Below, piece by piece: positions 1 to 64,000 of a stretch of 64,000 nucleotides of DNA. This DNA comes from Lachnospiraceae bacterium (lineage in GTDB: Bacteria > Bacillota > Clostridia > Lachnospirales > Lachnospiraceae): positions 1 through 64,000 of the forward strand of contig JAILGA010000035.1 of NCBI GenBank assembly GCA_024697225.1. Direction: 5' to 3'. The notes under the pieces were generated by a model. That model had not been told where the DNA came from. It searched no databases and saw only the letters and a program-made list of their open reading frames with translations. Numbering within the stretch: position 1 is the stretch's first letter; each line of letters opens with the position of its first letter. Both the position numbers and the translations under genes were made by a program.

Positions 1-57
1 TTTTTCATGAGTGCCGAAAAACATGAGGATGAGCCCCGTGAGCGCCATATAAGTTAA
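1..57 (+). CDS. Possible 3' end of an upstream gene (C-terminus ...FFMSAEKHEDEPRERHIS), truncated by window start
   Basis: Frame 1 is open to TAA at 55-57; the other two + frames stop within the first 30 nt. No homology evidence. Confidence 0.3.
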   Translation, partial: FFMSAEKHEDEPRERHIS

Positions 58-76
58 CGTTTAAAGGAGGATGATA

Positions 77-196
77 GTGATTACTCCGGATTTCTTTGCA
101 GTGATGCTTTTATTTTTCATGGTGTTTATTTTATCACGAGGTGAGATTATAATAAAGAGTTATGAAAATCCGGAGAGAAAAAAACGGTTCCCATAA
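77..196 (+). CDS. Candidate 39-aa small membrane protein/leader peptide (VITPDFFAVMLLFFMVFILSRGEIIIKSYENPERKKRFP)
   Basis: AAAGGAGG Shine-Dalgarno at 63-70, 6 nt before GTG; hydrophobic helix followed by a charged tail; overlaps the next CDS start. Confidence 0.35.
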   Translation: MITPDFFAVMLLFFMVFILSRGEIIIKSYENPERKKRFP

Positions 197-2861
197 GGAT
201 GCCTTCATAATTGTAATCGTATTTACGGCAGCATATGCGGCGTGTATGGGACTGAGGGTCTTTTATTTTATGAAGGCCGGCAGATCCATGATCTGTGAGG
301 CAGATGCGCTTGAACAGCATATCAATGCACTCATAGCATATGGAAAGTGGCTGAGAGGCATCGTCTACACTCTTATACACGAGCACAGGCTCGCGTTTAT
401 GGATTACTCCTTCGGTATAGGAATGGGTGCTGATTTCTACACGAGCATGCAGTATTATGCAGTGGGCGATCCGCTGAACCTCCCTGTGGCATTTCTGCCT
501 TCACAGGCTGTATATTACTATTTCCAGTTCCTTATATTGCTGAGACCGTATCTTGCGGGTCTGGCATTTATCGCCCTGTGCCTGTACCACAGAAACAAAA
601 GAGAGCTGCCTGCAATGGGGATCACTGCGGGGGCACTGATCTATTCACTCTCCGGGACGGTCCTTTTCATAGGTATGTGGAATCCGTTCTTTGTGACGCC
701 TATGATAACACTGCCTCTTATGGTGCGCGGAGCTGACAGGTTATATCATGAAGGTGTGAGAGCTCCCTTTGTACTGGCAGTATTTGCGGCCGGGGTCTCG
801 AATTTCTACTTTTTCTACATGCAGACGATCTTTATCTTCGGATATTTTATTCTGCTGGTTCTCTACGGCAGAAAGGAAGAGGGAGAGGCATACGGCAGAA
901 GATGCGGCGCGCCGCGGATATTCGCCCGCTTTGTTATCTCGGGCGCTCTGGGGGTGTTTATGGGGGCGGTGCTGCTGTTTCCGATGTTTCTTGCGCTCCT
1001 TTCAAATCCCCGCTCCGGTGGGCATGCGATACCGTTTATCTACGATTCGGATTACTACCTGCAGCTTGTAAGGAATCTCGCTTTCTACATATATCATCCG
1101 CTTTATGACACCGAGCTTTCGCTCACACTTATCGCATTTCCCGTAATCATACTGACGGTCATATTTGCAAAGAAATGGGGGCTTAAAAGGGAGAGGGCCG
1201 AGTTTCTGGTGCTTTTACTGATGTTACTCATACCGGCGGCGGGCTATGTGATGAGCGGATTTGCATATGTGATAAACCGGTGGTGTTTTGCGGCCGCGCT
1301 GCTTATTGCCTGGCTCACAGCTGCGACCTGGGACAGATGGCTGAAGAAGAAACCGGTTTCGTGCCTCGCATTTGCCTGTGTCTTCGTCATGCTGATATGG
1401 AACGTGCGGGAAGCCGATTCGCCGGAGCGGGGCAATCTTCCGAACGGATTTCTTGAAAAAATGTCGGGAACCGAATTTCTTGACCGCATGATGCTCACGG
1501 AGGTCAACGCGCTCAGGGAAACAGTGCTCGTATCGCCGGATTCCTTTTCGAGATATTCCGGCCGTTCTCCGGTGTGGAACGCCTCTCTTCTGCACGGTAT
1601 ATCATCAACGCAGTTTTACTGGAGTCTTACAAACGGTGCTGTCGCTGATCTTTTCGGTGAACTGGCCGTAAACGATATGGCTAATTTTTCCTATCTCGGT
1701 TTTGATGACAGGATGATGGCGTCAGATCTGTCGGGAGTTACGCATTATACTCTGCGCTATGACACACCGGAGGAACAGAGTTATATACCTGCCGGATTTG
1801 TGAGGGCGGCTGAGTACTACAACTTTGCCATATATGAGAATGCACTGCCGGTCGGAATGGGCACGGTATATCATGAGTTCATGAGAAAGAGCGATTATCT
1901 GACGCTTGCGCCGTATGACCGCGAGGAAGCCATAATGAGGGCAGCTGTCCTGGATGACGTTTCTGCCGATGCGGCGGAGGATGACGGAGTCCTGTCCGCA
2001 GGCGCAGACGATATCAGCTTTTCTTCATTGAGTGAGGACTTCGAGATCATTACCGCGGATGGTGTGAAATGGGAGCCTGAAGGTGAAGGCGGGCGTTTTG
2101 TCGTGGATCGTGACGGAGGGGTCGATGTGATACTGCGCGTCGACAATTCACATTATCCCGAGGAGGGTGCGGAGACAGGCCTGCTCATGATGGGGCTTGA
2201 TATAGAAGAGGGTCCGGCTGACATTGTCAATATAGATATAGGTGCAATGAACGCCGGAGGTGCGGATGTTGATCCCCTGGAGGCTTCAGAGGATCCCGGT
2301 TCATGGAGCGTGAGAAAGACAGTGTCATACAAGACTCCCGAAAGCGAGTTTTACAGCGGCTGGCACGATTATCTGGTTAATCTCGGAAGTGCGGCGGGTC
2401 CGTATGATCTGATATTCGTGGACTTCCCGGCAAAGGGGGTCTATTCGGTCAGGGATCTGGGGATCTGCGTGAGACCCGCAGGGGAAACTTTTGATGAGAT
2501 GAGGGAGACGCTGGCGGCGCATGCCGTTACGGAGACTGACCTCCACAGGAATCCGGTGTCTCTCATGACGGAGAGAGTTTCGCTCGCTGCGTCTTCGCCG
2601 GAGGATGAACCGGGCGTAATGATGCTTACGATTCCATGGCAGAAGGGGTGGAGTGCAAAAGTTGACGGCGAAAAAACAGGACTTTTCAGAACGAACACCG
2701 CGTTTACGGGACTGATACTAGGCCCCGGATATCATGAGATCGAACTGGAATACCACACCCCGGGGCTTGCCGCCGGTGTGGTCATGAGCCTTTTGGGAAT
2801 CGCAGGCTTTATCTGTGTGGTGATATGTGAGAAGAAGAGGCGAGATGAAGAAAAACAATAA
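162..2861 (+). CDS. YfhO-family polytopic membrane protein (GT-C-like)
   Basis: 899-aa ORF, many TM segments, YfhO-like C-terminus (TIPWQKGWSAKVDGEKTGLFRTNTAFTGLILGPGYHEIELEYHTPGL). Confidence 0.85.
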   Translation: MKIRREKNGSHKDAFIIVIVFTAAYAACMGLRVFYFMKAGRSMICEADALEQHINALIAYGKWLRGIVYTLIHEHRLAFMDYSFGIGMGADFYTSMQYYAVGDPLNLPVAFLPSQAVYYYFQFLILLRPYLAGLAFIALCLYHRNKRELPAMGITAGALIYSLSGTVLFIGMWNPFFVTPMITLPLMVRGADRLYHEGVRAPFVLAVFAAGVSNFYFFYMQTIFIFGYFILLVLYGRKEEGEAYGRRCGAPRIFARFVISGALGVFMGAVLLFPMFLALLSNPRSGGHAIPFIYDSDYYLQLVRNLAFYIYHPLYDTELSLTLIAFPVIILTVIFAKKWGLKRERAEFLVLLLMLLIPAAGYVMSGFAYVINRWCFAAALLIAWLTAATWDRWLKKKPVSCLAFACVFVMLIWNVREADSPERGNLPNGFLEKMSGTEFLDRMMLTEVNALRETVLVSPDSFSRYSGRSPVWNASLLHGISSTQFYWSLTNGAVADLFGELAVNDMANFSYLGFDDRMMASDLSGVTHYTLRYDTPEEQSYIPAGFVRAAEYYNFAIYENALPVGMGTVYHEFMRKSDYLTLAPYDREEAIMRAAVLDDVSADAAEDDGVLSAGADDISFSSLSEDFEIITADGVKWEPEGEGGRFVVDRDGGVDVILRVDNSHYPEEGAETGLLMMGLDIEEGPADIVNIDIGAMNAGGADVDPLEASEDPGSWSVRKTVSYKTPESEFYSGWHDYLVNLGSAAGPYDLIFVDFPAKGVYSVRDLGICVRPAGETFDEMRETLAAHAVTETDLHRNPVSLMTERVSLAASSPEDEPGVMMLTIPWQKGWSAKVDGEKTGLFRTNTAFTGLILGPGYHEIELEYHTPGLAAGVVMSLLGIAGFICVVICEKKRRDEEKQ

Positions 2862-4500
2862 ATATCACGTGTTATCAATCAAGCCGGATGCCGCGGAGAT
2901 CACCTGGACTCTGATCCTCGCCGCCGTGACGCTTGCCGTCACCTGTTTTCCGCTGCGCATACCGGGCCTTTACGGCTATGAGCCTGATATCCTCTATCAT
3001 CTGAACCGGATCGAGGGCGTGAAGCAGGCTCTTCTGGATCACAGCTATCCCGCCGCGATCTATACGAATTTCTTTGACGGACTAGGATACGGCAGTCCTC
3101 TTTTCTATCCGGATCTGCTTCTCGTGATACCCGCGTTTTTCCGGATACTGGGGATGTCAGTGACCGCGGCATATAAAGTCACAGTCGCTCTTTTCTCGGT
3201 TCTGATCGCGCTCATAACGAAGTATTCATTAAAACTCTTCTGCGGCAGATGGGAACTGGCAGTGGCGGGTTCAGCACTGTTTTCCATGAGTCAGTTCGTG
3301 CTGGCGGATATTATTGTCAGGGCGGGCTTTTCAAGTTATATTTCCTATATTTTCCTGCCGCTTCTCGTGGCAGGCCTGTGGGATCTTTTTGCGGGGGACG
3401 GAAAGCACATATATCTGCTTGGGATATCGCTCGGCGGGCTGGTGCTAACACATACGCTGAATGCATTTCAGGGGATCCTGACGGCTGTGCTGATATCACT
3501 GATCATGCTGCTCACAAAGGACGGCCGCGGGGTGCTTACGGATAAGGACCGAATGATAAGGCTCGGCGTGACAGCACTTGCGTCGGTACTCATAACTTCA
3601 TGGTACTGGCTGCCCATGCTTGAACAGATGACGAGCGGGGTGGATTTTGTCTATCGCCATCCCTGGGCTGATGTCGGGGAATTCACACAGATCTGGGAGG
3701 ATTTCTTTGCGCTGACGGGATATTTCTTCAACATCGCCCACGTAGGTATCGGCGTGCCGATACTTATGTTCATTGCGGTGCGGCTGTTTACGGCAAAGCC
3801 TGGTAACAGGACGGAGAGGTTCGGGGATCTGTGCTATTTCTGGGGTATACTTATGATCGTCGCCATGACCGATGTTTTTCCTTGGAAAGTCCTGTCCCAT
3901 ACCATAATGAACCAGCTTCAGTTCACCTTCAGGATATATCCCTTTGCACTGATCTTTCTCACCTTCGGGATAGTGTCCTGCTTTGACAGACTGTGCGCCG
4001 GCAGGGATAAGAAGGAATACAGGGCGAGGACTTCGACTGCCCTTATGACAGCGGTTCTCATATTGTCCGCGGCTTTCGGCATTGTGCAGAACAGGACCGT
4101 CAGCACTGCGGATCCGGAGGCGTTTCATGAGATGAATGAAACCGTTCTCAGGGAATATGATAATGTCGTGGGACGCGGGGAATGGCTTCCGTACTCGTAT
4201 GACCTGGAAGCAGAGATAATCGGGGAGAAGGAAGAGAACGGCATAGTAATGCCTGAGAGGATATATTACAGGGGATACAGGGCGAGAATCACGGGCACCG
4301 ACGGGAGAAAGGTGTGGCTTGACGTCGAGGAGGGCGATGACGGCCTGGTTTCTATCGCGGACACAAAAGGAATGACAGGAGAGGCGGAGCTCATCTATAA
4401 AAGAACACCCTGCCAGATCCTGTCACTCATAATATCGATATTGACTCTGGTTTGTCTTGCCGTGCTGTCAGTGCGCGGATATCTTAAGAAGACCGCTTAA
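2845..4500 (+). CDS. Polytopic membrane protein, GT-C/YfhO-like
   Basis: ORF 2827-4500; ATG 2845 is the likelier start; overlaps the upstream gene; multiple TM segments. Confidence 0.7.
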   Translation: MKKNNKYHVLSIKPDAAEITWTLILAAVTLAVTCFPLRIPGLYGYEPDILYHLNRIEGVKQALLDHSYPAAIYTNFFDGLGYGSPLFYPDLLLVIPAFFRILGMSVTAAYKVTVALFSVLIALITKYSLKLFCGRWELAVAGSALFSMSQFVLADIIVRAGFSSYISYIFLPLLVAGLWDLFAGDGKHIYLLGISLGGLVLTHTLNAFQGILTAVLISLIMLLTKDGRGVLTDKDRMIRLGVTALASVLITSWYWLPMLEQMTSGVDFVYRHPWADVGEFTQIWEDFFALTGYFFNIAHVGIGVPILMFIAVRLFTAKPGNRTERFGDLCYFWGILMIVAMTDVFPWKVLSHTIMNQLQFTFRIYPFALIFLTFGIVSCFDRLCAGRDKKEYRARTSTALMTAVLILSAAFGIVQNRTVSTADPEAFHEMNETVLREYDNVVGRGEWLPYSYDLEAEIIGEKEENGIVMPERIYYRGYRARITGTDGRKVWLDVEEGDDGLVSIADTKGMTGEAELIYKRTPCQILSLIISILTLVCLAVLSVRGYLKKTA

Positions 4501-4523
4501 GGAACATCGCCGCGCATGCGGTG

Positions 4524-5336
4524 TCACTTCTCGTTGGAAATATCGGATCCGAAGTATTTGATCGAGATCTCGGAGAGTCTTCCCTCATTGCGGAGATCTT
4601 CTATCGCCTTGTTTACTGCTTCAAGGAAGGCTTCCTCGCCCTTTCGGACGGGCACCGACACCATAGAGGCATCGCGCGTCTGTGCGACCTCTTTCAGAGC
4701 GGCGTCGGGATGAACGTTCATGTAATCGTAGAAGGACACGTTGGCATTGAGCGTGGCATCAGCCCTGCCCGAGAGAACCAGGTTCATGGTCTCATCTATG
4801 GTATCCACACCCAGCACATCCGCGACACCGTAGCTTCTTGCGATGGTCTCGTAGGTACTGGCGAGACTGTTCGTCGTTATCTTGCCCTTGAGATCTTCGA
4901 AACTCTTTATTTCATTATTGTCCGCGCTCACTATCAGCGATGTCTTGATATAACCGTAAGGAATGGTGAAGTCGTACTTTTCCTTCCTTTCATCGGTTAT
5001 CTCCACGCCGTTGGCGATCATGTCATAGCGCCCCGAATCGAGACCGGCAAAGAGTCCGTCCCATTCGCCCTCGACAAATTCGGCCTTCACTCCGAGTTTT
5101 TCCGCGATACCTTCCGCAACTTCGACATCGAAGCCGACAAGCTTGTCGGTCTCATCGTGGTAAGTCCAGGGTGCCCACTGACCCTCCATGGCAACAACGA
5201 GAGTTCCGCGCTCCTTTACCTGTGTGAGCAGGTCTTTGTCGCTTTTTCCCGCACTTCCCGCGGACCCGCAGGATGCCGTCATCGCGACGACCAGAACCGC
5301 AGATACAACAGCTTTGGTAGTTTTTTTCATTTTCAT
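4524..5336 (-). CDS. Amino acid ABC transporter substrate-binding lipoprotein
   Basis: 270 aa; lipobox-like VVAMTASC; SBP_bac_3-type sequence (GTLVVAMEGQWAPWTYHDETDKLVGFDVEVAEGIAEKLG). Confidence 0.9.
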   Translation of the reverse strand: MKMKKTTKAVVSAVLVVAMTASCGSAGSAGKSDKDLLTQVKERGTLVVAMEGQWAPWTYHDETDKLVGFDVEVAEGIAEKLGVKAEFVEGEWDGLFAGLDSGRYDMIANGVEITDERKEKYDFTIPYGYIKTSLIVSADNNEIKSFEDLKGKITTNSLASTYETIARSYGVADVLGVDTIDETMNLVLSGRADATLNANVSFYDYMNVHPDAALKEVAQTRDASMVSVPVRKGEEAFLEAVNKAIEDLRNEGRLSEISIKYFGSDISNEK

Positions 5337-5444
5337 TACCTCAAGTCCCCCTATTTAATAATTACCTACTAAACAACTGTATTTACAGTATATACATAAA
5401 CAGATAGTTTGCAATATAAATATATTTACGGTCTGTGCATGTAC

Positions 5445-8400
5445 TCACTTCTTCACGCCGATCCCTGTCCTTGTGCCGGTGAAGGTCTTATTGGCAGAAG
5501 TGGCTGTGACGCTTGCTTTTTTGCCGGCGGCGTCAGTGACGGTTATCACAAACCGATCCTTCGCCTTGGATTTTTTATAAGTGTATGTCCTTGTCTTGAA
5601 CTTATCATTTCCTTTCTTGTCCTTGCCATTCGGTACTTTGTACTTTACTGTCACGGATTTCAGCCCCTTAAGAGTGCCGTCGGCCTCATTTACCTGTACC
5701 TTGCCTTTTTTCAGCGCGGCTTTGATCACGATGCTCACGTGCTTATCATCCTCGAGGTTTATCGGCATGATCTCAAAGTAGTGGATATCCTTGTCCAGTT
5801 CTTGGTTCAGCTTGTATATAAGCTCGGTGAGCGCCTTCTTGTCCTTGCCTTTTATTTTGGCCTTCCTGAGCGCTTTTTTGTTCAGCCTGATCTTCAGTTT
5901 AAACTCTGCCTTGCCGATGTCCTTTCCCTTGATGGTGTAGGTTATCGTATAAAGTTTTGAGGGATCTGTGCCCTTTTTCATGTTTGTTATCGCTTCGGCG
6001 AGACCGGTGATCGTGACCTTTGCGGCGCTGCCGTCTTCACTCAGTACGCCGAGCTGCTCTTCGGTGATCTTATCGCCGGTCCAGGTGACCGCCCCGGGAG
6101 AAGTGACGTTGACCTCTATCCTTACGGGCTTTTCGTTGATGAGGCTTTCCTCCACAACAGGTGCGGCAGGCACGGGCGTGATCGCAGGGTCGGGATCGGG
6201 AGCCGGAGCGGGGAGCTTGTCAAGCACCGTATCAGCGAGGCTGATCTCGTTCTTGCCCTCTGCGTCGGAAAAGAGTTTTTTGCAGGTCTCATCCTCACAC
6301 TCCCAGTATTCGATACTGCCCTCGGCGGTCACTGAGGGTTCGACTCTGTCATGGCGTCTGAGCTTATGAGTATGATCTTTTTTTACTGCTTTTTTCGGCC
6401 GGGTTTCCTTGTGCGTTTTGTCACGGAGACATATCCTTTCCTCAAGACCGTCCTCTGTCTCGGTGGGCTCTTTTACCACCGACCAGCTGCCCCAGTTATG
6501 CCCCAGGGCGTTTTGTGTGTAATGCGTCGATGTCTCTGTTTTTTCTTTGCACTTTATGCACTCTCTGATAACGACCTCATCATAGGAGCCTTTTTCGGTA
6601 CAGGTGGCGTCGACGACGTTTTTCTTTTCCGTTGTACCGTTATCAGACAGCTCGTGGCAGATCTTTACAGGAATATAGTATTTTTCGTCGTTCGATTTTT
6701 GGTACTCATCCCCGCGGTATGAGATCTTTGTATTGTCTCCGATATAGCTGTCAAAAAGCGTGCCCAGGTTTAACGGATCGTATATTTTAAGTCCTGAAAC
6801 GGCGAGACGGTACTCCTGTCCGCCCTTGAATACATTCTCATCATCCGGGACATGATCGTCTTTATCCAAAAGCTGCGCGCTCTCATAGGTAAAATCTTCT
6901 CCCATGGATATCGATGCGGTAAAGCCATCCTTTACATTCTTATATACATCCATGCATGAAGGAACACTCAGATCGCCCAGCTCTACGCTTACTATCTCCT
7001 TCTGCCAGAAGCAGTAAATGACCTCGTTGGTATCAGGGATCAGATCCTCGGTCATATCCAGTAGTTCACTGGTATACTCGCCAAAATCACCGGGGTTGGG
7101 TACTGCGAGATAGCTATCAGTGAGCCTGTATCCGGGAACGACCTTAACGTCCGCTGAGGGATGGGCATTTTCGAAACCCGCATCACCAAGAGCGCTTTCA
7201 AGCTGCTTGTATGCGTCATAGCTGATGCCGCCTGACGACTGCCTTACCTCCGTGAGCTTCAGTATACGGATGGCTTTAACGGGATCGAGGGCAGTCCCCA
7301 GAGGTATATTATTTATCGTACCGACATCGGTCGTATTGTCCGGATAGTTGAGATCGAGGCTCAGGCGGCAGTAGCTTGGCTCGGCTTTCACCTTCCAGAT
7401 CACATAGTATTCTCCGCTATCCGCATCTTTGAGCACTGTCTGCCTGACGCCGTTTATTTGCACCGCGATGTTGCTGTTCCTGATCTCCCAGCCTTCATTG
7501 GCGTCCAGATCCAGCCTGATGTAGTAAAAGGCATCCGGAATGAACGCTTCTGTTGCAGCGCAGATATCGAGTGCAAACTCAGTCTTTTCAGTTCCGATGA
7601 TGCTTGAACTCAGGTCTTCATCCGTAAATATATCGCTTACCTTGCATATCAGCTGTTCGTCTTCGTCGCTAAGCCAGGAATCCCGGAAATCTATGCCGAG
7701 TGTCTTTCCGGGCGCCGGCGCCGCAATTGAAAAATCCGCGGTGCTCACCGGCCTTACCAGCAGCCATTTGGCCTTTACAGTCACGTCGCTCTTGAAAGCG
7801 CTCAGATCAAGATCCCTGAAATCATCCTCGGCAGCCTTGGGATCGTTTATATACCAGCCTGTTATCACATATTTGCCATCCCCCGGAGCATCACAATACA
7901 GTTCGTTGAGTTCATCGTTGTCAGAATCGCTAATGTTCTCATCTATGCCTGCATTGCTTTCGACAAAGGTGAAACCATTGGCGGCGAAAGCCGGGAGTTC
8001 GGCCTTTCCTTCGAGGTCCAGAATCAGTCTGTGAGTCTTGACCGTTCCCACGTCATACCTGCGGTAGAACAGTCCGCCGCCGACGGGAGTCAGTCTGCTG
8101 CCGTTGAGCGTAACAGCCGCATGGTCATCCACCAGGTTTCCGTTTTTTCCCTTGATCTGATACACCGCGTAGTAAGAGGTATTATCCGCAAAGGCTTCAC
8201 TGCTCCCCATATATGTTCCATCGCTCAGGTGGGTCTTAAATCCTTTAAAGCTGAGTGATACGGTGTTCGAACCGCTGTTCAGGGAAAAGCCTCCGACTGC
8301 CTGATCTCCCGCCTCGGGCGCGCTTGGGAGCCCCGCTACATTCTCAAGATTTATCTCTGTCATCGGGGAAAGCCATATAGCTTCGTAGGTATCATCGGTG

Positions 8401-9209
8401 ACGATCCACTGCTGATCATCCATCCAGTCGGCTTTTGTTGATCCCATGTGTTTAAGTTCGGGCTTGTCTCCGGTGCCGCAGAGCCTCCATCCGCCGAAAC
8501 CGTAGCCTTCTTTCTTTACGGTGGGGAACAGGAAGGGGTAATGATCTTTATCGGTATACTCGTAATCGCAGCCGCTGGTCGATGTTTTCCATTTGCAGTC
8601 CGCATCACCGAAATCGCATGCTCCCATGAAGGTATCGAACCATCTGACCGGCTCTCCGCCGTTTAGCTTTATCCTGACAGTTTTATCTGATGAAGAGGCC
8701 TTCTTCCATTGCAGGTGTATGCAGTTGAAATCTTCGGCATCTACCAGAAGGGGTCTTGCCTTTGCCGTATCCGCTTTTTCGACAAATTCCTTTATCGGGT
8801 TGCTCTCATTGATCACAAGGCCGGGGCAGATCGCGTTGTACCTGTCCGTATACCCGGGATATAACAGCCTCTCCATGATCATTGCCTTTACTTCGCCAAC
8901 AGTGGCGGTGGATGAGATGCGCAGTGGCAAATGCTGGGCAGTATAGAAATCGGTAATACTTCCGTTGACATTGTGCTTTAGTATACCGTTGCTGCGGTCC
9001 TCATCGTCACAGATCCACGCATAAAGACTTGGCCGATAATCCCAACCAGAAGATTCTTCGTTAATGGTACTGCCATACAAGACAAGTACGGCATCATCAT
9101 CATCCGCGCGGGATATCAACGCTGCCTCCGGCAGCAGGCCAGCCAGCATGACCGCTGTGATCGCAATGGATATCATCCGTCTTATAACGCTCGCCGCTCT
9201 GATTTTCAT
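5445..9209 (-). CDS. Large secreted protein with Listeria-Bacteroides/InlB-like repeat segment and Cys/His-rich segments
   Basis: ORF 5445-9254; internal ATG at 9209 follows GGAGGAGG and begins a signal peptide (MKIRAASVIRRMISIAITAVMLAGLLPEAALISRA); contains GYGFGGWRLCGT and ALGHNWGSWSVVKEPTETEDGLEERIC. Confidence 0.75.
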   Translation of the reverse strand: MKIRAASVIRRMISIAITAVMLAGLLPEAALISRADDDDAVLVLYGSTINEESSGWDYRPSLYAWICDDEDRSNGILKHNVNGSITDFYTAQHLPLRISSTATVGEVKAMIMERLLYPGYTDRYNAICPGLVINESNPIKEFVEKADTAKARPLLVDAEDFNCIHLQWKKASSSDKTVRIKLNGGEPVRWFDTFMGACDFGDADCKWKTSTSGCDYEYTDKDHYPFLFPTVKKEGYGFGGWRLCGTGDKPELKHMGSTKADWMDDQQWIVTDDTYEAIWLSPMTEINLENVAGLPSAPEAGDQAVGGFSLNSGSNTVSLSFKGFKTHLSDGTYMGSSEAFADNTSYYAVYQIKGKNGNLVDDHAAVTLNGSRLTPVGGGLFYRRYDVGTVKTHRLILDLEGKAELPAFAANGFTFVESNAGIDENISDSDNDELNELYCDAPGDGKYVITGWYINDPKAAEDDFRDLDLSAFKSDVTVKAKWLLVRPVSTADFSIAAPAPGKTLGIDFRDSWLSDEDEQLICKVSDIFTDEDLSSSIIGTEKTEFALDICAATEAFIPDAFYYIRLDLDANEGWEIRNSNIAVQINGVRQTVLKDADSGEYYVIWKVKAEPSYCRLSLDLNYPDNTTDVGTINNIPLGTALDPVKAIRILKLTEVRQSSGGISYDAYKQLESALGDAGFENAHPSADVKVVPGYRLTDSYLAVPNPGDFGEYTSELLDMTEDLIPDTNEVIYCFWQKEIVSVELGDLSVPSCMDVYKNVKDGFTASISMGEDFTYESAQLLDKDDHVPDDENVFKGGQEYRLAVSGLKIYDPLNLGTLFDSYIGDNTKISYRGDEYQKSNDEKYYIPVKICHELSDNGTTEKKNVVDATCTEKGSYDEVVIRECIKCKEKTETSTHYTQNALGHNWGSWSVVKEPTETEDGLEERICLRDKTHKETRPKKAVKKDHTHKLRRHDRVEPSVTAEGSIEYWECEDETCKKLFSDAEGKNEISLADTVLDKLPAPAPDPDPAITPVPAAPVVEESLINEKPVRIEVNVTSPGAVTWTGDKITEEQLGVLSEDGSAAKVTITGLAEAITNMKKGTDPSKLYTITYTIKGKDIGKAEFKLKIRLNKKALRKAKIKGKDKKALTELIYKLNQELDKDIHYFEIMPINLEDDKHVSIVIKAALKKGKVQVNEADGTLKGLKSVTVKYKVPNGKDKKGNDKFKTRTYTYKKSKAKDRFVITVTDAAGKKASVTATSANKTFTGTRTGIGVKK

Positions 9210-9366
9210 GTTTTCCTCCTCCCCCGGCCGTGCCGGTAGTGCCGGGACGACCATATCAAATCTGTTAAGCGCGCGAAAAAATCATAATATTATTATAGCA
9301 TTATTATAGAAAAAATGTGTTCTGCAGTCTTCTGGAAGGCGGGTACCTTCGCAGTCAGTTTTTTAC

Positions 9367-9395
9367 TTGAAATCCTGAGCGCATGCGTCTATAAT
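9367..9395 (+). promoter_or_regulatory. Sigma-A-type promoter upstream of livJ
   Basis: TTGAAA, 17 nt, TATAAT. Confidence 0.7.
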
Positions 9396-9433
9396 ATAGA
9401 GAAATTTTTTTAGTCCTGTTATATGAGGAGGAG

Positions 9434-10630
9434 ATGATTATGAAGAACAAGGAAATGTGCAAACGTGTGATGAGCGCAGCAGTGGCAGCATCACTTGCAC
9501 TTACCCTCTGCGCTTGCGGAGGCGGTGCAAAGAGCTCTTCCGGTGCGATCAAGATCGGGGGCTCGGGACCTCTTACGGGACCGGCGGCCGTGTATGGCAA
9601 TGCGGTCAAGAACGCCGCCGAGATCGCTGTCGAGGAAGTAAACGCGAAGGGCGGACTTCAGTTTGAACTTGATTTCGAGGATGATGCCCATGATGCCGAA
9701 AAGGCTGTTTCCGCCTATGGCGTGCTCAAGGACTGGGGAATGCAGGTGTCGCTCGCAACCGTTACATCGGCGCCCGGTGCAGCTGTCGCTCCCATGTACA
9801 GGGATGATCACATCTTCGGCATCACCCCTTCGGGCTCTTCACTTGCGATCATTTATGAGGATCCCGACAATGCGACGAATCCCTACGGCAATGTCTATCA
9901 GATGTGCTTCACCGACCCCAACCAGGGTGTCGCGAGCGCGGACTATCTCGCAGAGCATCCTGATCTGGGAACAAGCATCGCTGTCATCTACAAGAACGAT
10001 GACAACTATTCCAGCGGAATATTTACCAAGTTCAAGAGTGAGGCCGGTGTAAAGGGTCTGAATATCGTTTATGAGGGAACCTTTGACGACTCCAATGCCT
10101 CGGATTTCACGGTGCAGCTGAAGAAGGCACAGGATGCGGGCGCTGATCTCGTGTTCCTTCCTATCTATTATGATCCCGCATCTCTTATCCTCACACAGGC
10201 GAATCAGATGGGCTATGCTCCCACCTTCTTCGGTGTTGACGGTATGGACGGCATCCTGACTCTTGAGGGCTTTGATACCTCTCTTGCCGAGGGCGTTTAT
10301 CTGCTCACACCTTTCTCCGCCGATGCGACGGATGATCTGACAAAGAACTTCACCGCCAAGTACAAGGAGAAGTTCGGTGATGTGCCCAACCAGTTCGCGG
10401 CAGATGCTTATGACTGCATATATGCCATCGCACAGGCCTGCGAGGCTGCCGGGGTCACTGCCGACATGAAGTCGAACGAGGTCTGCGATGCGATGGTGAA
10501 GCAGTTCTCATCCATGACCTTCAACGGACTTACCGGCCAGAATGTCAAGTGGTCGACAAGCGGAGAGGTTTCCAAGTCTCCCAAGGCTGTCGTGATCAAA
10601 AACGGCGTATATGTAGGCGTGGAAAACTGA
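9434..10630 (+). CDS. livJ: Branched-chain amino acid ABC transporter substrate-binding lipoprotein
   Basis: 398 aa; lipobox LTLCAC; Peripla_BP-type sequence (IKIGGSGPLTGPAAVYGNAVKNAAEIAVEEVNAKGG); followed by livHMGF. ATG 9440 is an alternative start. Confidence 0.92.
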   Translation: MIMKNKEMCKRVMSAAVAASLALTLCACGGGAKSSSGAIKIGGSGPLTGPAAVYGNAVKNAAEIAVEEVNAKGGLQFELDFEDDAHDAEKAVSAYGVLKDWGMQVSLATVTSAPGAAVAPMYRDDHIFGITPSGSSLAIIYEDPDNATNPYGNVYQMCFTDPNQGVASADYLAEHPDLGTSIAVIYKNDDNYSSGIFTKFKSEAGVKGLNIVYEGTFDDSNASDFTVQLKKAQDAGADLVFLPIYYDPASLILTQANQMGYAPTFFGVDGMDGILTLEGFDTSLAEGVYLLTPFSADATDDLTKNFTAKYKEKFGDVPNQFAADAYDCIYAIAQACEAAGVTADMKSNEVCDAMVKQFSSMTFNGLTGQNVKWSTSGEVSKSPKAVVIKNGVYVGVEN

Positions 10631-10646
10631 TAAAGGAAACTGAGTA

Positions 10647-11522
10647 ATGGATTTTCTGTCGTATCTGATAAACGGACTGGGACTGGGCAGTGTATATGCG
10701 ATAATCGCTCTGGGTTATACCATGGTTTACGGTATAGCCAAGATGCTGAATTTCGCCCATGGCGATGTCATCATGATCGGAGCCTATGTGGCCTTCTTTT
10801 CAATAGGAGATCTTGGGCTGCCCGTCATCCCTTCAGTTCTGTTATCAATGGCTGTATGTACTGTGCTGGGCGTTCTGATAGAACGCCTGGCATATAAGCC
10901 GCTTCGCGCCGCGTCTGCGCTTTCGGTGCTGATCACAGCCATAGGCGTGAGCTATTTCCTTCAGAATGCCGCACAGCTCCTCTGGTCGTCATCGACCAAG
11001 GTGTTCCCGACCATCGTAAGTGCCGGCGGAATCTCCTGGAACGGTCTGACTGTATCGTGGCTCACGCTGATCACGATAGGAACATGTATAGTGGTGATGA
11101 TCTGCCTCACACTGTTCATAAACCACACCAAAACAGGACGCGCCATGAGGGCCTGTTCCGAGGATAAGGGCGCTTCGGTTCTCATGGGTATAAATGTCAA
11201 CAAAATGATTTCGATCACCTTTGCAATAGGCTCGGGACTTGCAGCAATTGCGTCGGTGCTGCTGTGCGCCGCCTATCCGTCGGTCTATCCGACTCTGGGC
11301 GCCATGCCGGGTATCAAGGCGTTCACAGCCGCAGTCTTCGGAGGCATAGGATCCATACCCGGCGCGTTTCTCGGCGGTCTTTTGCTGGGGGTCATAGAGA
11401 TCTTTGCAAAGGCTTATATTTCAACCCAGCTTTCGGACGCGATAGTTTTTGCCGTGCTCATCCTGGTGCTTCTGATCAAGCCCACGGGTCTGCTCGGTAA
11501 GCGCATAAGGGAAAAAGTGTGA
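10647..11522 (+). CDS. livH: Branched-chain amino acid ABC transporter permease
   Basis: 291 aa, LivH signature (YGIAKMLNFAHGDVIMIGAYVAF). Confidence 0.95.
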   Translation: MDFLSYLINGLGLGSVYAIIALGYTMVYGIAKMLNFAHGDVIMIGAYVAFFSIGDLGLPVIPSVLLSMAVCTVLGVLIERLAYKPLRAASALSVLITAIGVSYFLQNAAQLLWSSSTKVFPTIVSAGGISWNGLTVSWLTLITIGTCIVVMICLTLFINHTKTGRAMRACSEDKGASVLMGINVNKMISITFAIGSGLAAIASVLLCAAYPSVYPTLGAMPGIKAFTAAVFGGIGSIPGAFLGGLLLGVIEIFAKAYISTQLSDAIVFAVLILVLLIKPTGLLGKRIREKV

Positions 11523-12601
11523 CGGAGGGTCGGATGTCAGATAAGAAAAAGCTTCCGGCGTTTCTGTCGGACAAAAAATACAGAGGCAGGCTCACATCGT
11601 TCTCGATGGTACTGATCATGTATATCGTGATCGAAATCCTGATGAATACAGGGAACCTCTCGAGCCTTTTCACCAGTCTGCTGGTGCCTGTATGCTGCTA
11701 TATCGTGGCGGCTATAGGCCTCAATCTCAATGTCGGTATATCCGGAGAGCTGAATCTCGGACAGGCCTGTTTCATGAGCGTCGGAGCCTTCAGCGCCGTG
11801 TGCGTTTCGGGAAGCCTCGCTTCTTCGGTGCCCGATGTTCCGCGCCTTGTGATCTCGATGATAGTGGGAGCAATACTCGCCGCTGTTTTCGGTATCCTGA
11901 TAGGCATTCCGGTGCTCAAACTCGAGGGCGACTATCTGGCGATAGTCACGCTGGCGTTTGGGCAGATAGTCAAGAGCCTTATTACAAACATGTATCTGGG
12001 TATAGATGAAGCAGGTTACCATTTCAGTTTTGTCGACAACAATGTTGAACTGATCCCCGGAGGAAAGATGCTTTTAAACGGTCCCATGGGTGCGACCGGA
12101 ACACAGAGGATATCCACATTTACGGCGGGAGTTGTGCTGGTCGTGGTGGCACTCATTATCGTCTACAATCTTATGTTTTCACGCAGCGGTCGCGCGATAA
12201 TGGCTGCGAGGGATAACAGGATAGCCGCCGAGTCTGTGGGTATTGAGATCGTCAGGATAAAGCTTCTGGCCTTCGGGATTTCGTCATGCCTTGCGGGCGC
12301 TGCAGGCGCGCTGTACGGATTGAACTACTCAACGCTCATCCCGGCAAAATTTGACTTCAATACATCCATACTCCTTCTTGTGTATGTGGTGCTGGGCGGT
12401 CTGGGCAACATGAACGGCACGATGATAGCGACGATCATCCTTGTGCTTTTGCCTGAGCTGTTAAGATCGATGCAGGATTACAGGATGCTCATTTATGCGA
12501 TTGTCCTGATCCTCATAATGCTCCTCACCAACAACGAGATGGTTAAGACCTGGATACAGAAGGCGTACCTTCGCCTTTCGACGGACCGGAAGGGGAGGTG
12601 A
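11519..12601 (+). CDS. livM: Branched-chain amino acid ABC transporter permease
   Basis: 360 aa, LivM signature (LNLNVGISGELNLGQACFMSVGAFSA); ATG/stop overlap with livH. Confidence 0.95.
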   Translation: MTEGRMSDKKKLPAFLSDKKYRGRLTSFSMVLIMYIVIEILMNTGNLSSLFTSLLVPVCCYIVAAIGLNLNVGISGELNLGQACFMSVGAFSAVCVSGSLASSVPDVPRLVISMIVGAILAAVFGILIGIPVLKLEGDYLAIVTLAFGQIVKSLITNMYLGIDEAGYHFSFVDNNVELIPGGKMLLNGPMGATGTQRISTFTAGVVLVVVALIIVYNLMFSRSGRAIMAARDNRIAAESVGIEIVRIKLLAFGISSCLAGAAGALYGLNYSTLIPAKFDFNTSILLLVYVVLGGLGNMNGTMIATIILVLLPELLRSMQDYRMLIYAIVLILIMLLTNNEMVKTWIQKAYLRLSTDRKGR

Positions 12602-13377
12602 GCATGGAAGCAAAGAAGACACCGATCCTTGAGGTAAAGGATCTCAGCATAGATTTCGGAGGGCTCACGGCCGTCAGCGACTTCAATATGGAGGTTTACG
12701 ACGGGGAGATAGTGGGACTCATCGGACCTAACGGCGCAGGCAAGACCACGGTATTCAACATGCTCACCAAGGTTTATCAGCCCACGAGAGGGAGCATCCT
12801 GTTTAACGGAGAGGATACTTCCAAAAAGACTGTGGTTGATATGAACAAGGCGGGTGTGGCCAGAACCTTCCAGAATATCCGCATGTTCAACGGATTGACG
12901 GTGCTGGATAATGTCAGGGCAGGTTTCCACGGCAGAGAAGTTTACTCGCCTCTCGCTGCCATTCTGAGACTTCCTTCATACAGAAACTGTGAAAAAAATA
13001 TCGAAAAGGGTTCGAGGGAACTGCTTGAGATATTCGGTCTTTCATCTGAAGCAGACAATCTGGCGTCGAATCTGCCCTACGGTGCGCAGAGGAGGCTTGA
13101 GATAGCAAGAGCACTCGCGACGGGACCGAGACTCCTTCTTCTGGATGAGCCGGCGGCAGGCATGAACCCTCAGGAGACAGAAGAACTGATGAATATGATA
13201 CGCCTTGTGCGGGATCATTTTAATACGGCAGTGCTCCTTATAGAGCATGATATGAAGCTGGTCATGGGTATCTGCGAGCGCATCACGGTGCTTAATTACG
13301 GAATGATGCTTGCGCAGGGAACGCCGGAGGAGATTCAGGCTGATCCCGAGGTCATCAAGGCTTATCTGGGAGAGTAG
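12598..13377 (+). CDS. livG: Branched-chain amino acid ABC transporter ATP-binding protein
   Basis: Walker A GPNGAGKTT, Walker B LLLLDEPAAGMNP. Confidence 0.95.
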   Translation: MSMEAKKTPILEVKDLSIDFGGLTAVSDFNMEVYDGEIVGLIGPNGAGKTTVFNMLTKVYQPTRGSILFNGEDTSKKTVVDMNKAGVARTFQNIRMFNGLTVLDNVRAGFHGREVYSPLAAILRLPSYRNCEKNIEKGSRELLEIFGLSSEADNLASNLPYGAQRRLEIARALATGPRLLLLDEPAAGMNPQETEELMNMIRLVRDHFNTAVLLIEHDMKLVMGICERITVLNYGMMLAQGTPEEIQADPEVIKAYLGE

Positions 13378-13383
13378 ACCGAT

Positions 13384-14088
13384 ATGTTGAAGATTACCGA
13401 TCTCAAAGTGAGCTATGGAATGATAGAGGCCATCAAGGGGATTTCCTTTGAGGTGGGCGACGGTGAGATAGTGACTCTCATCGGAGCAAACGGCGCCGGG
13501 AAGACCACTACGATGCATGCGATCTCGGGGCTGCTAAAGCCCGCGGGCGGCGGCATAATGCTTGGCGACACGGAACTTACAAAGATACCCTCGCACAGGA
13601 TAGTATCCATGGGTCTGGCCCAGGTTCCTGAGGGGAGGCGGGTATTCGCCCTGCAGACCGTGGAGGAAAACCTGACGCTTGGCGCCTATACCAGAAAGGA
13701 CAAGGCGGGTATAGCCGGGTCTATGGAGAAGGTATTCGAACTCTTTCCCAGGCTGAAGGAGAGAAGAAAGCAGATGGCCGGCACACTCTCGGGCGGAGAG
13801 CAGCAGATGCTCGCCATGGGACGTGCTCTCATGGCAGAACCCTCTATACTTCTTCTCGACGAGCCGTCCATGGGACTCTCACCGCTTCTCGTCTCGGAGA
13901 TCTTTCATATCATAGTCGAGATCAACAAAAACGGCACAACGATACTGCTCGTTGAGCAGAACGCCAAGAGAGCCCTTGCAATAGCCGACAGAGCCTATGT
14001 TCTTGAGACGGGACTCATAACACTGAGCGGTACCGGCGAGGAACTGGCAAATGATGAGCGTGTGAAGAAAGCATATTTGGGAGGATAA
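13384..14088 (+). CDS. livF: Branched-chain amino acid ABC transporter ATP-binding protein
   Basis: Walker A GANGAGKTT, LSGGEQQMLAMGRAL, LLLDEPSMGL. Confidence 0.95.
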   Translation: MLKITDLKVSYGMIEAIKGISFEVGDGEIVTLIGANGAGKTTTMHAISGLLKPAGGGIMLGDTELTKIPSHRIVSMGLAQVPEGRRVFALQTVEENLTLGAYTRKDKAGIAGSMEKVFELFPRLKERRKQMAGTLSGGEQQMLAMGRALMAEPSILLLDEPSMGLSPLLVSEIFHIIVEINKNGTTILLVEQNAKRALAIADRAYVLETGLITLSGTGEELANDERVKKAYLGG

Positions 14089-14092
14089 AGCC

Positions 14093-14770
14093 ATGTATGT
14101 CAAGGATCATATGACAGCAAATCCTATAACTGTTTCCGGGGACACAGTTGTCTCCAAAGCGGTTGAGATCATGCGCAAAAACAATTTCCACCGTCTCCCC
14201 GTAACAGACGCGAACGGGAAACTCGTGGGCCTTATAACCGGCGGCCTGGTCGAGGAGGAGAGCGGCAAGAAGAATACATCTCTCTCGATATTCGAACTCA
14301 ACTATCTGCTTTCGAGGACGACGGTCTCGGACATAATGATCCGCGACGTCAAAACTGTAAGCGGCGATGTGTTCATAGAGGAAGCCGCACAGCTGATGAT
14401 CGACAACGAGATAGCGGTGCTGCCCGTTGTGGATGGCGAAATGCATGTGACCGGCATCATAACCGAAAAAGATATCTTCCAGGCGTTCAATGATCTGCTC
14501 GGATACGGTCACAGGGGAACCCGTTTCATATTCAAATGCGAGGATCATCCGGGATTTCTCGTCAACGTCGCGAAGTGCTTCGCAGATAATGATGCCAATC
14601 TCGAATCGGTTGCCATATATCACTCCGCGGAAAGAGGCACGGAACTCGTGGTCAAGGCCACCGGAGAGATATCCGTTGAGAACATGGAAAAGGTACTCGC
14701 AGATGCGGGTTATCAGGTCACCGGTGTCGCCCAGACGCTTGAGGACGGCAGTGTAAAGCATTTTTCCTGA
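14093..14770 (+). CDS. CBS-pair plus ACT-like domain protein
   Basis: 225 aa; two CBS motifs (VKDHMTANPITVSGDTVVSKAVEIM..., VSDIMIRDVKTVSGDVFIEEAAQLM...) and a C-terminal ACT-like segment (DHPGFLVNVAKCFADNDANLESVAIY). Confidence 0.88.
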   Translation: MYVKDHMTANPITVSGDTVVSKAVEIMRKNNFHRLPVTDANGKLVGLITGGLVEEESGKKNTSLSIFELNYLLSRTTVSDIMIRDVKTVSGDVFIEEAAQLMIDNEIAVLPVVDGEMHVTGIITEKDIFQAFNDLLGYGHRGTRFIFKCEDHPGFLVNVAKCFADNDANLESVAIYHSAERGTELVVKATGEISVENMEKVLADAGYQVTGVAQTLEDGSVKHFS

Positions 14771-14773
14771 CCT

Positions 14774-14802
14774 TTGACACGCGATATATGAGATGATACA
14801 AT
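14774..14802 (+). promoter_or_regulatory. Promoter of tRNA-Leu
   Basis: TTGACA, 17 nt, TACAAT, about 18 nt before the tRNA 5' end. Confidence 0.8.
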
Positions 14803-14820
14803 CAAAAATGTTATCAGGAA

Positions 14821-14904
14821 GCCGGCGTGTCGGAATTGGCAGACGAGGCAGACTCAAAATCTGTTGATGGCAACATCGTGCGGGTTCAAGTCCCGCCGCC
14901 GGCA
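14821..14904 (+). tRNA. tRNA-Leu (anticodon CAA)
   Basis: Acceptor stem GCCGGCG/CGCCGGC, anticodon loop CTCAAAA, long variable arm GATGGCAACATC, T-arm GCGGGTTCAAGTCCCGC; CCA not encoded. Confidence 0.95.
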
Positions 14905-14910
14905 TGTGAT

Positions 14911-14954
14911 GGCGCGAAGCCGAACTCATTAAAGTGTTCGTGTTTCGCGCCTTT
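14911..14954 (+). terminator. Rho-independent-type hairpin after tRNA-Leu
   Basis: GGCGCGAA...TTCGCGCC with inner CGAAC/GTTCG, followed by TTT. Confidence 0.6.
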
Positions 14955-14989
14955 GATACTATGATCGCGCATTTATGAAAGGTGACGAT

Positions 14990-16408
14990 ATGGCACAGTT
15001 GTGGGGCGGCAGATTTACGGGAGAAACAAATGAACTTGCATGGAGGTTCAATGCCTCCATCGGCTTTGACTGCCGTCTTTTTAAGGAAGATATCGAAGGC
15101 AGTATCGCACATGCAAAGATGCTGCAGAAGCAGGGCGTCCTTGCGGACGCGGAGGCCGGAGAGATAGTTCGCGGCCTGACTTCGATCTACGCAGATGTGG
15201 TCGCGGGAAGCCTTCCGATAACCGATAAATATGAGGATGTCCACAGCTTTGTTGAGGCCAATCTGATAGAGAGGGCCGGCGATGTGGGAAAGAAGCTCCA
15301 CACCGGAAGATCCAGGAACGATCAGGTGGCATTGGATATGAGACTGTATACCCGCTCACAGGTGATAGAGACCGATAAGAGACTGAGGTCTCTCAGGGAG
15401 ACCATACTCTCTCTTATGAAGGAGCACAAAGACACGATGATGCCGGGCTTTACCCATCTTCAGAAGGCGCAGCCCGTGACGCTTGCACATCACCTCGGAG
15501 CATATTTTGAGATGTTCACCAGAGATTCCGGGAGACTTAAGGATCTCTGCGCCAGACTTAACGAGTGCCCCCTCGGCGCCGGCGCTCTGGCGGGGACGAC
15601 ATATCCGCTCGACAGGGATTTCACGGCAACACTGCTGGGATTCTCCGGCCCAACGAGAAACAGCATGGATTCGGTGTCGGACAGGGATTATCTGCTGGAA
15701 TATCTGTCTGCGCTTTCAATAATAATGATGCATCTGTCGAGATTCTCGGAGGAGATAATAATCTGGAACTCCAACGAATACGGCTTTATAGAGCTTGATG
15801 ACGCTTATTCCACGGGCTCGAGCATCATGCCGCAGAAAAAGAACCCCGATATCGCGGAACTCGTGAGGGGGAAGACCGGCCGGGTATACGGCGATCTGAT
15901 GCAGCTTCTGACCACAATGAAGGGACTGCCTCTCGCGTATAACAAGGACATGCAGGAGGACAAGGAGGGCTTTTTTGACGCCGTCGATACCGTCGGCGTC
16001 TGCATCACACTCTTTACCGGCATGCTGGCAACTCTTAAGTTCAATAAGGAGCGGATGGAAAAGAGCGCATCCATGGGCTTTACCAATGCCACAGACGCGG
16101 CGGACTACCTGGTGGTAAAAGGGGTGCCCTTCCGTGATGCCCATGGCATAATAGGCAGACTGGTGCTTCATTGCATAGATAAGAACTGTGCGATCGACGA
16201 TCTTTCGCTTGAGGAACTGAAGACCTTTTCGGAGTATTTTGATGAGGATGTTTTTGAGGCAATATCACTGAAGACCTGTGTAGGGAAACGACTCACCAAA
16301 GGTGCTCCCGGACCGGAAGCGATTGAGACCGAGATTGCGGAATCCGCGAAAATACTGGACGATGACTGGACGAGCCAATACACAGCCAGCGAAATACCGG
16401 TAAAATAA
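14990..16408 (+). CDS. argH: Argininosuccinate lyase
   Basis: MAQLWGGRFTGETNELAWRFNASI...; signature GSSIMPQKKNPD; start moved to ATG 14990 after AAAGGTGA. Confidence 0.96.
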   Translation: MAQLWGGRFTGETNELAWRFNASIGFDCRLFKEDIEGSIAHAKMLQKQGVLADAEAGEIVRGLTSIYADVVAGSLPITDKYEDVHSFVEANLIERAGDVGKKLHTGRSRNDQVALDMRLYTRSQVIETDKRLRSLRETILSLMKEHKDTMMPGFTHLQKAQPVTLAHHLGAYFEMFTRDSGRLKDLCARLNECPLGAGALAGTTYPLDRDFTATLLGFSGPTRNSMDSVSDRDYLLEYLSALSIIMMHLSRFSEEIIIWNSNEYGFIELDDAYSTGSSIMPQKKNPDIAELVRGKTGRVYGDLMQLLTTMKGLPLAYNKDMQEDKEGFFDAVDTVGVCITLFTGMLATLKFNKERMEKSASMGFTNATDAADYLVVKGVPFRDAHGIIGRLVLHCIDKNCAIDDLSLEELKTFSEYFDEDVFEAISLKTCVGKRLTKGAPGPEAIETEIAESAKILDDDWTSQYTASEIPVK

Positions 16409-16480
16409 AAACGAAATACAGTAAAATAAGATCAATAAACCGATAAAATATTACCGGTTTACAGCATAAGGAGGAAAGTC

Positions 16481-17566
16481 ATGAGTGAGAAATTGCGTGT
16501 AGGTATACTGGGTGCCACCGGTATGGTGGGACAGCGTTTTATAAGCATACTTGCGGATCATCCCTGGTTTGAGACCGTGGTAGTCGCAGCGAGCCCCAGA
16601 TCGGCGGGAAAGACGTATGAGGAAGCGGTGGAAGGCCGCTGGAAGATGGACGGCCCCATACCTGAAGGCGTGAAGAACCTTAAGATCGTGGGTGTTGACG
16701 AGATCGACAGCATAGCGGAACAGGTCGACTTTGTGTTTTCCGCTCTTGCCATGAGCAAGGATGAGATAAAGGAGCTCGAGGAGCGCTACGCAAAAGCAGA
16801 GGTTCCGGTGGTATCCAATAACAGCGCCCACAGATGGACGCCCGATGTCCCCATGATCGTGCCTGAGATCAATCCCGATCATGCTGATGTGATCGAGTAT
16901 CAGAAGAAGCGTCTCGGCACGAAGCGCGGATTTATCGCAGTCAAGCCCAACTGCTCCATACAGAGCTATACCCCCGTACTTGCTGCGTGGAAAAAATGGG
17001 AGCCCTACGAGGTCCTCGCAACGACCTACCAGGCAATATCCGGCGCCGGAAAGAACTTTGACGAGTGGCCCGAGATGGTGGGCAATGTGATACCCTTTAT
17101 CTCAGGCGAGGAGGAAAAGAGCGAGAAGGAGCCCCTGAGGATCTTCGGTCATATAGAGAACGGCGCCATAGTGCCCGCGGATAACATGGTGATAACCAGC
17201 CAGTGTATCAGGATACCGGTCCTGTACGGACACACGGCCGCCACCTTTGTGAAGCTCAGAAAAAAGGCTGAGAAGGAAGAGCTTATCGAGGCCATGGTGA
17301 ATTTCTCCGGAGAGCCCCAAAAGGCGGGACTTCCGGGTGCACCCAAGCAGTTCATCCAGTATTTTACCGAGGATAACAGACCTCAGGTAGCTCTGGATGT
17401 GAACTACGAGAGAGGCATGGGTGTCAGTATAGGAAGACTGAGGGAGGATGCGCTCTTTGACTGGAAGTTCGTAGGCCTTTCACACAATACGCTGCGCGGT
17501 GCTGCGGGCGGAGCGGTACTCTGTGCCGAACTGCTGAAGCACCGGGGTCTGATAGATAAGAAATAA
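16481..17566 (+). CDS. asd: Aspartate-semialdehyde dehydrogenase
   Basis: 361 aa; GILGATGMVGQRFI, PNCSIQSYTPVLAAWKKW. Confidence 0.95.
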   Translation: MSEKLRVGILGATGMVGQRFISILADHPWFETVVVAASPRSAGKTYEEAVEGRWKMDGPIPEGVKNLKIVGVDEIDSIAEQVDFVFSALAMSKDEIKELEERYAKAEVPVVSNNSAHRWTPDVPMIVPEINPDHADVIEYQKKRLGTKRGFIAVKPNCSIQSYTPVLAAWKKWEPYEVLATTYQAISGAGKNFDEWPEMVGNVIPFISGEEEKSEKEPLRIFGHIENGAIVPADNMVITSQCIRIPVLYGHTAATFVKLRKKAEKEELIEAMVNFSGEPQKAGLPGAPKQFIQYFTEDNRPQVALDVNYERGMGVSIGRLREDALFDWKFVGLSHNTLRGAAGGAVLCAELLKHRGLIDKK

Positions 17567-17572
17567 GATATT

Positions 17573-18952
17573 ATGAACCGCACCTGCTCTGAGATCCTCG
17601 CCGCCCTGGCAAGGTACAGGGATGACGCCGGCAACCCGGTGGCAGTCTTTTACGGAAGCCGCTATATAGATGACGACGGGATCGTCAGAGCTCTGGTTCG
17701 GAACAGGAATTACATTTTTTATAAAGCTGCGTGCGTAAGTGATATAGAACAGAGAATACGCATGTCATTTCTTCCGCAGCTGCGGCAGGTGTCGTTTTCG
17801 AGCGTGCCGTCCTACGCCGATCTCTTTTCCGCGATCAGACAGGTCACTCACGAGGGTGAGCGGCGGATACTGATTTTCAGGGATTTTGAGCATCTCTTCT
17901 ACGAGGGCGGAGATTTTCTCAAAGAACTGATACTGTTTTCGCAGGATCCCGCGAATGCGGGAAGATTTGCGACCTTTCTGATATCTGATGACAGTGTCTG
18001 GGTGGAGAACCAGCTGGTGGCCCGGGCGGGCGAATATGCCTCGGGGATAAGCGGTTTCATAAAAAAAAGGGAGAGCACCTTCAGGGAGTACAGGGAGAGT
18101 TACCCCTCACTTTCCTTAAGAGATGCGATATCCATGTATACTGTATTCGGCGGGGAGACTGCTCTGTGGAAATATACCGATCAGAACATCTCCGCCAGAG
18201 AAAACATAATCCGCCTCTTCCTTGAGGATGGGGCAGGCGGTCTCGGCGATCTGGCAATGAGCAGACTTTCCGCGCTTGTCAGGGAACCCGCTGTCTATGC
18301 GACGATACTGGCCAATCTGGCAGCCGGGCGTGAAAAACTCGGTGAGCTTCATGAGTCGACCGGCATATCAAGATCAAAACTCTCGGTTTATCTCGCTACA
18401 CTGATGGAACCTCTATTTGTTGAAAAAGTCTTTTCCTACGGAACGGTGGGCACCAAAGAGACAAGAAAGGGAGTCTACCGCGTTGCAAACCTCTTTATGC
18501 GGTTCTACTTCAGGGCAATCTATCCGAATGAGAGCATGCTCTTTGGCACTGAACCCGAAAGATTTTATGACATGTATGTCGCACCGGCGCTTACGGACCT
18601 GACATCTTATTCCTTCAGGCGGATATGCACGGAGCATCTGAACCTGATGAACGAGCAGGGACGGCTGCCCTTTGCGATAGCGGAAGAAGGCGAGTGGAAC
18701 GGTAAAGCAGGTATCATAGATATAGTTGCCCAGAGTGAGTACGGAGAAACGCTGGCGGGGATGTGCAGTTTTGCGAACGCGATGACGCAGGAGGATTATC
18801 ATTTTCTTATGACATATGCGAAGCGCGCGGGCATCAGCCCCGATCATGTATATATGTTTTCCGGAGCCGGATTCGACAGCGCTCTTGAAGCCGCGGCGCC
18901 GCATGTGAACGGACTGAGACTTATAGATTTTGAGGAGCTTGATATTGGCTGA
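17573..18952 (+). CDS. Archaeal-ATPase/DUF234-like protein with degenerate P-loop
   Basis: 459 aa; architecture resembles Arch_ATPase+DUF234 (AVFYGSRYIDDDGIV where YGRRRVGKTELL is expected; GVYRVANLFMRFYFRAIYPN; IIDIVAQS). Confidence 0.7.
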   Translation: MNRTCSEILAALARYRDDAGNPVAVFYGSRYIDDDGIVRALVRNRNYIFYKAACVSDIEQRIRMSFLPQLRQVSFSSVPSYADLFSAIRQVTHEGERRILIFRDFEHLFYEGGDFLKELILFSQDPANAGRFATFLISDDSVWVENQLVARAGEYASGISGFIKKRESTFREYRESYPSLSLRDAISMYTVFGGETALWKYTDQNISARENIIRLFLEDGAGGLGDLAMSRLSALVREPAVYATILANLAAGREKLGELHESTGISRSKLSVYLATLMEPLFVEKVFSYGTVGTKETRKGVYRVANLFMRFYFRAIYPNESMLFGTEPERFYDMYVAPALTDLTSYSFRRICTEHLNLMNEQGRLPFAIAEEGEWNGKAGIIDIVAQSEYGETLAGMCSFANAMTQEDYHFLMTYAKRAGISPDHVYMFSGAGFDSALEAAAPHVNGLRLIDFEELDIG

Positions 18953-20993
18953 AACAGGCAAAAAACTTTATATCGCCGAGAAACCCAGCGTTGCGAGGCA
19001 GTTCGCATCAGCCCTCGGGTACAGGATGAGCAATCACGACGGCTATATGGAGAGCGATGAAGCCGTTATCACATGGTGCGTGGGCCATCTTGTAACCATG
19101 AGCTATCCGGATGCGTATGACGAGAAATACCGCAAGTGGTCGCTTGCAACGATCCCCTTCATACCCGATGAGTGGAAGTATGAGGTGATAAAAGCCTCCG
19201 AGAAGCAGTACAACATCGTCGCGAGGCTTCTGAACAGGAGTGATGTCGACACCATATACATCTGCACCGACTCGGGGCGCGAGGGAGAATACATTTACAG
19301 GCTCGTTGACGAAAAGGCGCATGTTACGGGAAAGATCAAAAAACGCGTCTGGATCGATTCCCAGACCGATGAGGAAATCCTCCGCGGCATAAGGGAGGCA
19401 AAGGACGATTCCTTCTACGATCCGCTGGGCGCCGCAGCCTATCTGCGCGCCAAAGAGGACTATCTGATGGGGATCAATTTTTCCAGAGTCCTCACGCTGA
19501 AATACGGCGACGTGATAAAACAGTGCCTCGGAACGGAAAAGCGGTGCGTGATCGCCGTGGGCCGGGTGATGACCTGCGTGCTCGGAATGGTGGTAGAGAG
19601 AGAACGTGAGATAAGGAATTTCACAGCGGTGCCTTTTTACCGCGTGGAGGCAAAAGCTTCCGCGGACGGCGCCGATATCGACTTCAGATGGTTTGCCGGG
19701 GAGAAGAGCGCATATTACGGATCCCCCGCCCTGTATAAGGAGAACGGCTTCAGGGAGAAGAAGGACGCAGAGGAACTGATACGCAAGCTGTTCGGCGACA
19801 GCGGCGAAGCGGAGGCCGTTGTACAAAAGATCGAGAACAAAAAAGAAAAGAAGAACGCGCCGCTTCTGTATAATCTCGCGGAGCTTCAGAACGACTGCTC
19901 GAGACTTTTCAAGCTGAGCCCCGATGAGACCCTTAATATCGCGCAGGAACTCTATGAGAAGAAACTGACCACCTATCCGAGAACGGATGCCAGGGTGATG
20001 TCGAGTGCCATCGCAAAGGTCATAAAGGCCAACATCGAGGGGCTTGTCAATGTGCCGCAGGTGTCGATAAACGCAAGAGCTATTTTACAACACGAATCCT
20101 ATAAGGGCATAGAAAAGACGAGATATGTGAATGACAAGGCCATAACCGACCACTATGCCATTATACCCACAGGCCAGGGACTGGGTGCGCTAAAGAGTCT
20201 GTCGGGAGTAAGCGCATCGGTATATGAACTGATCTGCAGAAGGTTCCTTGCCGTATTCTATCCGCAGGCCGTATGGCGCAAGGTTTCGATCACATTGGGC
20301 GTTCCGGAGGGCGAACATGAGGAGAACTTCAGGGCGTCCTTCAAGGCGCTGGAATCCAAGGGCTATCTGCATGTATTTGATTACAGTATGTTCAAAAAGA
20401 AGAGCAGCGATGAAAACTCCGAAAAAAATCAGGAAAAAAATGATGACGAGGAGAAGATAGCGGGCGAGGATATGCTGGAAAAGCTCTCGAAGATAAAGAA
20501 GGGCAGCAGGCTTGTGCTCACGGATCCTGTCATAAAGGAGGGGGAGACCTCCCCGCCCAAGAGATACAGTTCCGGAACAATGATCCTGACAATGGAAAAT
20601 GCGGGACAGTTCATAGAGGATGAGGAGCTTCGCGCACAGATAAAGGGCAGCGGCGTCGGGACCAGTGCCACAAGAGCCGGTATCCTGGAAAAGCTCTTCA
20701 AAAACCGTTATCTTTCGCTGAATAAAAAGACCCAGATCATAACGCCCACACTTCTCGGGGAGATGATATACGATACCGTGGCATATTCGATGAAACCCAT
20801 GCTCAACCCCGCTCTCACGGCAAGCTGGGAAAAGGGACTCACAATGGTGGCGGATGCCGAACTCGACGGCGGTGAGTACATGAAAAAGCTGGATGATTAT
20901 GTCAGGAGACGCACCGAGGCTGCAAAGACCGGGGACCATTCCCCGGCTATCAGGGCGTGCTACAGGGAGACTTCAAAATACTATCATAAATAG
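18945..20993 (+). CDS. topB: Type IA DNA topoisomerase (topoisomerase III)
   Basis: LYIAEKPSVARQFASALG, TDSGREGEYIYR, TTYPRTDARVMSS; likely TTG start at 18945 inside ORF 18930-20993. Confidence 0.92.
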   Translation: MAETGKKLYIAEKPSVARQFASALGYRMSNHDGYMESDEAVITWCVGHLVTMSYPDAYDEKYRKWSLATIPFIPDEWKYEVIKASEKQYNIVARLLNRSDVDTIYICTDSGREGEYIYRLVDEKAHVTGKIKKRVWIDSQTDEEILRGIREAKDDSFYDPLGAAAYLRAKEDYLMGINFSRVLTLKYGDVIKQCLGTEKRCVIAVGRVMTCVLGMVVEREREIRNFTAVPFYRVEAKASADGADIDFRWFAGEKSAYYGSPALYKENGFREKKDAEELIRKLFGDSGEAEAVVQKIENKKEKKNAPLLYNLAELQNDCSRLFKLSPDETLNIAQELYEKKLTTYPRTDARVMSSAIAKVIKANIEGLVNVPQVSINARAILQHESYKGIEKTRYVNDKAITDHYAIIPTGQGLGALKSLSGVSASVYELICRRFLAVFYPQAVWRKVSITLGVPEGEHEENFRASFKALESKGYLHVFDYSMFKKKSSDENSEKNQEKNDDEEKIAGEDMLEKLSKIKKGSRLVLTDPVIKEGETSPPKRYSSGTMILTMENAGQFIEDEELRAQIKGSGVGTSATRAGILEKLFKNRYLSLNKKTQIITPTLLGEMIYDTVAYSMKPMLNPALTASWEKGLTMVADAELDGGEYMKKLDDYVRRRTEAAKTGDHSPAIRACYRETSKYYHK

Positions 20994-21038
20994 ACTGTAA
21001 AGATTTTTAGTTCTCTGCCGAAATACATATCGAGGACA

Positions 21039-21096
21039 GCGAAGGAGCGCACAGATTCAAGGGATGAAAGTCCGTTGGAACTGCGCGCTCCTTTGC
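21039..21096 (+). promoter_or_regulatory. Long stem-loop between topB and the next CDS (leader RNA or terminator)
   Basis: GCGAAGGAGCGC/GCGCTCCTTTGC: 12-bp helix with one G-U pair and a 34-nt loop. Confidence 0.45.
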
Positions 21097-21152
21097 GTGT
21101 TCATACAGATGCATGTTGTGATCACGTGGTTATATCGAAAGGAGAACGGGGG

Positions 21153-22526
21153 ATGAAGATCGAGGGAAGTTACGTACAGATGGCATCAACATCTTATTAT
21201 TCAAGGTATTTAGCCGACGGCGGAAGAGTGTCCTCAGAGGCAAAAGGCACGGAGCAGTCATTTACGGAAAGCTTCGGGAAAAGTGCGGATATGTTTGCCA
21301 ATTACACGAAATCAGGGGATCTGACAGAGGGTGCGGAAAAGACCTCGGAGGTGGGAAGAAACGGCGGGATCAGTCAGATCTCAATGCTGAGGGATCTGAT
21401 CCTTGCACGCCTTCTCATGCGGCTTCAGTCATCCGGCATAGTCTATGGCCTGAGTCAGAGCCTCGGCGGGCCTTCTCTCACCATGATAAACAGGAGCGAG
21501 AGCGAAGAGGTGTCCTTCAGTGCCGCAGGATGTGCGAAGACCGAGGACGGAAGAACGATAGAATTTGACCTTGGCATAGTGATGTCGAGTACGTTTGTCG
21601 CGGCGACCAGAATGAGCATCCCGTCGCTTGGCGCATCACTCATGGACCCGCTTGTCATCAATGTGGGAAGCGCCGTAACCGAGGTCTCGGATCAGACCTT
21701 CAGGTTTGACCTTGATGCCGACGGCGAAGAGGAGGATGTGACGGCTTTAAAGAGAGGATCGGGCTTCCTTGCGCTCGATAAAAGCGGGGACGGGATCATA
21801 AATGACGGAAACGAGCTGTTCGGGGCAAAGAGCGGTGACGGCTTCGGCGATCTGAGGCAGTACGATCTGGACGGCAACGGGTGGATAGATGAGAACGATG
21901 AGGTCTTTTCAAAGCTGAGAGTCTGGTATAAGAACGGCGACGGGGATGAGGAGCTGGTGGATCTGAAAGAGGTGGATATAGGCGCGATCTTCCTTGGCGA
22001 GCAGCAGACTGATATGACCATGCGGGGATCGGATATGCGTGTCGGTGGCATGATGAGATCCACGGGCTTTTTCCTTAGGGAGAGCGGCGGTATGGGGACC
22101 GTTCAGCATGTGGATCTTGCCGTTCGAAGGGAAGGGGAGACATCAGCTGATGCCGGGGCATATGAGGAGGCGCTGTCGGCCACGGGAGGAGAGAATTTTG
22201 TTTCGGGATACGGCCGCGGCGACAGGGCCGTCGCACCGGATATCCTTGTGGTGGAGACAGGAAGATCAGAAAAAACGGAAGACGCGGATAAGAGTGAGAA
22301 TACCGTGAACGATGAATCCGCGGAGATCAGAAGAAGACGCAAAGCCGCAGCAGAAGAGAGGCAGCGGGTCCGCGAGGATACGAAAAAGAGACGTGCGGAG
22401 AGAAACCGCCTCAACGAGGAGTATGCGGAAAAGGTGAGAGCGCGCAGAAAGGACATGGAAGAGCGGCTGGAGGAACTGTTCAGGGAAAGATCCGAAGAGA
22501 GAAAGGACCTTGAAAAAATAGTCTGA
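21153..22526 (+). CDS. Protein with Asp-rich EF-hand/RTX-like 'LDxDGDG' motifs and charged coiled-coil C-terminus
   Basis: FRFDLDADGEEEDVTALKRGSGFLALDKSGDGIINDGNELFG...YDLDGNGWIDENDEVFSKLRVW; ATG 21153 follows AAAGGAGAACGGGGG. Confidence 0.7.
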   Translation: MKIEGSYVQMASTSYYSRYLADGGRVSSEAKGTEQSFTESFGKSADMFANYTKSGDLTEGAEKTSEVGRNGGISQISMLRDLILARLLMRLQSSGIVYGLSQSLGGPSLTMINRSESEEVSFSAAGCAKTEDGRTIEFDLGIVMSSTFVAATRMSIPSLGASLMDPLVINVGSAVTEVSDQTFRFDLDADGEEEDVTALKRGSGFLALDKSGDGIINDGNELFGAKSGDGFGDLRQYDLDGNGWIDENDEVFSKLRVWYKNGDGDEELVDLKEVDIGAIFLGEQQTDMTMRGSDMRVGGMMRSTGFFLRESGGMGTVQHVDLAVRREGETSADAGAYEEALSATGGENFVSGYGRGDRAVAPDILVVETGRSEKTEDADKSENTVNDESAEIRRRRKAAAEERQRVREDTKKRRAERNRLNEEYAEKVRARRKDMEERLEELFRERSEERKDLEKIV

Positions 22527-22622
22527 CGAGACAATCCTTTACCTTGAGCCTGATGAGGTGTATAATATCCCCCGTGGTTTTGGTTTGTTTTATCCGGCAT
22601 ATCATTTCGGGAGGGGGTAAGC

Positions 22623-23717
22623 ATGGCGGAACAGGTCACTGCGTATAAATGTCCGGCCTGCGGCGGACCGCTTCGGTTCGACGGCAAGGAGCAGAAGCTC
22701 AAGTGCGATTTTTGCGACAGCATGTACACGGTTGAGGAGGTCGAGAAGCTGACAGCCGAGCAGCAGGCGAAGGCGGAGGCGGCGCGTGAAAAAGAAGACG
22801 CGCGCATCGAGAGCGCGAACGAGCAGAATGCTGAATTCGGCGGGGAGATGGAAACCAACACCTATGTGTGCACCTCCTGCGGAGCTGCGCTTGACACGGA
22901 TCCGACCACGGCCGTGACCAACTGCCCGTATTGCGGAAATGCCGTTGAGATCGCGGGCCAGATGTCCAAGGCCGTGAAGCCCGATTACTGCATCCCCTTC
23001 AGGTTCGAGAAAAAGGATGCCATAAAGGCGCTGAAGGAATATTACAAAGGCAAAAAACTGCTTCCCAAGTCCTTTACCGACGGGAATCATATCGATAAAA
23101 TCCAGGGGGTCTACGTGCCCTTCTGGCTCTTCTCCGGTCTTGCACATGCGGAGGCTTCCTTTGAGGGAAGCGATTCCACGACGCACAGGAGCGGGGACGA
23201 GGAAATTACCGAGACCAAGATATACAACTGTTTCAGGAAGGGAGATGTGGCCTTCAGCAAGATACCCGCTGACGGCTCTACTTCCATGCCCGATGATCTG
23301 ATGGATTCGGTGGAACCCTTTGACTACAAGGATCTAAAGCCCTTCTCACCCGCCTATATGCCGGGCTTCCTTGCAAACCGCTACGATGTTGACAAGGATG
23401 CGGTCGCACCGCGCGTGAAGGAGAGGGCTGAAAATCAGTCGGTGCACGAGCTGGCAGCGACCGTTAAGCACGGAAGCGTCTCCGAGAAATCGCGGAACGT
23501 AACTCTGTCCGATACCGTGATGGAGTATGCCATGTTCCCTGTATGGCTTCTGTCAACGTCCTGGGAAGGCAAGAATTTCATGTTCGCAATGAACGGTCAG
23601 ACCGGCAAGATGATCGGCAATCTCCCCGTGGACAAGAAGAAGGCAACCTTGTATTTTGTGGGATACACCGTGCTGTTCACGATCATATTTGCCATTATTT
23701 CAACGTTTTTTAGTTAG
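22623..23717 (+). CDS. Zinc-ribbon domain membrane protein (TFIIB-type zinc ribbon)
   Basis: CPACGG...CDFC and CTSCG...CPYCG pairs; C-terminal TM helix. Confidence 0.85.
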   Translation: MAEQVTAYKCPACGGPLRFDGKEQKLKCDFCDSMYTVEEVEKLTAEQQAKAEAAREKEDARIESANEQNAEFGGEMETNTYVCTSCGAALDTDPTTAVTNCPYCGNAVEIAGQMSKAVKPDYCIPFRFEKKDAIKALKEYYKGKKLLPKSFTDGNHIDKIQGVYVPFWLFSGLAHAEASFEGSDSTTHRSGDEEITETKIYNCFRKGDVAFSKIPADGSTSMPDDLMDSVEPFDYKDLKPFSPAYMPGFLANRYDVDKDAVAPRVKERAENQSVHELAATVKHGSVSEKSRNVTLSDTVMEYAMFPVWLLSTSWEGKNFMFAMNGQTGKMIGNLPVDKKKATLYFVGYTVLFTIIFAIISTFFS

Positions 23718-23728
23718 GGGGTACCGTT

Positions 23729-23932
23729 ATGGAGCATATCGTTATCGGATTGATACTCGCTCTGATCGTGGCAGGGATCATCGTGGCCGTGATGGTCGCG
23801 CAGATGAAGCCCGTCGCACAGAAGCACGAGGCATCGGATTACGTCAAAGATGAGGACGTAAAGATACTTGACAGCAGGGATGAATATGTCCGCACGGACG
23901 TTTCAAGACGCAAGATAGAAAAGAAGGACTGA
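23729..23932 (+). CDS. Small single-TM hypothetical protein
   Basis: 67 aa, N-terminal TM helix, charged tail; in the gap between two well-supported genes. Confidence 0.6.
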   Translation: MEHIVIGLILALIVAGIIVAVMVAQMKPVAQKHEASDYVKDEDVKILDSRDEYVRTDVSRRKIEKKD

Positions 23933-23938
23933 CGGGCG

Positions 23939-24637
23939 ATGGAAATCGGTGAAGTAGTACAGGAACTGTTAAACGGCGAAAAAACGGCAATACCGATCAA
24001 TCCCGGCTTCGGACCGGAGGGCTTCTTTGACATAAGCAAGTCGGTGGTGGTCTCCTGGATCGTGATGGCCTTTCTGATGATATTTACACTCATCATGACA
24101 GCCGGACTCCGCACCCATAACATATCAAAGAGGCAGCTCATCATAGAGACCGCCGTTGTCAAACTGCAGGATCTCATAGGAAGCGGACTTGGAGAGCACG
24201 GACGCGAGTACGTATCATGGCTCCTCACGGTTCTGCTGTATCTCGGAGTCTGCAATATTTCGGGACTCTTCGGATTTACTCCTCCAACCATGGATCTCAA
24301 TGTAACAGCCGCTCTGGCCATAACCAGCATAGTGCTGGTACAGGTCGCGAGCATCAGGAAAAAAGGCGGTATCGGCTGGCTGAAATCCTTTGCCAAACCA
24401 ATGGCCGTCATAGCGCCCATGAACATCATGGAACTTGCGATCAAGCCGCTGTCGCTGTGTATGCGGCTCTTCGGCAATATTCTCGCCGCCACCGTGATCA
24501 TGGAAATGCTCAAGACGATAATCCCGGTATTTGTTCCGGCGCTTCTGAGCATCTACTTCGATCTTTTCGACGGCCTGCTTCAGGCATATGTTTTTGTGTT
24601 TCTTACTTCCCTGTATATCGGGGAGGCTGTGGAATAG
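23939..24637 (+). CDS. atpB: F0F1 ATP synthase subunit A
   Basis: LGVCNISGLFGFTPPTMDLN; MELAIKPLSLCMRLFGNILAATVIMEML. Confidence 0.95.
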   Translation: MEIGEVVQELLNGEKTAIPINPGFGPEGFFDISKSVVVSWIVMAFLMIFTLIMTAGLRTHNISKRQLIIETAVVKLQDLIGSGLGEHGREYVSWLLTVLLYLGVCNISGLFGFTPPTMDLNVTAALAITSIVLVQVASIRKKGGIGWLKSFAKPMAVIAPMNIMELAIKPLSLCMRLFGNILAATVIMEMLKTIIPVFVPALLSIYFDLFDGLLQAYVFVFLTSLYIGEAVE

Positions 24638-24653
24638 AGCGTTTTTTATTTGA

Positions 24654-24884
<231 letters not shown>

Positions 24885-24901
24885 CGCGGGAGGACTAAGT
24901 C

Positions 24902-25396
24902 GTGTTAAAGGTAAACATGAGCATAGTATACACGATCATCAATCTGCTGATCCTGTATGCTTTCTTTCGCAAATTCCTCTTCGGAAGGGTAAATAAGATC
25001 CTCCAGGAGCGCAGGGATGCGATCGAAAACGCGGGAAGAGATCTCGATGCCGAGATAACGAAGACCCGTGCCGAGAAGGCGGAATATGAGACAAAGCTAA
25101 AAGAGCTCGAGACCGAAAAGGAGAGCACGCTTGCCGAGTGGAGAGGCAGGGGCTTTGAGGAGCATAACCGCATAGTCGAGGAGGCTAAGGTGGAAGCCAG
25201 CAGGATAATCGCCGAAGCCAGAAAGAGTGCCGATATGGAATCTGCCATCGCACTTGAGAAGAATCAGAAGGCTCTCAAGGATATCGTGGTCGATGCCGCA
25301 GGTTATATATCTGTTCAAAAGGCGGATCCCGAATCCGAGGGAGCGCTCTATGATACGTTTATACGTGAACTCAACAGATCGGAGGAGGCTTCATGA
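24902..25396 (+). CDS. atpF: F0F1 ATP synthase subunit B
   Basis: N-terminal TM helix then long charged coiled coil; between atpE and atpA. Confidence 0.92.
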
Positions 25397-27160
25397 GCTC
25401 TTCGGCCGACAGAGGAGAAAAAGTATTAAAGCGTCCCGCTCAGGCGGACCTGATATACGCGATCAAGCCGCCGTCACCGGCGCAGCTTGAGCGCATAAGA
25501 TCGACGCTGTGCAGGCGGTACAGGCTTGATACATTAAGGATAGATACGATCCGGGATCCCTCTCTGGGATCCGGTTTTATCGTAAAATTCGGAAACAAGG
25601 AATTTGACTTCAGTGAGAGCGGCCGTGAGAATCAGTTAAGGCAGTTCATTGCTGACATAAAGGGCGGAAACGACGAGGAGTTTATCGCCGCCTTAAAGGG
25701 CGGCATAGAGGATTTCTCGCTGCACGCAAGAGTCGAGGAGATAGGAACGGTCTCCTGGGTGGGTGACGGTATTGCCATCGTTGACGGTCTGGCCGAGGTA
25801 TTCTACGGCGAGATACTGATCTTTGATGACGGCACCCGCGGCATGGCTCAGGATCTGAGGGAAAATGAGACCGGCTGCATCCTTTTCGGCAGTGAGCAGA
25901 ACATCTCGGTCGGAATGAAGGTCGCAAGGACCAGAAAACAGGCGGGTATACCTGTCGGCAAACAGTTTCTCGGGAGAGTGATAAACTCCTTGGGCGATCC
26001 TATTGACGGAGAGGACGAGATACAGGCAGAGGGTTATATGCCGGTTGAGCAGAAGGCCCCGGGCATAATAGACAGACGCTCGGTCTGTGAGCCATTAGAG
26101 ACCGGCATTCTTTCGATAGATACGATGTTCCCCATAGGAAAGGGGCAGAGAGAGCTTATTATAGGCGACAGGCAGACAGGTAAGACGTCCATAGCCACTG
26201 ACACGATACTCAACCAGAAGGGCAAGAATGTCATATGTATTTATGTCGCCATCGGACAGAAGGTTTCAACGGTCGCGAGACTGGCAAGGATGCTGAGAGA
26301 CGCAGGTGCAATGGAATATACCATCATCGTCTCCTCCACCGCTGCGGATCCCGCGCCGCTGCAGTACATCGCCCCTTACGCCGGCTGTGCTCTGGGCGAA
26401 TTCTTCATGAAGCAGGGCTCCGATGTACTTATAGTCTATGACGATCTTTCCAAGCACGCAGTGGCATACAGATCAATGAGTCTTCTTCTTGAGCGTCCGC
26501 CCGGGCGTGAGGCATATCCCGGAGATGTGTTCTATCTGCACTCAAGACTTCTTGAGCGCGCTGCCAAGCTCTCCGATGCCAACGGAGGCGGCTCGATGAC
26601 CGCGCTGCCTATCATCGAGACCCAGGCCGGAGATGTGTCGGCTTACATCCCCACCAACGTGATATCAATAACCGACGGACAGATCTTCCTTGAAAGCGAT
26701 CTGTTCTTCGAGGGAATGCGTCCCGCTGTCAACGTGGGTCTGTCGGTTTCCCGTGTGGGAAGCGCTGCGCAGACCAGAGCCATGAAGAAGGCCGCGGGCT
26801 CCATAAGGATAGACCTTGCACAGTACAGGGAAATGGCGGTGTTTACGCAGTTTTCATCAGATCTGGATGAAGCGACGAAAAAACAGCTCGCTCACGGACA
26901 GGCGCTGATGGAGCTTCTGAAGCAGCCGCTCGGTCATCCGCTCACCCAGGCGGAGATGGTTGTCACCCTTGTGTGCGCCAACAGCGGATATTTTGACGAT
27001 ATCGGGACCAAGCAGGTCAAGGATGAACAGAACAGACTGCTTGAAAATATGAAGCAGCGCAGACTGGATATCATACAGCAGATCTCCGGCGGTGCGGGAC
27101 TCGATGATGTACTGAAGAATCAGATACTTGAGGCTGCCGCTGTAATAAAGAAGGAAAGAG

Positions 27161-27177
<17 letters not shown>
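25393..27177 (+). CDS. atpA: F0F1 ATP synthase subunit alpha with N-terminal delta-C-terminal-domain-like extension
   Basis: [38 protein letters not shown] begins the normal alpha core; preceding ~90 aa includes [60 protein letters not shown]. Confidence 0.93.
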
Positions 27178-29920
<2,743 letters not shown>

Positions 29921-30070
29921 CTGATGTCTTGTTTTTGCGTGTCTGCCTGCCGGGCATCTTTCCTGGATGCGACACGCAGTTTTGCAGAAATCATGTTTTT
30001 GCGTGTCTGATTGCGGTGTACCCCTTGCTGAAGAGCTTAATTTCATTTGCGCCGGCAGTAGTGCAGGCAG

Positions 30071-30115
30071 AAAGTGCATCGGGATCGTGCAAACCTGTGA
30101 ATCCCGATGCACTTT
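30071..30115 (+). terminator. Strong stem-loop downstream of atpC
   Basis: AAAGTGCATCGGGAT / ATCCCGATGCACTTT: perfect 15-bp inverted repeat, 15-nt loop. Confidence 0.55.
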
Positions 30116-30206
30116 TCATGAGCAAGCTCCCGCGAGCCCGTTCCGTATGCGAGGATAGCTGCAATCGGGGCGTTGAGTACTAATCATAACGCGGATAACG
30201 GCGCAC

Positions 30207-30235
30207 TTGTAAAACTTATGATATTGGTTTACAAT
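30207..30235 (+). promoter_or_regulatory. Promoter of the 30245 lipoprotein gene overlapping an inverted repeat
   Basis: TTGTAA, 17 nt, TACAAT; TTGTAAA...TTTACAA inverted repeat. Confidence 0.5.
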
Positions 30236-30244
30236 TACTGCGTT

Positions 30245-30736
30245 ATGAACAGGATGGGACTGACAAAACATAATGCGATGCTCTCATGCGCGATCTTATC
30301 CTCGGCTACGATTTTTCTTCTTTCAGGCTGCGGCCAGTCGTCGGACGAGATACTTCTCGACGAGTACAGAAGCGGCATGGAGACCTTTTTTGAGAAGGTG
30401 GATGATGCCAACGAGACCATCAATTCAATAGAGGCCGGAAGCGAGGAAGCTTCAACCGAGCTTTTGAACGCTCTTGATGATCTCAGTGAAGCCTGCTCGG
30501 ACATGGCCGAGCTTGAAGTGCCGGATGATTTTGCGAATCTGGGTGATCTTCCGGACGAAGTCTCGGATTACATGAAAGAAGCCGTTGATGCTTATCACAG
30601 AGCATACGACGGCGTGTATGACGGCAATTTTGACGAATCCGCTCTGTCGGCCGCTGACGAGTATTATGAGCGCGCCAATATCCGTATACGAAAGATGCTT
30701 TCGATACTCCACGGGGAAAATACAAGCGAGCAATAG
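30245..30736 (+). CDS. Small lipoprotein
   Basis: Signal peptide with lipobox (FLLSGCGQ), acidic helical body. Confidence 0.7.
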   Translation: MNRMGLTKHNAMLSCAILSSATIFLLSGCGQSSDEILLDEYRSGMETFFEKVDDANETINSIEAGSEEASTELLNALDDLSEACSDMAELEVPDDFANLGDLPDEVSDYMKEAVDAYHRAYDGVYDGNFDESALSAADEYYERANIRIRKMLSILHGENTSEQ

Positions 30737-30778
30737 TGCTCACTTCTTCAGGGAAGCATTGAAGTACGCTTGATTTCT

Positions 30779-31036
30779 TTAATCATTTAGATCCTCCATG
30801 AGTTCATCAATGGAAGAAAACGATGCCATTTTTCCTTTTTCAGCTTCTTTGATAGCCTTTAATGTAATAGAATTCGGCGTATCCATTGATGCGGGAAAAG
30901 GTATACCATTGCTTCGGATGACCTGCTTCAGAAATACATTGGTAGCAGAGGACATGTCCAACCCAATCTCTTTAAATGTCGCGCTTGCCTCTTCTTTTGT
31001 CTTGTCTTCGACTCTGACTGTAATTGTACTGCTCAT
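30779..31036 (-). CDS. RelB/DinJ-family antitoxin
   Basis: 85 aa; MSSTITVRVEDKTKEEASATFKEIGLDMSSATNVFLKQVIRSNGIPF; SD GGAGGTGG upstream. Confidence 0.88.
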   Translation of the reverse strand: MSSTITVRVEDKTKEEASATFKEIGLDMSSATNVFLKQVIRSNGIPFPASMDTPNSITLKAIKEAEKGKMASFSSIDELMEDLND

Positions 31037-31051
31037 ATCGCCACCTCCTTG

Positions 31052-31080
31052 GTACTAACATTGCGACACGTTGTTGGTAC
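31052..31080 (-). promoter_or_regulatory. Operator-like inverted repeat upstream of the antitoxin
   Basis: GTACTAACA / TGTTGGTAC (8/9 symmetric), 11-nt spacer. Confidence 0.45.
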
Positions 31081-31209
31081 AATGTAAATGATGGCTACGG
31101 CTACGGATACACACTTCATCAGAGTCGCGGGTGTTGGAAAAAAGCCGTGCATATGGTAGAATCATCATGTTTTGTTGTTTGCAGCATATCAGGGGGAGAG
31201 CGGAAATCT

Positions 31210-32883
31210 GTGAATAAAGATCATTCAGAGAATAAAGGATCAGGCGATCGTCCGGTCTTCGTGATCGGTCATAAGAACCCGGATACGGATTCGATATGCG
31301 CGGCCATAGCATATGCGAGGCTGAAGAGCACCCTCACCGGGGGTACATTTGTGGCTGCGAGATGCGGTCATCTGAACGAGGAGACCCAGTATGTCCTCGG
31401 CCGCCTGGGGGTAGACCCGCCGGTCTATATCAAGGATGTGCGCACCCAGGTCAGGGATATGGAGATTAGGAGCCTTTCCGGAGATTCCGGCGAGATGTCG
31501 CTGAAAAAGGCCGGGGAAGCCATGCGTGATGCGGGAGTTGTGACTCTGTGTATCACGGATAAAGGAAAGCTAAAAGGACTCCTGTCCTATGGCGATATAC
31601 TGGAATCATATATGAACGTCAACGACGAACAGGTGCTCTCAAGAGCGGGCACGTTGTATCGGAATATAACTGAAACCCTGGACGGAGAGATGAGCGTGGG
31701 CAGCATCGACGACAGGTTTACAACGGGCAAAGTGGTCATAGCAGCCGGTAATCCCGAGATGATGGAGGATCTGATAGAGCCGGGAGATCTGGTAATACTG
31801 GGAAACAGATATGATACACAGCTCTGTGCCATAGAGATGGATGCAGCCTGCCTTGTGGTCTGCGAAGGGGCCAGGATCTCGGCGTCGATCATGAAGCTTG
31901 CCGACGAGCGCGGCTGTCATCTTATCACAACTCCTCATGACACCTTTGCAGTGGCGCGCCTCATTCATCAGAGCCTGCCTGTTCGCGCGGTCATGAAGAC
32001 GGAAGCACTTGTGAACTTCAGGATGGATGATTTCCTGGAGGATATCGAACCGATCATGGCCCAGATGCGGCACCGCTACTTTCCGGTACTTGACAAAAAC
32101 GATGACTTCATCGGCATGATCTCGCGCAGAAATCTGCTGGGAGCAAGAAGAAAGAAGCTCATACTCGTCGATCACAACGAAAAGAGCCAGGCTGTGAACG
32201 GGATGGAGGAATCGGAGATCCTTGAGATCATTGACCATCACAGACTGGGAACGGTTTCTACCTTATCGCCCGTCTTTTTCCGCAATCAGCCGCTGGGCTC
32301 TTCGTCAACTATTATTTATCTTATGTACCGCGAGCATGGCATTGATATAGATCCGCAGACCGCGGGGCTTATGCTTGCGGCCATTCTGTCCGATACACTG
32401 ATGTACCGCAGTCCTACCTGCACGGAGATCGATCGGGATTCCGGGGCTGCACTTGCCGAAACAGCGGGGCTCGATCCGGAGCAGTTCGCCCGTGAGATGT
32501 TCCGCGCCGGTTCCAACATGGAGAAGAAAACTGCCGAAGAGATTTTTGCGCAGGATTTCAAGCGCTTTTCCGTGGGAGAGAAAACTATCGGAGTGGGTCA
32601 GATCAACTCCATGGATACCGGCGAGCTCGCGCTGATCAGGGAGAAGATACTTCCGTGTCTCAAAAAGAAGCGGGAGGATTCAGGTCTCCAGATGATCTTT
32701 TTCCTGCTGACGGATATCATCGGGGAGAGTTCGGAAGTGCTGTTTGACGGAGGTGACGCCGCATGGGTCATCGAGCACGCGTTCAACTGTCCCATTGAAG
32801 ACGGTCGAAGTGCGATACTGCAAGGCATAGTCTCAAGGAAGAAGCAGTTTCTGCCGGCAGTCGTGGAAGTGATGCAGAACTGA
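31210..32883 (+). CDS. Putative manganese-dependent inorganic diphosphatase with inserted CBS/DRTGG regulatory region (DHH family)
   Basis: VFVIGHKNPDTDSICAAIAYARLK; EIIDHHRLGT; DHHA2-like C-terminus; likely GTG start at 31210 inside ORF 31024-32883. Confidence 0.88.
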   Translation: MNKDHSENKGSGDRPVFVIGHKNPDTDSICAAIAYARLKSTLTGGTFVAARCGHLNEETQYVLGRLGVDPPVYIKDVRTQVRDMEIRSLSGDSGEMSLKKAGEAMRDAGVVTLCITDKGKLKGLLSYGDILESYMNVNDEQVLSRAGTLYRNITETLDGEMSVGSIDDRFTTGKVVIAAGNPEMMEDLIEPGDLVILGNRYDTQLCAIEMDAACLVVCEGARISASIMKLADERGCHLITTPHDTFAVARLIHQSLPVRAVMKTEALVNFRMDDFLEDIEPIMAQMRHRYFPVLDKNDDFIGMISRRNLLGARRKKLILVDHNEKSQAVNGMEESEILEIIDHHRLGTVSTLSPVFFRNQPLGSSSTIIYLMYREHGIDIDPQTAGLMLAAILSDTLMYRSPTCTEIDRDSGAALAETAGLDPEQFAREMFRAGSNMEKKTAEEIFAQDFKRFSVGEKTIGVGQINSMDTGELALIREKILPCLKKKREDSGLQMIFFLLTDIIGESSEVLFDGGDAAWVIEHAFNCPIEDGRSAILQGIVSRKKQFLPAVVEVMQN

Positions 32884-33038
32884 CCGCAGGCCGGCGGCAA
32901 AAAAAGTCAACGTATATTTGGTGTGATAGACAGCGGACGCTGTACAAGATGGCGTGATTGCGCTATACTATCGAACATGTTTTTTGATAGTCGGGGATAT
33001 TGGTAATTGGGATCGTTATTCGGCATAAACAGTATGTT

Positions 33039-35516
33039 ATGAAAAAAGAAGAATTCAGGAAATATCTCGAAAACAGGATAAGGTTTCTCGATGGTGCGAC
33101 GGGCACGAATCTCATGAGGGCCGGTATGCCGGCAGGGGTGTGCCCGGAGGCGTGGATCCTCGAGCATGAGGATGTCCTCCTGGAACTCCAGAGGGCGTAT
33201 GCGGCTGCGGGAAGCGATATCGTCTATGCTCCGACCTTTACGGGAAACAGGATAAAGCTTCGCGAATACGGTCTCGAAAGCAGGCTTGCCGAGATAAACA
33301 CTGCTCTGGTCGCCCTGTCAAAAAAAGCCGTCGAAGGTCATGACACCCTCGTTGCAGGTGATATCACCATGACAGGCAGGCAGGTCAGGCCTGTGGGCGA
33401 CATGGAGTTCGATGAACTTGTTGACGTGTACAGGGAGCAGATAGCAGTCCTCAGGGATGCAGGCGTCGACCTGCTGGTCGTTGAGACTATGATGAGTCTG
33501 CAGGAGACAAGGGCCGCAATGATAGCCGCGGGAGAGGTCGCACCTTATCTGCCTGTCATGGCTACACTCACTTTTGAGGCTGACGGGAGGACTCTCTTCG
33601 GGACAGATGCAGCATCCGGGGCAGTCGTTCTTGAGGCGCTGGGCGCATCTGCTGTGGGTGCAAACTGTTCGACTGGTCCCTCCGAGATGGCCGATGTGAT
33701 ACGGAACATGGCAAAGGTGACGACAATACCTATAATCGCCAAGCCGAATGCAGGTTTTCCGAGAACTGACGGAAACGGAAACACATATTACGACATGACG
33801 CCCGAAGAATTCGCAGAGGGCGCGGCGCGGCTCGTGGATGCGGGAGCGAGCGTACTGGGGGCGTGCTGCGGTTCAACGCCGGCATTTATAGAGGAGCTGC
33901 ACAGGAGGTTCTCATCTTACGATGTGAGATCATCCGAAACCGAGAGAAGAGCCGCGGGGATCCGTGTTCTGGCATCGGAGAGAAGGACTCTCACATTTAA
34001 GCCCGGTGATCCTTTCATGATAGTGGGGGAGAGGATAAATCCCACGGGGAAAAAGAAACTGCAGGCAGAGTTAAGAGAGGGAAAACTGGATCTCGTTGCC
34101 GATTATGCGACGGAACAGGAGGCCTGCGGCGCATCCATACTCGATATAAATGTGGGTATGCCGGGAATTGATGAACACGCCATGATGAAGAGCGTCATCT
34201 ATGAGGTGATGAGTCTCACCGACCTGCCGCTCTGTCTGGATTCTACAGATCTCGAAACGATGGAGGACGCCCTGAGAACTTATCCCGGACGGGCGCTTAT
34301 CAATTCCGTATCACTTGAGAAGGGGAAGGCGGAAAGGTTCATGCCTCTGGCAAAGAAGTACGGGGCTATGGTGATCCTGCTGCCCGTCGGTGAAAACGGC
34401 ATACCGGAGACTGTAGAAGAAAAGATCTCCAATGTAGAAAAACTGTTGGATACAGCTTACGAATACGGCCTCACAAGAGAGGACATTGTGGTCGATGCGC
34501 TGGTTGCGACCGTCGGAGCGGATCCAAATGCGGCGGTATCTGTTCTTAAGACGGTATCCTGGTGCAGCGAGAGAGACATTTCCACGATATGTGGTCTCTC
34601 CAATGTATCCTTCGGACTTCCGCAAAGAGGATTTGTAAACGCGGCATTTCTCACCATGGCAATAGACAGAGGGCTGACGATGGCCATATCCAATCCGTCG
34701 CAGGAGCTTCTGGTCAACTCGGCGCTCGCCGCCGATCTGCTGAAGAATAAAGAGGGAAGCGACGGAAGATATCTTGAGCACATGAGCAGATACGGATCCG
34801 ATCCCGCTCCGGGCCTTACATCATCCGCAGGCATGAGTGTTCGCGGAAGCGTGGAAAAGACCGCGGAAAAGACGGATGTGACACCCGCGGATACAGTGAA
34901 GACAGATGTGCTCAAGGGAAACAGGCGAAGCATCGCAAAGGACACAAAGGCGGCAATAGATTCGGGGATCGGTGCGGAGGAACTGTTAAATTCAAGCTTG
35001 ATGCCCGCGATAAATGAGGTGGGGGAACTCTTTAACTCAGGCAAGTACTTTTTGCCGCAGCTCATTGCTTCAGCCGAGGCGATGAAACTCTCGATCACGG
35101 TCATTGAACCGCTTCTAGCCGAGGGAAGAGGAGAGAATAAATACCCCAAAGTTGTCTTTGCGACCGTTAAGGGTGATGTCCACGATATCGGCAAGAACCT
35201 GGTGGTTCTCATGCTTAGAAACGTGGGTTTTGAGGTGATCGATCTGGGTAAGGACGTACCGACTGAGGAGATCGTGCAGGTCGCTATTGATAACGATGCC
35301 AGGCTCATCGGCCTCTCGGCTTTAATGACCACCACCATGCAGGAGATGAAGGCTGTGGTCGAGCTTGCCAGGGTAAAATGCCCGGATGTGAAGATCATGA
35401 TAGGCGGTGCCGTGGTGACTGCCGATTTTGCCAGGGATATAGGTGCCGATGCATATACGAAGGATGCGGCAGAGGCCGTCCTTGTGGCAAAGAAACTGCT
35501 TGGGATAGATGAGTAG
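33039..35516 (+). CDS. metH: Cobalamin-dependent methionine synthase lacking the reactivation domain
   Basis: FLDGATGTNLMRAGMP; GERINPTGKKKLQ; GDVHDIGKNLVVLMLRNVGFEVIDLGKDVP. Confidence 0.93.
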   Translation: MKKEEFRKYLENRIRFLDGATGTNLMRAGMPAGVCPEAWILEHEDVLLELQRAYAAAGSDIVYAPTFTGNRIKLREYGLESRLAEINTALVALSKKAVEGHDTLVAGDITMTGRQVRPVGDMEFDELVDVYREQIAVLRDAGVDLLVVETMMSLQETRAAMIAAGEVAPYLPVMATLTFEADGRTLFGTDAASGAVVLEALGASAVGANCSTGPSEMADVIRNMAKVTTIPIIAKPNAGFPRTDGNGNTYYDMTPEEFAEGAARLVDAGASVLGACCGSTPAFIEELHRRFSSYDVRSSETERRAAGIRVLASERRTLTFKPGDPFMIVGERINPTGKKKLQAELREGKLDLVADYATEQEACGASILDINVGMPGIDEHAMMKSVIYEVMSLTDLPLCLDSTDLETMEDALRTYPGRALINSVSLEKGKAERFMPLAKKYGAMVILLPVGENGIPETVEEKISNVEKLLDTAYEYGLTREDIVVDALVATVGADPNAAVSVLKTVSWCSERDISTICGLSNVSFGLPQRGFVNAAFLTMAIDRGLTMAISNPSQELLVNSALAADLLKNKEGSDGRYLEHMSRYGSDPAPGLTSSAGMSVRGSVEKTAEKTDVTPADTVKTDVLKGNRRSIAKDTKAAIDSGIGAEELLNSSLMPAINEVGELFNSGKYFLPQLIASAEAMKLSITVIEPLLAEGRGENKYPKVVFATVKGDVHDIGKNLVVLMLRNVGFEVIDLGKDVPTEEIVQVAIDNDARLIGLSALMTTTMQEMKAVVELARVKCPDVKIMIGGAVVTADFARDIGADAYTKDAAEAVLVAKKLLGIDE

Positions 35517-35641
35517 AAAGATCTGAGATACACTGACCGGTTGATGGGAACGGGAGTTCAGGCCGGAAATACAGGACGGTTAATATGCCGGCAAATCAAT
35601 AACAACGAAAAAACGAACAACGATAACAGAGGAGAAAAGGA

Positions 35642-37279
35642 ATGATCGGTGCGGATGCAATGGCAAAAAGTCTCGCCGCTGAAGGCGTTGATGTGCTCTT
35701 TGGCTACACGGGCGCAGCCATATGCCCGTTCTATGACGCGCTTGAGAGGGATACCGATATACACGGCGTCCTCGTCAGGACCGAACAGAACGCGGCTCAT
35801 ATGGCGAGCGGTTACGCAAGACTCACAGGAAAAGTGGGAGTCTGCGTGGTCACCAGCGGCCCCGGAGCAACAAACCTGCTGACGGGTATTGCTACCGCAT
35901 TTGCGGACAGCATTCCTCTCGTGTGCATTACCGGACAGGTCAACAGCTCATTGATAGGCAGCGACGTCTTTCAGGAGGCGGACATCACAGGTGCGGCGGA
36001 GTCCTTTGTCAAATACAGCTATCTCGTGAGAAATGCGGCGGACATACCGCGCATCTTCAAGGAGGCCTTTCATATTGCGGGTACAGGCCGCAAGGGTCCT
36101 GTTCTCATAGACGTTCCGCAGGATGTTCAGGAGGCGCCCATACAGAAATTCTCATATCCCGAGAGCGTGAGCCTCCGCAGCTACAAGCCGACGGTGAAGG
36201 GAAACACCGTTCAGATAAGGAAGGTCATATCGGAACTTGCTTCGGCAAAGAAGCCTCTGATCTGCGCGGGCGGCGGAGTCATATCGTCGAGAGCGGAAAA
36301 GCTTATAAGGGAATTCGCACACAGATTTGATATTCCTGTGGTCTCTACCATGATGGGCATAGGTGTCATGCCGACCGAGGATCAGCTTTATTTCGGCATG
36401 GTCGGGAACAACGGTGAGCCGATAGCCAACTATGCAATGAATAATTCCGATCTGCTGCTGGTGGTGGGCGCAAGAGTTGCCGACAGAGCTGTGAACAGAC
36501 CGGATCTGATAACGGAGAACAAGGTACTGGTGCACATAGACGTGGATCCTGCCGAAATAGGAAAGAACGTGGGACCCACCATACCCCTCGTCGGTGATAT
36601 CGGACACATCTTTTCCGAGATGCTTAAGCAGGAATCGATAGCAAAGGTGCCGGAAAACCACAGTGGATGGCTGAACGAACTCTATAATACCAAGGGCGCT
36701 TCCGACGCAAAAAAGGCAAAGAAGAACAGCGAATACGCGGATCCGAAGACCGTCATAGAAGCGATTTCAAGACTCATGGACGAGAACGGCGTCTATGTAG
36801 CGGATGTGGGACAGAATCAGATATGGTCCTGCAGATACCATCAGGTAAGGGGCGGAAGATTCATGACCTCCGGCGGAATGGGGACCATGGGTTATGCGAT
36901 ACCCGCAGCCATAGGCGCAAGGATAGCCTGCCCCGGCAGGCAGGTCATCGCAGTGTGCGGTGACGGCGCTTTTGCCATGTCCATGATGGAACTTGCCACC
37001 ATGAATCAGGAGAATGCCGGTATAAAGATAGTGGTCATGACAAACAGACGGCTTGGTATGGTCAGGGAATATCAGACCTATCATCTGGACGGAAGATATC
37101 CGATGGTCAGGATAGAGAGCGAGCCGGATCTTGAACTCCTCGCAAGAGCGTACGGTCTTCCGTATCTGAAGCTTGACGGGGGATCGGATATCGACAAGGT
37201 GGTGACTGCTTTCCTCAGGCAATATGACGCGGCAATACTCGATGTGTCCGTTGATCCGGACGAAGACACACCCAGGTGA
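35642..37279 (+). CDS. ilvB: Acetolactate synthase large subunit
   Basis: 545 aa ThDP enzyme; TSGPGATNLLTGIATAFADSIPLVCITGQV; GDGAFAMSMMELATMNQENAGIKIVVMTN; followed by the small subunit. Confidence 0.93.
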   Translation: MIGADAMAKSLAAEGVDVLFGYTGAAICPFYDALERDTDIHGVLVRTEQNAAHMASGYARLTGKVGVCVVTSGPGATNLLTGIATAFADSIPLVCITGQVNSSLIGSDVFQEADITGAAESFVKYSYLVRNAADIPRIFKEAFHIAGTGRKGPVLIDVPQDVQEAPIQKFSYPESVSLRSYKPTVKGNTVQIRKVISELASAKKPLICAGGGVISSRAEKLIREFAHRFDIPVVSTMMGIGVMPTEDQLYFGMVGNNGEPIANYAMNNSDLLLVVGARVADRAVNRPDLITENKVLVHIDVDPAEIGKNVGPTIPLVGDIGHIFSEMLKQESIAKVPENHSGWLNELYNTKGASDAKKAKKNSEYADPKTVIEAISRLMDENGVYVADVGQNQIWSCRYHQVRGGRFMTSGGMGTMGYAIPAAIGARIACPGRQVIAVCGDGAFAMSMMELATMNQENAGIKIVVMTNRRLGMVREYQTYHLDGRYPMVRIESEPDLELLARAYGLPYLKLDGGSDIDKVVTAFLRQYDAAILDVSVDPDEDTPR

Positions 37280-37295
37280 GTGAAGGGGGTAAGAC

Positions 37296-37775
37296 ATGCG
37301 AAAGATTTATTCCGTACTGGTAGAAAACCGCTCGGGCGTGCTGTCAAAGGTGGCGGGACTCTTTGCACGAAGGAGCTTCAATATTGACTCCCTGGTCGTG
37401 GGCGAGACCGACGACAGGACCGTCTCGTGCATGACCATCGTCTCAAACGGCGATGAACGAACCCTTCAGCAGATCGAGAAGCAGCTGAATAAAAAGATAG
37501 ATGTCATAAAGGTCAAGACCTTTGACGAACCCGATGCGATATCAAGGGAACTCATGCTGATAAAGCTCCGCTACAACAAGACAAACCGCAGGGATATAAT
37601 GGAGAATTGCGACATAATGGGTGCTCAGATAGTCAATATCGCAAAGAGTACCATGCTTGTGCAGATCTGTGATGAACCCGAGAATATTGAAACGTTTATC
37701 GGAATGATGCGCAGTATCTCAATCGTCGAGATAGCGCGCACGGGAACGGTGGCTCTGCCCAAATGCACAGAGTAA
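37296..37775 (+). CDS. ilvN: Acetolactate synthase small subunit
   Basis: ACT domain VLVENRSGVLSKVAGLFARRSFNIDSLVVGETDD. Confidence 0.95.
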   Translation: MRKIYSVLVENRSGVLSKVAGLFARRSFNIDSLVVGETDDRTVSCMTIVSNGDERTLQQIEKQLNKKIDVIKVKTFDEPDAISRELMLIKLRYNKTNRRDIMENCDIMGAQIVNIAKSTMLVQICDEPENIETFIGMMRSISIVEIARTGTVALPKCTE

Positions 37776-39859
37776 GACGGAAAAAGAGGGGCAGCAGTCC
37801 GGATGGAGCATGGAATAAGGCGCTGTTTGCGGAGGAACTCGTAAACGGGGGCTTTTTCGATGAGGATAAAAAGGACGAATGCGTTGATATCCTTGTGAAG
37901 AAAGCCGCCGAACTTGCGGCGGATACCATGCTTGATGGCATTGAAAGCGGCGTAATAAGGCTGGACAGTTCATATTACAGCAAAAAAAAGGGCGGCAGGG
38001 GTAAAACCGTGCCGCAGTTTCTTGATGAGAGCAATCTTGACCAGTTCTTCGAGAAGATGAGGTACGTCTCAGATCCCGTGCTGAAAAAATACGGAGCGAT
38101 CGAGGGAATACAGCAGTGGACCTACAAGTGTACTCTGGATGAGATACCGGCATTTCGCCGCAAGGAGAACGGAAGACTCAGAATGCTTGCCCAGAAGGCC
38201 TTCGGCAGGGAGATAAAGCAGTATTTCAGAGAGATTGCCGGTGAGAGGCTGACGAACGAAGCCATTTTGGAGCATCTTTGCGAGAATCCCAGATACAGGG
38301 AGCTGGCTTCAAGAAGGCTTGATGAACTGGCGGCCGAGAATGAGCTGCTGTCGTTTATCGAGGAGGGGATGCCCTCCGATTACACCAAACTCTTCCCCAG
38401 AGCCCGCAGAATGAAGCGGGAGTTTTTTCTGCATATAGGTCCCACCAATTCGGGAAAGACACATGACGCACTGGAAGATCTGAAGAAGGCTGAAAGCGGC
38501 GTATATCTCGCGCCCCTCAGACTCATGGCCTATGAGCAGTATGAGGCCATGACAGACGCGGGGCTTGAATGTCACATGCTGACGGGGGAGGAATCCTACG
38601 GCAGCCCGGAGTCCCCGCACGTCTCCTCCACTGTTGAGATGGCTGATTACACGGCGAGATATGAAGTGGGCGTCATAGATGAGGCTCAGATGCTGTCGGA
38701 TCCCGACAGGGGTTATGCATGGACGGCCGCGATACTTGGCCTCAGGGCGAGACGGATCCACGTCTGTGCGGCACCATATGCCAGGAAGATTATAGAAAGG
38801 CTGATAGATCTGTGCGGTGATACCTGTACTATATGTGAGCACGAGCGGCTGGTGCCGATAGCGGCGGTTCGTGAGCCTGTGAGTTTTCCGGCGGGGGTGC
38901 AGCCCGGAGACGCGCTCATAGTCTTTTCAAGAAGGAGCGTGCACAGTGTCGCGGGACTTTTGAGGGAGCAGGGTATAAGCTGCAGCATTATCTACGGCGC
39001 CCTGCCTTATGATGTGAGGCATGAGGAGGTACGGAAGTTCAACGACAGGGAGACTGATGTGGTCGTTGCCACGGATGCGATAGGTATGGGAATGAACCTG
39101 CCTGTCAGAAGGGTGGTCTTTGTGGAGGACTACAAGTTTGACGGCAGGGAGAGCAGGGTGCTGAAGCCCGAGGAAGTGCAGCAGATCGCAGGGCGGGCCG
39201 GCAGATACGGTATCTATGATCTTGGACTCTACGGGAGCATTGAGGGCGATGAGGATATGGAGGAACTCTACAACGCTCCCGTGCCGGATATTGAAGAGGC
39301 GGTTGTCACTGTTCCGAATGACATTCTGCTCTTTGATACGAGAGTGTCCGTGATATTGGAGAAATGGTCGGAGATCCCCGTGCAGAAGGGCTTCATAAAG
39401 GCAAATGTGAGACGTGAGATAGACCTTGCAAAGCGCCTTGAACACATATCGGATGACAAAAAACTGATATGCGAGTTCATCAATCTCAAGTTCGATGAGG
39501 AGAGCTTCAGGCTGCTGGAGCTGTGGGAGGACTGCTTCTGCAGGGTCATGCTGGGAGAAGGCCTGGATGTGATGCTGGATGAGGTGGGTGCCAGAAGCGA
39601 CATGGCAGGGCTTGAACTTCTCTACAGGGAATATGATCTCCTGTACAGTGTTGTGAGCCGGTTTGAACCTCAGTCAGAGCTAATAGGAATGATCGAGAAG
39701 AAGAGATCCGAAATAACCGATAAGCTCATAGTCCTGCTGCAGGATCAGCGCTTTGAAAGACGCCGCTGCAAGCGCTGCGGCAGACCGCTCCCCTTCGGCT
39801 TCAGGTACAGTGTCTGTGAGCGCTGCCACAGGGAGAGAAGATGGGATAGGCACGGGTGA
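37763..39859 (+). CDS. SUV3-like superfamily 2 RNA helicase with C-terminal zinc ribbon
   Basis: FFLHIGPTNSGKTHDALEDLKKAESGVYLAPLRLMAYEQYE; VIDEAQMLSDPDRGYAWTAAILGL; QQIAGRAGRYG; C-terminal CKRCGRPLPFGFRYSVCERCHRER. Confidence 0.85.
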   Translation: MHRVRRKKRGSSPDGAWNKALFAEELVNGGFFDEDKKDECVDILVKKAAELAADTMLDGIESGVIRLDSSYYSKKKGGRGKTVPQFLDESNLDQFFEKMRYVSDPVLKKYGAIEGIQQWTYKCTLDEIPAFRRKENGRLRMLAQKAFGREIKQYFREIAGERLTNEAILEHLCENPRYRELASRRLDELAAENELLSFIEEGMPSDYTKLFPRARRMKREFFLHIGPTNSGKTHDALEDLKKAESGVYLAPLRLMAYEQYEAMTDAGLECHMLTGEESYGSPESPHVSSTVEMADYTARYEVGVIDEAQMLSDPDRGYAWTAAILGLRARRIHVCAAPYARKIIERLIDLCGDTCTICEHERLVPIAAVREPVSFPAGVQPGDALIVFSRRSVHSVAGLLREQGISCSIIYGALPYDVRHEEVRKFNDRETDVVVATDAIGMGMNLPVRRVVFVEDYKFDGRESRVLKPEEVQQIAGRAGRYGIYDLGLYGSIEGDEDMEELYNAPVPDIEEAVVTVPNDILLFDTRVSVILEKWSEIPVQKGFIKANVRREIDLAKRLEHISDDKKLICEFINLKFDEESFRLLELWEDCFCRVMLGEGLDVMLDEVGARSDMAGLELLYREYDLLYSVVSRFEPQSELIGMIEKKRSEITDKLIVLLQDQRFERRRCKRCGRPLPFGFRYSVCERCHRERRWDRHG

Positions 39860-39873
39860 TATATCGATATTCT

Positions 39874-39902
39874 TTGCAATTCCGCATTATATATGATATG
39901 AT
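39874..39902 (+). promoter_or_regulatory. Promoter of the yicC-gmk-rpoZ-rimO-pgsA cluster
   Basis: TTGCAA, 17 nt, TATGAT. Confidence 0.55.
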
Positions 39903-40003
39903 TACATGATGTGTTGTTACGGCGCCCGCGGAAAGGCCGGACCGCGCGATCAGGACTATCAGGGTGGGATTTGTTGTTTTTCGCGGTACCTTTGGAGGAA
40001 ACT

Positions 40004-40891
40004 ATGGTCTGCAGCATGACAGGCTTCGGAAGAAGCGAGATCACGCAGGGTGAGCGGAGATATATGGCGGAGATCAGATCCGTCAATAACCGCTATCTCG
40101 ATCTTAACGTAAAGCTTCCCAGAAGGCTGGGAGCGGCTGATGGCCCCGTGAGGGCACTCTTAAAGCGCTATATCAAGAGAGGGAAGGTTGATGTTTTTGT
40201 AAGCTGCACCCTTGATTACGGTAATGACGAGGTGGTCAGGTACAACAGACGGATCGCCTCGGAGTATCTTGAGAGTCTGAAGCTTATGGCCGAGGAATTC
40301 GGCATGGAAAATGACATCAGACTCTCGACACTGGCCAGATTCCCGGATGTCTTCGTTACGGAGGAAGAGGAGCTTGATGAGGATGAGGCTGTAAAGGGAG
40401 TTTTGGAAGCGGTTGAGGACGCCTGCATGAAGTTTTCGGAAGCAAGGCGGACCGAGGGTGAATGGCTTAAGAGCGACCTGCTTGATAAGCTTACTGTGAT
40501 GGAAAGCAGCGTGGCGTATATCACGGAGCGCTCTCCGCAGATAATCGAGGAGTACAAAAAATCCCTCCGTGAGAAGATCGAGGATCTCATGGGGGAGAAG
40601 TCGATAGATGAGAACAGACTTGCCATGGAAGTCGCGCTGTTTGCCGACAAGGTATGCGTCGATGAGGAACTGGTAAGGCTTGGAAGCCATATATCGCAGG
40701 TCAGGAGTGTCCTTGAAAAGGGCGATGACAAGGATGGTATAGGCAGAAGACTGGACTTTATCGTTCAGGAGATGAACAGGGAAGCAAACACGATACTTTC
40801 AAAATCCACGGATCTTGGCATATCGGACATGGGTATAGACCTGAAGACTACTATCGAAAAGATACGAGAGCAGATACAGAATATCGAGTGA
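40004..40891 (+). CDS. yicC: YicC family endoribonuclease-like protein
   Basis: MVCSMTGFGRSEI...SVNNRYLDLNVKLPRRL; ends GIDLKTTIEKIREQIQNIE; start at ATG 40004 after TTGGAGGA. Confidence 0.94.
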   Translation: MVCSMTGFGRSEITQGERRYMAEIRSVNNRYLDLNVKLPRRLGAADGPVRALLKRYIKRGKVDVFVSCTLDYGNDEVVRYNRRIASEYLESLKLMAEEFGMENDIRLSTLARFPDVFVTEEEELDEDEAVKGVLEAVEDACMKFSEARRTEGEWLKSDLLDKLTVMESSVAYITERSPQIIEEYKKSLREKIEDLMGEKSIDENRLAMEVALFADKVCVDEELVRLGSHISQVRSVLEKGDDKDGIGRRLDFIVQEMNREANTILSKSTDLGISDMGIDLKTTIEKIREQIQNIE

Positions 40892-40925
40892 CAACACGGA
40901 GATCTCTTTGATCGAAAGGAAACCT

Positions 40926-41552
40926 ATGGCGGACAGACGGGGAGTAATAACGGTGATAAGCGGGTTCTCGGGGACAGGCAAGGGCACGCTCATGAGGGAA
41001 CTTATGTCCCGCTATGACAATTACACGCTTTCCGTGTCCATGACGACAAGAGAGCCCAGAGCAGGCGAAGTAGACGGCAGGGATTATTTCTTCACCACGG
41101 ATGAGAATTTCGAAAAGATGGTGGAGGAGGGTAAGTTTATCGAGCATGCCGGCTACTGCGGGCATTACTACGGTACTCCCAGAGATTTCGTATACAAAAG
41201 ACTCGACGAGGGCTATGATGTGCTGCTTGAGATCGAGGTGCAGGGCGCGCTTCAGGTAAAGGAAAAGTGTCCCGATGCCCTGCTTTTGTTCGTGACTCCG
41301 CCGAGTGCCGAAGAACTGAAAAAACGACTTGAGGGAAGGGGAACGGAAGCCCCGGATGTCATTAAGGAGAGGCTTGAGCGCGCCAAAGAGGAATCGAAAT
41401 ATATAGACAGATATGATTATCTGCTTATCAATGACGACCTCGACCGCTGTACCGAAGAGATGCACAGCATCATACAGGCTGCACACGCAGCGCCCGGCAG
41501 AAACACAGAGCTTATAAAGACAATCATCGACAGTTTGTACACTATACACTGA
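40926..41552 (+). CDS. gmk: Guanylate kinase
   Basis: GVITVISGFSGTGKGTLMRELM; SVSMTTREPRAGEVDGRDYFF. Confidence 0.96.
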   Translation: MADRRGVITVISGFSGTGKGTLMRELMSRYDNYTLSVSMTTREPRAGEVDGRDYFFTTDENFEKMVEEGKFIEHAGYCGHYYGTPRDFVYKRLDEGYDVLLEIEVQGALQVKEKCPDALLLFVTPPSAEELKKRLEGRGTEAPDVIKERLERAKEESKYIDRYDYLLINDDLDRCTEEMHSIIQAAHAAPGRNTELIKTIIDSLYTIH

Positions 41553-41570
41553 AAAGGGGGTTTAAGAACA

Positions 41571-41945
41571 ATGATACATCCATCTTACGTTGACCTGATG
41601 AAGGTCGTGAACAAGGGAGTTGAAGAGGGAGAGGAACCCATCATCTCCAGCCGTTATTCCATTGTCATGGCGACGGCGAGAAGAGCAAGGCAGCTTGTGG
41701 CGGGAGATGATCCGCTTGTTGATGCCACCAAGGGCAGAAAGGCTCTGTCTGTTGCGGTATCCGAACTCAATGAAGACAAGATAAGGATACTGACCGACGA
41801 GGAGAAGGCGAGTATGGAGGAGAGAAGACTTGCCGAGAGCACAAGGAGCGGAGTCGACGAGGAGCCGGAAGCCGCAGAGGAAGCCGGCGAGGTCGAAGAA
41901 ATACCTGCCGATGAGGACGCGGAGTCTGTGTCAGAGGAAGAATGA
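41571..41945 (+). CDS. rpoZ: DNA-directed RNA polymerase omega subunit with acidic C-terminal tail
   Basis: SRYSIVMATARRARQL; KALSVAVSELNEDKIRIL; downstream of gmk. Confidence 0.93.
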   Translation: MIHPSYVDLMKVVNKGVEEGEEPIISSRYSIVMATARRARQLVAGDDPLVDATKGRKALSVAVSELNEDKIRILTDEEKASMEERRLAESTRSGVDEEPEAAEEAGEVEEIPADEDAESVSEEE

Positions 41946-43324
41946 GACTTTATTTTGTTTCGCTCGGCTGCGATAAGAACCGGGTTGATGCGGAGAGGAT
42001 GCTCGGCACCCTGCTTGATGCAGGACATGAGATCACAGATGATGAGGAGCAGGCGGAGGCGGTTATCGTCAACACCTGCTGCTTTATTGATGCGGCAAAA
42101 GAGGAGAGCATAGGAGAGATACTTACCTATGCGGACATGAAGACCGCAGGGCGGATAAAGGCGCTCATCGTGACAGGCTGTATGGCGCAGAGGTACAGCG
42201 CCGAGATCAGGAAAGAGATTCCCGAGGTCGACGCGGTAGTAATGCTTTCCGAAAACGGACAGATCGCCCGGATTCTTGAGGATGTGAGTTCGGGAAGAGC
42301 GCTGCCTGAGAACTGCGTGTATACCGGCAAAGGAAAAGAGCATGCGCCGGAAAACGGCAGAAGAGTCCTGACCACAGGCATGAGTTATGAATTCCTGAAG
42401 ATCGCGGAGGGCTGCGACAGACATTGCACCTACTGTGCGATACCGGGGATCCGCGGAAAATACCGCAGCATGCCCATGGAAAAACTGGTGTCCGAGGCAG
42501 AAAAGCTCGCCGGAGAGGGCATAAGCGAACTGATACTGGTTGCACAGGAGTGCACGAGATACGGGATAGATATTACGGGGGAGAAAAAACTCCCGGAACT
42601 TCTGAAAAGACTTTGCAGGATCGAAGGTCTGCACTGGATAAGGGTACTGTACTGCTATCCGGAGGAGATAGATGACGATCTGATAGATGTGATCGCCTCT
42701 GAGAAGAAGATATGCAGATATCTTGACATTCCTGTTCAGAGCGGTTCGGACAGGATACTTGCCCGGATGGGAAGAAAGATAAAGCAGAAGGATATCAGAG
42801 AGCTTGTAGAAAAACTGCGTGAGCGCATCCCGGATATATGTATCCGGACGACGTTCATCACCGGATTCCCCGGAGAGACGGCAGAGGATCACAGACGCAC
42901 GGCGGAGCTTGTGAGAGATATGAGATTTGACAGGCTGGGTGTTTTTACCTATTCGCAGGAGGAGGGAACGCCCGCCGCATCATTTTCCGATCAGGTGTCT
43001 GAAAGGACAAAGAAGATCAGGCGCACGAAGCTGATGAAGCTTCAGCAGCAGATCGTGTTTGAGAAGGGAAATGCCCTTGTGGGGCAGACCGTGGAAGCGG
43101 TTATAGAGGGAAGAGTGACCGGAGTCAGCTCCGGCAGCGGATACGGCGATGTTTACGCCGCGAGGACCATGCGTGATACTCCGGACGTAGACGGTATGCT
43201 GTTCATAGAAAATGTGGATCCGGACAGGGAACTGATCACGGGCAATTATGTTTTTGCCAGGATAACAGGAACTGACGGGTATGATCTGACAGGAGAATTG
43301 TGCGATGAAGATGAATCTGCCTAA
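41942..43324 (+). CDS. rimO: Ribosomal protein S12 methylthiotransferase
   Basis: FVSLGCDKNRVDAERMLG; radical-SAM CDRHCTYCAIPGIRGKYRSMP; TRAM-like C-terminus. Confidence 0.95.
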   Translation: MRLYFVSLGCDKNRVDAERMLGTLLDAGHEITDDEEQAEAVIVNTCCFIDAAKEESIGEILTYADMKTAGRIKALIVTGCMAQRYSAEIRKEIPEVDAVVMLSENGQIARILEDVSSGRALPENCVYTGKGKEHAPENGRRVLTTGMSYEFLKIAEGCDRHCTYCAIPGIRGKYRSMPMEKLVSEAEKLAGEGISELILVAQECTRYGIDITGEKKLPELLKRLCRIEGLHWIRVLYCYPEEIDDDLIDVIASEKKICRYLDIPVQSGSDRILARMGRKIKQKDIRELVEKLRERIPDICIRTTFITGFPGETAEDHRRTAELVRDMRFDRLGVFTYSQEEGTPAASFSDQVSERTKKIRRTKLMKLQQQIVFEKGNALVGQTVEAVIEGRVTGVSSGSGYGDVYAARTMRDTPDVDGMLFIENVDPDRELITGNYVFARITGTDGYDLTGELCDEDESA

Positions 43325-43862
43325 CAAACTTACTATGCTGAGGGTCATTATGATCCCCTTCTTTGTATTGTTTCTGCTTGTGCCTCTGGCGGGCGGCGCA
43401 AGCAAATGGATCGCGATCGCCATATTTGCGGCGGCATCCCTGACCGATCTGGCTGACGGAAAGATAGCGCGCAAATATAATCTGGTGACGGATTTCGGGA
43501 AGTTTATGGATCCTCTCGCGGACAAGCTTCTTGTATGTTCGGGGATGATCTGCCTCGCCACAAGGGAGCTTTTTTCGGACAGCATGATACCTGCGTGGAT
43601 AGTTGTGGTAATAATATCAAGAGAGTTCGTGATCAGCGGCTTCAGACTGATAGCCGCAGAAAAAGGGGTTGTCATTGCAGCAAGTTATTGGGGAAAGTTC
43701 AAGACGACATTTCAGATGATAATGATCATATTGAAGATAGCTGATATCAGGCAGCTGACTGTCTTAACCAATATAGTGATGTATATTGCCCTGGCTCTTA
43801 CTGTGGTATCGCTTGTCGATTACCTGTATAAGAACCGCGGCGTGATGGACGGGGAGATGTGA
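43305..43862 (+). CDS. pgsA: CDP-diacylglycerol-glycerol-3-phosphate 3-phosphatidyltransferase
   Basis: MNLPNKLTMLRVIMIPFFVLFLL; CDP-alcohol motif SLTDLADGKIARKYNLVTDFGKFMDPLADK. Confidence 0.95.
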   Translation: MKMNLPNKLTMLRVIMIPFFVLFLLVPLAGGASKWIAIAIFAAASLTDLADGKIARKYNLVTDFGKFMDPLADKLLVCSGMICLATRELFSDSMIPAWIVVVIISREFVISGFRLIAAEKGVVIAASYWGKFKTTFQMIMIILKIADIRQLTVLTNIVMYIALALTVVSLVDYLYKNRGVMDGEM

Positions 43863-43865
43863 GAT

Positions 43866-44705
43866 ATGATGAACGGAAATCTTTTGAAAACAAGATCCGT
43901 AAGAACTGCGGCGGTATGCTTTGCCCTGATGTTCGCGCTGTGCGGCTGCGGCGACGGCTTCGAGCTGCTGCTTCCCTACAAGAAGCCTGTCTATGCTCCG
44001 TATGAGGATGAAGACGAGGAAGAAGAGGAGGAGTGGGAGTTCGAGGAACTGGAAGAAGACGACGAGGAGGATGAGGAGGATTACGAAGGCGACTTCGACG
44101 ACGAGGAGGATTATGATGAGGAACCCGCCGAAGCGGAGCCCGGAGAGGAGCCTCCGCCGGTATTTACGCCCGGAGTACTAAGCGGCAATTCTTATGAGAA
44201 TTCAACCCTCGGTATCGGTCTGACAATGGGAGACGGGTGGACCTTTTCCACACCCGACGAACTGGCAAAGATCAACAACCTGGGCGAGGCGGCAACCACC
44301 GAGACGGCCACCGCGTTTCTCGAAAAACCCGAGGAATATGTGGATATGGATGTTATATCCGGAGGATACGGCAACGAGATCAGCGTCAGCGTGATCAATT
44401 CCATGTTTATCGCCTCGGAAGACATGAGGCAGGTTGCCGAGGACACCAATGCGGCACTGGAAGAACAGCTTACCAAAGGCGGCTACCAGGATGTCACTGT
44501 TTCGGTCGAAGAGAGACAGTTCCTCGGAGAGATAGTTTATGCAAATGTGGCTTACTGTACCTACCAGGGTACACAGGTGAGAGAGATGCAGATCCACAGT
44601 CAGAAGAACGGATATTTCTACACGATCACATTTATGTTCTTCGGCGACAATGATTTCGAGGAAGTAATGGGCAATTTCTATTCAGTGGAAGGGGAGTCTG
44701 TGTGA
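43866..44705 (+). CDS. Lipoprotein with very acidic Asp/Glu linker
   Basis: Lipobox ALCGCG; EDEDEEEEEEWEFEELEEDDEEDEEDYEGDFDDEEDYDEEP. Confidence 0.75.
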   Translation: MMNGNLLKTRSVRTAAVCFALMFALCGCGDGFELLLPYKKPVYAPYEDEDEEEEEEWEFEELEEDDEEDEEDYEGDFDDEEDYDEEPAEAEPGEEPPPVFTPGVLSGNSYENSTLGIGLTMGDGWTFSTPDELAKINNLGEAATTETATAFLEKPEEYVDMDVISGGYGNEISVSVINSMFIASEDMRQVAEDTNAALEEQLTKGGYQDVTVSVEERQFLGEIVYANVAYCTYQGTQVREMQIHSQKNGYFYTITFMFFGDNDFEEVMGNFYSVEGESV

Positions 44706-46129
44706 TGGCCATGAGAGATGTTACTGTCATAGGCGGCGGAGTGGTCGGCTGTGCCGTGGCGAGGGAGCTTTCCGCCTGGGATCTGGACATCCTGCTTGTG
44801 GAAAAAGAAGAGGATGTGTGCAGCGGCACGTCCAAGGCCAATAGCGCCATTGTTCATGCCGGTTTTGATGCTGCTCCCGGATCTCTGAAGGCGAAATTTA
44901 ATGTCCTGGGCAGCAGGATGATGGCCGGTATCGCAAAAGAACTGGATGTACCGTATGTAAATAACCAGTCAATGGTGCTGGCTGTCGGGAACGACGACGC
45001 CGCGGGGATCCGTGATCTGTACGACAGGGGTATAAAAAACGGCGTAGAGGGTCTGAAGGTGCTGACCGGAGACGAGGCGAGGGAACTTGAACCCGCTCTG
45101 TCAAAAGAAGTGACCGCGGCCCTGCTCGCTGAAACAGGTGCGATAGTCTGCCCCTTTGAACTGACGGCTGCTTATGCCGAATGTGCCGCGTCAAACGGAG
45201 CGGAATTCAGATTTCTGAGTGAGGTTACGGGCCTAAGGAAGATCGACGGAGGATATGAGCTTGAACTGTCGGACGGCGGGAAGATACAGACGCGCTATGT
45301 GGTAAATGCCGCAGGCATTTATGCCGATATAATCCACAACATGGTGAGTGAGAAAAAACTGAGCATAACCGCGAGGAAGGGCAGTTATCTGCTGATGGAC
45401 AAGGAGGCCGCATCAACCGTAGGACGCACGATATTCAGGGTGCCGGGAAAGATGGGAAAAGGCGTGCTTGTGACACCTACCGTGCACGGAAATCTCATGT
45501 CCGGCCCCACAGCGGATGATGAGCCCGACAGGGACAACACTGCGACAACGGCGGATGCGCTTTCACAGATAAAGAGCAAGGCATCTGAGATGGTGGAAAA
45601 TGTTCCTTTCAAGGTCGTGATCACATCCTTTGCGGGACTCCGCGCTCATGAGGCAGGTGGGGATTTTGTGCTGGGCGAGTGCGGGGATGCACCGGGTTTC
45701 TATGATGCCGCCGGTATCGAATCCCCGGGTCTCACGGCTGCACCTGCGATCGGGGTATTCCTTGCAAACGAGATCGCAAAAGCTTCCGGTGCGGGAAAAA
45801 AGGCGGATTACAGGCCGGAGAGAAAGGGCATTCCGGCCGTAAGTGCGATGAGCGATGAAGAGAGAGCTGCGCTCATCGAAAAGGATCCGGATTACGGAAA
45901 AATAGTCTGCCGGTGTGAATCTGTCACCGAGGGCGAGATCAGGGAAGCCATACGAAGGAAGCCCGGAGCAAGGAGCATGGACGGCATCAAGCGCAGGGTC
46001 CGCGCAGGAATGGGACGCTGCCAGGCGGGCTTCTGCACCCCGAGGGTCATGGAGATACTATCTGAGGAGCTGGGAGTTCCCATGGAAGAGATCCGGAAAA
46101 ACAGACCGGGATCGGAACTTCTTATCTGA
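44702..46129 (+). CDS. FAD-dependent glycerol-3-phosphate dehydrogenase-like oxidoreductase with C-terminal BFD-like [2Fe-2S] segment
   Basis: VTVIGGGVVGCAVARELSAWDLDILLVEKE; C-terminal IVCRCESVTEGEIREAIRR...GMGRCQAGFCTPRV. Confidence 0.88.
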   Translation: MMAMRDVTVIGGGVVGCAVARELSAWDLDILLVEKEEDVCSGTSKANSAIVHAGFDAAPGSLKAKFNVLGSRMMAGIAKELDVPYVNNQSMVLAVGNDDAAGIRDLYDRGIKNGVEGLKVLTGDEARELEPALSKEVTAALLAETGAIVCPFELTAAYAECAASNGAEFRFLSEVTGLRKIDGGYELELSDGGKIQTRYVVNAAGIYADIIHNMVSEKKLSITARKGSYLLMDKEAASTVGRTIFRVPGKMGKGVLVTPTVHGNLMSGPTADDEPDRDNTATTADALSQIKSKASEMVENVPFKVVITSFAGLRAHEAGGDFVLGECGDAPGFYDAAGIESPGLTAAPAIGVFLANEIAKASGAGKKADYRPERKGIPAVSAMSDEERAALIEKDPDYGKIVCRCESVTEGEIREAIRRKPGARSMDGIKRRVRAGMGRCQAGFCTPRVMEILSEELGVPMEEIRKNRPGSELLI

Positions 46130-46200
46130 TCCGCCGCCCGGTTCGGGACAGGCGGAACACACAGATGCCGCAGTATAAAGAGATTGACAGGGAGGCATAA

Positions 46201-47472
46201 ATGCTGGGAGACCTACATGTTGAAATACTTATTATAGGCGGAGGGCCTGCGGGACTGGCCGCCGCTGTCGCCGCAAAAAATGCCGGGGTACAGGACATCC
46301 TGATCGTGGAGCGCGACAGGATGCTCGGCGGCATATTGAATCAGTGCATACATAACGGCTTCGGACTGCACACCTTCAGGGAGGAACTGACCGGCCCCGA
46401 GTACGCGGCGCGCTTTATCGCCCGGGTAAAGGAGCTTGAGATACCTTATCTTCTGAACACCATGGTCATGTCCGTTGGCAGCGACAGGACAGTAACGCTC
46501 ATGGGACGTGAGACCGGTGTGAAAAAGATAAAAGCCGACGCTGTCATTCTGGCTATGGGCTGCCGCGAGAGGCCGAGGGGGGCGCTCTCGATACCGGGCT
46601 ACAGACCTGCCGGTATTTATACCGCGGGCACGGCGCAGAGGCTGATGAACATAGAGGGATATTCCATAGGCAAGAGAGCGGTAATCCTTGGGTCGGGCGA
46701 TATAGGGCTCATAATGGCGAGAAGGCTTACGCTGGAGGGAGCGGAAGTCCTCGCCGTCGCCGAACTTATGCCTTATTCGGGCGGATTAAAGCGCAATATA
46801 GTGCAATGCCTGAATGACTACGGCATACCGCTTCTGCTTTCACATACCGTCGTAGATATCCGCGGAAAGGAAAGAGTGAGCGGTGTGACGATCGCGGAAG
46901 TGGATGAAAAGAGAAATCCGATACCCGGAACAGAACAGGATTATGAATGCGATACACTGCTGCTCTCCTGCGGTCTTCTTCCCGAGAATGAGCTGACCAG
47001 GATGACAAATGCTTCGCTCAGTACCGTGACCGGCGGAGCTGTAGTCAATGACAGGCTGCAGACGGATATCCCGGGCATCTTTGCCTGCGGAAATGTGCTG
47101 CACGTCCACGATCTTGTGGACTATGTCTCCGAGGAGGCAGCCCTCGCCGGTGAGAACGCGGCTGCATATGTAAAGGGAGCGGGCGCAGCATCCGGTGATC
47201 CGGAGCAGATCCGGATAGAAACCGAAGGCGGAGTGCGTTATACGGTACCGCAGCAGATCGATATCAGGAACATGCGCGACGAGATCACCTTGAGATTCAG
47301 GGTCGCGGATGTTTATAAGGACAAAACCATCGCCGTATATAAGGGTGAGGAGAAGCTGTATTCCAGAAGGACCAGAGTTCTTGCCCCGGGCGAGATGGAG
47401 CAGGTGAAGCTGACGAGAGAGAAGCTGGGTGATTTTGCTCCGGGCGAAGTACTGAAGATCACCCTTGAGTGA
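46201..47472 (+). CDS. NAD(P)/FAD-dependent oxidoreductase (GlpB/sarcosine-oxidase-alpha-like)
   Basis: VEILIIGGGPAGLAAAVAAKNAGV; second nucleotide-binding motif VILGSGDIGLIMARRL; IPGIFACGNVLHVHDLVDYV. Confidence 0.86.
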   Translation: MLGDLHVEILIIGGGPAGLAAAVAAKNAGVQDILIVERDRMLGGILNQCIHNGFGLHTFREELTGPEYAARFIARVKELEIPYLLNTMVMSVGSDRTVTLMGRETGVKKIKADAVILAMGCRERPRGALSIPGYRPAGIYTAGTAQRLMNIEGYSIGKRAVILGSGDIGLIMARRLTLEGAEVLAVAELMPYSGGLKRNIVQCLNDYGIPLLLSHTVVDIRGKERVSGVTIAEVDEKRNPIPGTEQDYECDTLLLSCGLLPENELTRMTNASLSTVTGGAVVNDRLQTDIPGIFACGNVLHVHDLVDYVSEEAALAGENAAAYVKGAGAASGDPEQIRIETEGGVRYTVPQQIDIRNMRDEITLRFRVADVYKDKTIAVYKGEEKLYSRRTRVLAPGEMEQVKLTREKLGDFAPGEVLKITLE

Positions 47473-47494
47473 AAACGCATCCGGGAGAGATGAT

Positions 47495-47857
47495 ATGGAA
47501 ACAAGAGAACTTACTTGCATAAACTGCCCTTTGGGCTGTGCGCTCACGGTGAGCATAGACGGCGGGAACATAACGGTTAAGGGCAATACCTGCCCCAGAG
47601 GTGAGATCTATGGGAAAAAGGAAGTGACAGATCCGACGCGGACAGTCACGTCAACGGTTCCCGTGTCGGGAGGTGATATCGCCAGGGTTCCCGTCAAGAC
47701 TGCGGGTGATATCCCCAAGGGTAAGATATTTGAAGTGATGAAGGAAGTACATGCGGCGCATGCGGCGGCGCCGGTCGCTATAGGCGACGTCATCGTGGAG
47801 AACGCCGCCGGGACAGGGGTGAACGTGGTCGCCGCCAGAGATGTGGCAGCCGTATAG
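47495..47857 (+). CDS. DUF1667-type cysteine-rich protein
   Basis: METRELTCINCPLGCALTV...GNTCPRGEIYGKKEVTDPTRTVTSTVPV; ATG 47495 after GGGAGA. Confidence 0.85.
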   Translation: METRELTCINCPLGCALTVSIDGGNITVKGNTCPRGEIYGKKEVTDPTRTVTSTVPVSGGDIARVPVKTAGDIPKGKIFEVMKEVHAAHAAAPVAIGDVIVENAAGTGVNVVAARDVAAV

Positions 47858-47868
47858 CGTAAACGGGC

Positions 47869-48681
47869 ATGGATAGACTGGAACTTCTTGAAAAAACGAC
47901 AATATTCGTCCTCGACATGGACGGTACCTATTATCTGGGTGACAGGATACTCGACGGGGCGAGGGAGTTTCTCGATGCCGTAAAAAAATCCGGCAGGGAT
48001 TATATGTTCTTTACAAATAATTCCTCGAGATCGCCGGAGGATTACATAGAAAAACTTGCCGGTATGGATACTTTTATCACTCCGGATCAGATAATGACAT
48101 CGGGCGATGTGATGATCGACTATCTGAAAACGAACAGACCGGGTGAAAAAGTGTTTCTGATGGGGACACCGCCTTTGTTTAAGAGCTTTGAAAACGCGGG
48201 GATACCTCTCTCCGAAGACGATCCGGATCTGGTGGTACTGGGCTTTGATAAGACTCTCACATATGACAGGATGACGGCAGCCTGTAATTTCATCAGAGAG
48301 GGCGCCGGATTTCTGGCGACGCATCCTGATATAAACTGTCCGGTTGAGGGCGGCTTCATCCCGGACTGCGGCGCGATCGCTGCGGCGATGACGCTGTCTA
48401 CCGGAGTGAGTCCGATCGTCACGGGCAAACCCCACAAGGAGACCGTAGAGGCGGTTATCGGCAGGGCCGGGAGACTGACGGGTGCAAGACCAAAGCGGAG
48501 CGAGATCACATTTGTGGGGGACAGGCTCTATACCGATATCGCTACCGGTGTAAAAAACGGCGCGATGGGCGCGCTCGTGCTCACAGGCGAGAGCACAGAG
48601 GAAGATGTGGAAAAAAGTGACGTGAAACCCGATGCTGTATATCTGTCGCTTGGGGAAATGGGAAAGCTGTTGGGAGCATAA
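47869..48681 (+). CDS. HAD-IIA family hydrolase (NagD-like)
   Basis: FVLDMDGTYYLGDRILDGAREFLD; FTNNSSRSPEDY; GDRLYTDIATGVKNG. Confidence 0.9.
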   Translation: MDRLELLEKTTIFVLDMDGTYYLGDRILDGAREFLDAVKKSGRDYMFFTNNSSRSPEDYIEKLAGMDTFITPDQIMTSGDVMIDYLKTNRPGEKVFLMGTPPLFKSFENAGIPLSEDDPDLVVLGFDKTLTYDRMTAACNFIREGAGFLATHPDINCPVEGGFIPDCGAIAAAMTLSTGVSPIVTGKPHKETVEAVIGRAGRLTGARPKRSEITFVGDRLYTDIATGVKNGAMGALVLTGESTEEDVEKSDVKPDAVYLSLGEMGKLLGA

Positions 48682-49203
48682 ATGGACGTAAAGTATGATG
48701 TCAGGCGTTTTCGCGGGAGGCAGCAGGTGGGTTCAAAAAGAAAGGTCCGCAGAGAGCACGAGGACAGGCTGATAGATGAGCTTTTGAGGGATCTCAAGAG
48801 TCACGAGCGTGTGCTGGAGATGAAGAAATACATGCAGCACGGCCGCATCACAACCTTTGATCACTGCGAGAGCGTGGCAAAGCTGAGCTACAGGATAAAT
48901 AAGAGGCTTCATCTGAACGCGGATGAAAAGGTGCTGCTTAAGGCAGGCATGCTGCATGACTTTTTCCTGTATGACTGGCACAGGGATGAGGATGGCACAC
49001 ATCCCTGGCATGGGTATCACCATGCCGACAAGGCGCTTGAGAACGCCAACAAGTATTTTGAAATGGATGAGAGAGAAAAGAGCGTCATATGGTCGCACAT
49101 GTGGCCGCTCAATATCACAAGATTTCCAAAGTCGAAAGAGGCCTGGATAGTCTGTATGGCAGATAAGATGATCTCATGCGTCGAGACGCTTTTTAAAAGA
49201 TAG
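48682..49203 (+). CDS. HD domain-containing phosphohydrolase
   Basis: LLKAGMLHDFFLYDWH ... WHGYHHADKALENA. Confidence 0.82.
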   Translation: MDVKYDVRRFRGRQQVGSKRKVRREHEDRLIDELLRDLKSHERVLEMKKYMQHGRITTFDHCESVAKLSYRINKRLHLNADEKVLLKAGMLHDFFLYDWHRDEDGTHPWHGYHHADKALENANKYFEMDEREKSVIWSHMWPLNITRFPKSKEAWIVCMADKMISCVETLFKR

Positions 49204-49215
49204 ACGGAGACTGCT

Positions 49216-49929
49216 ATGCTTATATCAAAATACATGTGTCTGTTTTTTATATACAGTATCATCGGCTGGGTATATGAGTGCATATTCTGCATAGTAAAGA
49301 CAAGGAAGTGGGAGAACAGGGGCTTTATGTACGGCCCGATGTGTCCCATATACGGATTCGGCGGAGTGGCTATGACCATTATCGCCGGGCTTTTGCCGCC
49401 TCTTTCTCCGGAAAATGTGGCGCTGGATGTGCTCCGCATCTTTCTGATAGCGCTCTTTGGCAGTATGATACTCGAGTATGGCTCCTCCTGGGTATTGGAA
49501 AAGGTATTTCACGCCATATGGTGGGATTACAGCGATATGCCCTTTAATTTAAACGGCAGGATAAGCCTGTTTTCGACGCTGGGATTCGGTGTTGCGGGGC
49601 CGCTTGTCACATTTTTTGTGATCCCTCCGATCAAGTCGGCTGTGGATATGATCCCGCCTCTTCTTATCGAGCTGATGGCGCTTGTTTTTGTTGTCTTTGG
49701 AACGGTGGATCTCACTCTGACCGTTTCAGTGCTGACTCACTTTGAAAGGAAGATCATGGCCATTGAGGAGAGCATCAACGATCGCATGGACAGCCTCGTT
49801 GAGGATATGCAGAGATCAATGGATATGCTTCAGAAATCCGCACTAAAGCGTGTGCGATCCTTCCGCTATCCGAGGATCAGCGCAAATAGACTGCTGCATC
49901 TGGGAGAACTCATAAAGCGGTTCAGATGA
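49216..49929 (+). CDS. Putative ABC transporter permease-like membrane protein (CmpB-type)
   Basis: YSIIGWVYECIFCIVKTRKWENRGFMYGPMCPIYGFGGVAM. Confidence 0.8.
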   Translation: MLISKYMCLFFIYSIIGWVYECIFCIVKTRKWENRGFMYGPMCPIYGFGGVAMTIIAGLLPPLSPENVALDVLRIFLIALFGSMILEYGSSWVLEKVFHAIWWDYSDMPFNLNGRISLFSTLGFGVAGPLVTFFVIPPIKSAVDMIPPLLIELMALVFVVFGTVDLTLTVSVLTHFERKIMAIEESINDRMDSLVEDMQRSMDMLQKSALKRVRSFRYPRISANRLLHLGELIKRFR

Positions 49930-49939
49930 TAAGTTTTTC

Positions 49940-49967
49940 TTGACATTTGCGGCTTTAGTGTTATCAT
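49940..49967 (+). promoter_or_regulatory. Promoter of the rimP-nusA-infB operon
   Basis: TTGACA, 16 nt, TATCAT. Confidence 0.65.
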
Positions 49968-49986
49968 GGCTATGTAGTGTATTGAT

Positions 49987-50012
49987 GAAAGTGGACCCTC
50001 GAGTCCACTTTC
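49987..50012 (+). promoter_or_regulatory. rimP 5'-leader hairpin
   Basis: GAAAGTGGAC-CCTCGA-GTCCACTTTC: perfect 10-bp stem. Confidence 0.6.
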
Positions 50013-50034
50013 GTTATGTTTTCGGGTAAGATTT

Positions 50035-50520
50035 ATGAGTGACAGACAGGCCGGAAAAAAAGAGGGAACGGCGGAACGCGCGGAGAAGATACTGGAGCCT
50101 ATAGCAGCCGGGCATGGCGTGGTGATATATGACACCGAGTATGTTAAAGAGGCCGGGGACTGGTATCTCAGAGCATATATCGACAAGCAGCCGGGAGGCG
50201 TTACGATAGATGATTGCGAGGCAGTGAGCAGAGAGTTCTCCGACGCTCTCGATGAGGCGGATCTGATAGATGAGGCATACATCCTTGAGGTCTCGAGTCC
50301 CGGACTCGGCAGACAGCTGAAGAAGGACAGACATCTCGCATACTCCGTCGGGGAGAAGGTTGAGATAAAGACTTTTAAGGAGACCGACGGGAGCAAGGAA
50401 TGGGAGGGAACTCTCACGGGCTTCGATAAGGAGAGCGTGCACATTGAGACCGAAGACGGACGCGATATACGTATCATAAGAAAAGAAATAGCCGTTATGC
50501 GGCTTGCTTTGGAACTGTAA
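50035..50520 (+). CDS. rimP: Ribosome maturation factor RimP
   Basis: YVKEAGDWYLRAYIDKQPGGVTIDDCEAVSREFSDALDEAD; upstream of nusA. Confidence 0.94.
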   Translation: MSDRQAGKKEGTAERAEKILEPIAAGHGVVIYDTEYVKEAGDWYLRAYIDKQPGGVTIDDCEAVSREFSDALDEADLIDEAYILEVSSPGLGRQLKKDRHLAYSVGEKVEIKTFKETDGSKEWEGTLTGFDKESVHIETEDGRDIRIIRKEIAVMRLALEL

Positions 50521-50563
50521 ACAACGAAAGGATACAAGAGGGATTGGCAAAAAAGGAGGAGCC

Positions 50564-51772
50564 ATGAACAACGAGTTAATCGCTGCAATCGACATTCTCG
50601 AGAAGGAGAAGCATATCAGCAGGGAAAGCCTGTTCGAGGCGATAGAGAGTTCACTCATCGCAGCCTGCAGGAACAATCTTGAGCGGGTCGACAATGTCCA
50701 TGTGAACATTGACCGCGAGACCTGCGAGATCAGCGTTTATTCCGAGCAGGAGATCGTCGCTGATGAGGATGATCTGCTTGAACCCGGATTGCAGATCACC
50801 CTTGAGGAGGCAAAGAAGACGGATCCCTCTGCAGTGGTCGGCGGCGTTCTCCGCAGGGAATTCAATTCCAAGGAGTTCGGGAGGATAGCCTCTCAGAATG
50901 CGAAGAACGTAATACTGCAGAAGATCCGCGAGGAGGAAAGAGGCGCTATCTACAACGAGTTCTCATCCAGAGAGCACGATATAGTCACGGGCGTCGTACA
51001 GCGCACTTACGGGAAAAATATAACAATCAATCTGGGTAGAGCCGATGCCGTACTGGCTGAGAACGAACAGGTCAAGAGCGAGCATCTCCATCCCCAGGAA
51101 CGCGTCAAGGTCTATATACTTGAGGTCAGGAACAACACCAAGGGCCCCAGGATACTGGTTTCCAGGACGCATCCCGATCTTGTGAGAAAACTGTTTGAGC
51201 AGGAAGTCACGGAGATTAGAGACGGCGTAGTGGAGATAATGAGCATAGCCCGCGAGCCCGGAAGCCGGACCAAGATCGCCGTGAGATCCAACAATGCCAA
51301 TGTGGATGCTGTCGGAGCCTGTGTGGGTGTGAACGGTAACCGCGTCGGAATGATCGTCGACGAGTTAAACGGAGAAAAGATCGACATAGTCAACTGGGAC
51401 GAGAATCCCGGAAACTTTATTCAGAACGCTCTGTCACCTGCCAAGATCGTTGCGGTGTTCGCCGACCCCGACGAGCACGCTGCCAAGGTGGTCGTGCCGG
51501 ATTACCAGCTCTCCCTTGCGATAGGCAAGGAGGGACAGAATGCAAGACTTGCAGCCAAACTGACAGGCTATAAGATTGATATCAAGAATGAGACTCAGGC
51601 CAAGGATACACCCGGATTCCGCTACGAGGATTACCTTGATGACGAGGAGGATGAGGAATACTACGGCGAGTATGAATTTGAGGATGGAGAGTACGCCGAA
51701 GAAGGGGAGTATGAAGAAGGCTCTGAGCTTTCCGAAGAGGCTGTTGAAGATATCTCTTCCGAAGAGGCCTGA
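50564..51772 (+). CDS. nusA: Transcription termination/antitermination protein NusA with acidic C-terminal tail
   Basis: MNNELIAAIDILEKEKHISRESLFEAIESSLIAACR; KH region AIGKEGQNARLAAKLTGYKIDIK. Confidence 0.95.
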   Translation: MNNELIAAIDILEKEKHISRESLFEAIESSLIAACRNNLERVDNVHVNIDRETCEISVYSEQEIVADEDDLLEPGLQITLEEAKKTDPSAVVGGVLRREFNSKEFGRIASQNAKNVILQKIREEERGAIYNEFSSREHDIVTGVVQRTYGKNITINLGRADAVLAENEQVKSEHLHPQERVKVYILEVRNNTKGPRILVSRTHPDLVRKLFEQEVTEIRDGVVEIMSIAREPGSRTKIAVRSNNANVDAVGACVGVNGNRVGMIVDELNGEKIDIVNWDENPGNFIQNALSPAKIVAVFADPDEHAAKVVVPDYQLSLAIGKEGQNARLAAKLTGYKIDIKNETQAKDTPGFRYEDYLDDEEDEEYYGEYEFEDGEYAEEGEYEEGSELSEEAVEDISSEEA

Positions 51773-51775
51773 TCC

Positions 51776-52021
51776 GTGCCTGACCGCCGCTGTGCCGCAT
51801 GCGGTAAGGTGAGCGGCAAGGAGGAATTCATAAGGATCGCGCGGACAAAAGACGGCGCCATTAGGATAGATATGACGGGAAAAGCTCCGGGACGGGGCGC
51901 ATATCTGTGCAGAGACAGCGCCTGTATTGAAAAGGCAGTAAAAAAACAGAGCCTGAACAGATCGTTTCACGCCGCTGTTCCTGAGGAGATATATGATGGA
52001 CTCGGGAATCTCGGCATTTGA
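51776..52021 (+). CDS. rnpM: YlxR family protein (RNase P modulator RnpM)
   Basis: PDRRCAACGKVSGKEEFIRI...GRGAYLCRDSACIEKA; GTG start. Confidence 0.92.
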   Translation: MPDRRCAACGKVSGKEEFIRIARTKDGAIRIDMTGKAPGRGAYLCRDSACIEKAVKKQSLNRSFHAAVPEEIYDGLGNLGI

Positions 52022-52340
52022 CATAAACCGCGCATATAATATGATATCTCTCGCAAAGAAAGCGGGGAAGATAAGAAGCGGGGAATTTCAGGCGCTGGAA
52101 GCCGTGGAGAAGAACAAGGCGAAGCTTCTGATCCTGGCTGAGGACGCCTCAGATAACACAAAGAAGCGTTTTTCGGATAAATGCAGTCACAGGAGCATAC
52201 CCCTGATGGTATTCGGTACAAGGGAAAAGCTCGGGAAAGTGACGGGAACCGGAGAAAGATCCTCTGTCGCGGTGACGGACGAGGGTTTTGCAGATGCCTT
52301 AACACGGCTGATAACTGCGAAGGGAGTAACGAATGGGTAA
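51993..52340 (+). CDS. ylxQ: L7Ae/L30e-like RNA-binding protein YlxQ
   Basis: NMISLAKKAGKIRSGEFQALEAVEKNKAKLLILAEDASDNTKKRF; between ylxR and infB. Confidence 0.9.
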   Translation: MMDSGISAFDINRAYNMISLAKKAGKIRSGEFQALEAVEKNKAKLLILAEDASDNTKKRFSDKCSHRSIPLMVFGTREKLGKVTGTGERSSVAVTDEGFADALTRLITAKGVTNG

Positions 52341-55300
52341 AATCAAGATTTCTGAACTGGCAAAGGAACTGGGAGTAGAGGGCAAGGCTGTAGTGAGCTT
52401 CCTGCAGGAACAGGGAGTGGAAGCGGCAAAGCGCTCAACCAGTTCCGTTGAGGATGACGCCGCAGATATTGCGAGAAAGCACTTCGGGAGCGCCGGCGGG
52501 CAGAAAAAGGCGGAAGATGCGCCAAAAGCCGCCAGGGCAGCAAAGAGCGATAAAGTGCAAAAAACGGATAGCGGCAATGAGCAGGCACCGGCAGCCGCCG
52601 GCAAGGATGGCGATGAGCCAAAGCCCCCGAAGACTCCGGTGACAGAGAAGAAGGAAGATACGGCTGCAAAGCCGTCTGTCGGCGAGAGCGATGTAAAACC
52701 CGCAGCTGCCCAGAAGGCCGCGCGGCCTGTGCCCAGAAAACCCGCAGAGGGCGGAGCCGATGCGGCAAAGAAAAAGAAGAAGATAATAGTTATCAGCAAC
52801 CCCAATAATTCACGAACGCAGGCGGGCGCATACAATTCCGATGCCGGAAGAGGAAGGATGCCCGCGAGGCAGAAGGGTGCTTTCGGAGGAACGCAGGTAC
52901 ATCAGATAATCAGGCCGCATACGGCACCTTCGCAGCCTGAGACATATAACCGCGAGGTGAGCAGACTCGATATTCCCAAGCCGCATCCGGCCAAGGAAAA
53001 ACCGGCACCTGTAAAGGAAGAGCCGGTCGCAAAGCCCGTTCCCGAGCAGGAAGCTGTCGTCGAGAAACCCGCAGAGGTTCCTGAGAAGCCGGTAGAAAAA
53101 CCTGAAGTGAAAGCAGCGCCCGTGACTGCACCGGAGGCTTCCAAGCCCGCACCCGCGGCACCCTCGCCTAGAAATGACAGAAGAACCGTATCACAGCCTC
53201 AGAGCAGACCGGCACAGGGCCGTCCGGGTCAGCCCGGACGTCAGGGTGCCCCCGGACAGGGTCAGAGGACCGGTGCTCCCGCATCGGGCTATGGCCAGGG
53301 AAGAGGCAGTTTCCCCGGACGCCAGGGAAGCGGATTCGGTGGAAGAGGTCCCGGATCCCAGGGACAGGGAGGCTTTAACGGCAGAGGAAATGCCGCCCCC
53401 GGACAGGGAGGATTCGGCAATAAGTTCGGCCAGGGTCAGAACCAGGCGCCCGGTCGCGACGGAGGAAAACGCCAGAGAGGCAAAGATAAGGATAAGGATA
53501 AGCGCAAGGACATCCAGATGGAAAATGAGGAAGGGATGTCCAGATCCAAGAGGGCAGGCCGCTTTATCAAGCCTGAGGTCAAGCCTCAGGAGCCGGAAGA
53601 GCAGATCAAGGTGATAACCATACCCGAGACGCTCACCATAAAGGATCTCGCCCAGGCTATGCATATGCAGCCCTCCGGGATAATCAAGAAGCTTTTCCTC
53701 GCGGGCAAGATCATGACGGTCAATTCGGAACTCACTTATGAGGAAGCTGAAAACATCGCAATCGAATACGACATCATCTGCGAGAAGGAAGAGCAGGTGG
53801 ACATCATTGAGGAGCTTCTCAAGGAAGAGGATGACGCCGAAGAAACGCTTAAGAAGAGACCGCCTGTTGTCTGCGTAATGGGTCATGTCGACCATGGTAA
53901 GACTTCACTCCTTGATGCCATAAGAAAGACAAATGTGAGCGACAGGGAAGCCGGCGGCATTACACAGGCCATAGGTGCGTATACGGTATCTGTTAAGGGG
54001 CAGAAGATAACCTTCCTCGACACACCCGGACATGAGGCATTCACTGCCATGCGTATGCGCGGTGCCAATTCAACGGATATTGCCGTTCTTGTGGTGGCAG
54101 CCGATGACGGCGTGATGCCGCAGACAGTAGAGGCCATTAACCATGCGAAGGCGGCTAATGTAGAGATAATTGTCGCGGTAAACAAGATAGACAAGCCCAA
54201 TGCAAATATTGACCGCGTTAAGCAGGAGATGACGGAATACGGCCTCATCGCCACCGACTGGGGCGGGCAGACCGAGTTTGTGCCCGTATCGGCCAAGACA
54301 GGCGAGGGTATGGAAAATCTGCTGGAGACCATTATCCTTACCGCTGATATACTGGAACTCAAGGCCAATCCAAACAGGATAGCCAGAGGTATAGTGCTTG
54401 AAGCCAAACTCGATAAGGGCAGAGGCCCCGTGGCGACAGTTCTTGTCCAGAAGGGAACTCTGAGGGTCGGTGATTTTATATCGGCAGGAGCCAGCTCTGG
54501 TAAGGTGAGAGCGATGATCGATGACAGAGGCAGGAGAGTCCGTGAGGCGACTCCATCCGAACCTGTTGAGATCCTTGGCCTCTCGGATGTGCCCGATGCA
54601 GGTGAGGTATTCCTGGGTCATGAGAGTGACAAGGAGGCAAAGCAGTATGCCGATACCTACATGAAACAGCACAAGAAGGAACTCATAGATGAAACCAAGG
54701 TCAACAGAATGTCTCTTGATAATCTCTTCAGCAAGATAGAAGAGGGCAAGCTCAAGGAACTGGAACTTATCATCAAGGCAGACGTGCAGGGCTCGGTAGA
54801 GGCTTTGAAGCAGAGTCTCGAGAAGCTTTCCGGCGATGAGGTCGTCGTGAAGATCATTCACTCGGGTGTTGGTGCCATCACCGAATCAGATGTCTCGCTT
54901 GCGATGGCAAGTAATGCCATAATAATAGGTTTTGATGTCAGACCCGACAACATCGCCAAGAGTATGGCGGAGCGCGAGGGAGTTGAGATAAAACTCTACA
55001 ATGTCATCTATCAGGCGATCGATGATGTTGAGGCCGCCATGAAGGGTATGCTCGCTCCTGTCTACGAAGAGAAGATAACCGGTCATGCTGAGGTCAGGCA
55101 GATATTCAAGGCATCCTCAGTCGGCAATATCGCCGGATCCTACGTGCTGGACGGCACCATACAGAAGGGATGCAAGGTGCGCATCCGCCGCGGCGAAGAG
55201 CAGATATTTGAAGGGAATCTGGGCAGCCTTAAGAGATTTAAGGATGATGTCAAGGAGGTTCGCGAGGGATACGAATGCGGCCTTGTATTTGACGGATTTG

Positions 55301-55374
55301 ACTCGATGAATGTGGGCGACGTGGTTGAGGCCTACACCATGATAGAGATCCCGAGGGAAAAAGCTTCGAAATGA
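52333..55374 (+). CDS. infB: Translation initiation factor IF-2 with long disordered N-terminus
   Basis: RPPVVCVMGHVDHGKTSLLDAIRKTNV...DTPGHEAFTAMRMRGA. Confidence 0.97.
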   Translation: MGKIKISELAKELGVEGKAVVSFLQEQGVEAAKRSTSSVEDDAADIARKHFGSAGGQKKAEDAPKAARAAKSDKVQKTDSGNEQAPAAAGKDGDEPKPPKTPVTEKKEDTAAKPSVGESDVKPAAAQKAARPVPRKPAEGGADAAKKKKKIIVISNPNNSRTQAGAYNSDAGRGRMPARQKGAFGGTQVHQIIRPHTAPSQPETYNREVSRLDIPKPHPAKEKPAPVKEEPVAKPVPEQEAVVEKPAEVPEKPVEKPEVKAAPVTAPEASKPAPAAPSPRNDRRTVSQPQSRPAQGRPGQPGRQGAPGQGQRTGAPASGYGQGRGSFPGRQGSGFGGRGPGSQGQGGFNGRGNAAPGQGGFGNKFGQGQNQAPGRDGGKRQRGKDKDKDKRKDIQMENEEGMSRSKRAGRFIKPEVKPQEPEEQIKVITIPETLTIKDLAQAMHMQPSGIIKKLFLAGKIMTVNSELTYEEAENIAIEYDIICEKEEQVDIIEELLKEEDDAEETLKKRPPVVCVMGHVDHGKTSLLDAIRKTNVSDREAGGITQAIGAYTVSVKGQKITFLDTPGHEAFTAMRMRGANSTDIAVLVVAADDGVMPQTVEAINHAKAANVEIIVAVNKIDKPNANIDRVKQEMTEYGLIATDWGGQTEFVPVSAKTGEGMENLLETIILTADILELKANPNRIARGIVLEAKLDKGRGPVATVLVQKGTLRVGDFISAGASSGKVRAMIDDRGRRVREATPSEPVEILGLSDVPDAGEVFLGHESDKEAKQYADTYMKQHKKELIDETKVNRMSLDNLFSKIEEGKLKELELIIKADVQGSVEALKQSLEKLSGDEVVVKIIHSGVGAITESDVSLAMASNAIIIGFDVRPDNIAKSMAEREGVEIKLYNVIYQAIDDVEAAMKGMLAPVYEEKITGHAEVRQIFKASSVGNIAGSYVLDGTIQKGCKVRIRRGEEQIFEGNLGSLKRFKDDVKEVREGYECGLVFDGFDSMNVGDVVEAYTMIEIPREKASK

Positions 55375-55754
55375 GAAAAAACAGTATTAAAAACAGACGT
55401 ATAGACGGGGAAGTCCAGCGTGTCATAGCTGAGGCAATAAGAGAACTCAAGGACCCCCGGGTATCTCCCATGACCACGGTCATGGAGACCCAGGTGGCAC
55501 CGGATCTCAAGACCTGCAAGGTGTGGGTTTCCGTTATGGGATCGGATAAGGAAAAACAGGACACGCTAGAGGGGCTGGAAAATGCATCCGGGCACATACG
55601 TTCGGTGCTGGCCCATGAGATCAATCTGCGCTATACACCGCAGCTGTATTTCCGTCTTGACGATACCGTCCAGTATGCGATCGATATCGGCAGGAAGATC
55701 GACGAAGTCATCGCCATGGATGAGGCAAGTCACAACAATACCGAGGGAAACTGA
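55371..55754 (+). CDS. rbfA: 30S ribosome-binding factor RbfA
   Basis: DGEVQRVIAEAIRELKDPRVSPMTTVMETQVAPDLKTCKVWVSVMG. Confidence 0.95.
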   Translation: MRKNSIKNRRIDGEVQRVIAEAIRELKDPRVSPMTTVMETQVAPDLKTCKVWVSVMGSDKEKQDTLEGLENASGHIRSVLAHEINLRYTPQLYFRLDDTVQYAIDIGRKIDEVIAMDEASHNNTEGN

Positions 55755-55757
55755 TAT

Positions 55758-56726
55758 ATGGCTTTTTCCGTAATTGATGATCTTATAAGCAGTAAGACCG
55801 CATCCATCGGTATATCGGGACATGTGAATCCCGATGCCGACTGTACCGGAGCAGCGCTTGCTCTGAAGCAGTATATATCAAAGAGATATCCGGATATCAG
55901 GGTTGACGTATTCCTTGATGAGATACCCACTATGTACGGCTTTATGAAGGGCAGCGGCGACGTGATAACCGACGGTGCGTCCGATGTGGAACACTATGAC
56001 ATTTTTATCGCGGTTGATTGCGAAAAAAGCCGGACGGGTGCCGCTGAGAAGCATTTCGATAACGCGGTGCTGAAGGTAAATATCGATCACCATGTGAGCA
56101 ACAGGGGCACCGGGGATGAGATCTTCATAGATCCCGATGCGGGCAGCAGTTGTGAACTCGTTTATGAGATACTGGACAGGGAATATATCGACAGAAATAT
56201 CGCCGAGACCATATACTGCGGCATAATAAGCGATACGGGCGTATTCAAGTACAACAGCACTTCTCCGAAGACGATGCGCATCGGAGCGGAGCTGATATCT
56301 TACGGCTTTGATTTTACCGAGCTTATTGACAGAACCTTCTACAGAAAGACATATCTGCAGAACCAGCTTCTTGGACGTGTGTTGATGGAATCCACGCTGC
56401 TGATGAACGGCAAGGTCATTCTGGGCATTGTCACCAGAAAGACCCTTGATTTCTACAATGCCAAAAGCAGCGATCTCGAGGGAATAGCAAGCCAGCTGAT
56501 GCTGACAACAGGAGTAGTCTGTGCTGTCTTTCTTCATGAAACGGGCAGCCTGGAGTTTAAGGTGTCGCTCAGATCCAACGGCATGGTGGATGTCTCAAGG
56601 ATCGCTTCGATCTTCGGCGGAGGCGGACATGTGAGAGCAGCCGGATGCACCCTTAACGGAACCAGCCATGACTGCATAAACAACATCTCCAAATATGTCG
56701 CCGAGCAGCTCGCAGGAGTGGGCTAG
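55758..56726 (+). CDS. nrnA: DHH/DHHA1 family phosphoesterase (NrnA-like)
   Basis: ISGHVNPDADCTGAALALKQYI; NIDHHVSNRGTGD; GGGGHVRAAGCTL. Confidence 0.92.
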   Translation: MAFSVIDDLISSKTASIGISGHVNPDADCTGAALALKQYISKRYPDIRVDVFLDEIPTMYGFMKGSGDVITDGASDVEHYDIFIAVDCEKSRTGAAEKHFDNAVLKVNIDHHVSNRGTGDEIFIDPDAGSSCELVYEILDREYIDRNIAETIYCGIISDTGVFKYNSTSPKTMRIGAELISYGFDFTELIDRTFYRKTYLQNQLLGRVLMESTLLMNGKVILGIVTRKTLDFYNAKSSDLEGIASQLMLTTGVVCAVFLHETGSLEFKVSLRSNGMVDVSRIASIFGGGGHVRAAGCTLNGTSHDCINNISKYVAEQLAGVG

Positions 56727-56729
56727 GCC

Positions 56730-57692
56730 GTGGCAGGCACCTATGACGGACTGCTGCTTATCAATAAAGAGCCGGGTTATACCTCAAGCGATGTAGTGGC
56801 TAAGCTTCGGGGCATACTCAGGCAGAAAAAGATCGGCCACACGGGCACTCTGGACCCGGAGGCCACCGGTCTTCTCGTTATGTGTCTCGGAAGTGCGACG
56901 CGCGTCGCGGAACTTCTCACAGCTCATGAAAAAGAATATATCGCGGTAGTAAAGCTCGGCGTAACTACCGATACGCAGGATATGACCGGCAGAGTGATAT
57001 CTGAGGGTGATGCATCCTTTGTGACCCACAGTATACTGCATGATACGCTCGCCGCTTTCAAGGGCAGCTATGAGCAGATACCGCCCATGTACTCGGCGAT
57101 CAAGATTAACGGTGAACGTTTGTATAAGATGGCCAGAGAGGGAAAGACGGTGGAAAGAAAGCCGAGAACCGTCAATATCGCAGCAATTTCCATAATAGAC
57201 GATGAGCGTTTGGGAACTGAGCATGAATTCACCATGGAGGTCAGATGCTCCAAAGGAACATATATCAGGACTCTGTGCGATAATATCGGCACGCGACTCG
57301 GCTGCGGTGCGGCCATGGCTGCACTTATAAGGACCGCTGTCGGAAGCTTCAGGCTGGAGAATGCCATGCTGCTCTCCGAAGTGGAAAGGTGCAGGGATAA
57401 CGGAACCCTTGCGGAGCATATACTGCCGGTGGAGGATCTGTTCCGTGATATGGACCGTGTGGACGTGGAACGGGACTATATAAACAGGCTTTCCAACGGC
57501 AACGGCTTTGGCCCTGACAAGGTGATCCTCGATGTTCCGGGGGATGAAAACGATGTGCCGGCGGACGACGAGCGCTTCAGGGACGGAGAGACAGTGAGAG
57601 TGTACTGCGGCGGAAAGTGGTTTGGCCTGTATAAATACAGCTCTGCCCTGAAGCAGTTCAGGGTTGAGAAGTTTTTCTACGATCCGGACTGA
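56730..57692 (+). CDS. truB: tRNA pseudouridine(55) synthase TruB
   Basis: GLLLINKEPGYTSSDVVAKLRGILRQKKIGHTGTLDPEATGLLVMCLG. Confidence 0.96.
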   Translation: MAGTYDGLLLINKEPGYTSSDVVAKLRGILRQKKIGHTGTLDPEATGLLVMCLGSATRVAELLTAHEKEYIAVVKLGVTTDTQDMTGRVISEGDASFVTHSILHDTLAAFKGSYEQIPPMYSAIKINGERLYKMAREGKTVERKPRTVNIAAISIIDDERLGTEHEFTMEVRCSKGTYIRTLCDNIGTRLGCGAAMAALIRTAVGSFRLENAMLLSEVERCRDNGTLAEHILPVEDLFRDMDRVDVERDYINRLSNGNGFGPDKVILDVPGDENDVPADDERFRDGETVRVYCGGKWFGLYKYSSALKQFRVEKFFYDPD

Positions 57693-57715
57693 TATTCCGG
57701 AAAATAAACTGTGAT

Positions 57716-58276
57716 ATGGTCATAATCGGAGATACAAGGGATTTTAAAGGGGATTGCAGTGCTGTTGCCATAGGGAAGTTTGACGGTATTCACATGGGCC
57801 ACAGAAAGCTGCTTAAGGCTCTTGTTACGTATGCCCGTGAGAACAGGATGCCGTCAGTGGTGTTCACCTTTGATCCGCTTCCCTCGCAGGCGTTCGGCGG
57901 CACGGATAAGGAGGCTCTGCTGAGTCTGCCCGAAAGACGGAGGATGTTTCAGGCGCTCGGTGTGGATGTTCTCCTTGAATTCCCTTTCAACAGGGAATCT
58001 GCGTCGATGCCGCCGGAGACATTCATAAGCGGTATCATAGTGTCCGGACTTCGCGCAAAAGCTGTTTTCTGCGGGGACGATATATCGTTCGGGGCCGGAG
58101 GCAGAGGTGATCTGACACTTCTTTTAAAACTCGCCGCCGTAAACAGCTTTGAGGTCCACGTCATAGATAAGCTCACGTCAGGCGGAAAACCGGTCAGCTC
58201 GACCCGCATAAGAAGCGCACTCGAAGAAGGGAGGACGGACGAAGCCAGAGAGATGCTCGGGCCGCCGGAGATCTGA
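57716..58276 (+). CDS. ribF: FAD synthetase domain (RibF N-terminal domain only)
   Basis: VAIGKFDGIHMGHRKLLKALV; FTFDPLPSQAF; VSSTRIRSALEEGRTDEAREMLG; ends before a riboflavin kinase domain. Confidence 0.88.
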   Translation: MVIIGDTRDFKGDCSAVAIGKFDGIHMGHRKLLKALVTYARENRMPSVVFTFDPLPSQAFGGTDKEALLSLPERRRMFQALGVDVLLEFPFNRESASMPPETFISGIIVSGLRAKAVFCGDDISFGAGGRGDLTLLLKLAAVNSFEVHVIDKLTSGGKPVSSTRIRSALEEGRTDEAREMLGPPEI

Positions 58277-58560
58277 TGAACGGGAGTGCGTACGTATATA
58301 TACTCAAATGTGCCGACGGTTCACTTTACACGGGCTGGACAACAGATCCCCGAAGGCGTCTCAAAGAGCATAATTCCGGGGGCAAGGGCGCAAAATATAC
58401 GAGGGGAAGAGGACCGTGTCTTATCGTGTATCTCGAGGAATTTTCCGACAGAAAGGAAGCTATGAGGCGGGAATGGGAGATAAAAAACCGGATGACAAGG
58501 GATGAAAAACTACGCCTCATAGAAAATACTTTACAAGAGCGGGGTTCTGTGGTATTGTAG
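58276..58560 (+). CDS. GIY-YIG nuclease family protein (YhbQ/UPF0213-like)
   Basis: AYVYILKCADGSLYTGWTTDPRRRLKEHNSGGKGAKYTRGRGP. Confidence 0.92.
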   Translation: MNGSAYVYILKCADGSLYTGWTTDPRRRLKEHNSGGKGAKYTRGRGPCLIVYLEEFSDRKEAMRREWEIKNRMTRDEKLRLIENTLQERGSVVL

Positions 58561-58561
58561 A

Positions 58562-58678
58562 TAGGTCGCTCTGCTTTCGGACGGCAGAGACGATGAGTTT
58601 TAGTTACCCGCGCATCGGGACGGGAGACTCCGACCCGCGCGCTGCGACGGGCGAATTTCACCAATGAAAGGAGATATC
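58562..58678 (+). promoter_or_regulatory. Structured rpsO 5' leader candidate
   Basis: CTCTGC/GCAGAG stem followed by a GC-rich CCGCGC...GCGCG region before the rpsO SD. Confidence 0.4.
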
Positions 58679-58945
58679 ATGATCACAAAGGAGAAGAAGG
58701 CAGAAATCGTAACAAAGTTTGCACGCTCGGAGGGAGATACAGGCTCACCCGAGGTACAGGTAGCCATCCTCACGGAGAGGATCAAGGAACTCAATGCTCA
58801 CCTGCAGGTCAACCAGAAGGATCATCATTCGCGCCGCGGACTGCTCAAGATGGTCGGTCAGCGCAGAAGGCTCCTGTCCTATCTTCAGAAGAAGGATATC
58901 GAGCGCTACCGCAAGCTCATCGCGGAACTTGGCTTGAGAAAATAA
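58679..58945 (+). CDS. rpsO: 30S ribosomal protein S15
   Basis: [61 protein letters not shown]. Confidence 0.98.
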
Positions 58946-58984
58946 CTCGCACTTGGCGAGGTATCTTACGAGCCTAGTGCGAGT
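58945..58984 (+). repeat. Hairpin immediately after the rpsO stop codon
   Basis: ACTCGCACTTGGCGAG/CGAGCCTAGTGCGAGT: 9-bp perfect outer stem, then one mismatch and GGC/GCC. Confidence 0.6.
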
Positions 58985-58990
58985 ATTGTT

Positions 58991-59023
58991 CCATCGAAAC
59001 GAAGTGAGATGGAACTACCTTGT
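58991..59023 (+). repeat. 33-bp direct repeat, copy 1 (rpsO-pnp intergenic)
   Basis: CCATCGAAACGAAGTGAGATGGAACTACCTTGT, identical to 59075-59107; contains CCATC...GATGG hairpin. Confidence 0.95.
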
Positions 59024-59074
59024 AAAAAGCAAGGAACTTCCTTGTTAAGGCAGGATGGCCAATTGAAGGTATGA

Positions 59075-59107
59075 CCATCGAAACGAAGTGAGATGGAACT
59101 ACCTTGT
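59075..59107 (+). repeat. 33-bp direct repeat, copy 2 (rpsO-pnp intergenic)
   Basis: Identical 33-mer, 84 bp downstream of copy 1. Confidence 0.95.
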
Positions 59108-59155
59108 TTAGAAGAAGCAGAAGAAGAAGAAAAAGAAGGGTTAAGGTAAGGAAAA

Positions 59156-61246
59156 ATGGAAAAAGTATTTACAATGGAGCTGGCAGGAAGGACGCTTAGC
59201 GTAACAACAGGTAAAGTCGGAAAACAGGCAAACGGATGCGCCTTCATGCAGTACGGCGACACGACAGTCTTGTGTACTGCGACAGCTTCTGACAAGCCCC
59301 GGGACGGCATTGATTTCTTCCCGCTCTCAGTGGAGTATGAGGAGAAGTTCTATGCGGCCGGCAAGTTCCCCGGCGGCTTTAACAAGAGAGAGGGCAAGCC
59401 TTCGGAGAATGCGATCCTCACGAGCAGAGTCATAGACAGGCCGATGAGACCGCTGTTCCCCAAGGACTACCGCAATGATGTGACAATAGATGACCTGGTC
59501 ATGTCGGTCGATCCCGAGTGCCGTCCGGAGCTTGTTGCAATGATCGGATCATCCATAGCGGTGTCCATCTCGGACATTCCCTTTGCGGGTCCCTGCGCCA
59601 TGACACAGGTCGGCATGATCGGAGGAGAACTGATCATCAATCCCAATCAGGAGCAGTGGAACAAGGGCAGTATGAGGCTTACGGTGGCATCTGTCGGCGA
59701 GAAGGTTATCATGATCGAGGCAGGCTGCAACGAGATCCCCGAGGACACGATGATCGAGGCTATATATAAGGCACATGCCGTGAACCTTGAGATCATTAAG
59801 TTCATCAACGGAATCGTCGCAGAAGTCGGCAAGCCCAAGCACAGTTATACAAGCTGCGCGGTCCCCGAGGAGCTTTTCGCGGCGATGAAGGAGACCGTTC
59901 CTCCGGAGGAGATGGAAAAGGCTGTCTTTACCGATGAGAAACAGGTCAGAGAAGAGAACATCAGACAGATCACAGAGAAACTCGAGGAGAAGTTTGCGGA
60001 TAACGAGGAGTGGCTTGCTATCCTCGGTGAGGCGATCTATCAGTATGAAAAGAAGACCGTGCGCAAGATGATCCTCAAGGATAGAAAGCGTCCCGACGGC
60101 AGAGATATCACACAGATCAGACCTCTTTCAGCCGAGATCGATCTGATCCCCCGCGTGCACGGCAGCGCCATGTTCACCAGAGGTCAGACACAGATCTGTG
60201 ATGTCACGACTCTTGCACCTCTCTCCGAGATGCAGAAGGTCGACGGACTTGATAATTTCGCACCCAACAAGAGATATGTTCATCAGTACAATTTCCCGTC
60301 CTATTCGGTCGGTGAGACAAGGGTGTCAAGAGGACCCGGCAGACGTGAGATCGGACACGGAGCTCTCGCTGAGAGAGCACTGATTCCGGTACTTCCGTCC
60401 GAGGAGGAATTCCCTTATTCTATCCGCTGCGTATCCGAGACTTTTGAGTCAAACGGCTCCACGTCCATGGCTTCAACCTGTGCAAGCTGCATGAGCCTTA
60501 TGTCGGCAGGCGTTCCCATCAAGAAGATGGTCGCGGGCATAAGCTGCGGCCTGGTGACGGGCGAAACGGACGACGATTTTGTGGTTCTCACCGATATTCA
60601 GGGACTTGAGGATTTCTTCGGGGACATGGATTTCAAGGTCACCGGAACAAAGGACGGCATAACCGCCATTCAGATGCATATCAAGATCCATGGTCTGACA
60701 GAGCCCATCGTGAGACAGGCCATCAAGCAGTGCCGCGAAGCCAGATTCTTCATCATGGATGAGTGCATGTCCAAGGCTATAGCTGAGCCCAGAAAGCAGG
60801 TCAGCAAATATGCGCCCAAGATCGTTCAGATCCAGATCGATCCCGAGAAGATCGGCGATGTTGTCGGACAGCGCGGTAAGACGATCAACGAGATCATCGA
60901 CCGCACAGGCACGAAGATTGATATCGATGATAACGGTCATGTATCTGTCTGCGGCGAGGATATCGACGGTATCCAGAAGGCCATCGACATGATCAATATC
61001 ATAGTCATGGAGTTTGAGAAGGGTCAGATCTTCAAGGGCAAGGTGGTATCCATCAAGGAGTTCGGCGCGTTCATAGAATTCGCACCGGGCAAGGAGGGAA
61101 TGGTCCACATCTCCAAGATCGCAAACCGCAGGATCGACCGTGTTGAGGATGTATTGAACCTCGGCGATGAGGTGACTGTGGTCTGCCTCGGCAAGGACCG
61201 CATGGGCCGCATCAGCTTCTCGATGAAGGATGTAGCTCAGCACTGA
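59156..61246 (+). CDS. pnp: Polyribonucleotide nucleotidyltransferase
   Basis: RDGIDFFPLSVEYEEKFYAAGKFPGGFNKREGKPSENAILTSRVIDRPMRPLFP; KH and S1 domains at C-terminus. Confidence 0.98.
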   Translation: MEKVFTMELAGRTLSVTTGKVGKQANGCAFMQYGDTTVLCTATASDKPRDGIDFFPLSVEYEEKFYAAGKFPGGFNKREGKPSENAILTSRVIDRPMRPLFPKDYRNDVTIDDLVMSVDPECRPELVAMIGSSIAVSISDIPFAGPCAMTQVGMIGGELIINPNQEQWNKGSMRLTVASVGEKVIMIEAGCNEIPEDTMIEAIYKAHAVNLEIIKFINGIVAEVGKPKHSYTSCAVPEELFAAMKETVPPEEMEKAVFTDEKQVREENIRQITEKLEEKFADNEEWLAILGEAIYQYEKKTVRKMILKDRKRPDGRDITQIRPLSAEIDLIPRVHGSAMFTRGQTQICDVTTLAPLSEMQKVDGLDNFAPNKRYVHQYNFPSYSVGETRVSRGPGRREIGHGALAERALIPVLPSEEEFPYSIRCVSETFESNGSTSMASTCASCMSLMSAGVPIKKMVAGISCGLVTGETDDDFVVLTDIQGLEDFFGDMDFKVTGTKDGITAIQMHIKIHGLTEPIVRQAIKQCREARFFIMDECMSKAIAEPRKQVSKYAPKIVQIQIDPEKIGDVVGQRGKTINEIIDRTGTKIDIDDNGHVSVCGEDIDGIQKAIDMINIIVMEFEKGQIFKGKVVSIKEFGAFIEFAPGKEGMVHISKIANRRIDRVEDVLNLGDEVTVVCLGKDRMGRISFSMKDVAQH

Positions 61247-61266
61247 CAAAACAATCTGTATCAGGG

Positions 61267-61304
61267 ACGGGTCAGGGGCGCAATATCGCCTTCTGACCCG
61301 TTTT
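61267..61304 (+). terminator. Rho-independent terminator after pnp
   Basis: ACGGGTCAG...CTGACCCGT stem with inner GGCG/CGCC, followed by TTTT. Confidence 0.8.
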
Positions 61305-61345
61305 CGTACAATTACCGATAACTTTTGTAAAACCCGGAGAGAAAC

Positions 61346-62941
61346 ATGAGTTCAGAACTTGAGAAAGAGATAAACAGACGCCGTACGTTTGCAATAATTT
61401 CACACCCTGATGCGGGAAAGACAACACTTACCGAGAAGTTTCTGCTCTACGGCGGCGCCATAAATACCGCCGGAAGCGTCAAGGGAAAGGCGACCGCAAA
61501 ACATGCGGTATCAGACTGGATGGAGATAGAAAAGCAGAGAGGAATATCCGTAACTTCTTCCGTGCTGCAGTTTCCATATGGTGATTATTGCGTAAATCTC
61601 CTGGATACACCGGGACACGAGGACTTTTCGGAGGATACATACAGAACCCTTATGGCTGCCGATTGCGCTGTCATGGTAATAGACGGGGCAAAGGGAGTTG
61701 AGCCGCAGACCAGAAAGCTTTTCAAAGTCTGTACCCTGAGGCACATACCCATATTCACTTTTATCAACAAGATGGACAGGGACGCACTGGACACCTTTGA
61801 ACTGCTTGAGGATATTGAGAACAATCTGGGAATAAGCACCTGTCCGGTCAACTGGCCCATAGGATCGGGAAAAGGCTTCCGCGGTATTTACGACCGCGAG
61901 GAGAAGAGCGTTGTCATCTACCAGGATACCCTTAAGGGCACCAAGGAAGGTGAGGAACTGCATATAAGCATAGATGATGAGGCAGGTCTGTCAGGTTATG
62001 TGAGCGCCGGGGAGAGGGAAAAGCTTCTTGAAGAGACGGACCTTCTTGACGGAGCAGGGGCGACCTTCGATCTTGAAGAGGTGAGGCAGGGAAAGCTCAC
62101 GCCTGTTTTCTTCGGATCGGCGCTACAGAATTTCGGAGTGGAGATATTCCTTAAGGCGTTTCTTACAATGGCAACGCCGCCAGTGGGAAGGATAGCCGGA
62201 GGCGAGACATATGACCCGGTTGAACACGGCTTTTCCGCATTTGTCTTCAAAATACAGGCCAACATGAATAAGGCGCACCGGGACAGAGTCGCTTTTGTCA
62301 GGATATGCTCCGGCAGATTCGATGCCGACCGCGAGGTAAAGCATGTGCAGAGCGGCAGAACGCTCCGGCTCTCGCAGCCGCAGCAGCTGATGGCCGATGA
62401 GCGCAAGATCTTAAAGACAGCCTATGCAGGGGATATAATGGGTGTCTTCGACCCGGGCATCTTTTCCATAGGAGATACGGTCTGTGAGCCCTCGGAAAAT
62501 GTGGTATATGAGGGTATTCCCACCTTTGCGCCGGAGCATTTTGCGAGAGTGCGTCAGGTGGACACCATGAAGCGCAAACAGTTTGTCAAAGGCATAACTC
62601 AGATAGCGCAGGAAGGTGCGATCCAGATATTCCAGGAACTGAAATCCGGGATGGAGGAGATCATCGTCGGCGTTGTGGGTGTGCTGCAGTTTGATGTGCT
62701 AAAATTCCGCCTTGAGAGCGAGTACGGGGTAGAGATCAGACTTGACATGCTGCCTTATGAGCATATACGTTGGGTTGAGGAATCACCTGTACCCGTAGAG
62801 GAACTGGTGGGGACCTCGGACATGAAGAAGGTCAAGGACATGAAGGACAGGCCGTTACTTCTGTTCATACATGAGTGGAGTGCCCAGATGACAATAGACA
62901 GAAACAAGGGGCTTTCACTGTCGGAGTTCAGGAGAGAATGA
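61346..62941 (+). CDS. prfC: Peptide chain release factor 3
   Basis: RRTFAIISHPDAGKTTLTEKFLLYGGAI; DTPGHEDFSEDTYRTL. Confidence 0.96.
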   Translation: MSSELEKEINRRRTFAIISHPDAGKTTLTEKFLLYGGAINTAGSVKGKATAKHAVSDWMEIEKQRGISVTSSVLQFPYGDYCVNLLDTPGHEDFSEDTYRTLMAADCAVMVIDGAKGVEPQTRKLFKVCTLRHIPIFTFINKMDRDALDTFELLEDIENNLGISTCPVNWPIGSGKGFRGIYDREEKSVVIYQDTLKGTKEGEELHISIDDEAGLSGYVSAGEREKLLEETDLLDGAGATFDLEEVRQGKLTPVFFGSALQNFGVEIFLKAFLTMATPPVGRIAGGETYDPVEHGFSAFVFKIQANMNKAHRDRVAFVRICSGRFDADREVKHVQSGRTLRLSQPQQLMADERKILKTAYAGDIMGVFDPGIFSIGDTVCEPSENVVYEGIPTFAPEHFARVRQVDTMKRKQFVKGITQIAQEGAIQIFQELKSGMEEIIVGVVGVLQFDVLKFRLESEYGVEIRLDMLPYEHIRWVEESPVPVEELVGTSDMKKVKDMKDRPLLLFIHEWSAQMTIDRNKGLSLSEFRRE

Positions 62942-64000
62942 CAGGGCAATCCGGAAAAAGACATGTATATAAGCTGATATCCGCGGCTGTGGCCGCATTA
63001 TTTGCGCTGTCAGCGTGCAGTGCAAAGGATCTGGATGTAATCTATGATCTGAGCCAGCAGGATCAGAAGGATGAGTATTACAGTCTCATCCAGGGTGACG
63101 ATGACGGAAACGGATCGCTGGTTCTCCTCGGACCGATGTTCGAACCGCTGCCGAAGGACGATAGTACGGCAGAGGATGAGAAGCCCGAAAAGGAAGATAA
63201 AGAAGACAGGAAAGAGGAAGAAACAGAAGAAAAACAGCCGGAGCAGGCTGATCCGCCGAAGGATGAAGGGATAACCGCCTCTGATGTCGAAAAACCCCAA
63301 GAGCCGATGGAACTGGAGACGGACCAGCGATCCAGGGAGGATATCGAGAGGGAGGATCAGGAAAAAAGAAGTGCGATCGGGCTCACGGAGGACCGCATAC
63401 AGAGCATAATGTCCGAGAATACCGGCAGGTATTATTATGACCATATAGACGGCGACGGGAAGAGACTCTACGCTGAACTATATCATATCACGGTGGCGAG
63501 AGGCGAGAAGATCAAGGTTTCATCTCTTGATGAGAAGACTGTAGATACAGTTTTTCAGTATATGATGGCGGATCACCCCGAGATATTCTACGCGGACGGT
63601 TATACATACACCAGATACACAATAGGCGATGAACTGATAAAATTGGGCTTTACGGCAAGATATCTCTGCGATCCGGCAGAGGAGAAGAGACGCAGTGATG
63701 CGATAGAGAGCAAGGTGGCGGAGATAGTCGCCGGCGCTCCGGGCGGTGATGACCAGTACGCCAAAGCCAAATATGTCTACGAGCGGGTGGTCGATATGAC
63801 TGAATATGAAGTGGGATCACCTGACAACCAGAATATCTGCTCGGTATTCATCAATGGAAGATCGGTGTGTCAGGGCTATGCCAAGGCGGCGCAGCTTCTC
63901 TTAAACAGACTGGGTGTAAAGACCACTCTCGTCACGGGTACGGTTTCCGCAGGGGACAGACCGCAGGCAAGACACGCCTGGAATCTCACTAACGTCAACG
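62938..64000 (+). CDS. Transglutaminase-like lipoprotein, truncated by window end
   Basis: ATG overlaps the prfC stop (ATGA); lipobox ALFALSAC; Glu/Lys-rich linker; NGRSVCQGYAKAAQLLLNRLGV and RHAWN; open to position 64000. Confidence 0.8.
   Translation, partial: MTGQSGKRHVYKLISAAVAALFALSACSAKDLDVIYDLSQQDQKDEYYSLIQGDDDGNGSLVLLGPMFEPLPKDDSTAEDEKPEKEDKEDRKEEETEEKQPEQADPPKDEGITASDVEKPQEPMELETDQRSREDIEREDQEKRSAIGLTEDRIQSIMSENTGRYYYDHIDGDGKRLYAELYHITVARGEKIKVSSLDEKTVDTVFQYMMADHPEIFYADGYTYTRYTIGDELIKLGFTARYLCDPAEEKRRSDAIESKVAEIVAGAPGGDDQYAKAKYVYERVVDMTEYEVGSPDNQNICSVFINGRSVCQGYAKAAQLLLNRLGVKTTLVTGTVSAGDRPQARHAWNLTNVN

What the first reader, a model, noticed from the sequence alone, without database searches (positions are those of the whole stretch)
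25393..27177. Apparent delta(C-terminal domain)-alpha fusion in the F-type ATP synthase; atpH absent
The operon runs atpB-atpE-atpF-[atpA]-atpG-atpD-atpC with no atpH between atpF and atpA. The 594-aa alpha has an extra ~90 aa at its N-terminus, with [59 protein letters not shown]. This resembles the delta/OSCP C-terminal domain pattern (TEEQ..RL...L....G..V.....VDPSLIGG.VVRIGDK.IDGSVRG.L..L). The normal alpha core starts only at [15 protein letters not shown]. The N-terminal six-helix domain of delta, which normally docks on alpha N-termini, is missing; covalent fusion would replace that docking. Because F1 has three alpha subunits, three delta-CTD copies per enzyme are implied, against one in standard enzymes, which would change peripheral-stalk architecture. 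ATGA overlap with atpF and an uninterrupted frame argue against a sequencing error. The delta fusion I know of is b-delta in mycobacteria, not delta-alpha.
Basis: partly seen in the sequence, partly recalled or inferred. Interest (0 to 1): 0.82.

Follow-up and report, generated by a model that had tools for sequence, protein, structure and literature searches.

The report
Stalk-anchor domain fused to ATP synthase alpha
In this rumen bacterium (a Butyrivibrio) the part of the ATP-making enzyme that anchors its side stalk is built into each of the three alpha subunits instead of being one separate subunit, the same layout that engineers used in 2025 to give an ATP synthase up to three side stalks, so nature may already make such low-voltage ATP synthases.

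Summary
AtpA (25393-27177, 594 aa) is an intact fusion of the delta/OSCP C-terminal domain (CTD) to a complete alpha subunit; the delta N-terminal domain (NTD) and a separate atpH are absent. Pfam OSCP matches over its cut-off, and a model of the domain finds 24 solved chains at E<=0.001, all from ATP synthases. It is no error: the fusion is in 55 of 61 Butyrivibrio-genus genomes (34 of 35 good ones), in a B-E-F-A-G-D-C operon, under purifying selection. A separate delta elsewhere in the genus belongs to a second, Na+-type operon; one 99%-complete member with the fusion gave no other OSCP match.

The layout is not wholly new. Ueno et al. 2025 engineered it (up to three stalks and a subunits, H+/ATP 5.8) and noted natural cases in Acidaminococcus fermentans and two other UniProt entries. 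New here: Butyrivibrio and about 20 bacterial families; full-length delta-alpha intermediates; repeated NTD loss; stand-alone CTD-only deltas; deltas with two or three tandem CTDs. I found no internal start that would give CTD-free alpha, so three stalk sites per F1 are expected. Whether several stalks assemble is inferred, not shown.

The parts
25393..27177 (+). atpA: fused delta-CTD/alpha subunit, 594 aa
   Evidence: Pfam OSCP + ATP-synt_ab_N + ATP-synt_ab + ATP-synt_ab_C in one ORF; conserved in 55/61 genus genomes
25432..25662 (+). delta/OSCP C-terminal domain (about residues 14-90), the b-dimer binding domain
   Evidence: Pfam OSCP residues 21-83 = profile 107-169/172, over cut-off; Foldseek top matches are ATP-synthase chains, delta/OSCP where named; HMM hits to delta chains E to 6e-14
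25663..25731 (+). short linker plus the retained alpha N-terminal helix (about residues 91-113, containing [21 protein letters not shown])
   Evidence: aligned with N-termini of unfused alphas; within 2 residues of the engineered junction in PDB 9jc1 chain I
25732..27138 (+). alpha core: beta-barrel, nucleotide-binding and C-terminal domains
   Evidence: Pfam PF02874, PF00006, PF00306
23939..24637 (+). atpB (a subunit, 232 aa)
   Evidence: Pfam ATP-synt_A 2.6e-39; NF004486 over cut-off
24666..24884 (+). atpE (c subunit, 72 aa), H+-type ion site (GIGIG ... AEATAIYG; no Na+ ligands)
   Evidence: Pfam ATP-synt_C; alignment of c subunits
24902..25396 (+). atpF (b subunit, 164 aa, no delta domain attached); stop overlaps atpA start as ATGA
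   Evidence: Pfam ATP-synt_B 2.9e-11, no OSCP; sequence
27161..28093 (+). atpG (gamma, 310 aa)
   Evidence: Pfam ATP-synt 5.5e-83
28056..29486 (+). atpD (beta; listed start may be too far upstream)
   Evidence: TIGR01039 793 bits, residues 16-475
29483..29920 (+). atpC (epsilon, 145 aa)
   Evidence: Pfam ATP-synt_DE and ATP-synt_DE_N

Best explanation
The gene encodes a deltaDeltaN-alpha fusion subunit of an H+-type F1Fo ATP synthase. Every alpha carries its own delta CTD, so F1 presents three equivalent binding sites for the b2 peripheral stalk, and the delta NTD that normally sits on the three-fold axis and limits the enzyme to one stalk is gone. Most likely more than one b2-a unit binds per enzyme (up to three), which raises the H+/ATP ratio and lets the cell make ATP at a low proton-motive force. 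Shown here: fusion, loss of the NTD, no detected second delta source, no internal start, selection, distribution. Inferred from the engineered enzyme of Ueno et al. 2025: several stalks and the higher H+/ATP ratio.
For: OSCP domain by HMM and fold. Residues 20-181 align to the engineered PS3 fusion 9jc1_I with only a 2-residue difference at the junction. Nearly fixed in the genus, 55/61, 34 of 35 good genomes; CTD dN/dS 0.05-0.20 in pairs where dS was neither saturated nor below 0.03. No in-frame start in the window linker, and no enrichment in 73 fused genes (22/73 against 32% background). G008, 99% complete, gave one OSCP match, inside alpha. The NTD was lost repeatedly after full delta-alpha fusion, in starred sister pairs L175/L178, L170/L181, L176/L185, L180/L177. 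Other lineages carry extra or NTD-free CTDs by different routes: stand-alone CTD-only delta (L267-L270, L296) and delta with two or three tandem CTDs (genus g372, plus L266). The engineered protein makes up to three stalks with three a subunits, H+/ATP 5.8 (PMC12229609).
Against: No stoichiometry, structure or activity of any natural deltaDeltaN-alpha enzyme is known to me. One stalk would suffice for a working enzyme. Full-length delta-alpha fusions also exist (14 in the tree set), where three NTDs cannot all sit on the axis, so fusion alone does not prove several stalks. In the window's genome no Ech large subunit was found, so the source of the proton gradient is unclear.
Confidence: 0.55

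Rival explanations
1. Single-stalk fusion: the CTD is tethered to alpha for stability or assembly, one of the three CTDs holds the only b2 stalk and the other two are idle.
For: Adequate for function; full-length delta-alpha fusions persist in many Lachnospiraceae, where at most one NTD can occupy the axis. The atpH/atpA junction often overlaps by 4 nt in relatives, so fusion needs only a small frame change.
Against: Two idle CTDs per enzyme would be a permanent cost. Tandem duplication or triplication of the CTD on a single delta has no obvious use in a one-stalk enzyme.
Confidence: 0.36
2. Mixed subunits: CTD-free alpha is also made (internal translation start or proteolysis), so the assembled enzyme has one fusion and two plain alphas and ordinary stoichiometry.
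For: Some relatives have an internal ATG with a weak ribosome-binding match near the alpha N-helix.
Against: No in-frame ATG/GTG/TTG in the window linker; overall frequency equals background (22/73 against 32%). Proteolysis was not tested.
Confidence: 0.06
3. A delta from the genus's second F-type operon serves this enzyme in trans, the fused CTD being secondary.
For: Many genus genomes carry a full-length delta in a second operon.
Against: The window's genome (89% complete) and G008 (99% complete) gave no full-length delta; fused and standard enzymes belong to distant branches.
Confidence: 0.03

Closest known systems
Engineered Bacillus PS3 deltaDeltaN-alpha FoF1 (Ueno et al. 2025, PMC12229609; PDB 9jc1)
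   Same: Same domain order, same loss of the delta NTD, junction within 2 residues.
   Different: Artificial; also lacks the epsilon C-terminal domain. Its several stalks and H+/ATP of 5.8 were measured; here nothing was measured, and epsilon keeps both domains.
Natural deltaDeltaN-alpha fusion in Acidaminococcus fermentans (and UniProt G4Q3K6, A0A1I2C5T3), noted in the Discussion of Ueno et al. 2025
   Same: Same architecture: delta-alpha gene fusion with the NTD missing.
   Different: Different organisms. Only three cases named there; here a conserved feature of a whole genus plus about 20 families, with intermediates and alternative routes. I could not fetch their sequences to compare.
Mycobacterial b-delta subunit
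   Same: A delta fused to another stator subunit.
   Different: Fused to b rather than alpha; the solved chains are about 445 aa with the CTD near their C-terminus. One copy per enzyme (general knowledge).
N-type (alternate) F1Fo ATPase
   Same: From general knowledge: no separate delta gene.
   Different: The window genes score below the alternate-ATPase cut-offs (alpha 594 against 750.5, a 119 against 302) while a, alpha and beta pass ordinary F-type cut-offs.

Membership tests
F-type ATP synthase | alpha, beta, gamma, epsilon, a, b, c encoded together | tested here: met
   Pfam matches for all seven
F-type ATP synthase | separate delta subunit with NTD and CTD (atpH) | tested here: not met
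   no atpH in the operon; only the CTD present, inside alpha
deltaDeltaN-alpha fusion enzymes (Ueno et al. 2025) | delta CTD fused to the alpha N-terminus in one ORF | tested here: met
deltaDeltaN-alpha fusion enzymes (Ueno et al. 2025) | delta N-terminal six-helix domain absent | tested here: met
   match begins at OSCP position 107 of 172; no other OSCP match in the assembly
deltaDeltaN-alpha fusion enzymes (Ueno et al. 2025) | more than one peripheral stalk and a subunit per enzyme | not testable with these tools
   needs biochemistry or cryo-EM
OSCP/delta family (PF00213) | match over the curated cut-off | tested here: met
   28.4 bits, cut-off 22.3
OSCP/delta family, full-length equivalog TIGR01145 | full-length score over cut-off | tested here: not met
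   19.8 bits, cut-off 57.5, CTD only
N-type (alternate) ATPase | matches to alternate F1Fo models over cut-off | tested here: not met
   TIGR03324 594.3 < 750.5; TIGR03306 119.2 < 302.1; TIGR03305 609.3 < 752
Mycobacterial b-delta | delta domain in the b polypeptide | tested here: not met
   AtpF 164 aa, no OSCP match

The most novel reading that the evidence does not exclude
Natural multi-stalk, multi-a-subunit ATP synthases are widespread in anaerobic Bacillota and were reached several times by different genetic routes (CTD fused to alpha, CTD-only free delta, delta with two or three tandem CTDs), as an adaptation to making ATP at low ion-motive force.
Probability: 0.42. Interest if true: 0.9.

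Novelty: new member of a known kind. Interest (0 to 1): 0.68.

Why it matters
ATP synthases are taken to have one peripheral stalk and one a subunit, with the H+/ATP ratio set by c-ring size. A 2025 engineering paper showed that this limit can be broken by exactly the rearrangement found here, and said that natural examples await verification. This finding points to cultured rumen Butyrivibrio isolates in which it can be tested, and to an evolutionary series (separate delta, full fusion, repeated NTD loss, plus two other routes to extra or NTD-free CTDs) that suggests selection for extra stalk sites. If true, energy budgets of fermenting gut bacteria would need revising.

Tried and rejected
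Frameshift, assembly or annotation artefact: rejected (same fusion in 55/61 genus genomes; CTD dN/dS 0.05-0.20 where measurable). Internal start giving CTD-free alpha: no enrichment. N-type ATPase and b-delta: rejected by model scores and by AtpF itself. Single origin of the fusion: the tree with all fused alphas held as one clade is rejected, p-AU 6e-50 (LG+G4, quick tree), with at least 8 fused/free changes. Link between fusion and H+-type c rings: 79 of 79 fused against 20 of 49 separate are H+-like, but hardly any independent contrasts exist, so no claim. Full-length AlphaFold model of the fused alpha was mediocre (mean pLDDT 64); the domain alone was modelled instead (77). First dN/dS run had a strand error and is superseded. 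The literature searched is open-access only; no other report of a natural delta-alpha fusion was found.

Full report
What is there. The window carries one F-type ATP synthase operon on the + strand: atpB 23939-24637, atpE 24666-24884, atpF 24902-25396, atpA 25393-27177, atpG 27161-28093, atpD 28056-29486, atpC 29483-29920. AtpA is 594 aa. Pfam assigns residues 21-83 to OSCP (positions 107-169 of 172, over the cut-off), then ATP-synt_ab_N, ATP-synt_ab and ATP-synt_ab_C; the alpha equivalog TIGR00962 starts at residue 94. The N-terminal domain is therefore an added delta C-terminal domain in front of a complete alpha, including the alpha N-terminal helix. No atpH is present, and no other OSCP match exists in the window's genome, which is 89% complete.

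Fold. A model of the domain built from the window and 48 relatives (mean pLDDT 77, beta-alpha-beta-beta-beta-alpha) was compared with the PDB: 24 matches have E<=0.001, all from ATP synthases and led by the delta chain of Bacillus PS3. A profile of the same family hits solved delta/OSCP chains at E to 6e-14. One chain aligns through both domains: 9jc1 chain I, the engineered delta-alpha fusion of Ueno et al., residues 20-181 of the window protein against 7-170, with a difference of 2 residues at the junction.

Whose it is. Matching contigs are named Butyrivibrio (B. hungatei, B. proteoclasticus, many isolates and rumen assemblies) or Lachnospiraceae. In the window's genus 55 of 61 genomes, 34 of 35 good ones, carry the domain in this form (one of them, G1088, in a short frame, and G010 at a contig end, were not followed up there). 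In the genus loci read in detail the order is B-E-F-A-G-D-C without atpH where the contig allows. The fused CTD is under purifying selection (dN/dS 0.05-0.20 in pairs where dS was neither saturated nor below 0.03).

Second enzymes. Many genus genomes hold a second, complete F-type operon with a full-length delta (L063-L066), whose c subunit has Glu at position 32 and Thr at 66, like the two-carboxylate Na+ site of Fusobacterium nucleatum (Glu32, Glu65, Ser66; PMC3692424). The window's genome and G008, G015 and G034 lack it in their assemblies but have alpha/beta-family pairs of the size of a V/A-type ATPase. All 79 fused enzymes examined have H+-like c subunits. The window's genome has Rnf and no detected Ech large subunit. 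G008, 99% complete, gave a single OSCP match, inside alpha.

Distribution and history. Reading operons from genomes of the same order, class and phylum, I found six states: separate delta; full delta (NTD and CTD) fused to alpha, 671-756 aa; a few with a shortened NTD region; CTD only fused to alpha, about 580-620 aa; a stand-alone CTD-only delta of 77-92 aa in the atpH position (L267-L270, L296); and a delta with two or three tandem CTDs (L266, L271). In genus g372 all 7 genomes have delta frames of 265-353 aa; two or three CTDs were seen directly in L271, L287, L288 and L290. Fusions were read in 20 families by the search tool's codes (f1, f8, f17, f28, f31, f35, f36, f39-f43, f49, f52, f65, f73, f75, f76, f78, f217). 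A tree of alpha core plus beta (118 rows, LG+G4, quick) needs at least 8 fused/free changes, rejects all fused alphas as one clade (p-AU 6e-50), and pairs full with CTD-only or shortened fusions on starred branches four times (L175/L178, L170/L181, L176/L185, L180/L177). Since a CTD-only fusion is unlikely to regain its NTD, this reads as repeated NTD loss after fusion. Gains and losses are not formally separated by the counts.

How it most likely works. In the standard enzyme the delta NTD sits on the three-fold axis of F1 and the CTD holds the b dimer. Ueno et al. removed the NTD, fused the CTD to alpha, and obtained up to three stalks, each with an a subunit; a:gamma rose 2.2-fold, H+/ATP went from 3.0 to 5.8, and ATP was made at a pmf where the wild type could not (PMC12229609). 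The window protein has the same layout. A dual product (fusion plus plain alpha from an internal start) would restore one CTD per enzyme; there is no in-frame start codon in the window linker, and across 73 fused genes such sites are no commoner than elsewhere in the gene (22 of 73 against 32%). So three CTDs per F1 are expected. That several stalks are really bound is inferred. The independent appearance of tandem CTDs on a single delta, and of free CTD-only deltas, is the best sequence-level hint that extra stalk sites are selected for; it is indirect.

What is known and what is new. The same paper notes that Acidaminococcus fermentans and two other UniProt entries have natural deltaDeltaN-alpha fusions and that verification is awaited. 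The window enzyme is thus a further member of that kind. I found no earlier report for Butyrivibrio, for the breadth in Bacillota, for full-length intermediates, for CTD-only deltas or for tandem-CTD deltas, in an open-access library only. The 2015 survey of rumen butyrivibrios lists all F0F1 subunits as present in all 62 genomes and does not contain the phrase delta subunit (PMC4478896).

Limits. Genomes in the survey are unnamed apart, and the class and order samples are subsets. Tree support is from a quick search with a simple model and some long rows. The domain boundaries given are accurate to a few residues.

Noticed in passing
L271:2237-3283 (+) and genus g372 loci L287, L288, L290: Delta subunits with one NTD and two or three tandem CTDs (265-353 aa frames) in one genus; Pfam finds 3 OSCP stretches in L271. 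The middle CTD of the three is the most degenerate.
   Followed up: partly
L266:2571-3356 (+): Delta with two CTDs (261 aa) in another family, with a Na+-like c subunit; the three other genomes of its genus gave no match.
   Followed up: partly
L267:4307-4540 (+), L268:5598-5876 (-), L269:3215-3451 (+), L270:439-705 (+), L296: Stand-alone CTD-only delta genes of 77-92 aa in the atpH position next to an ordinary-length alpha: NTD lost without fusion.
   Followed up: partly
L233:4897-7257 (+), L235:4915-7299 (+): Gamma and beta form one open frame (786 and 794 aa) with no stop between them in two genomes of different families; an ATG with a purine-rich stretch upstream lies at the beta start. 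A rotor-stator fusion would block rotation unless beta is also started internally or the product is cut.
   Followed up: partly
L186-L195, L199, L227-L236, L240, L241, L243 (atpE): A clade of fused-alpha operons has c subunits of about 106-142 aa with a signal-peptide-like N-terminal extension and a VFIETAIIYAL-type ion-site helix.
   Followed up: no
L209-L211, L215, L220, L221, L264, L283, L285 (atpE): Operons with c subunits of about 180-278 aa; L283 and L285 read as duplicated hairpins. Most also have a single-hairpin c. In the last hairpin Gln replaces the ion-binding Glu (AVAQTTGIYAL).
   Followed up: no
L219:3659-5680 (+): An alpha of 673 aa with a long C-terminal extension, next to a separate delta.
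   Followed up: no
G000:C92 (L279) and G008:C8:34102-36285: V/A-type ATPase-like pairs in genomes that lack the standard F-type operon; in G008 the pair lies about 10 kb from the fused operon. The L279 proteolipid has LLPGTQG, INQAK and VETYA motifs that suggest Na+.
   Followed up: partly
window 23729-23932 (+): Small membrane-like ORF (67 aa) directly upstream of atpB, with counterparts in the two closest relatives (L040, L062); no Pfam match.
   Followed up: no
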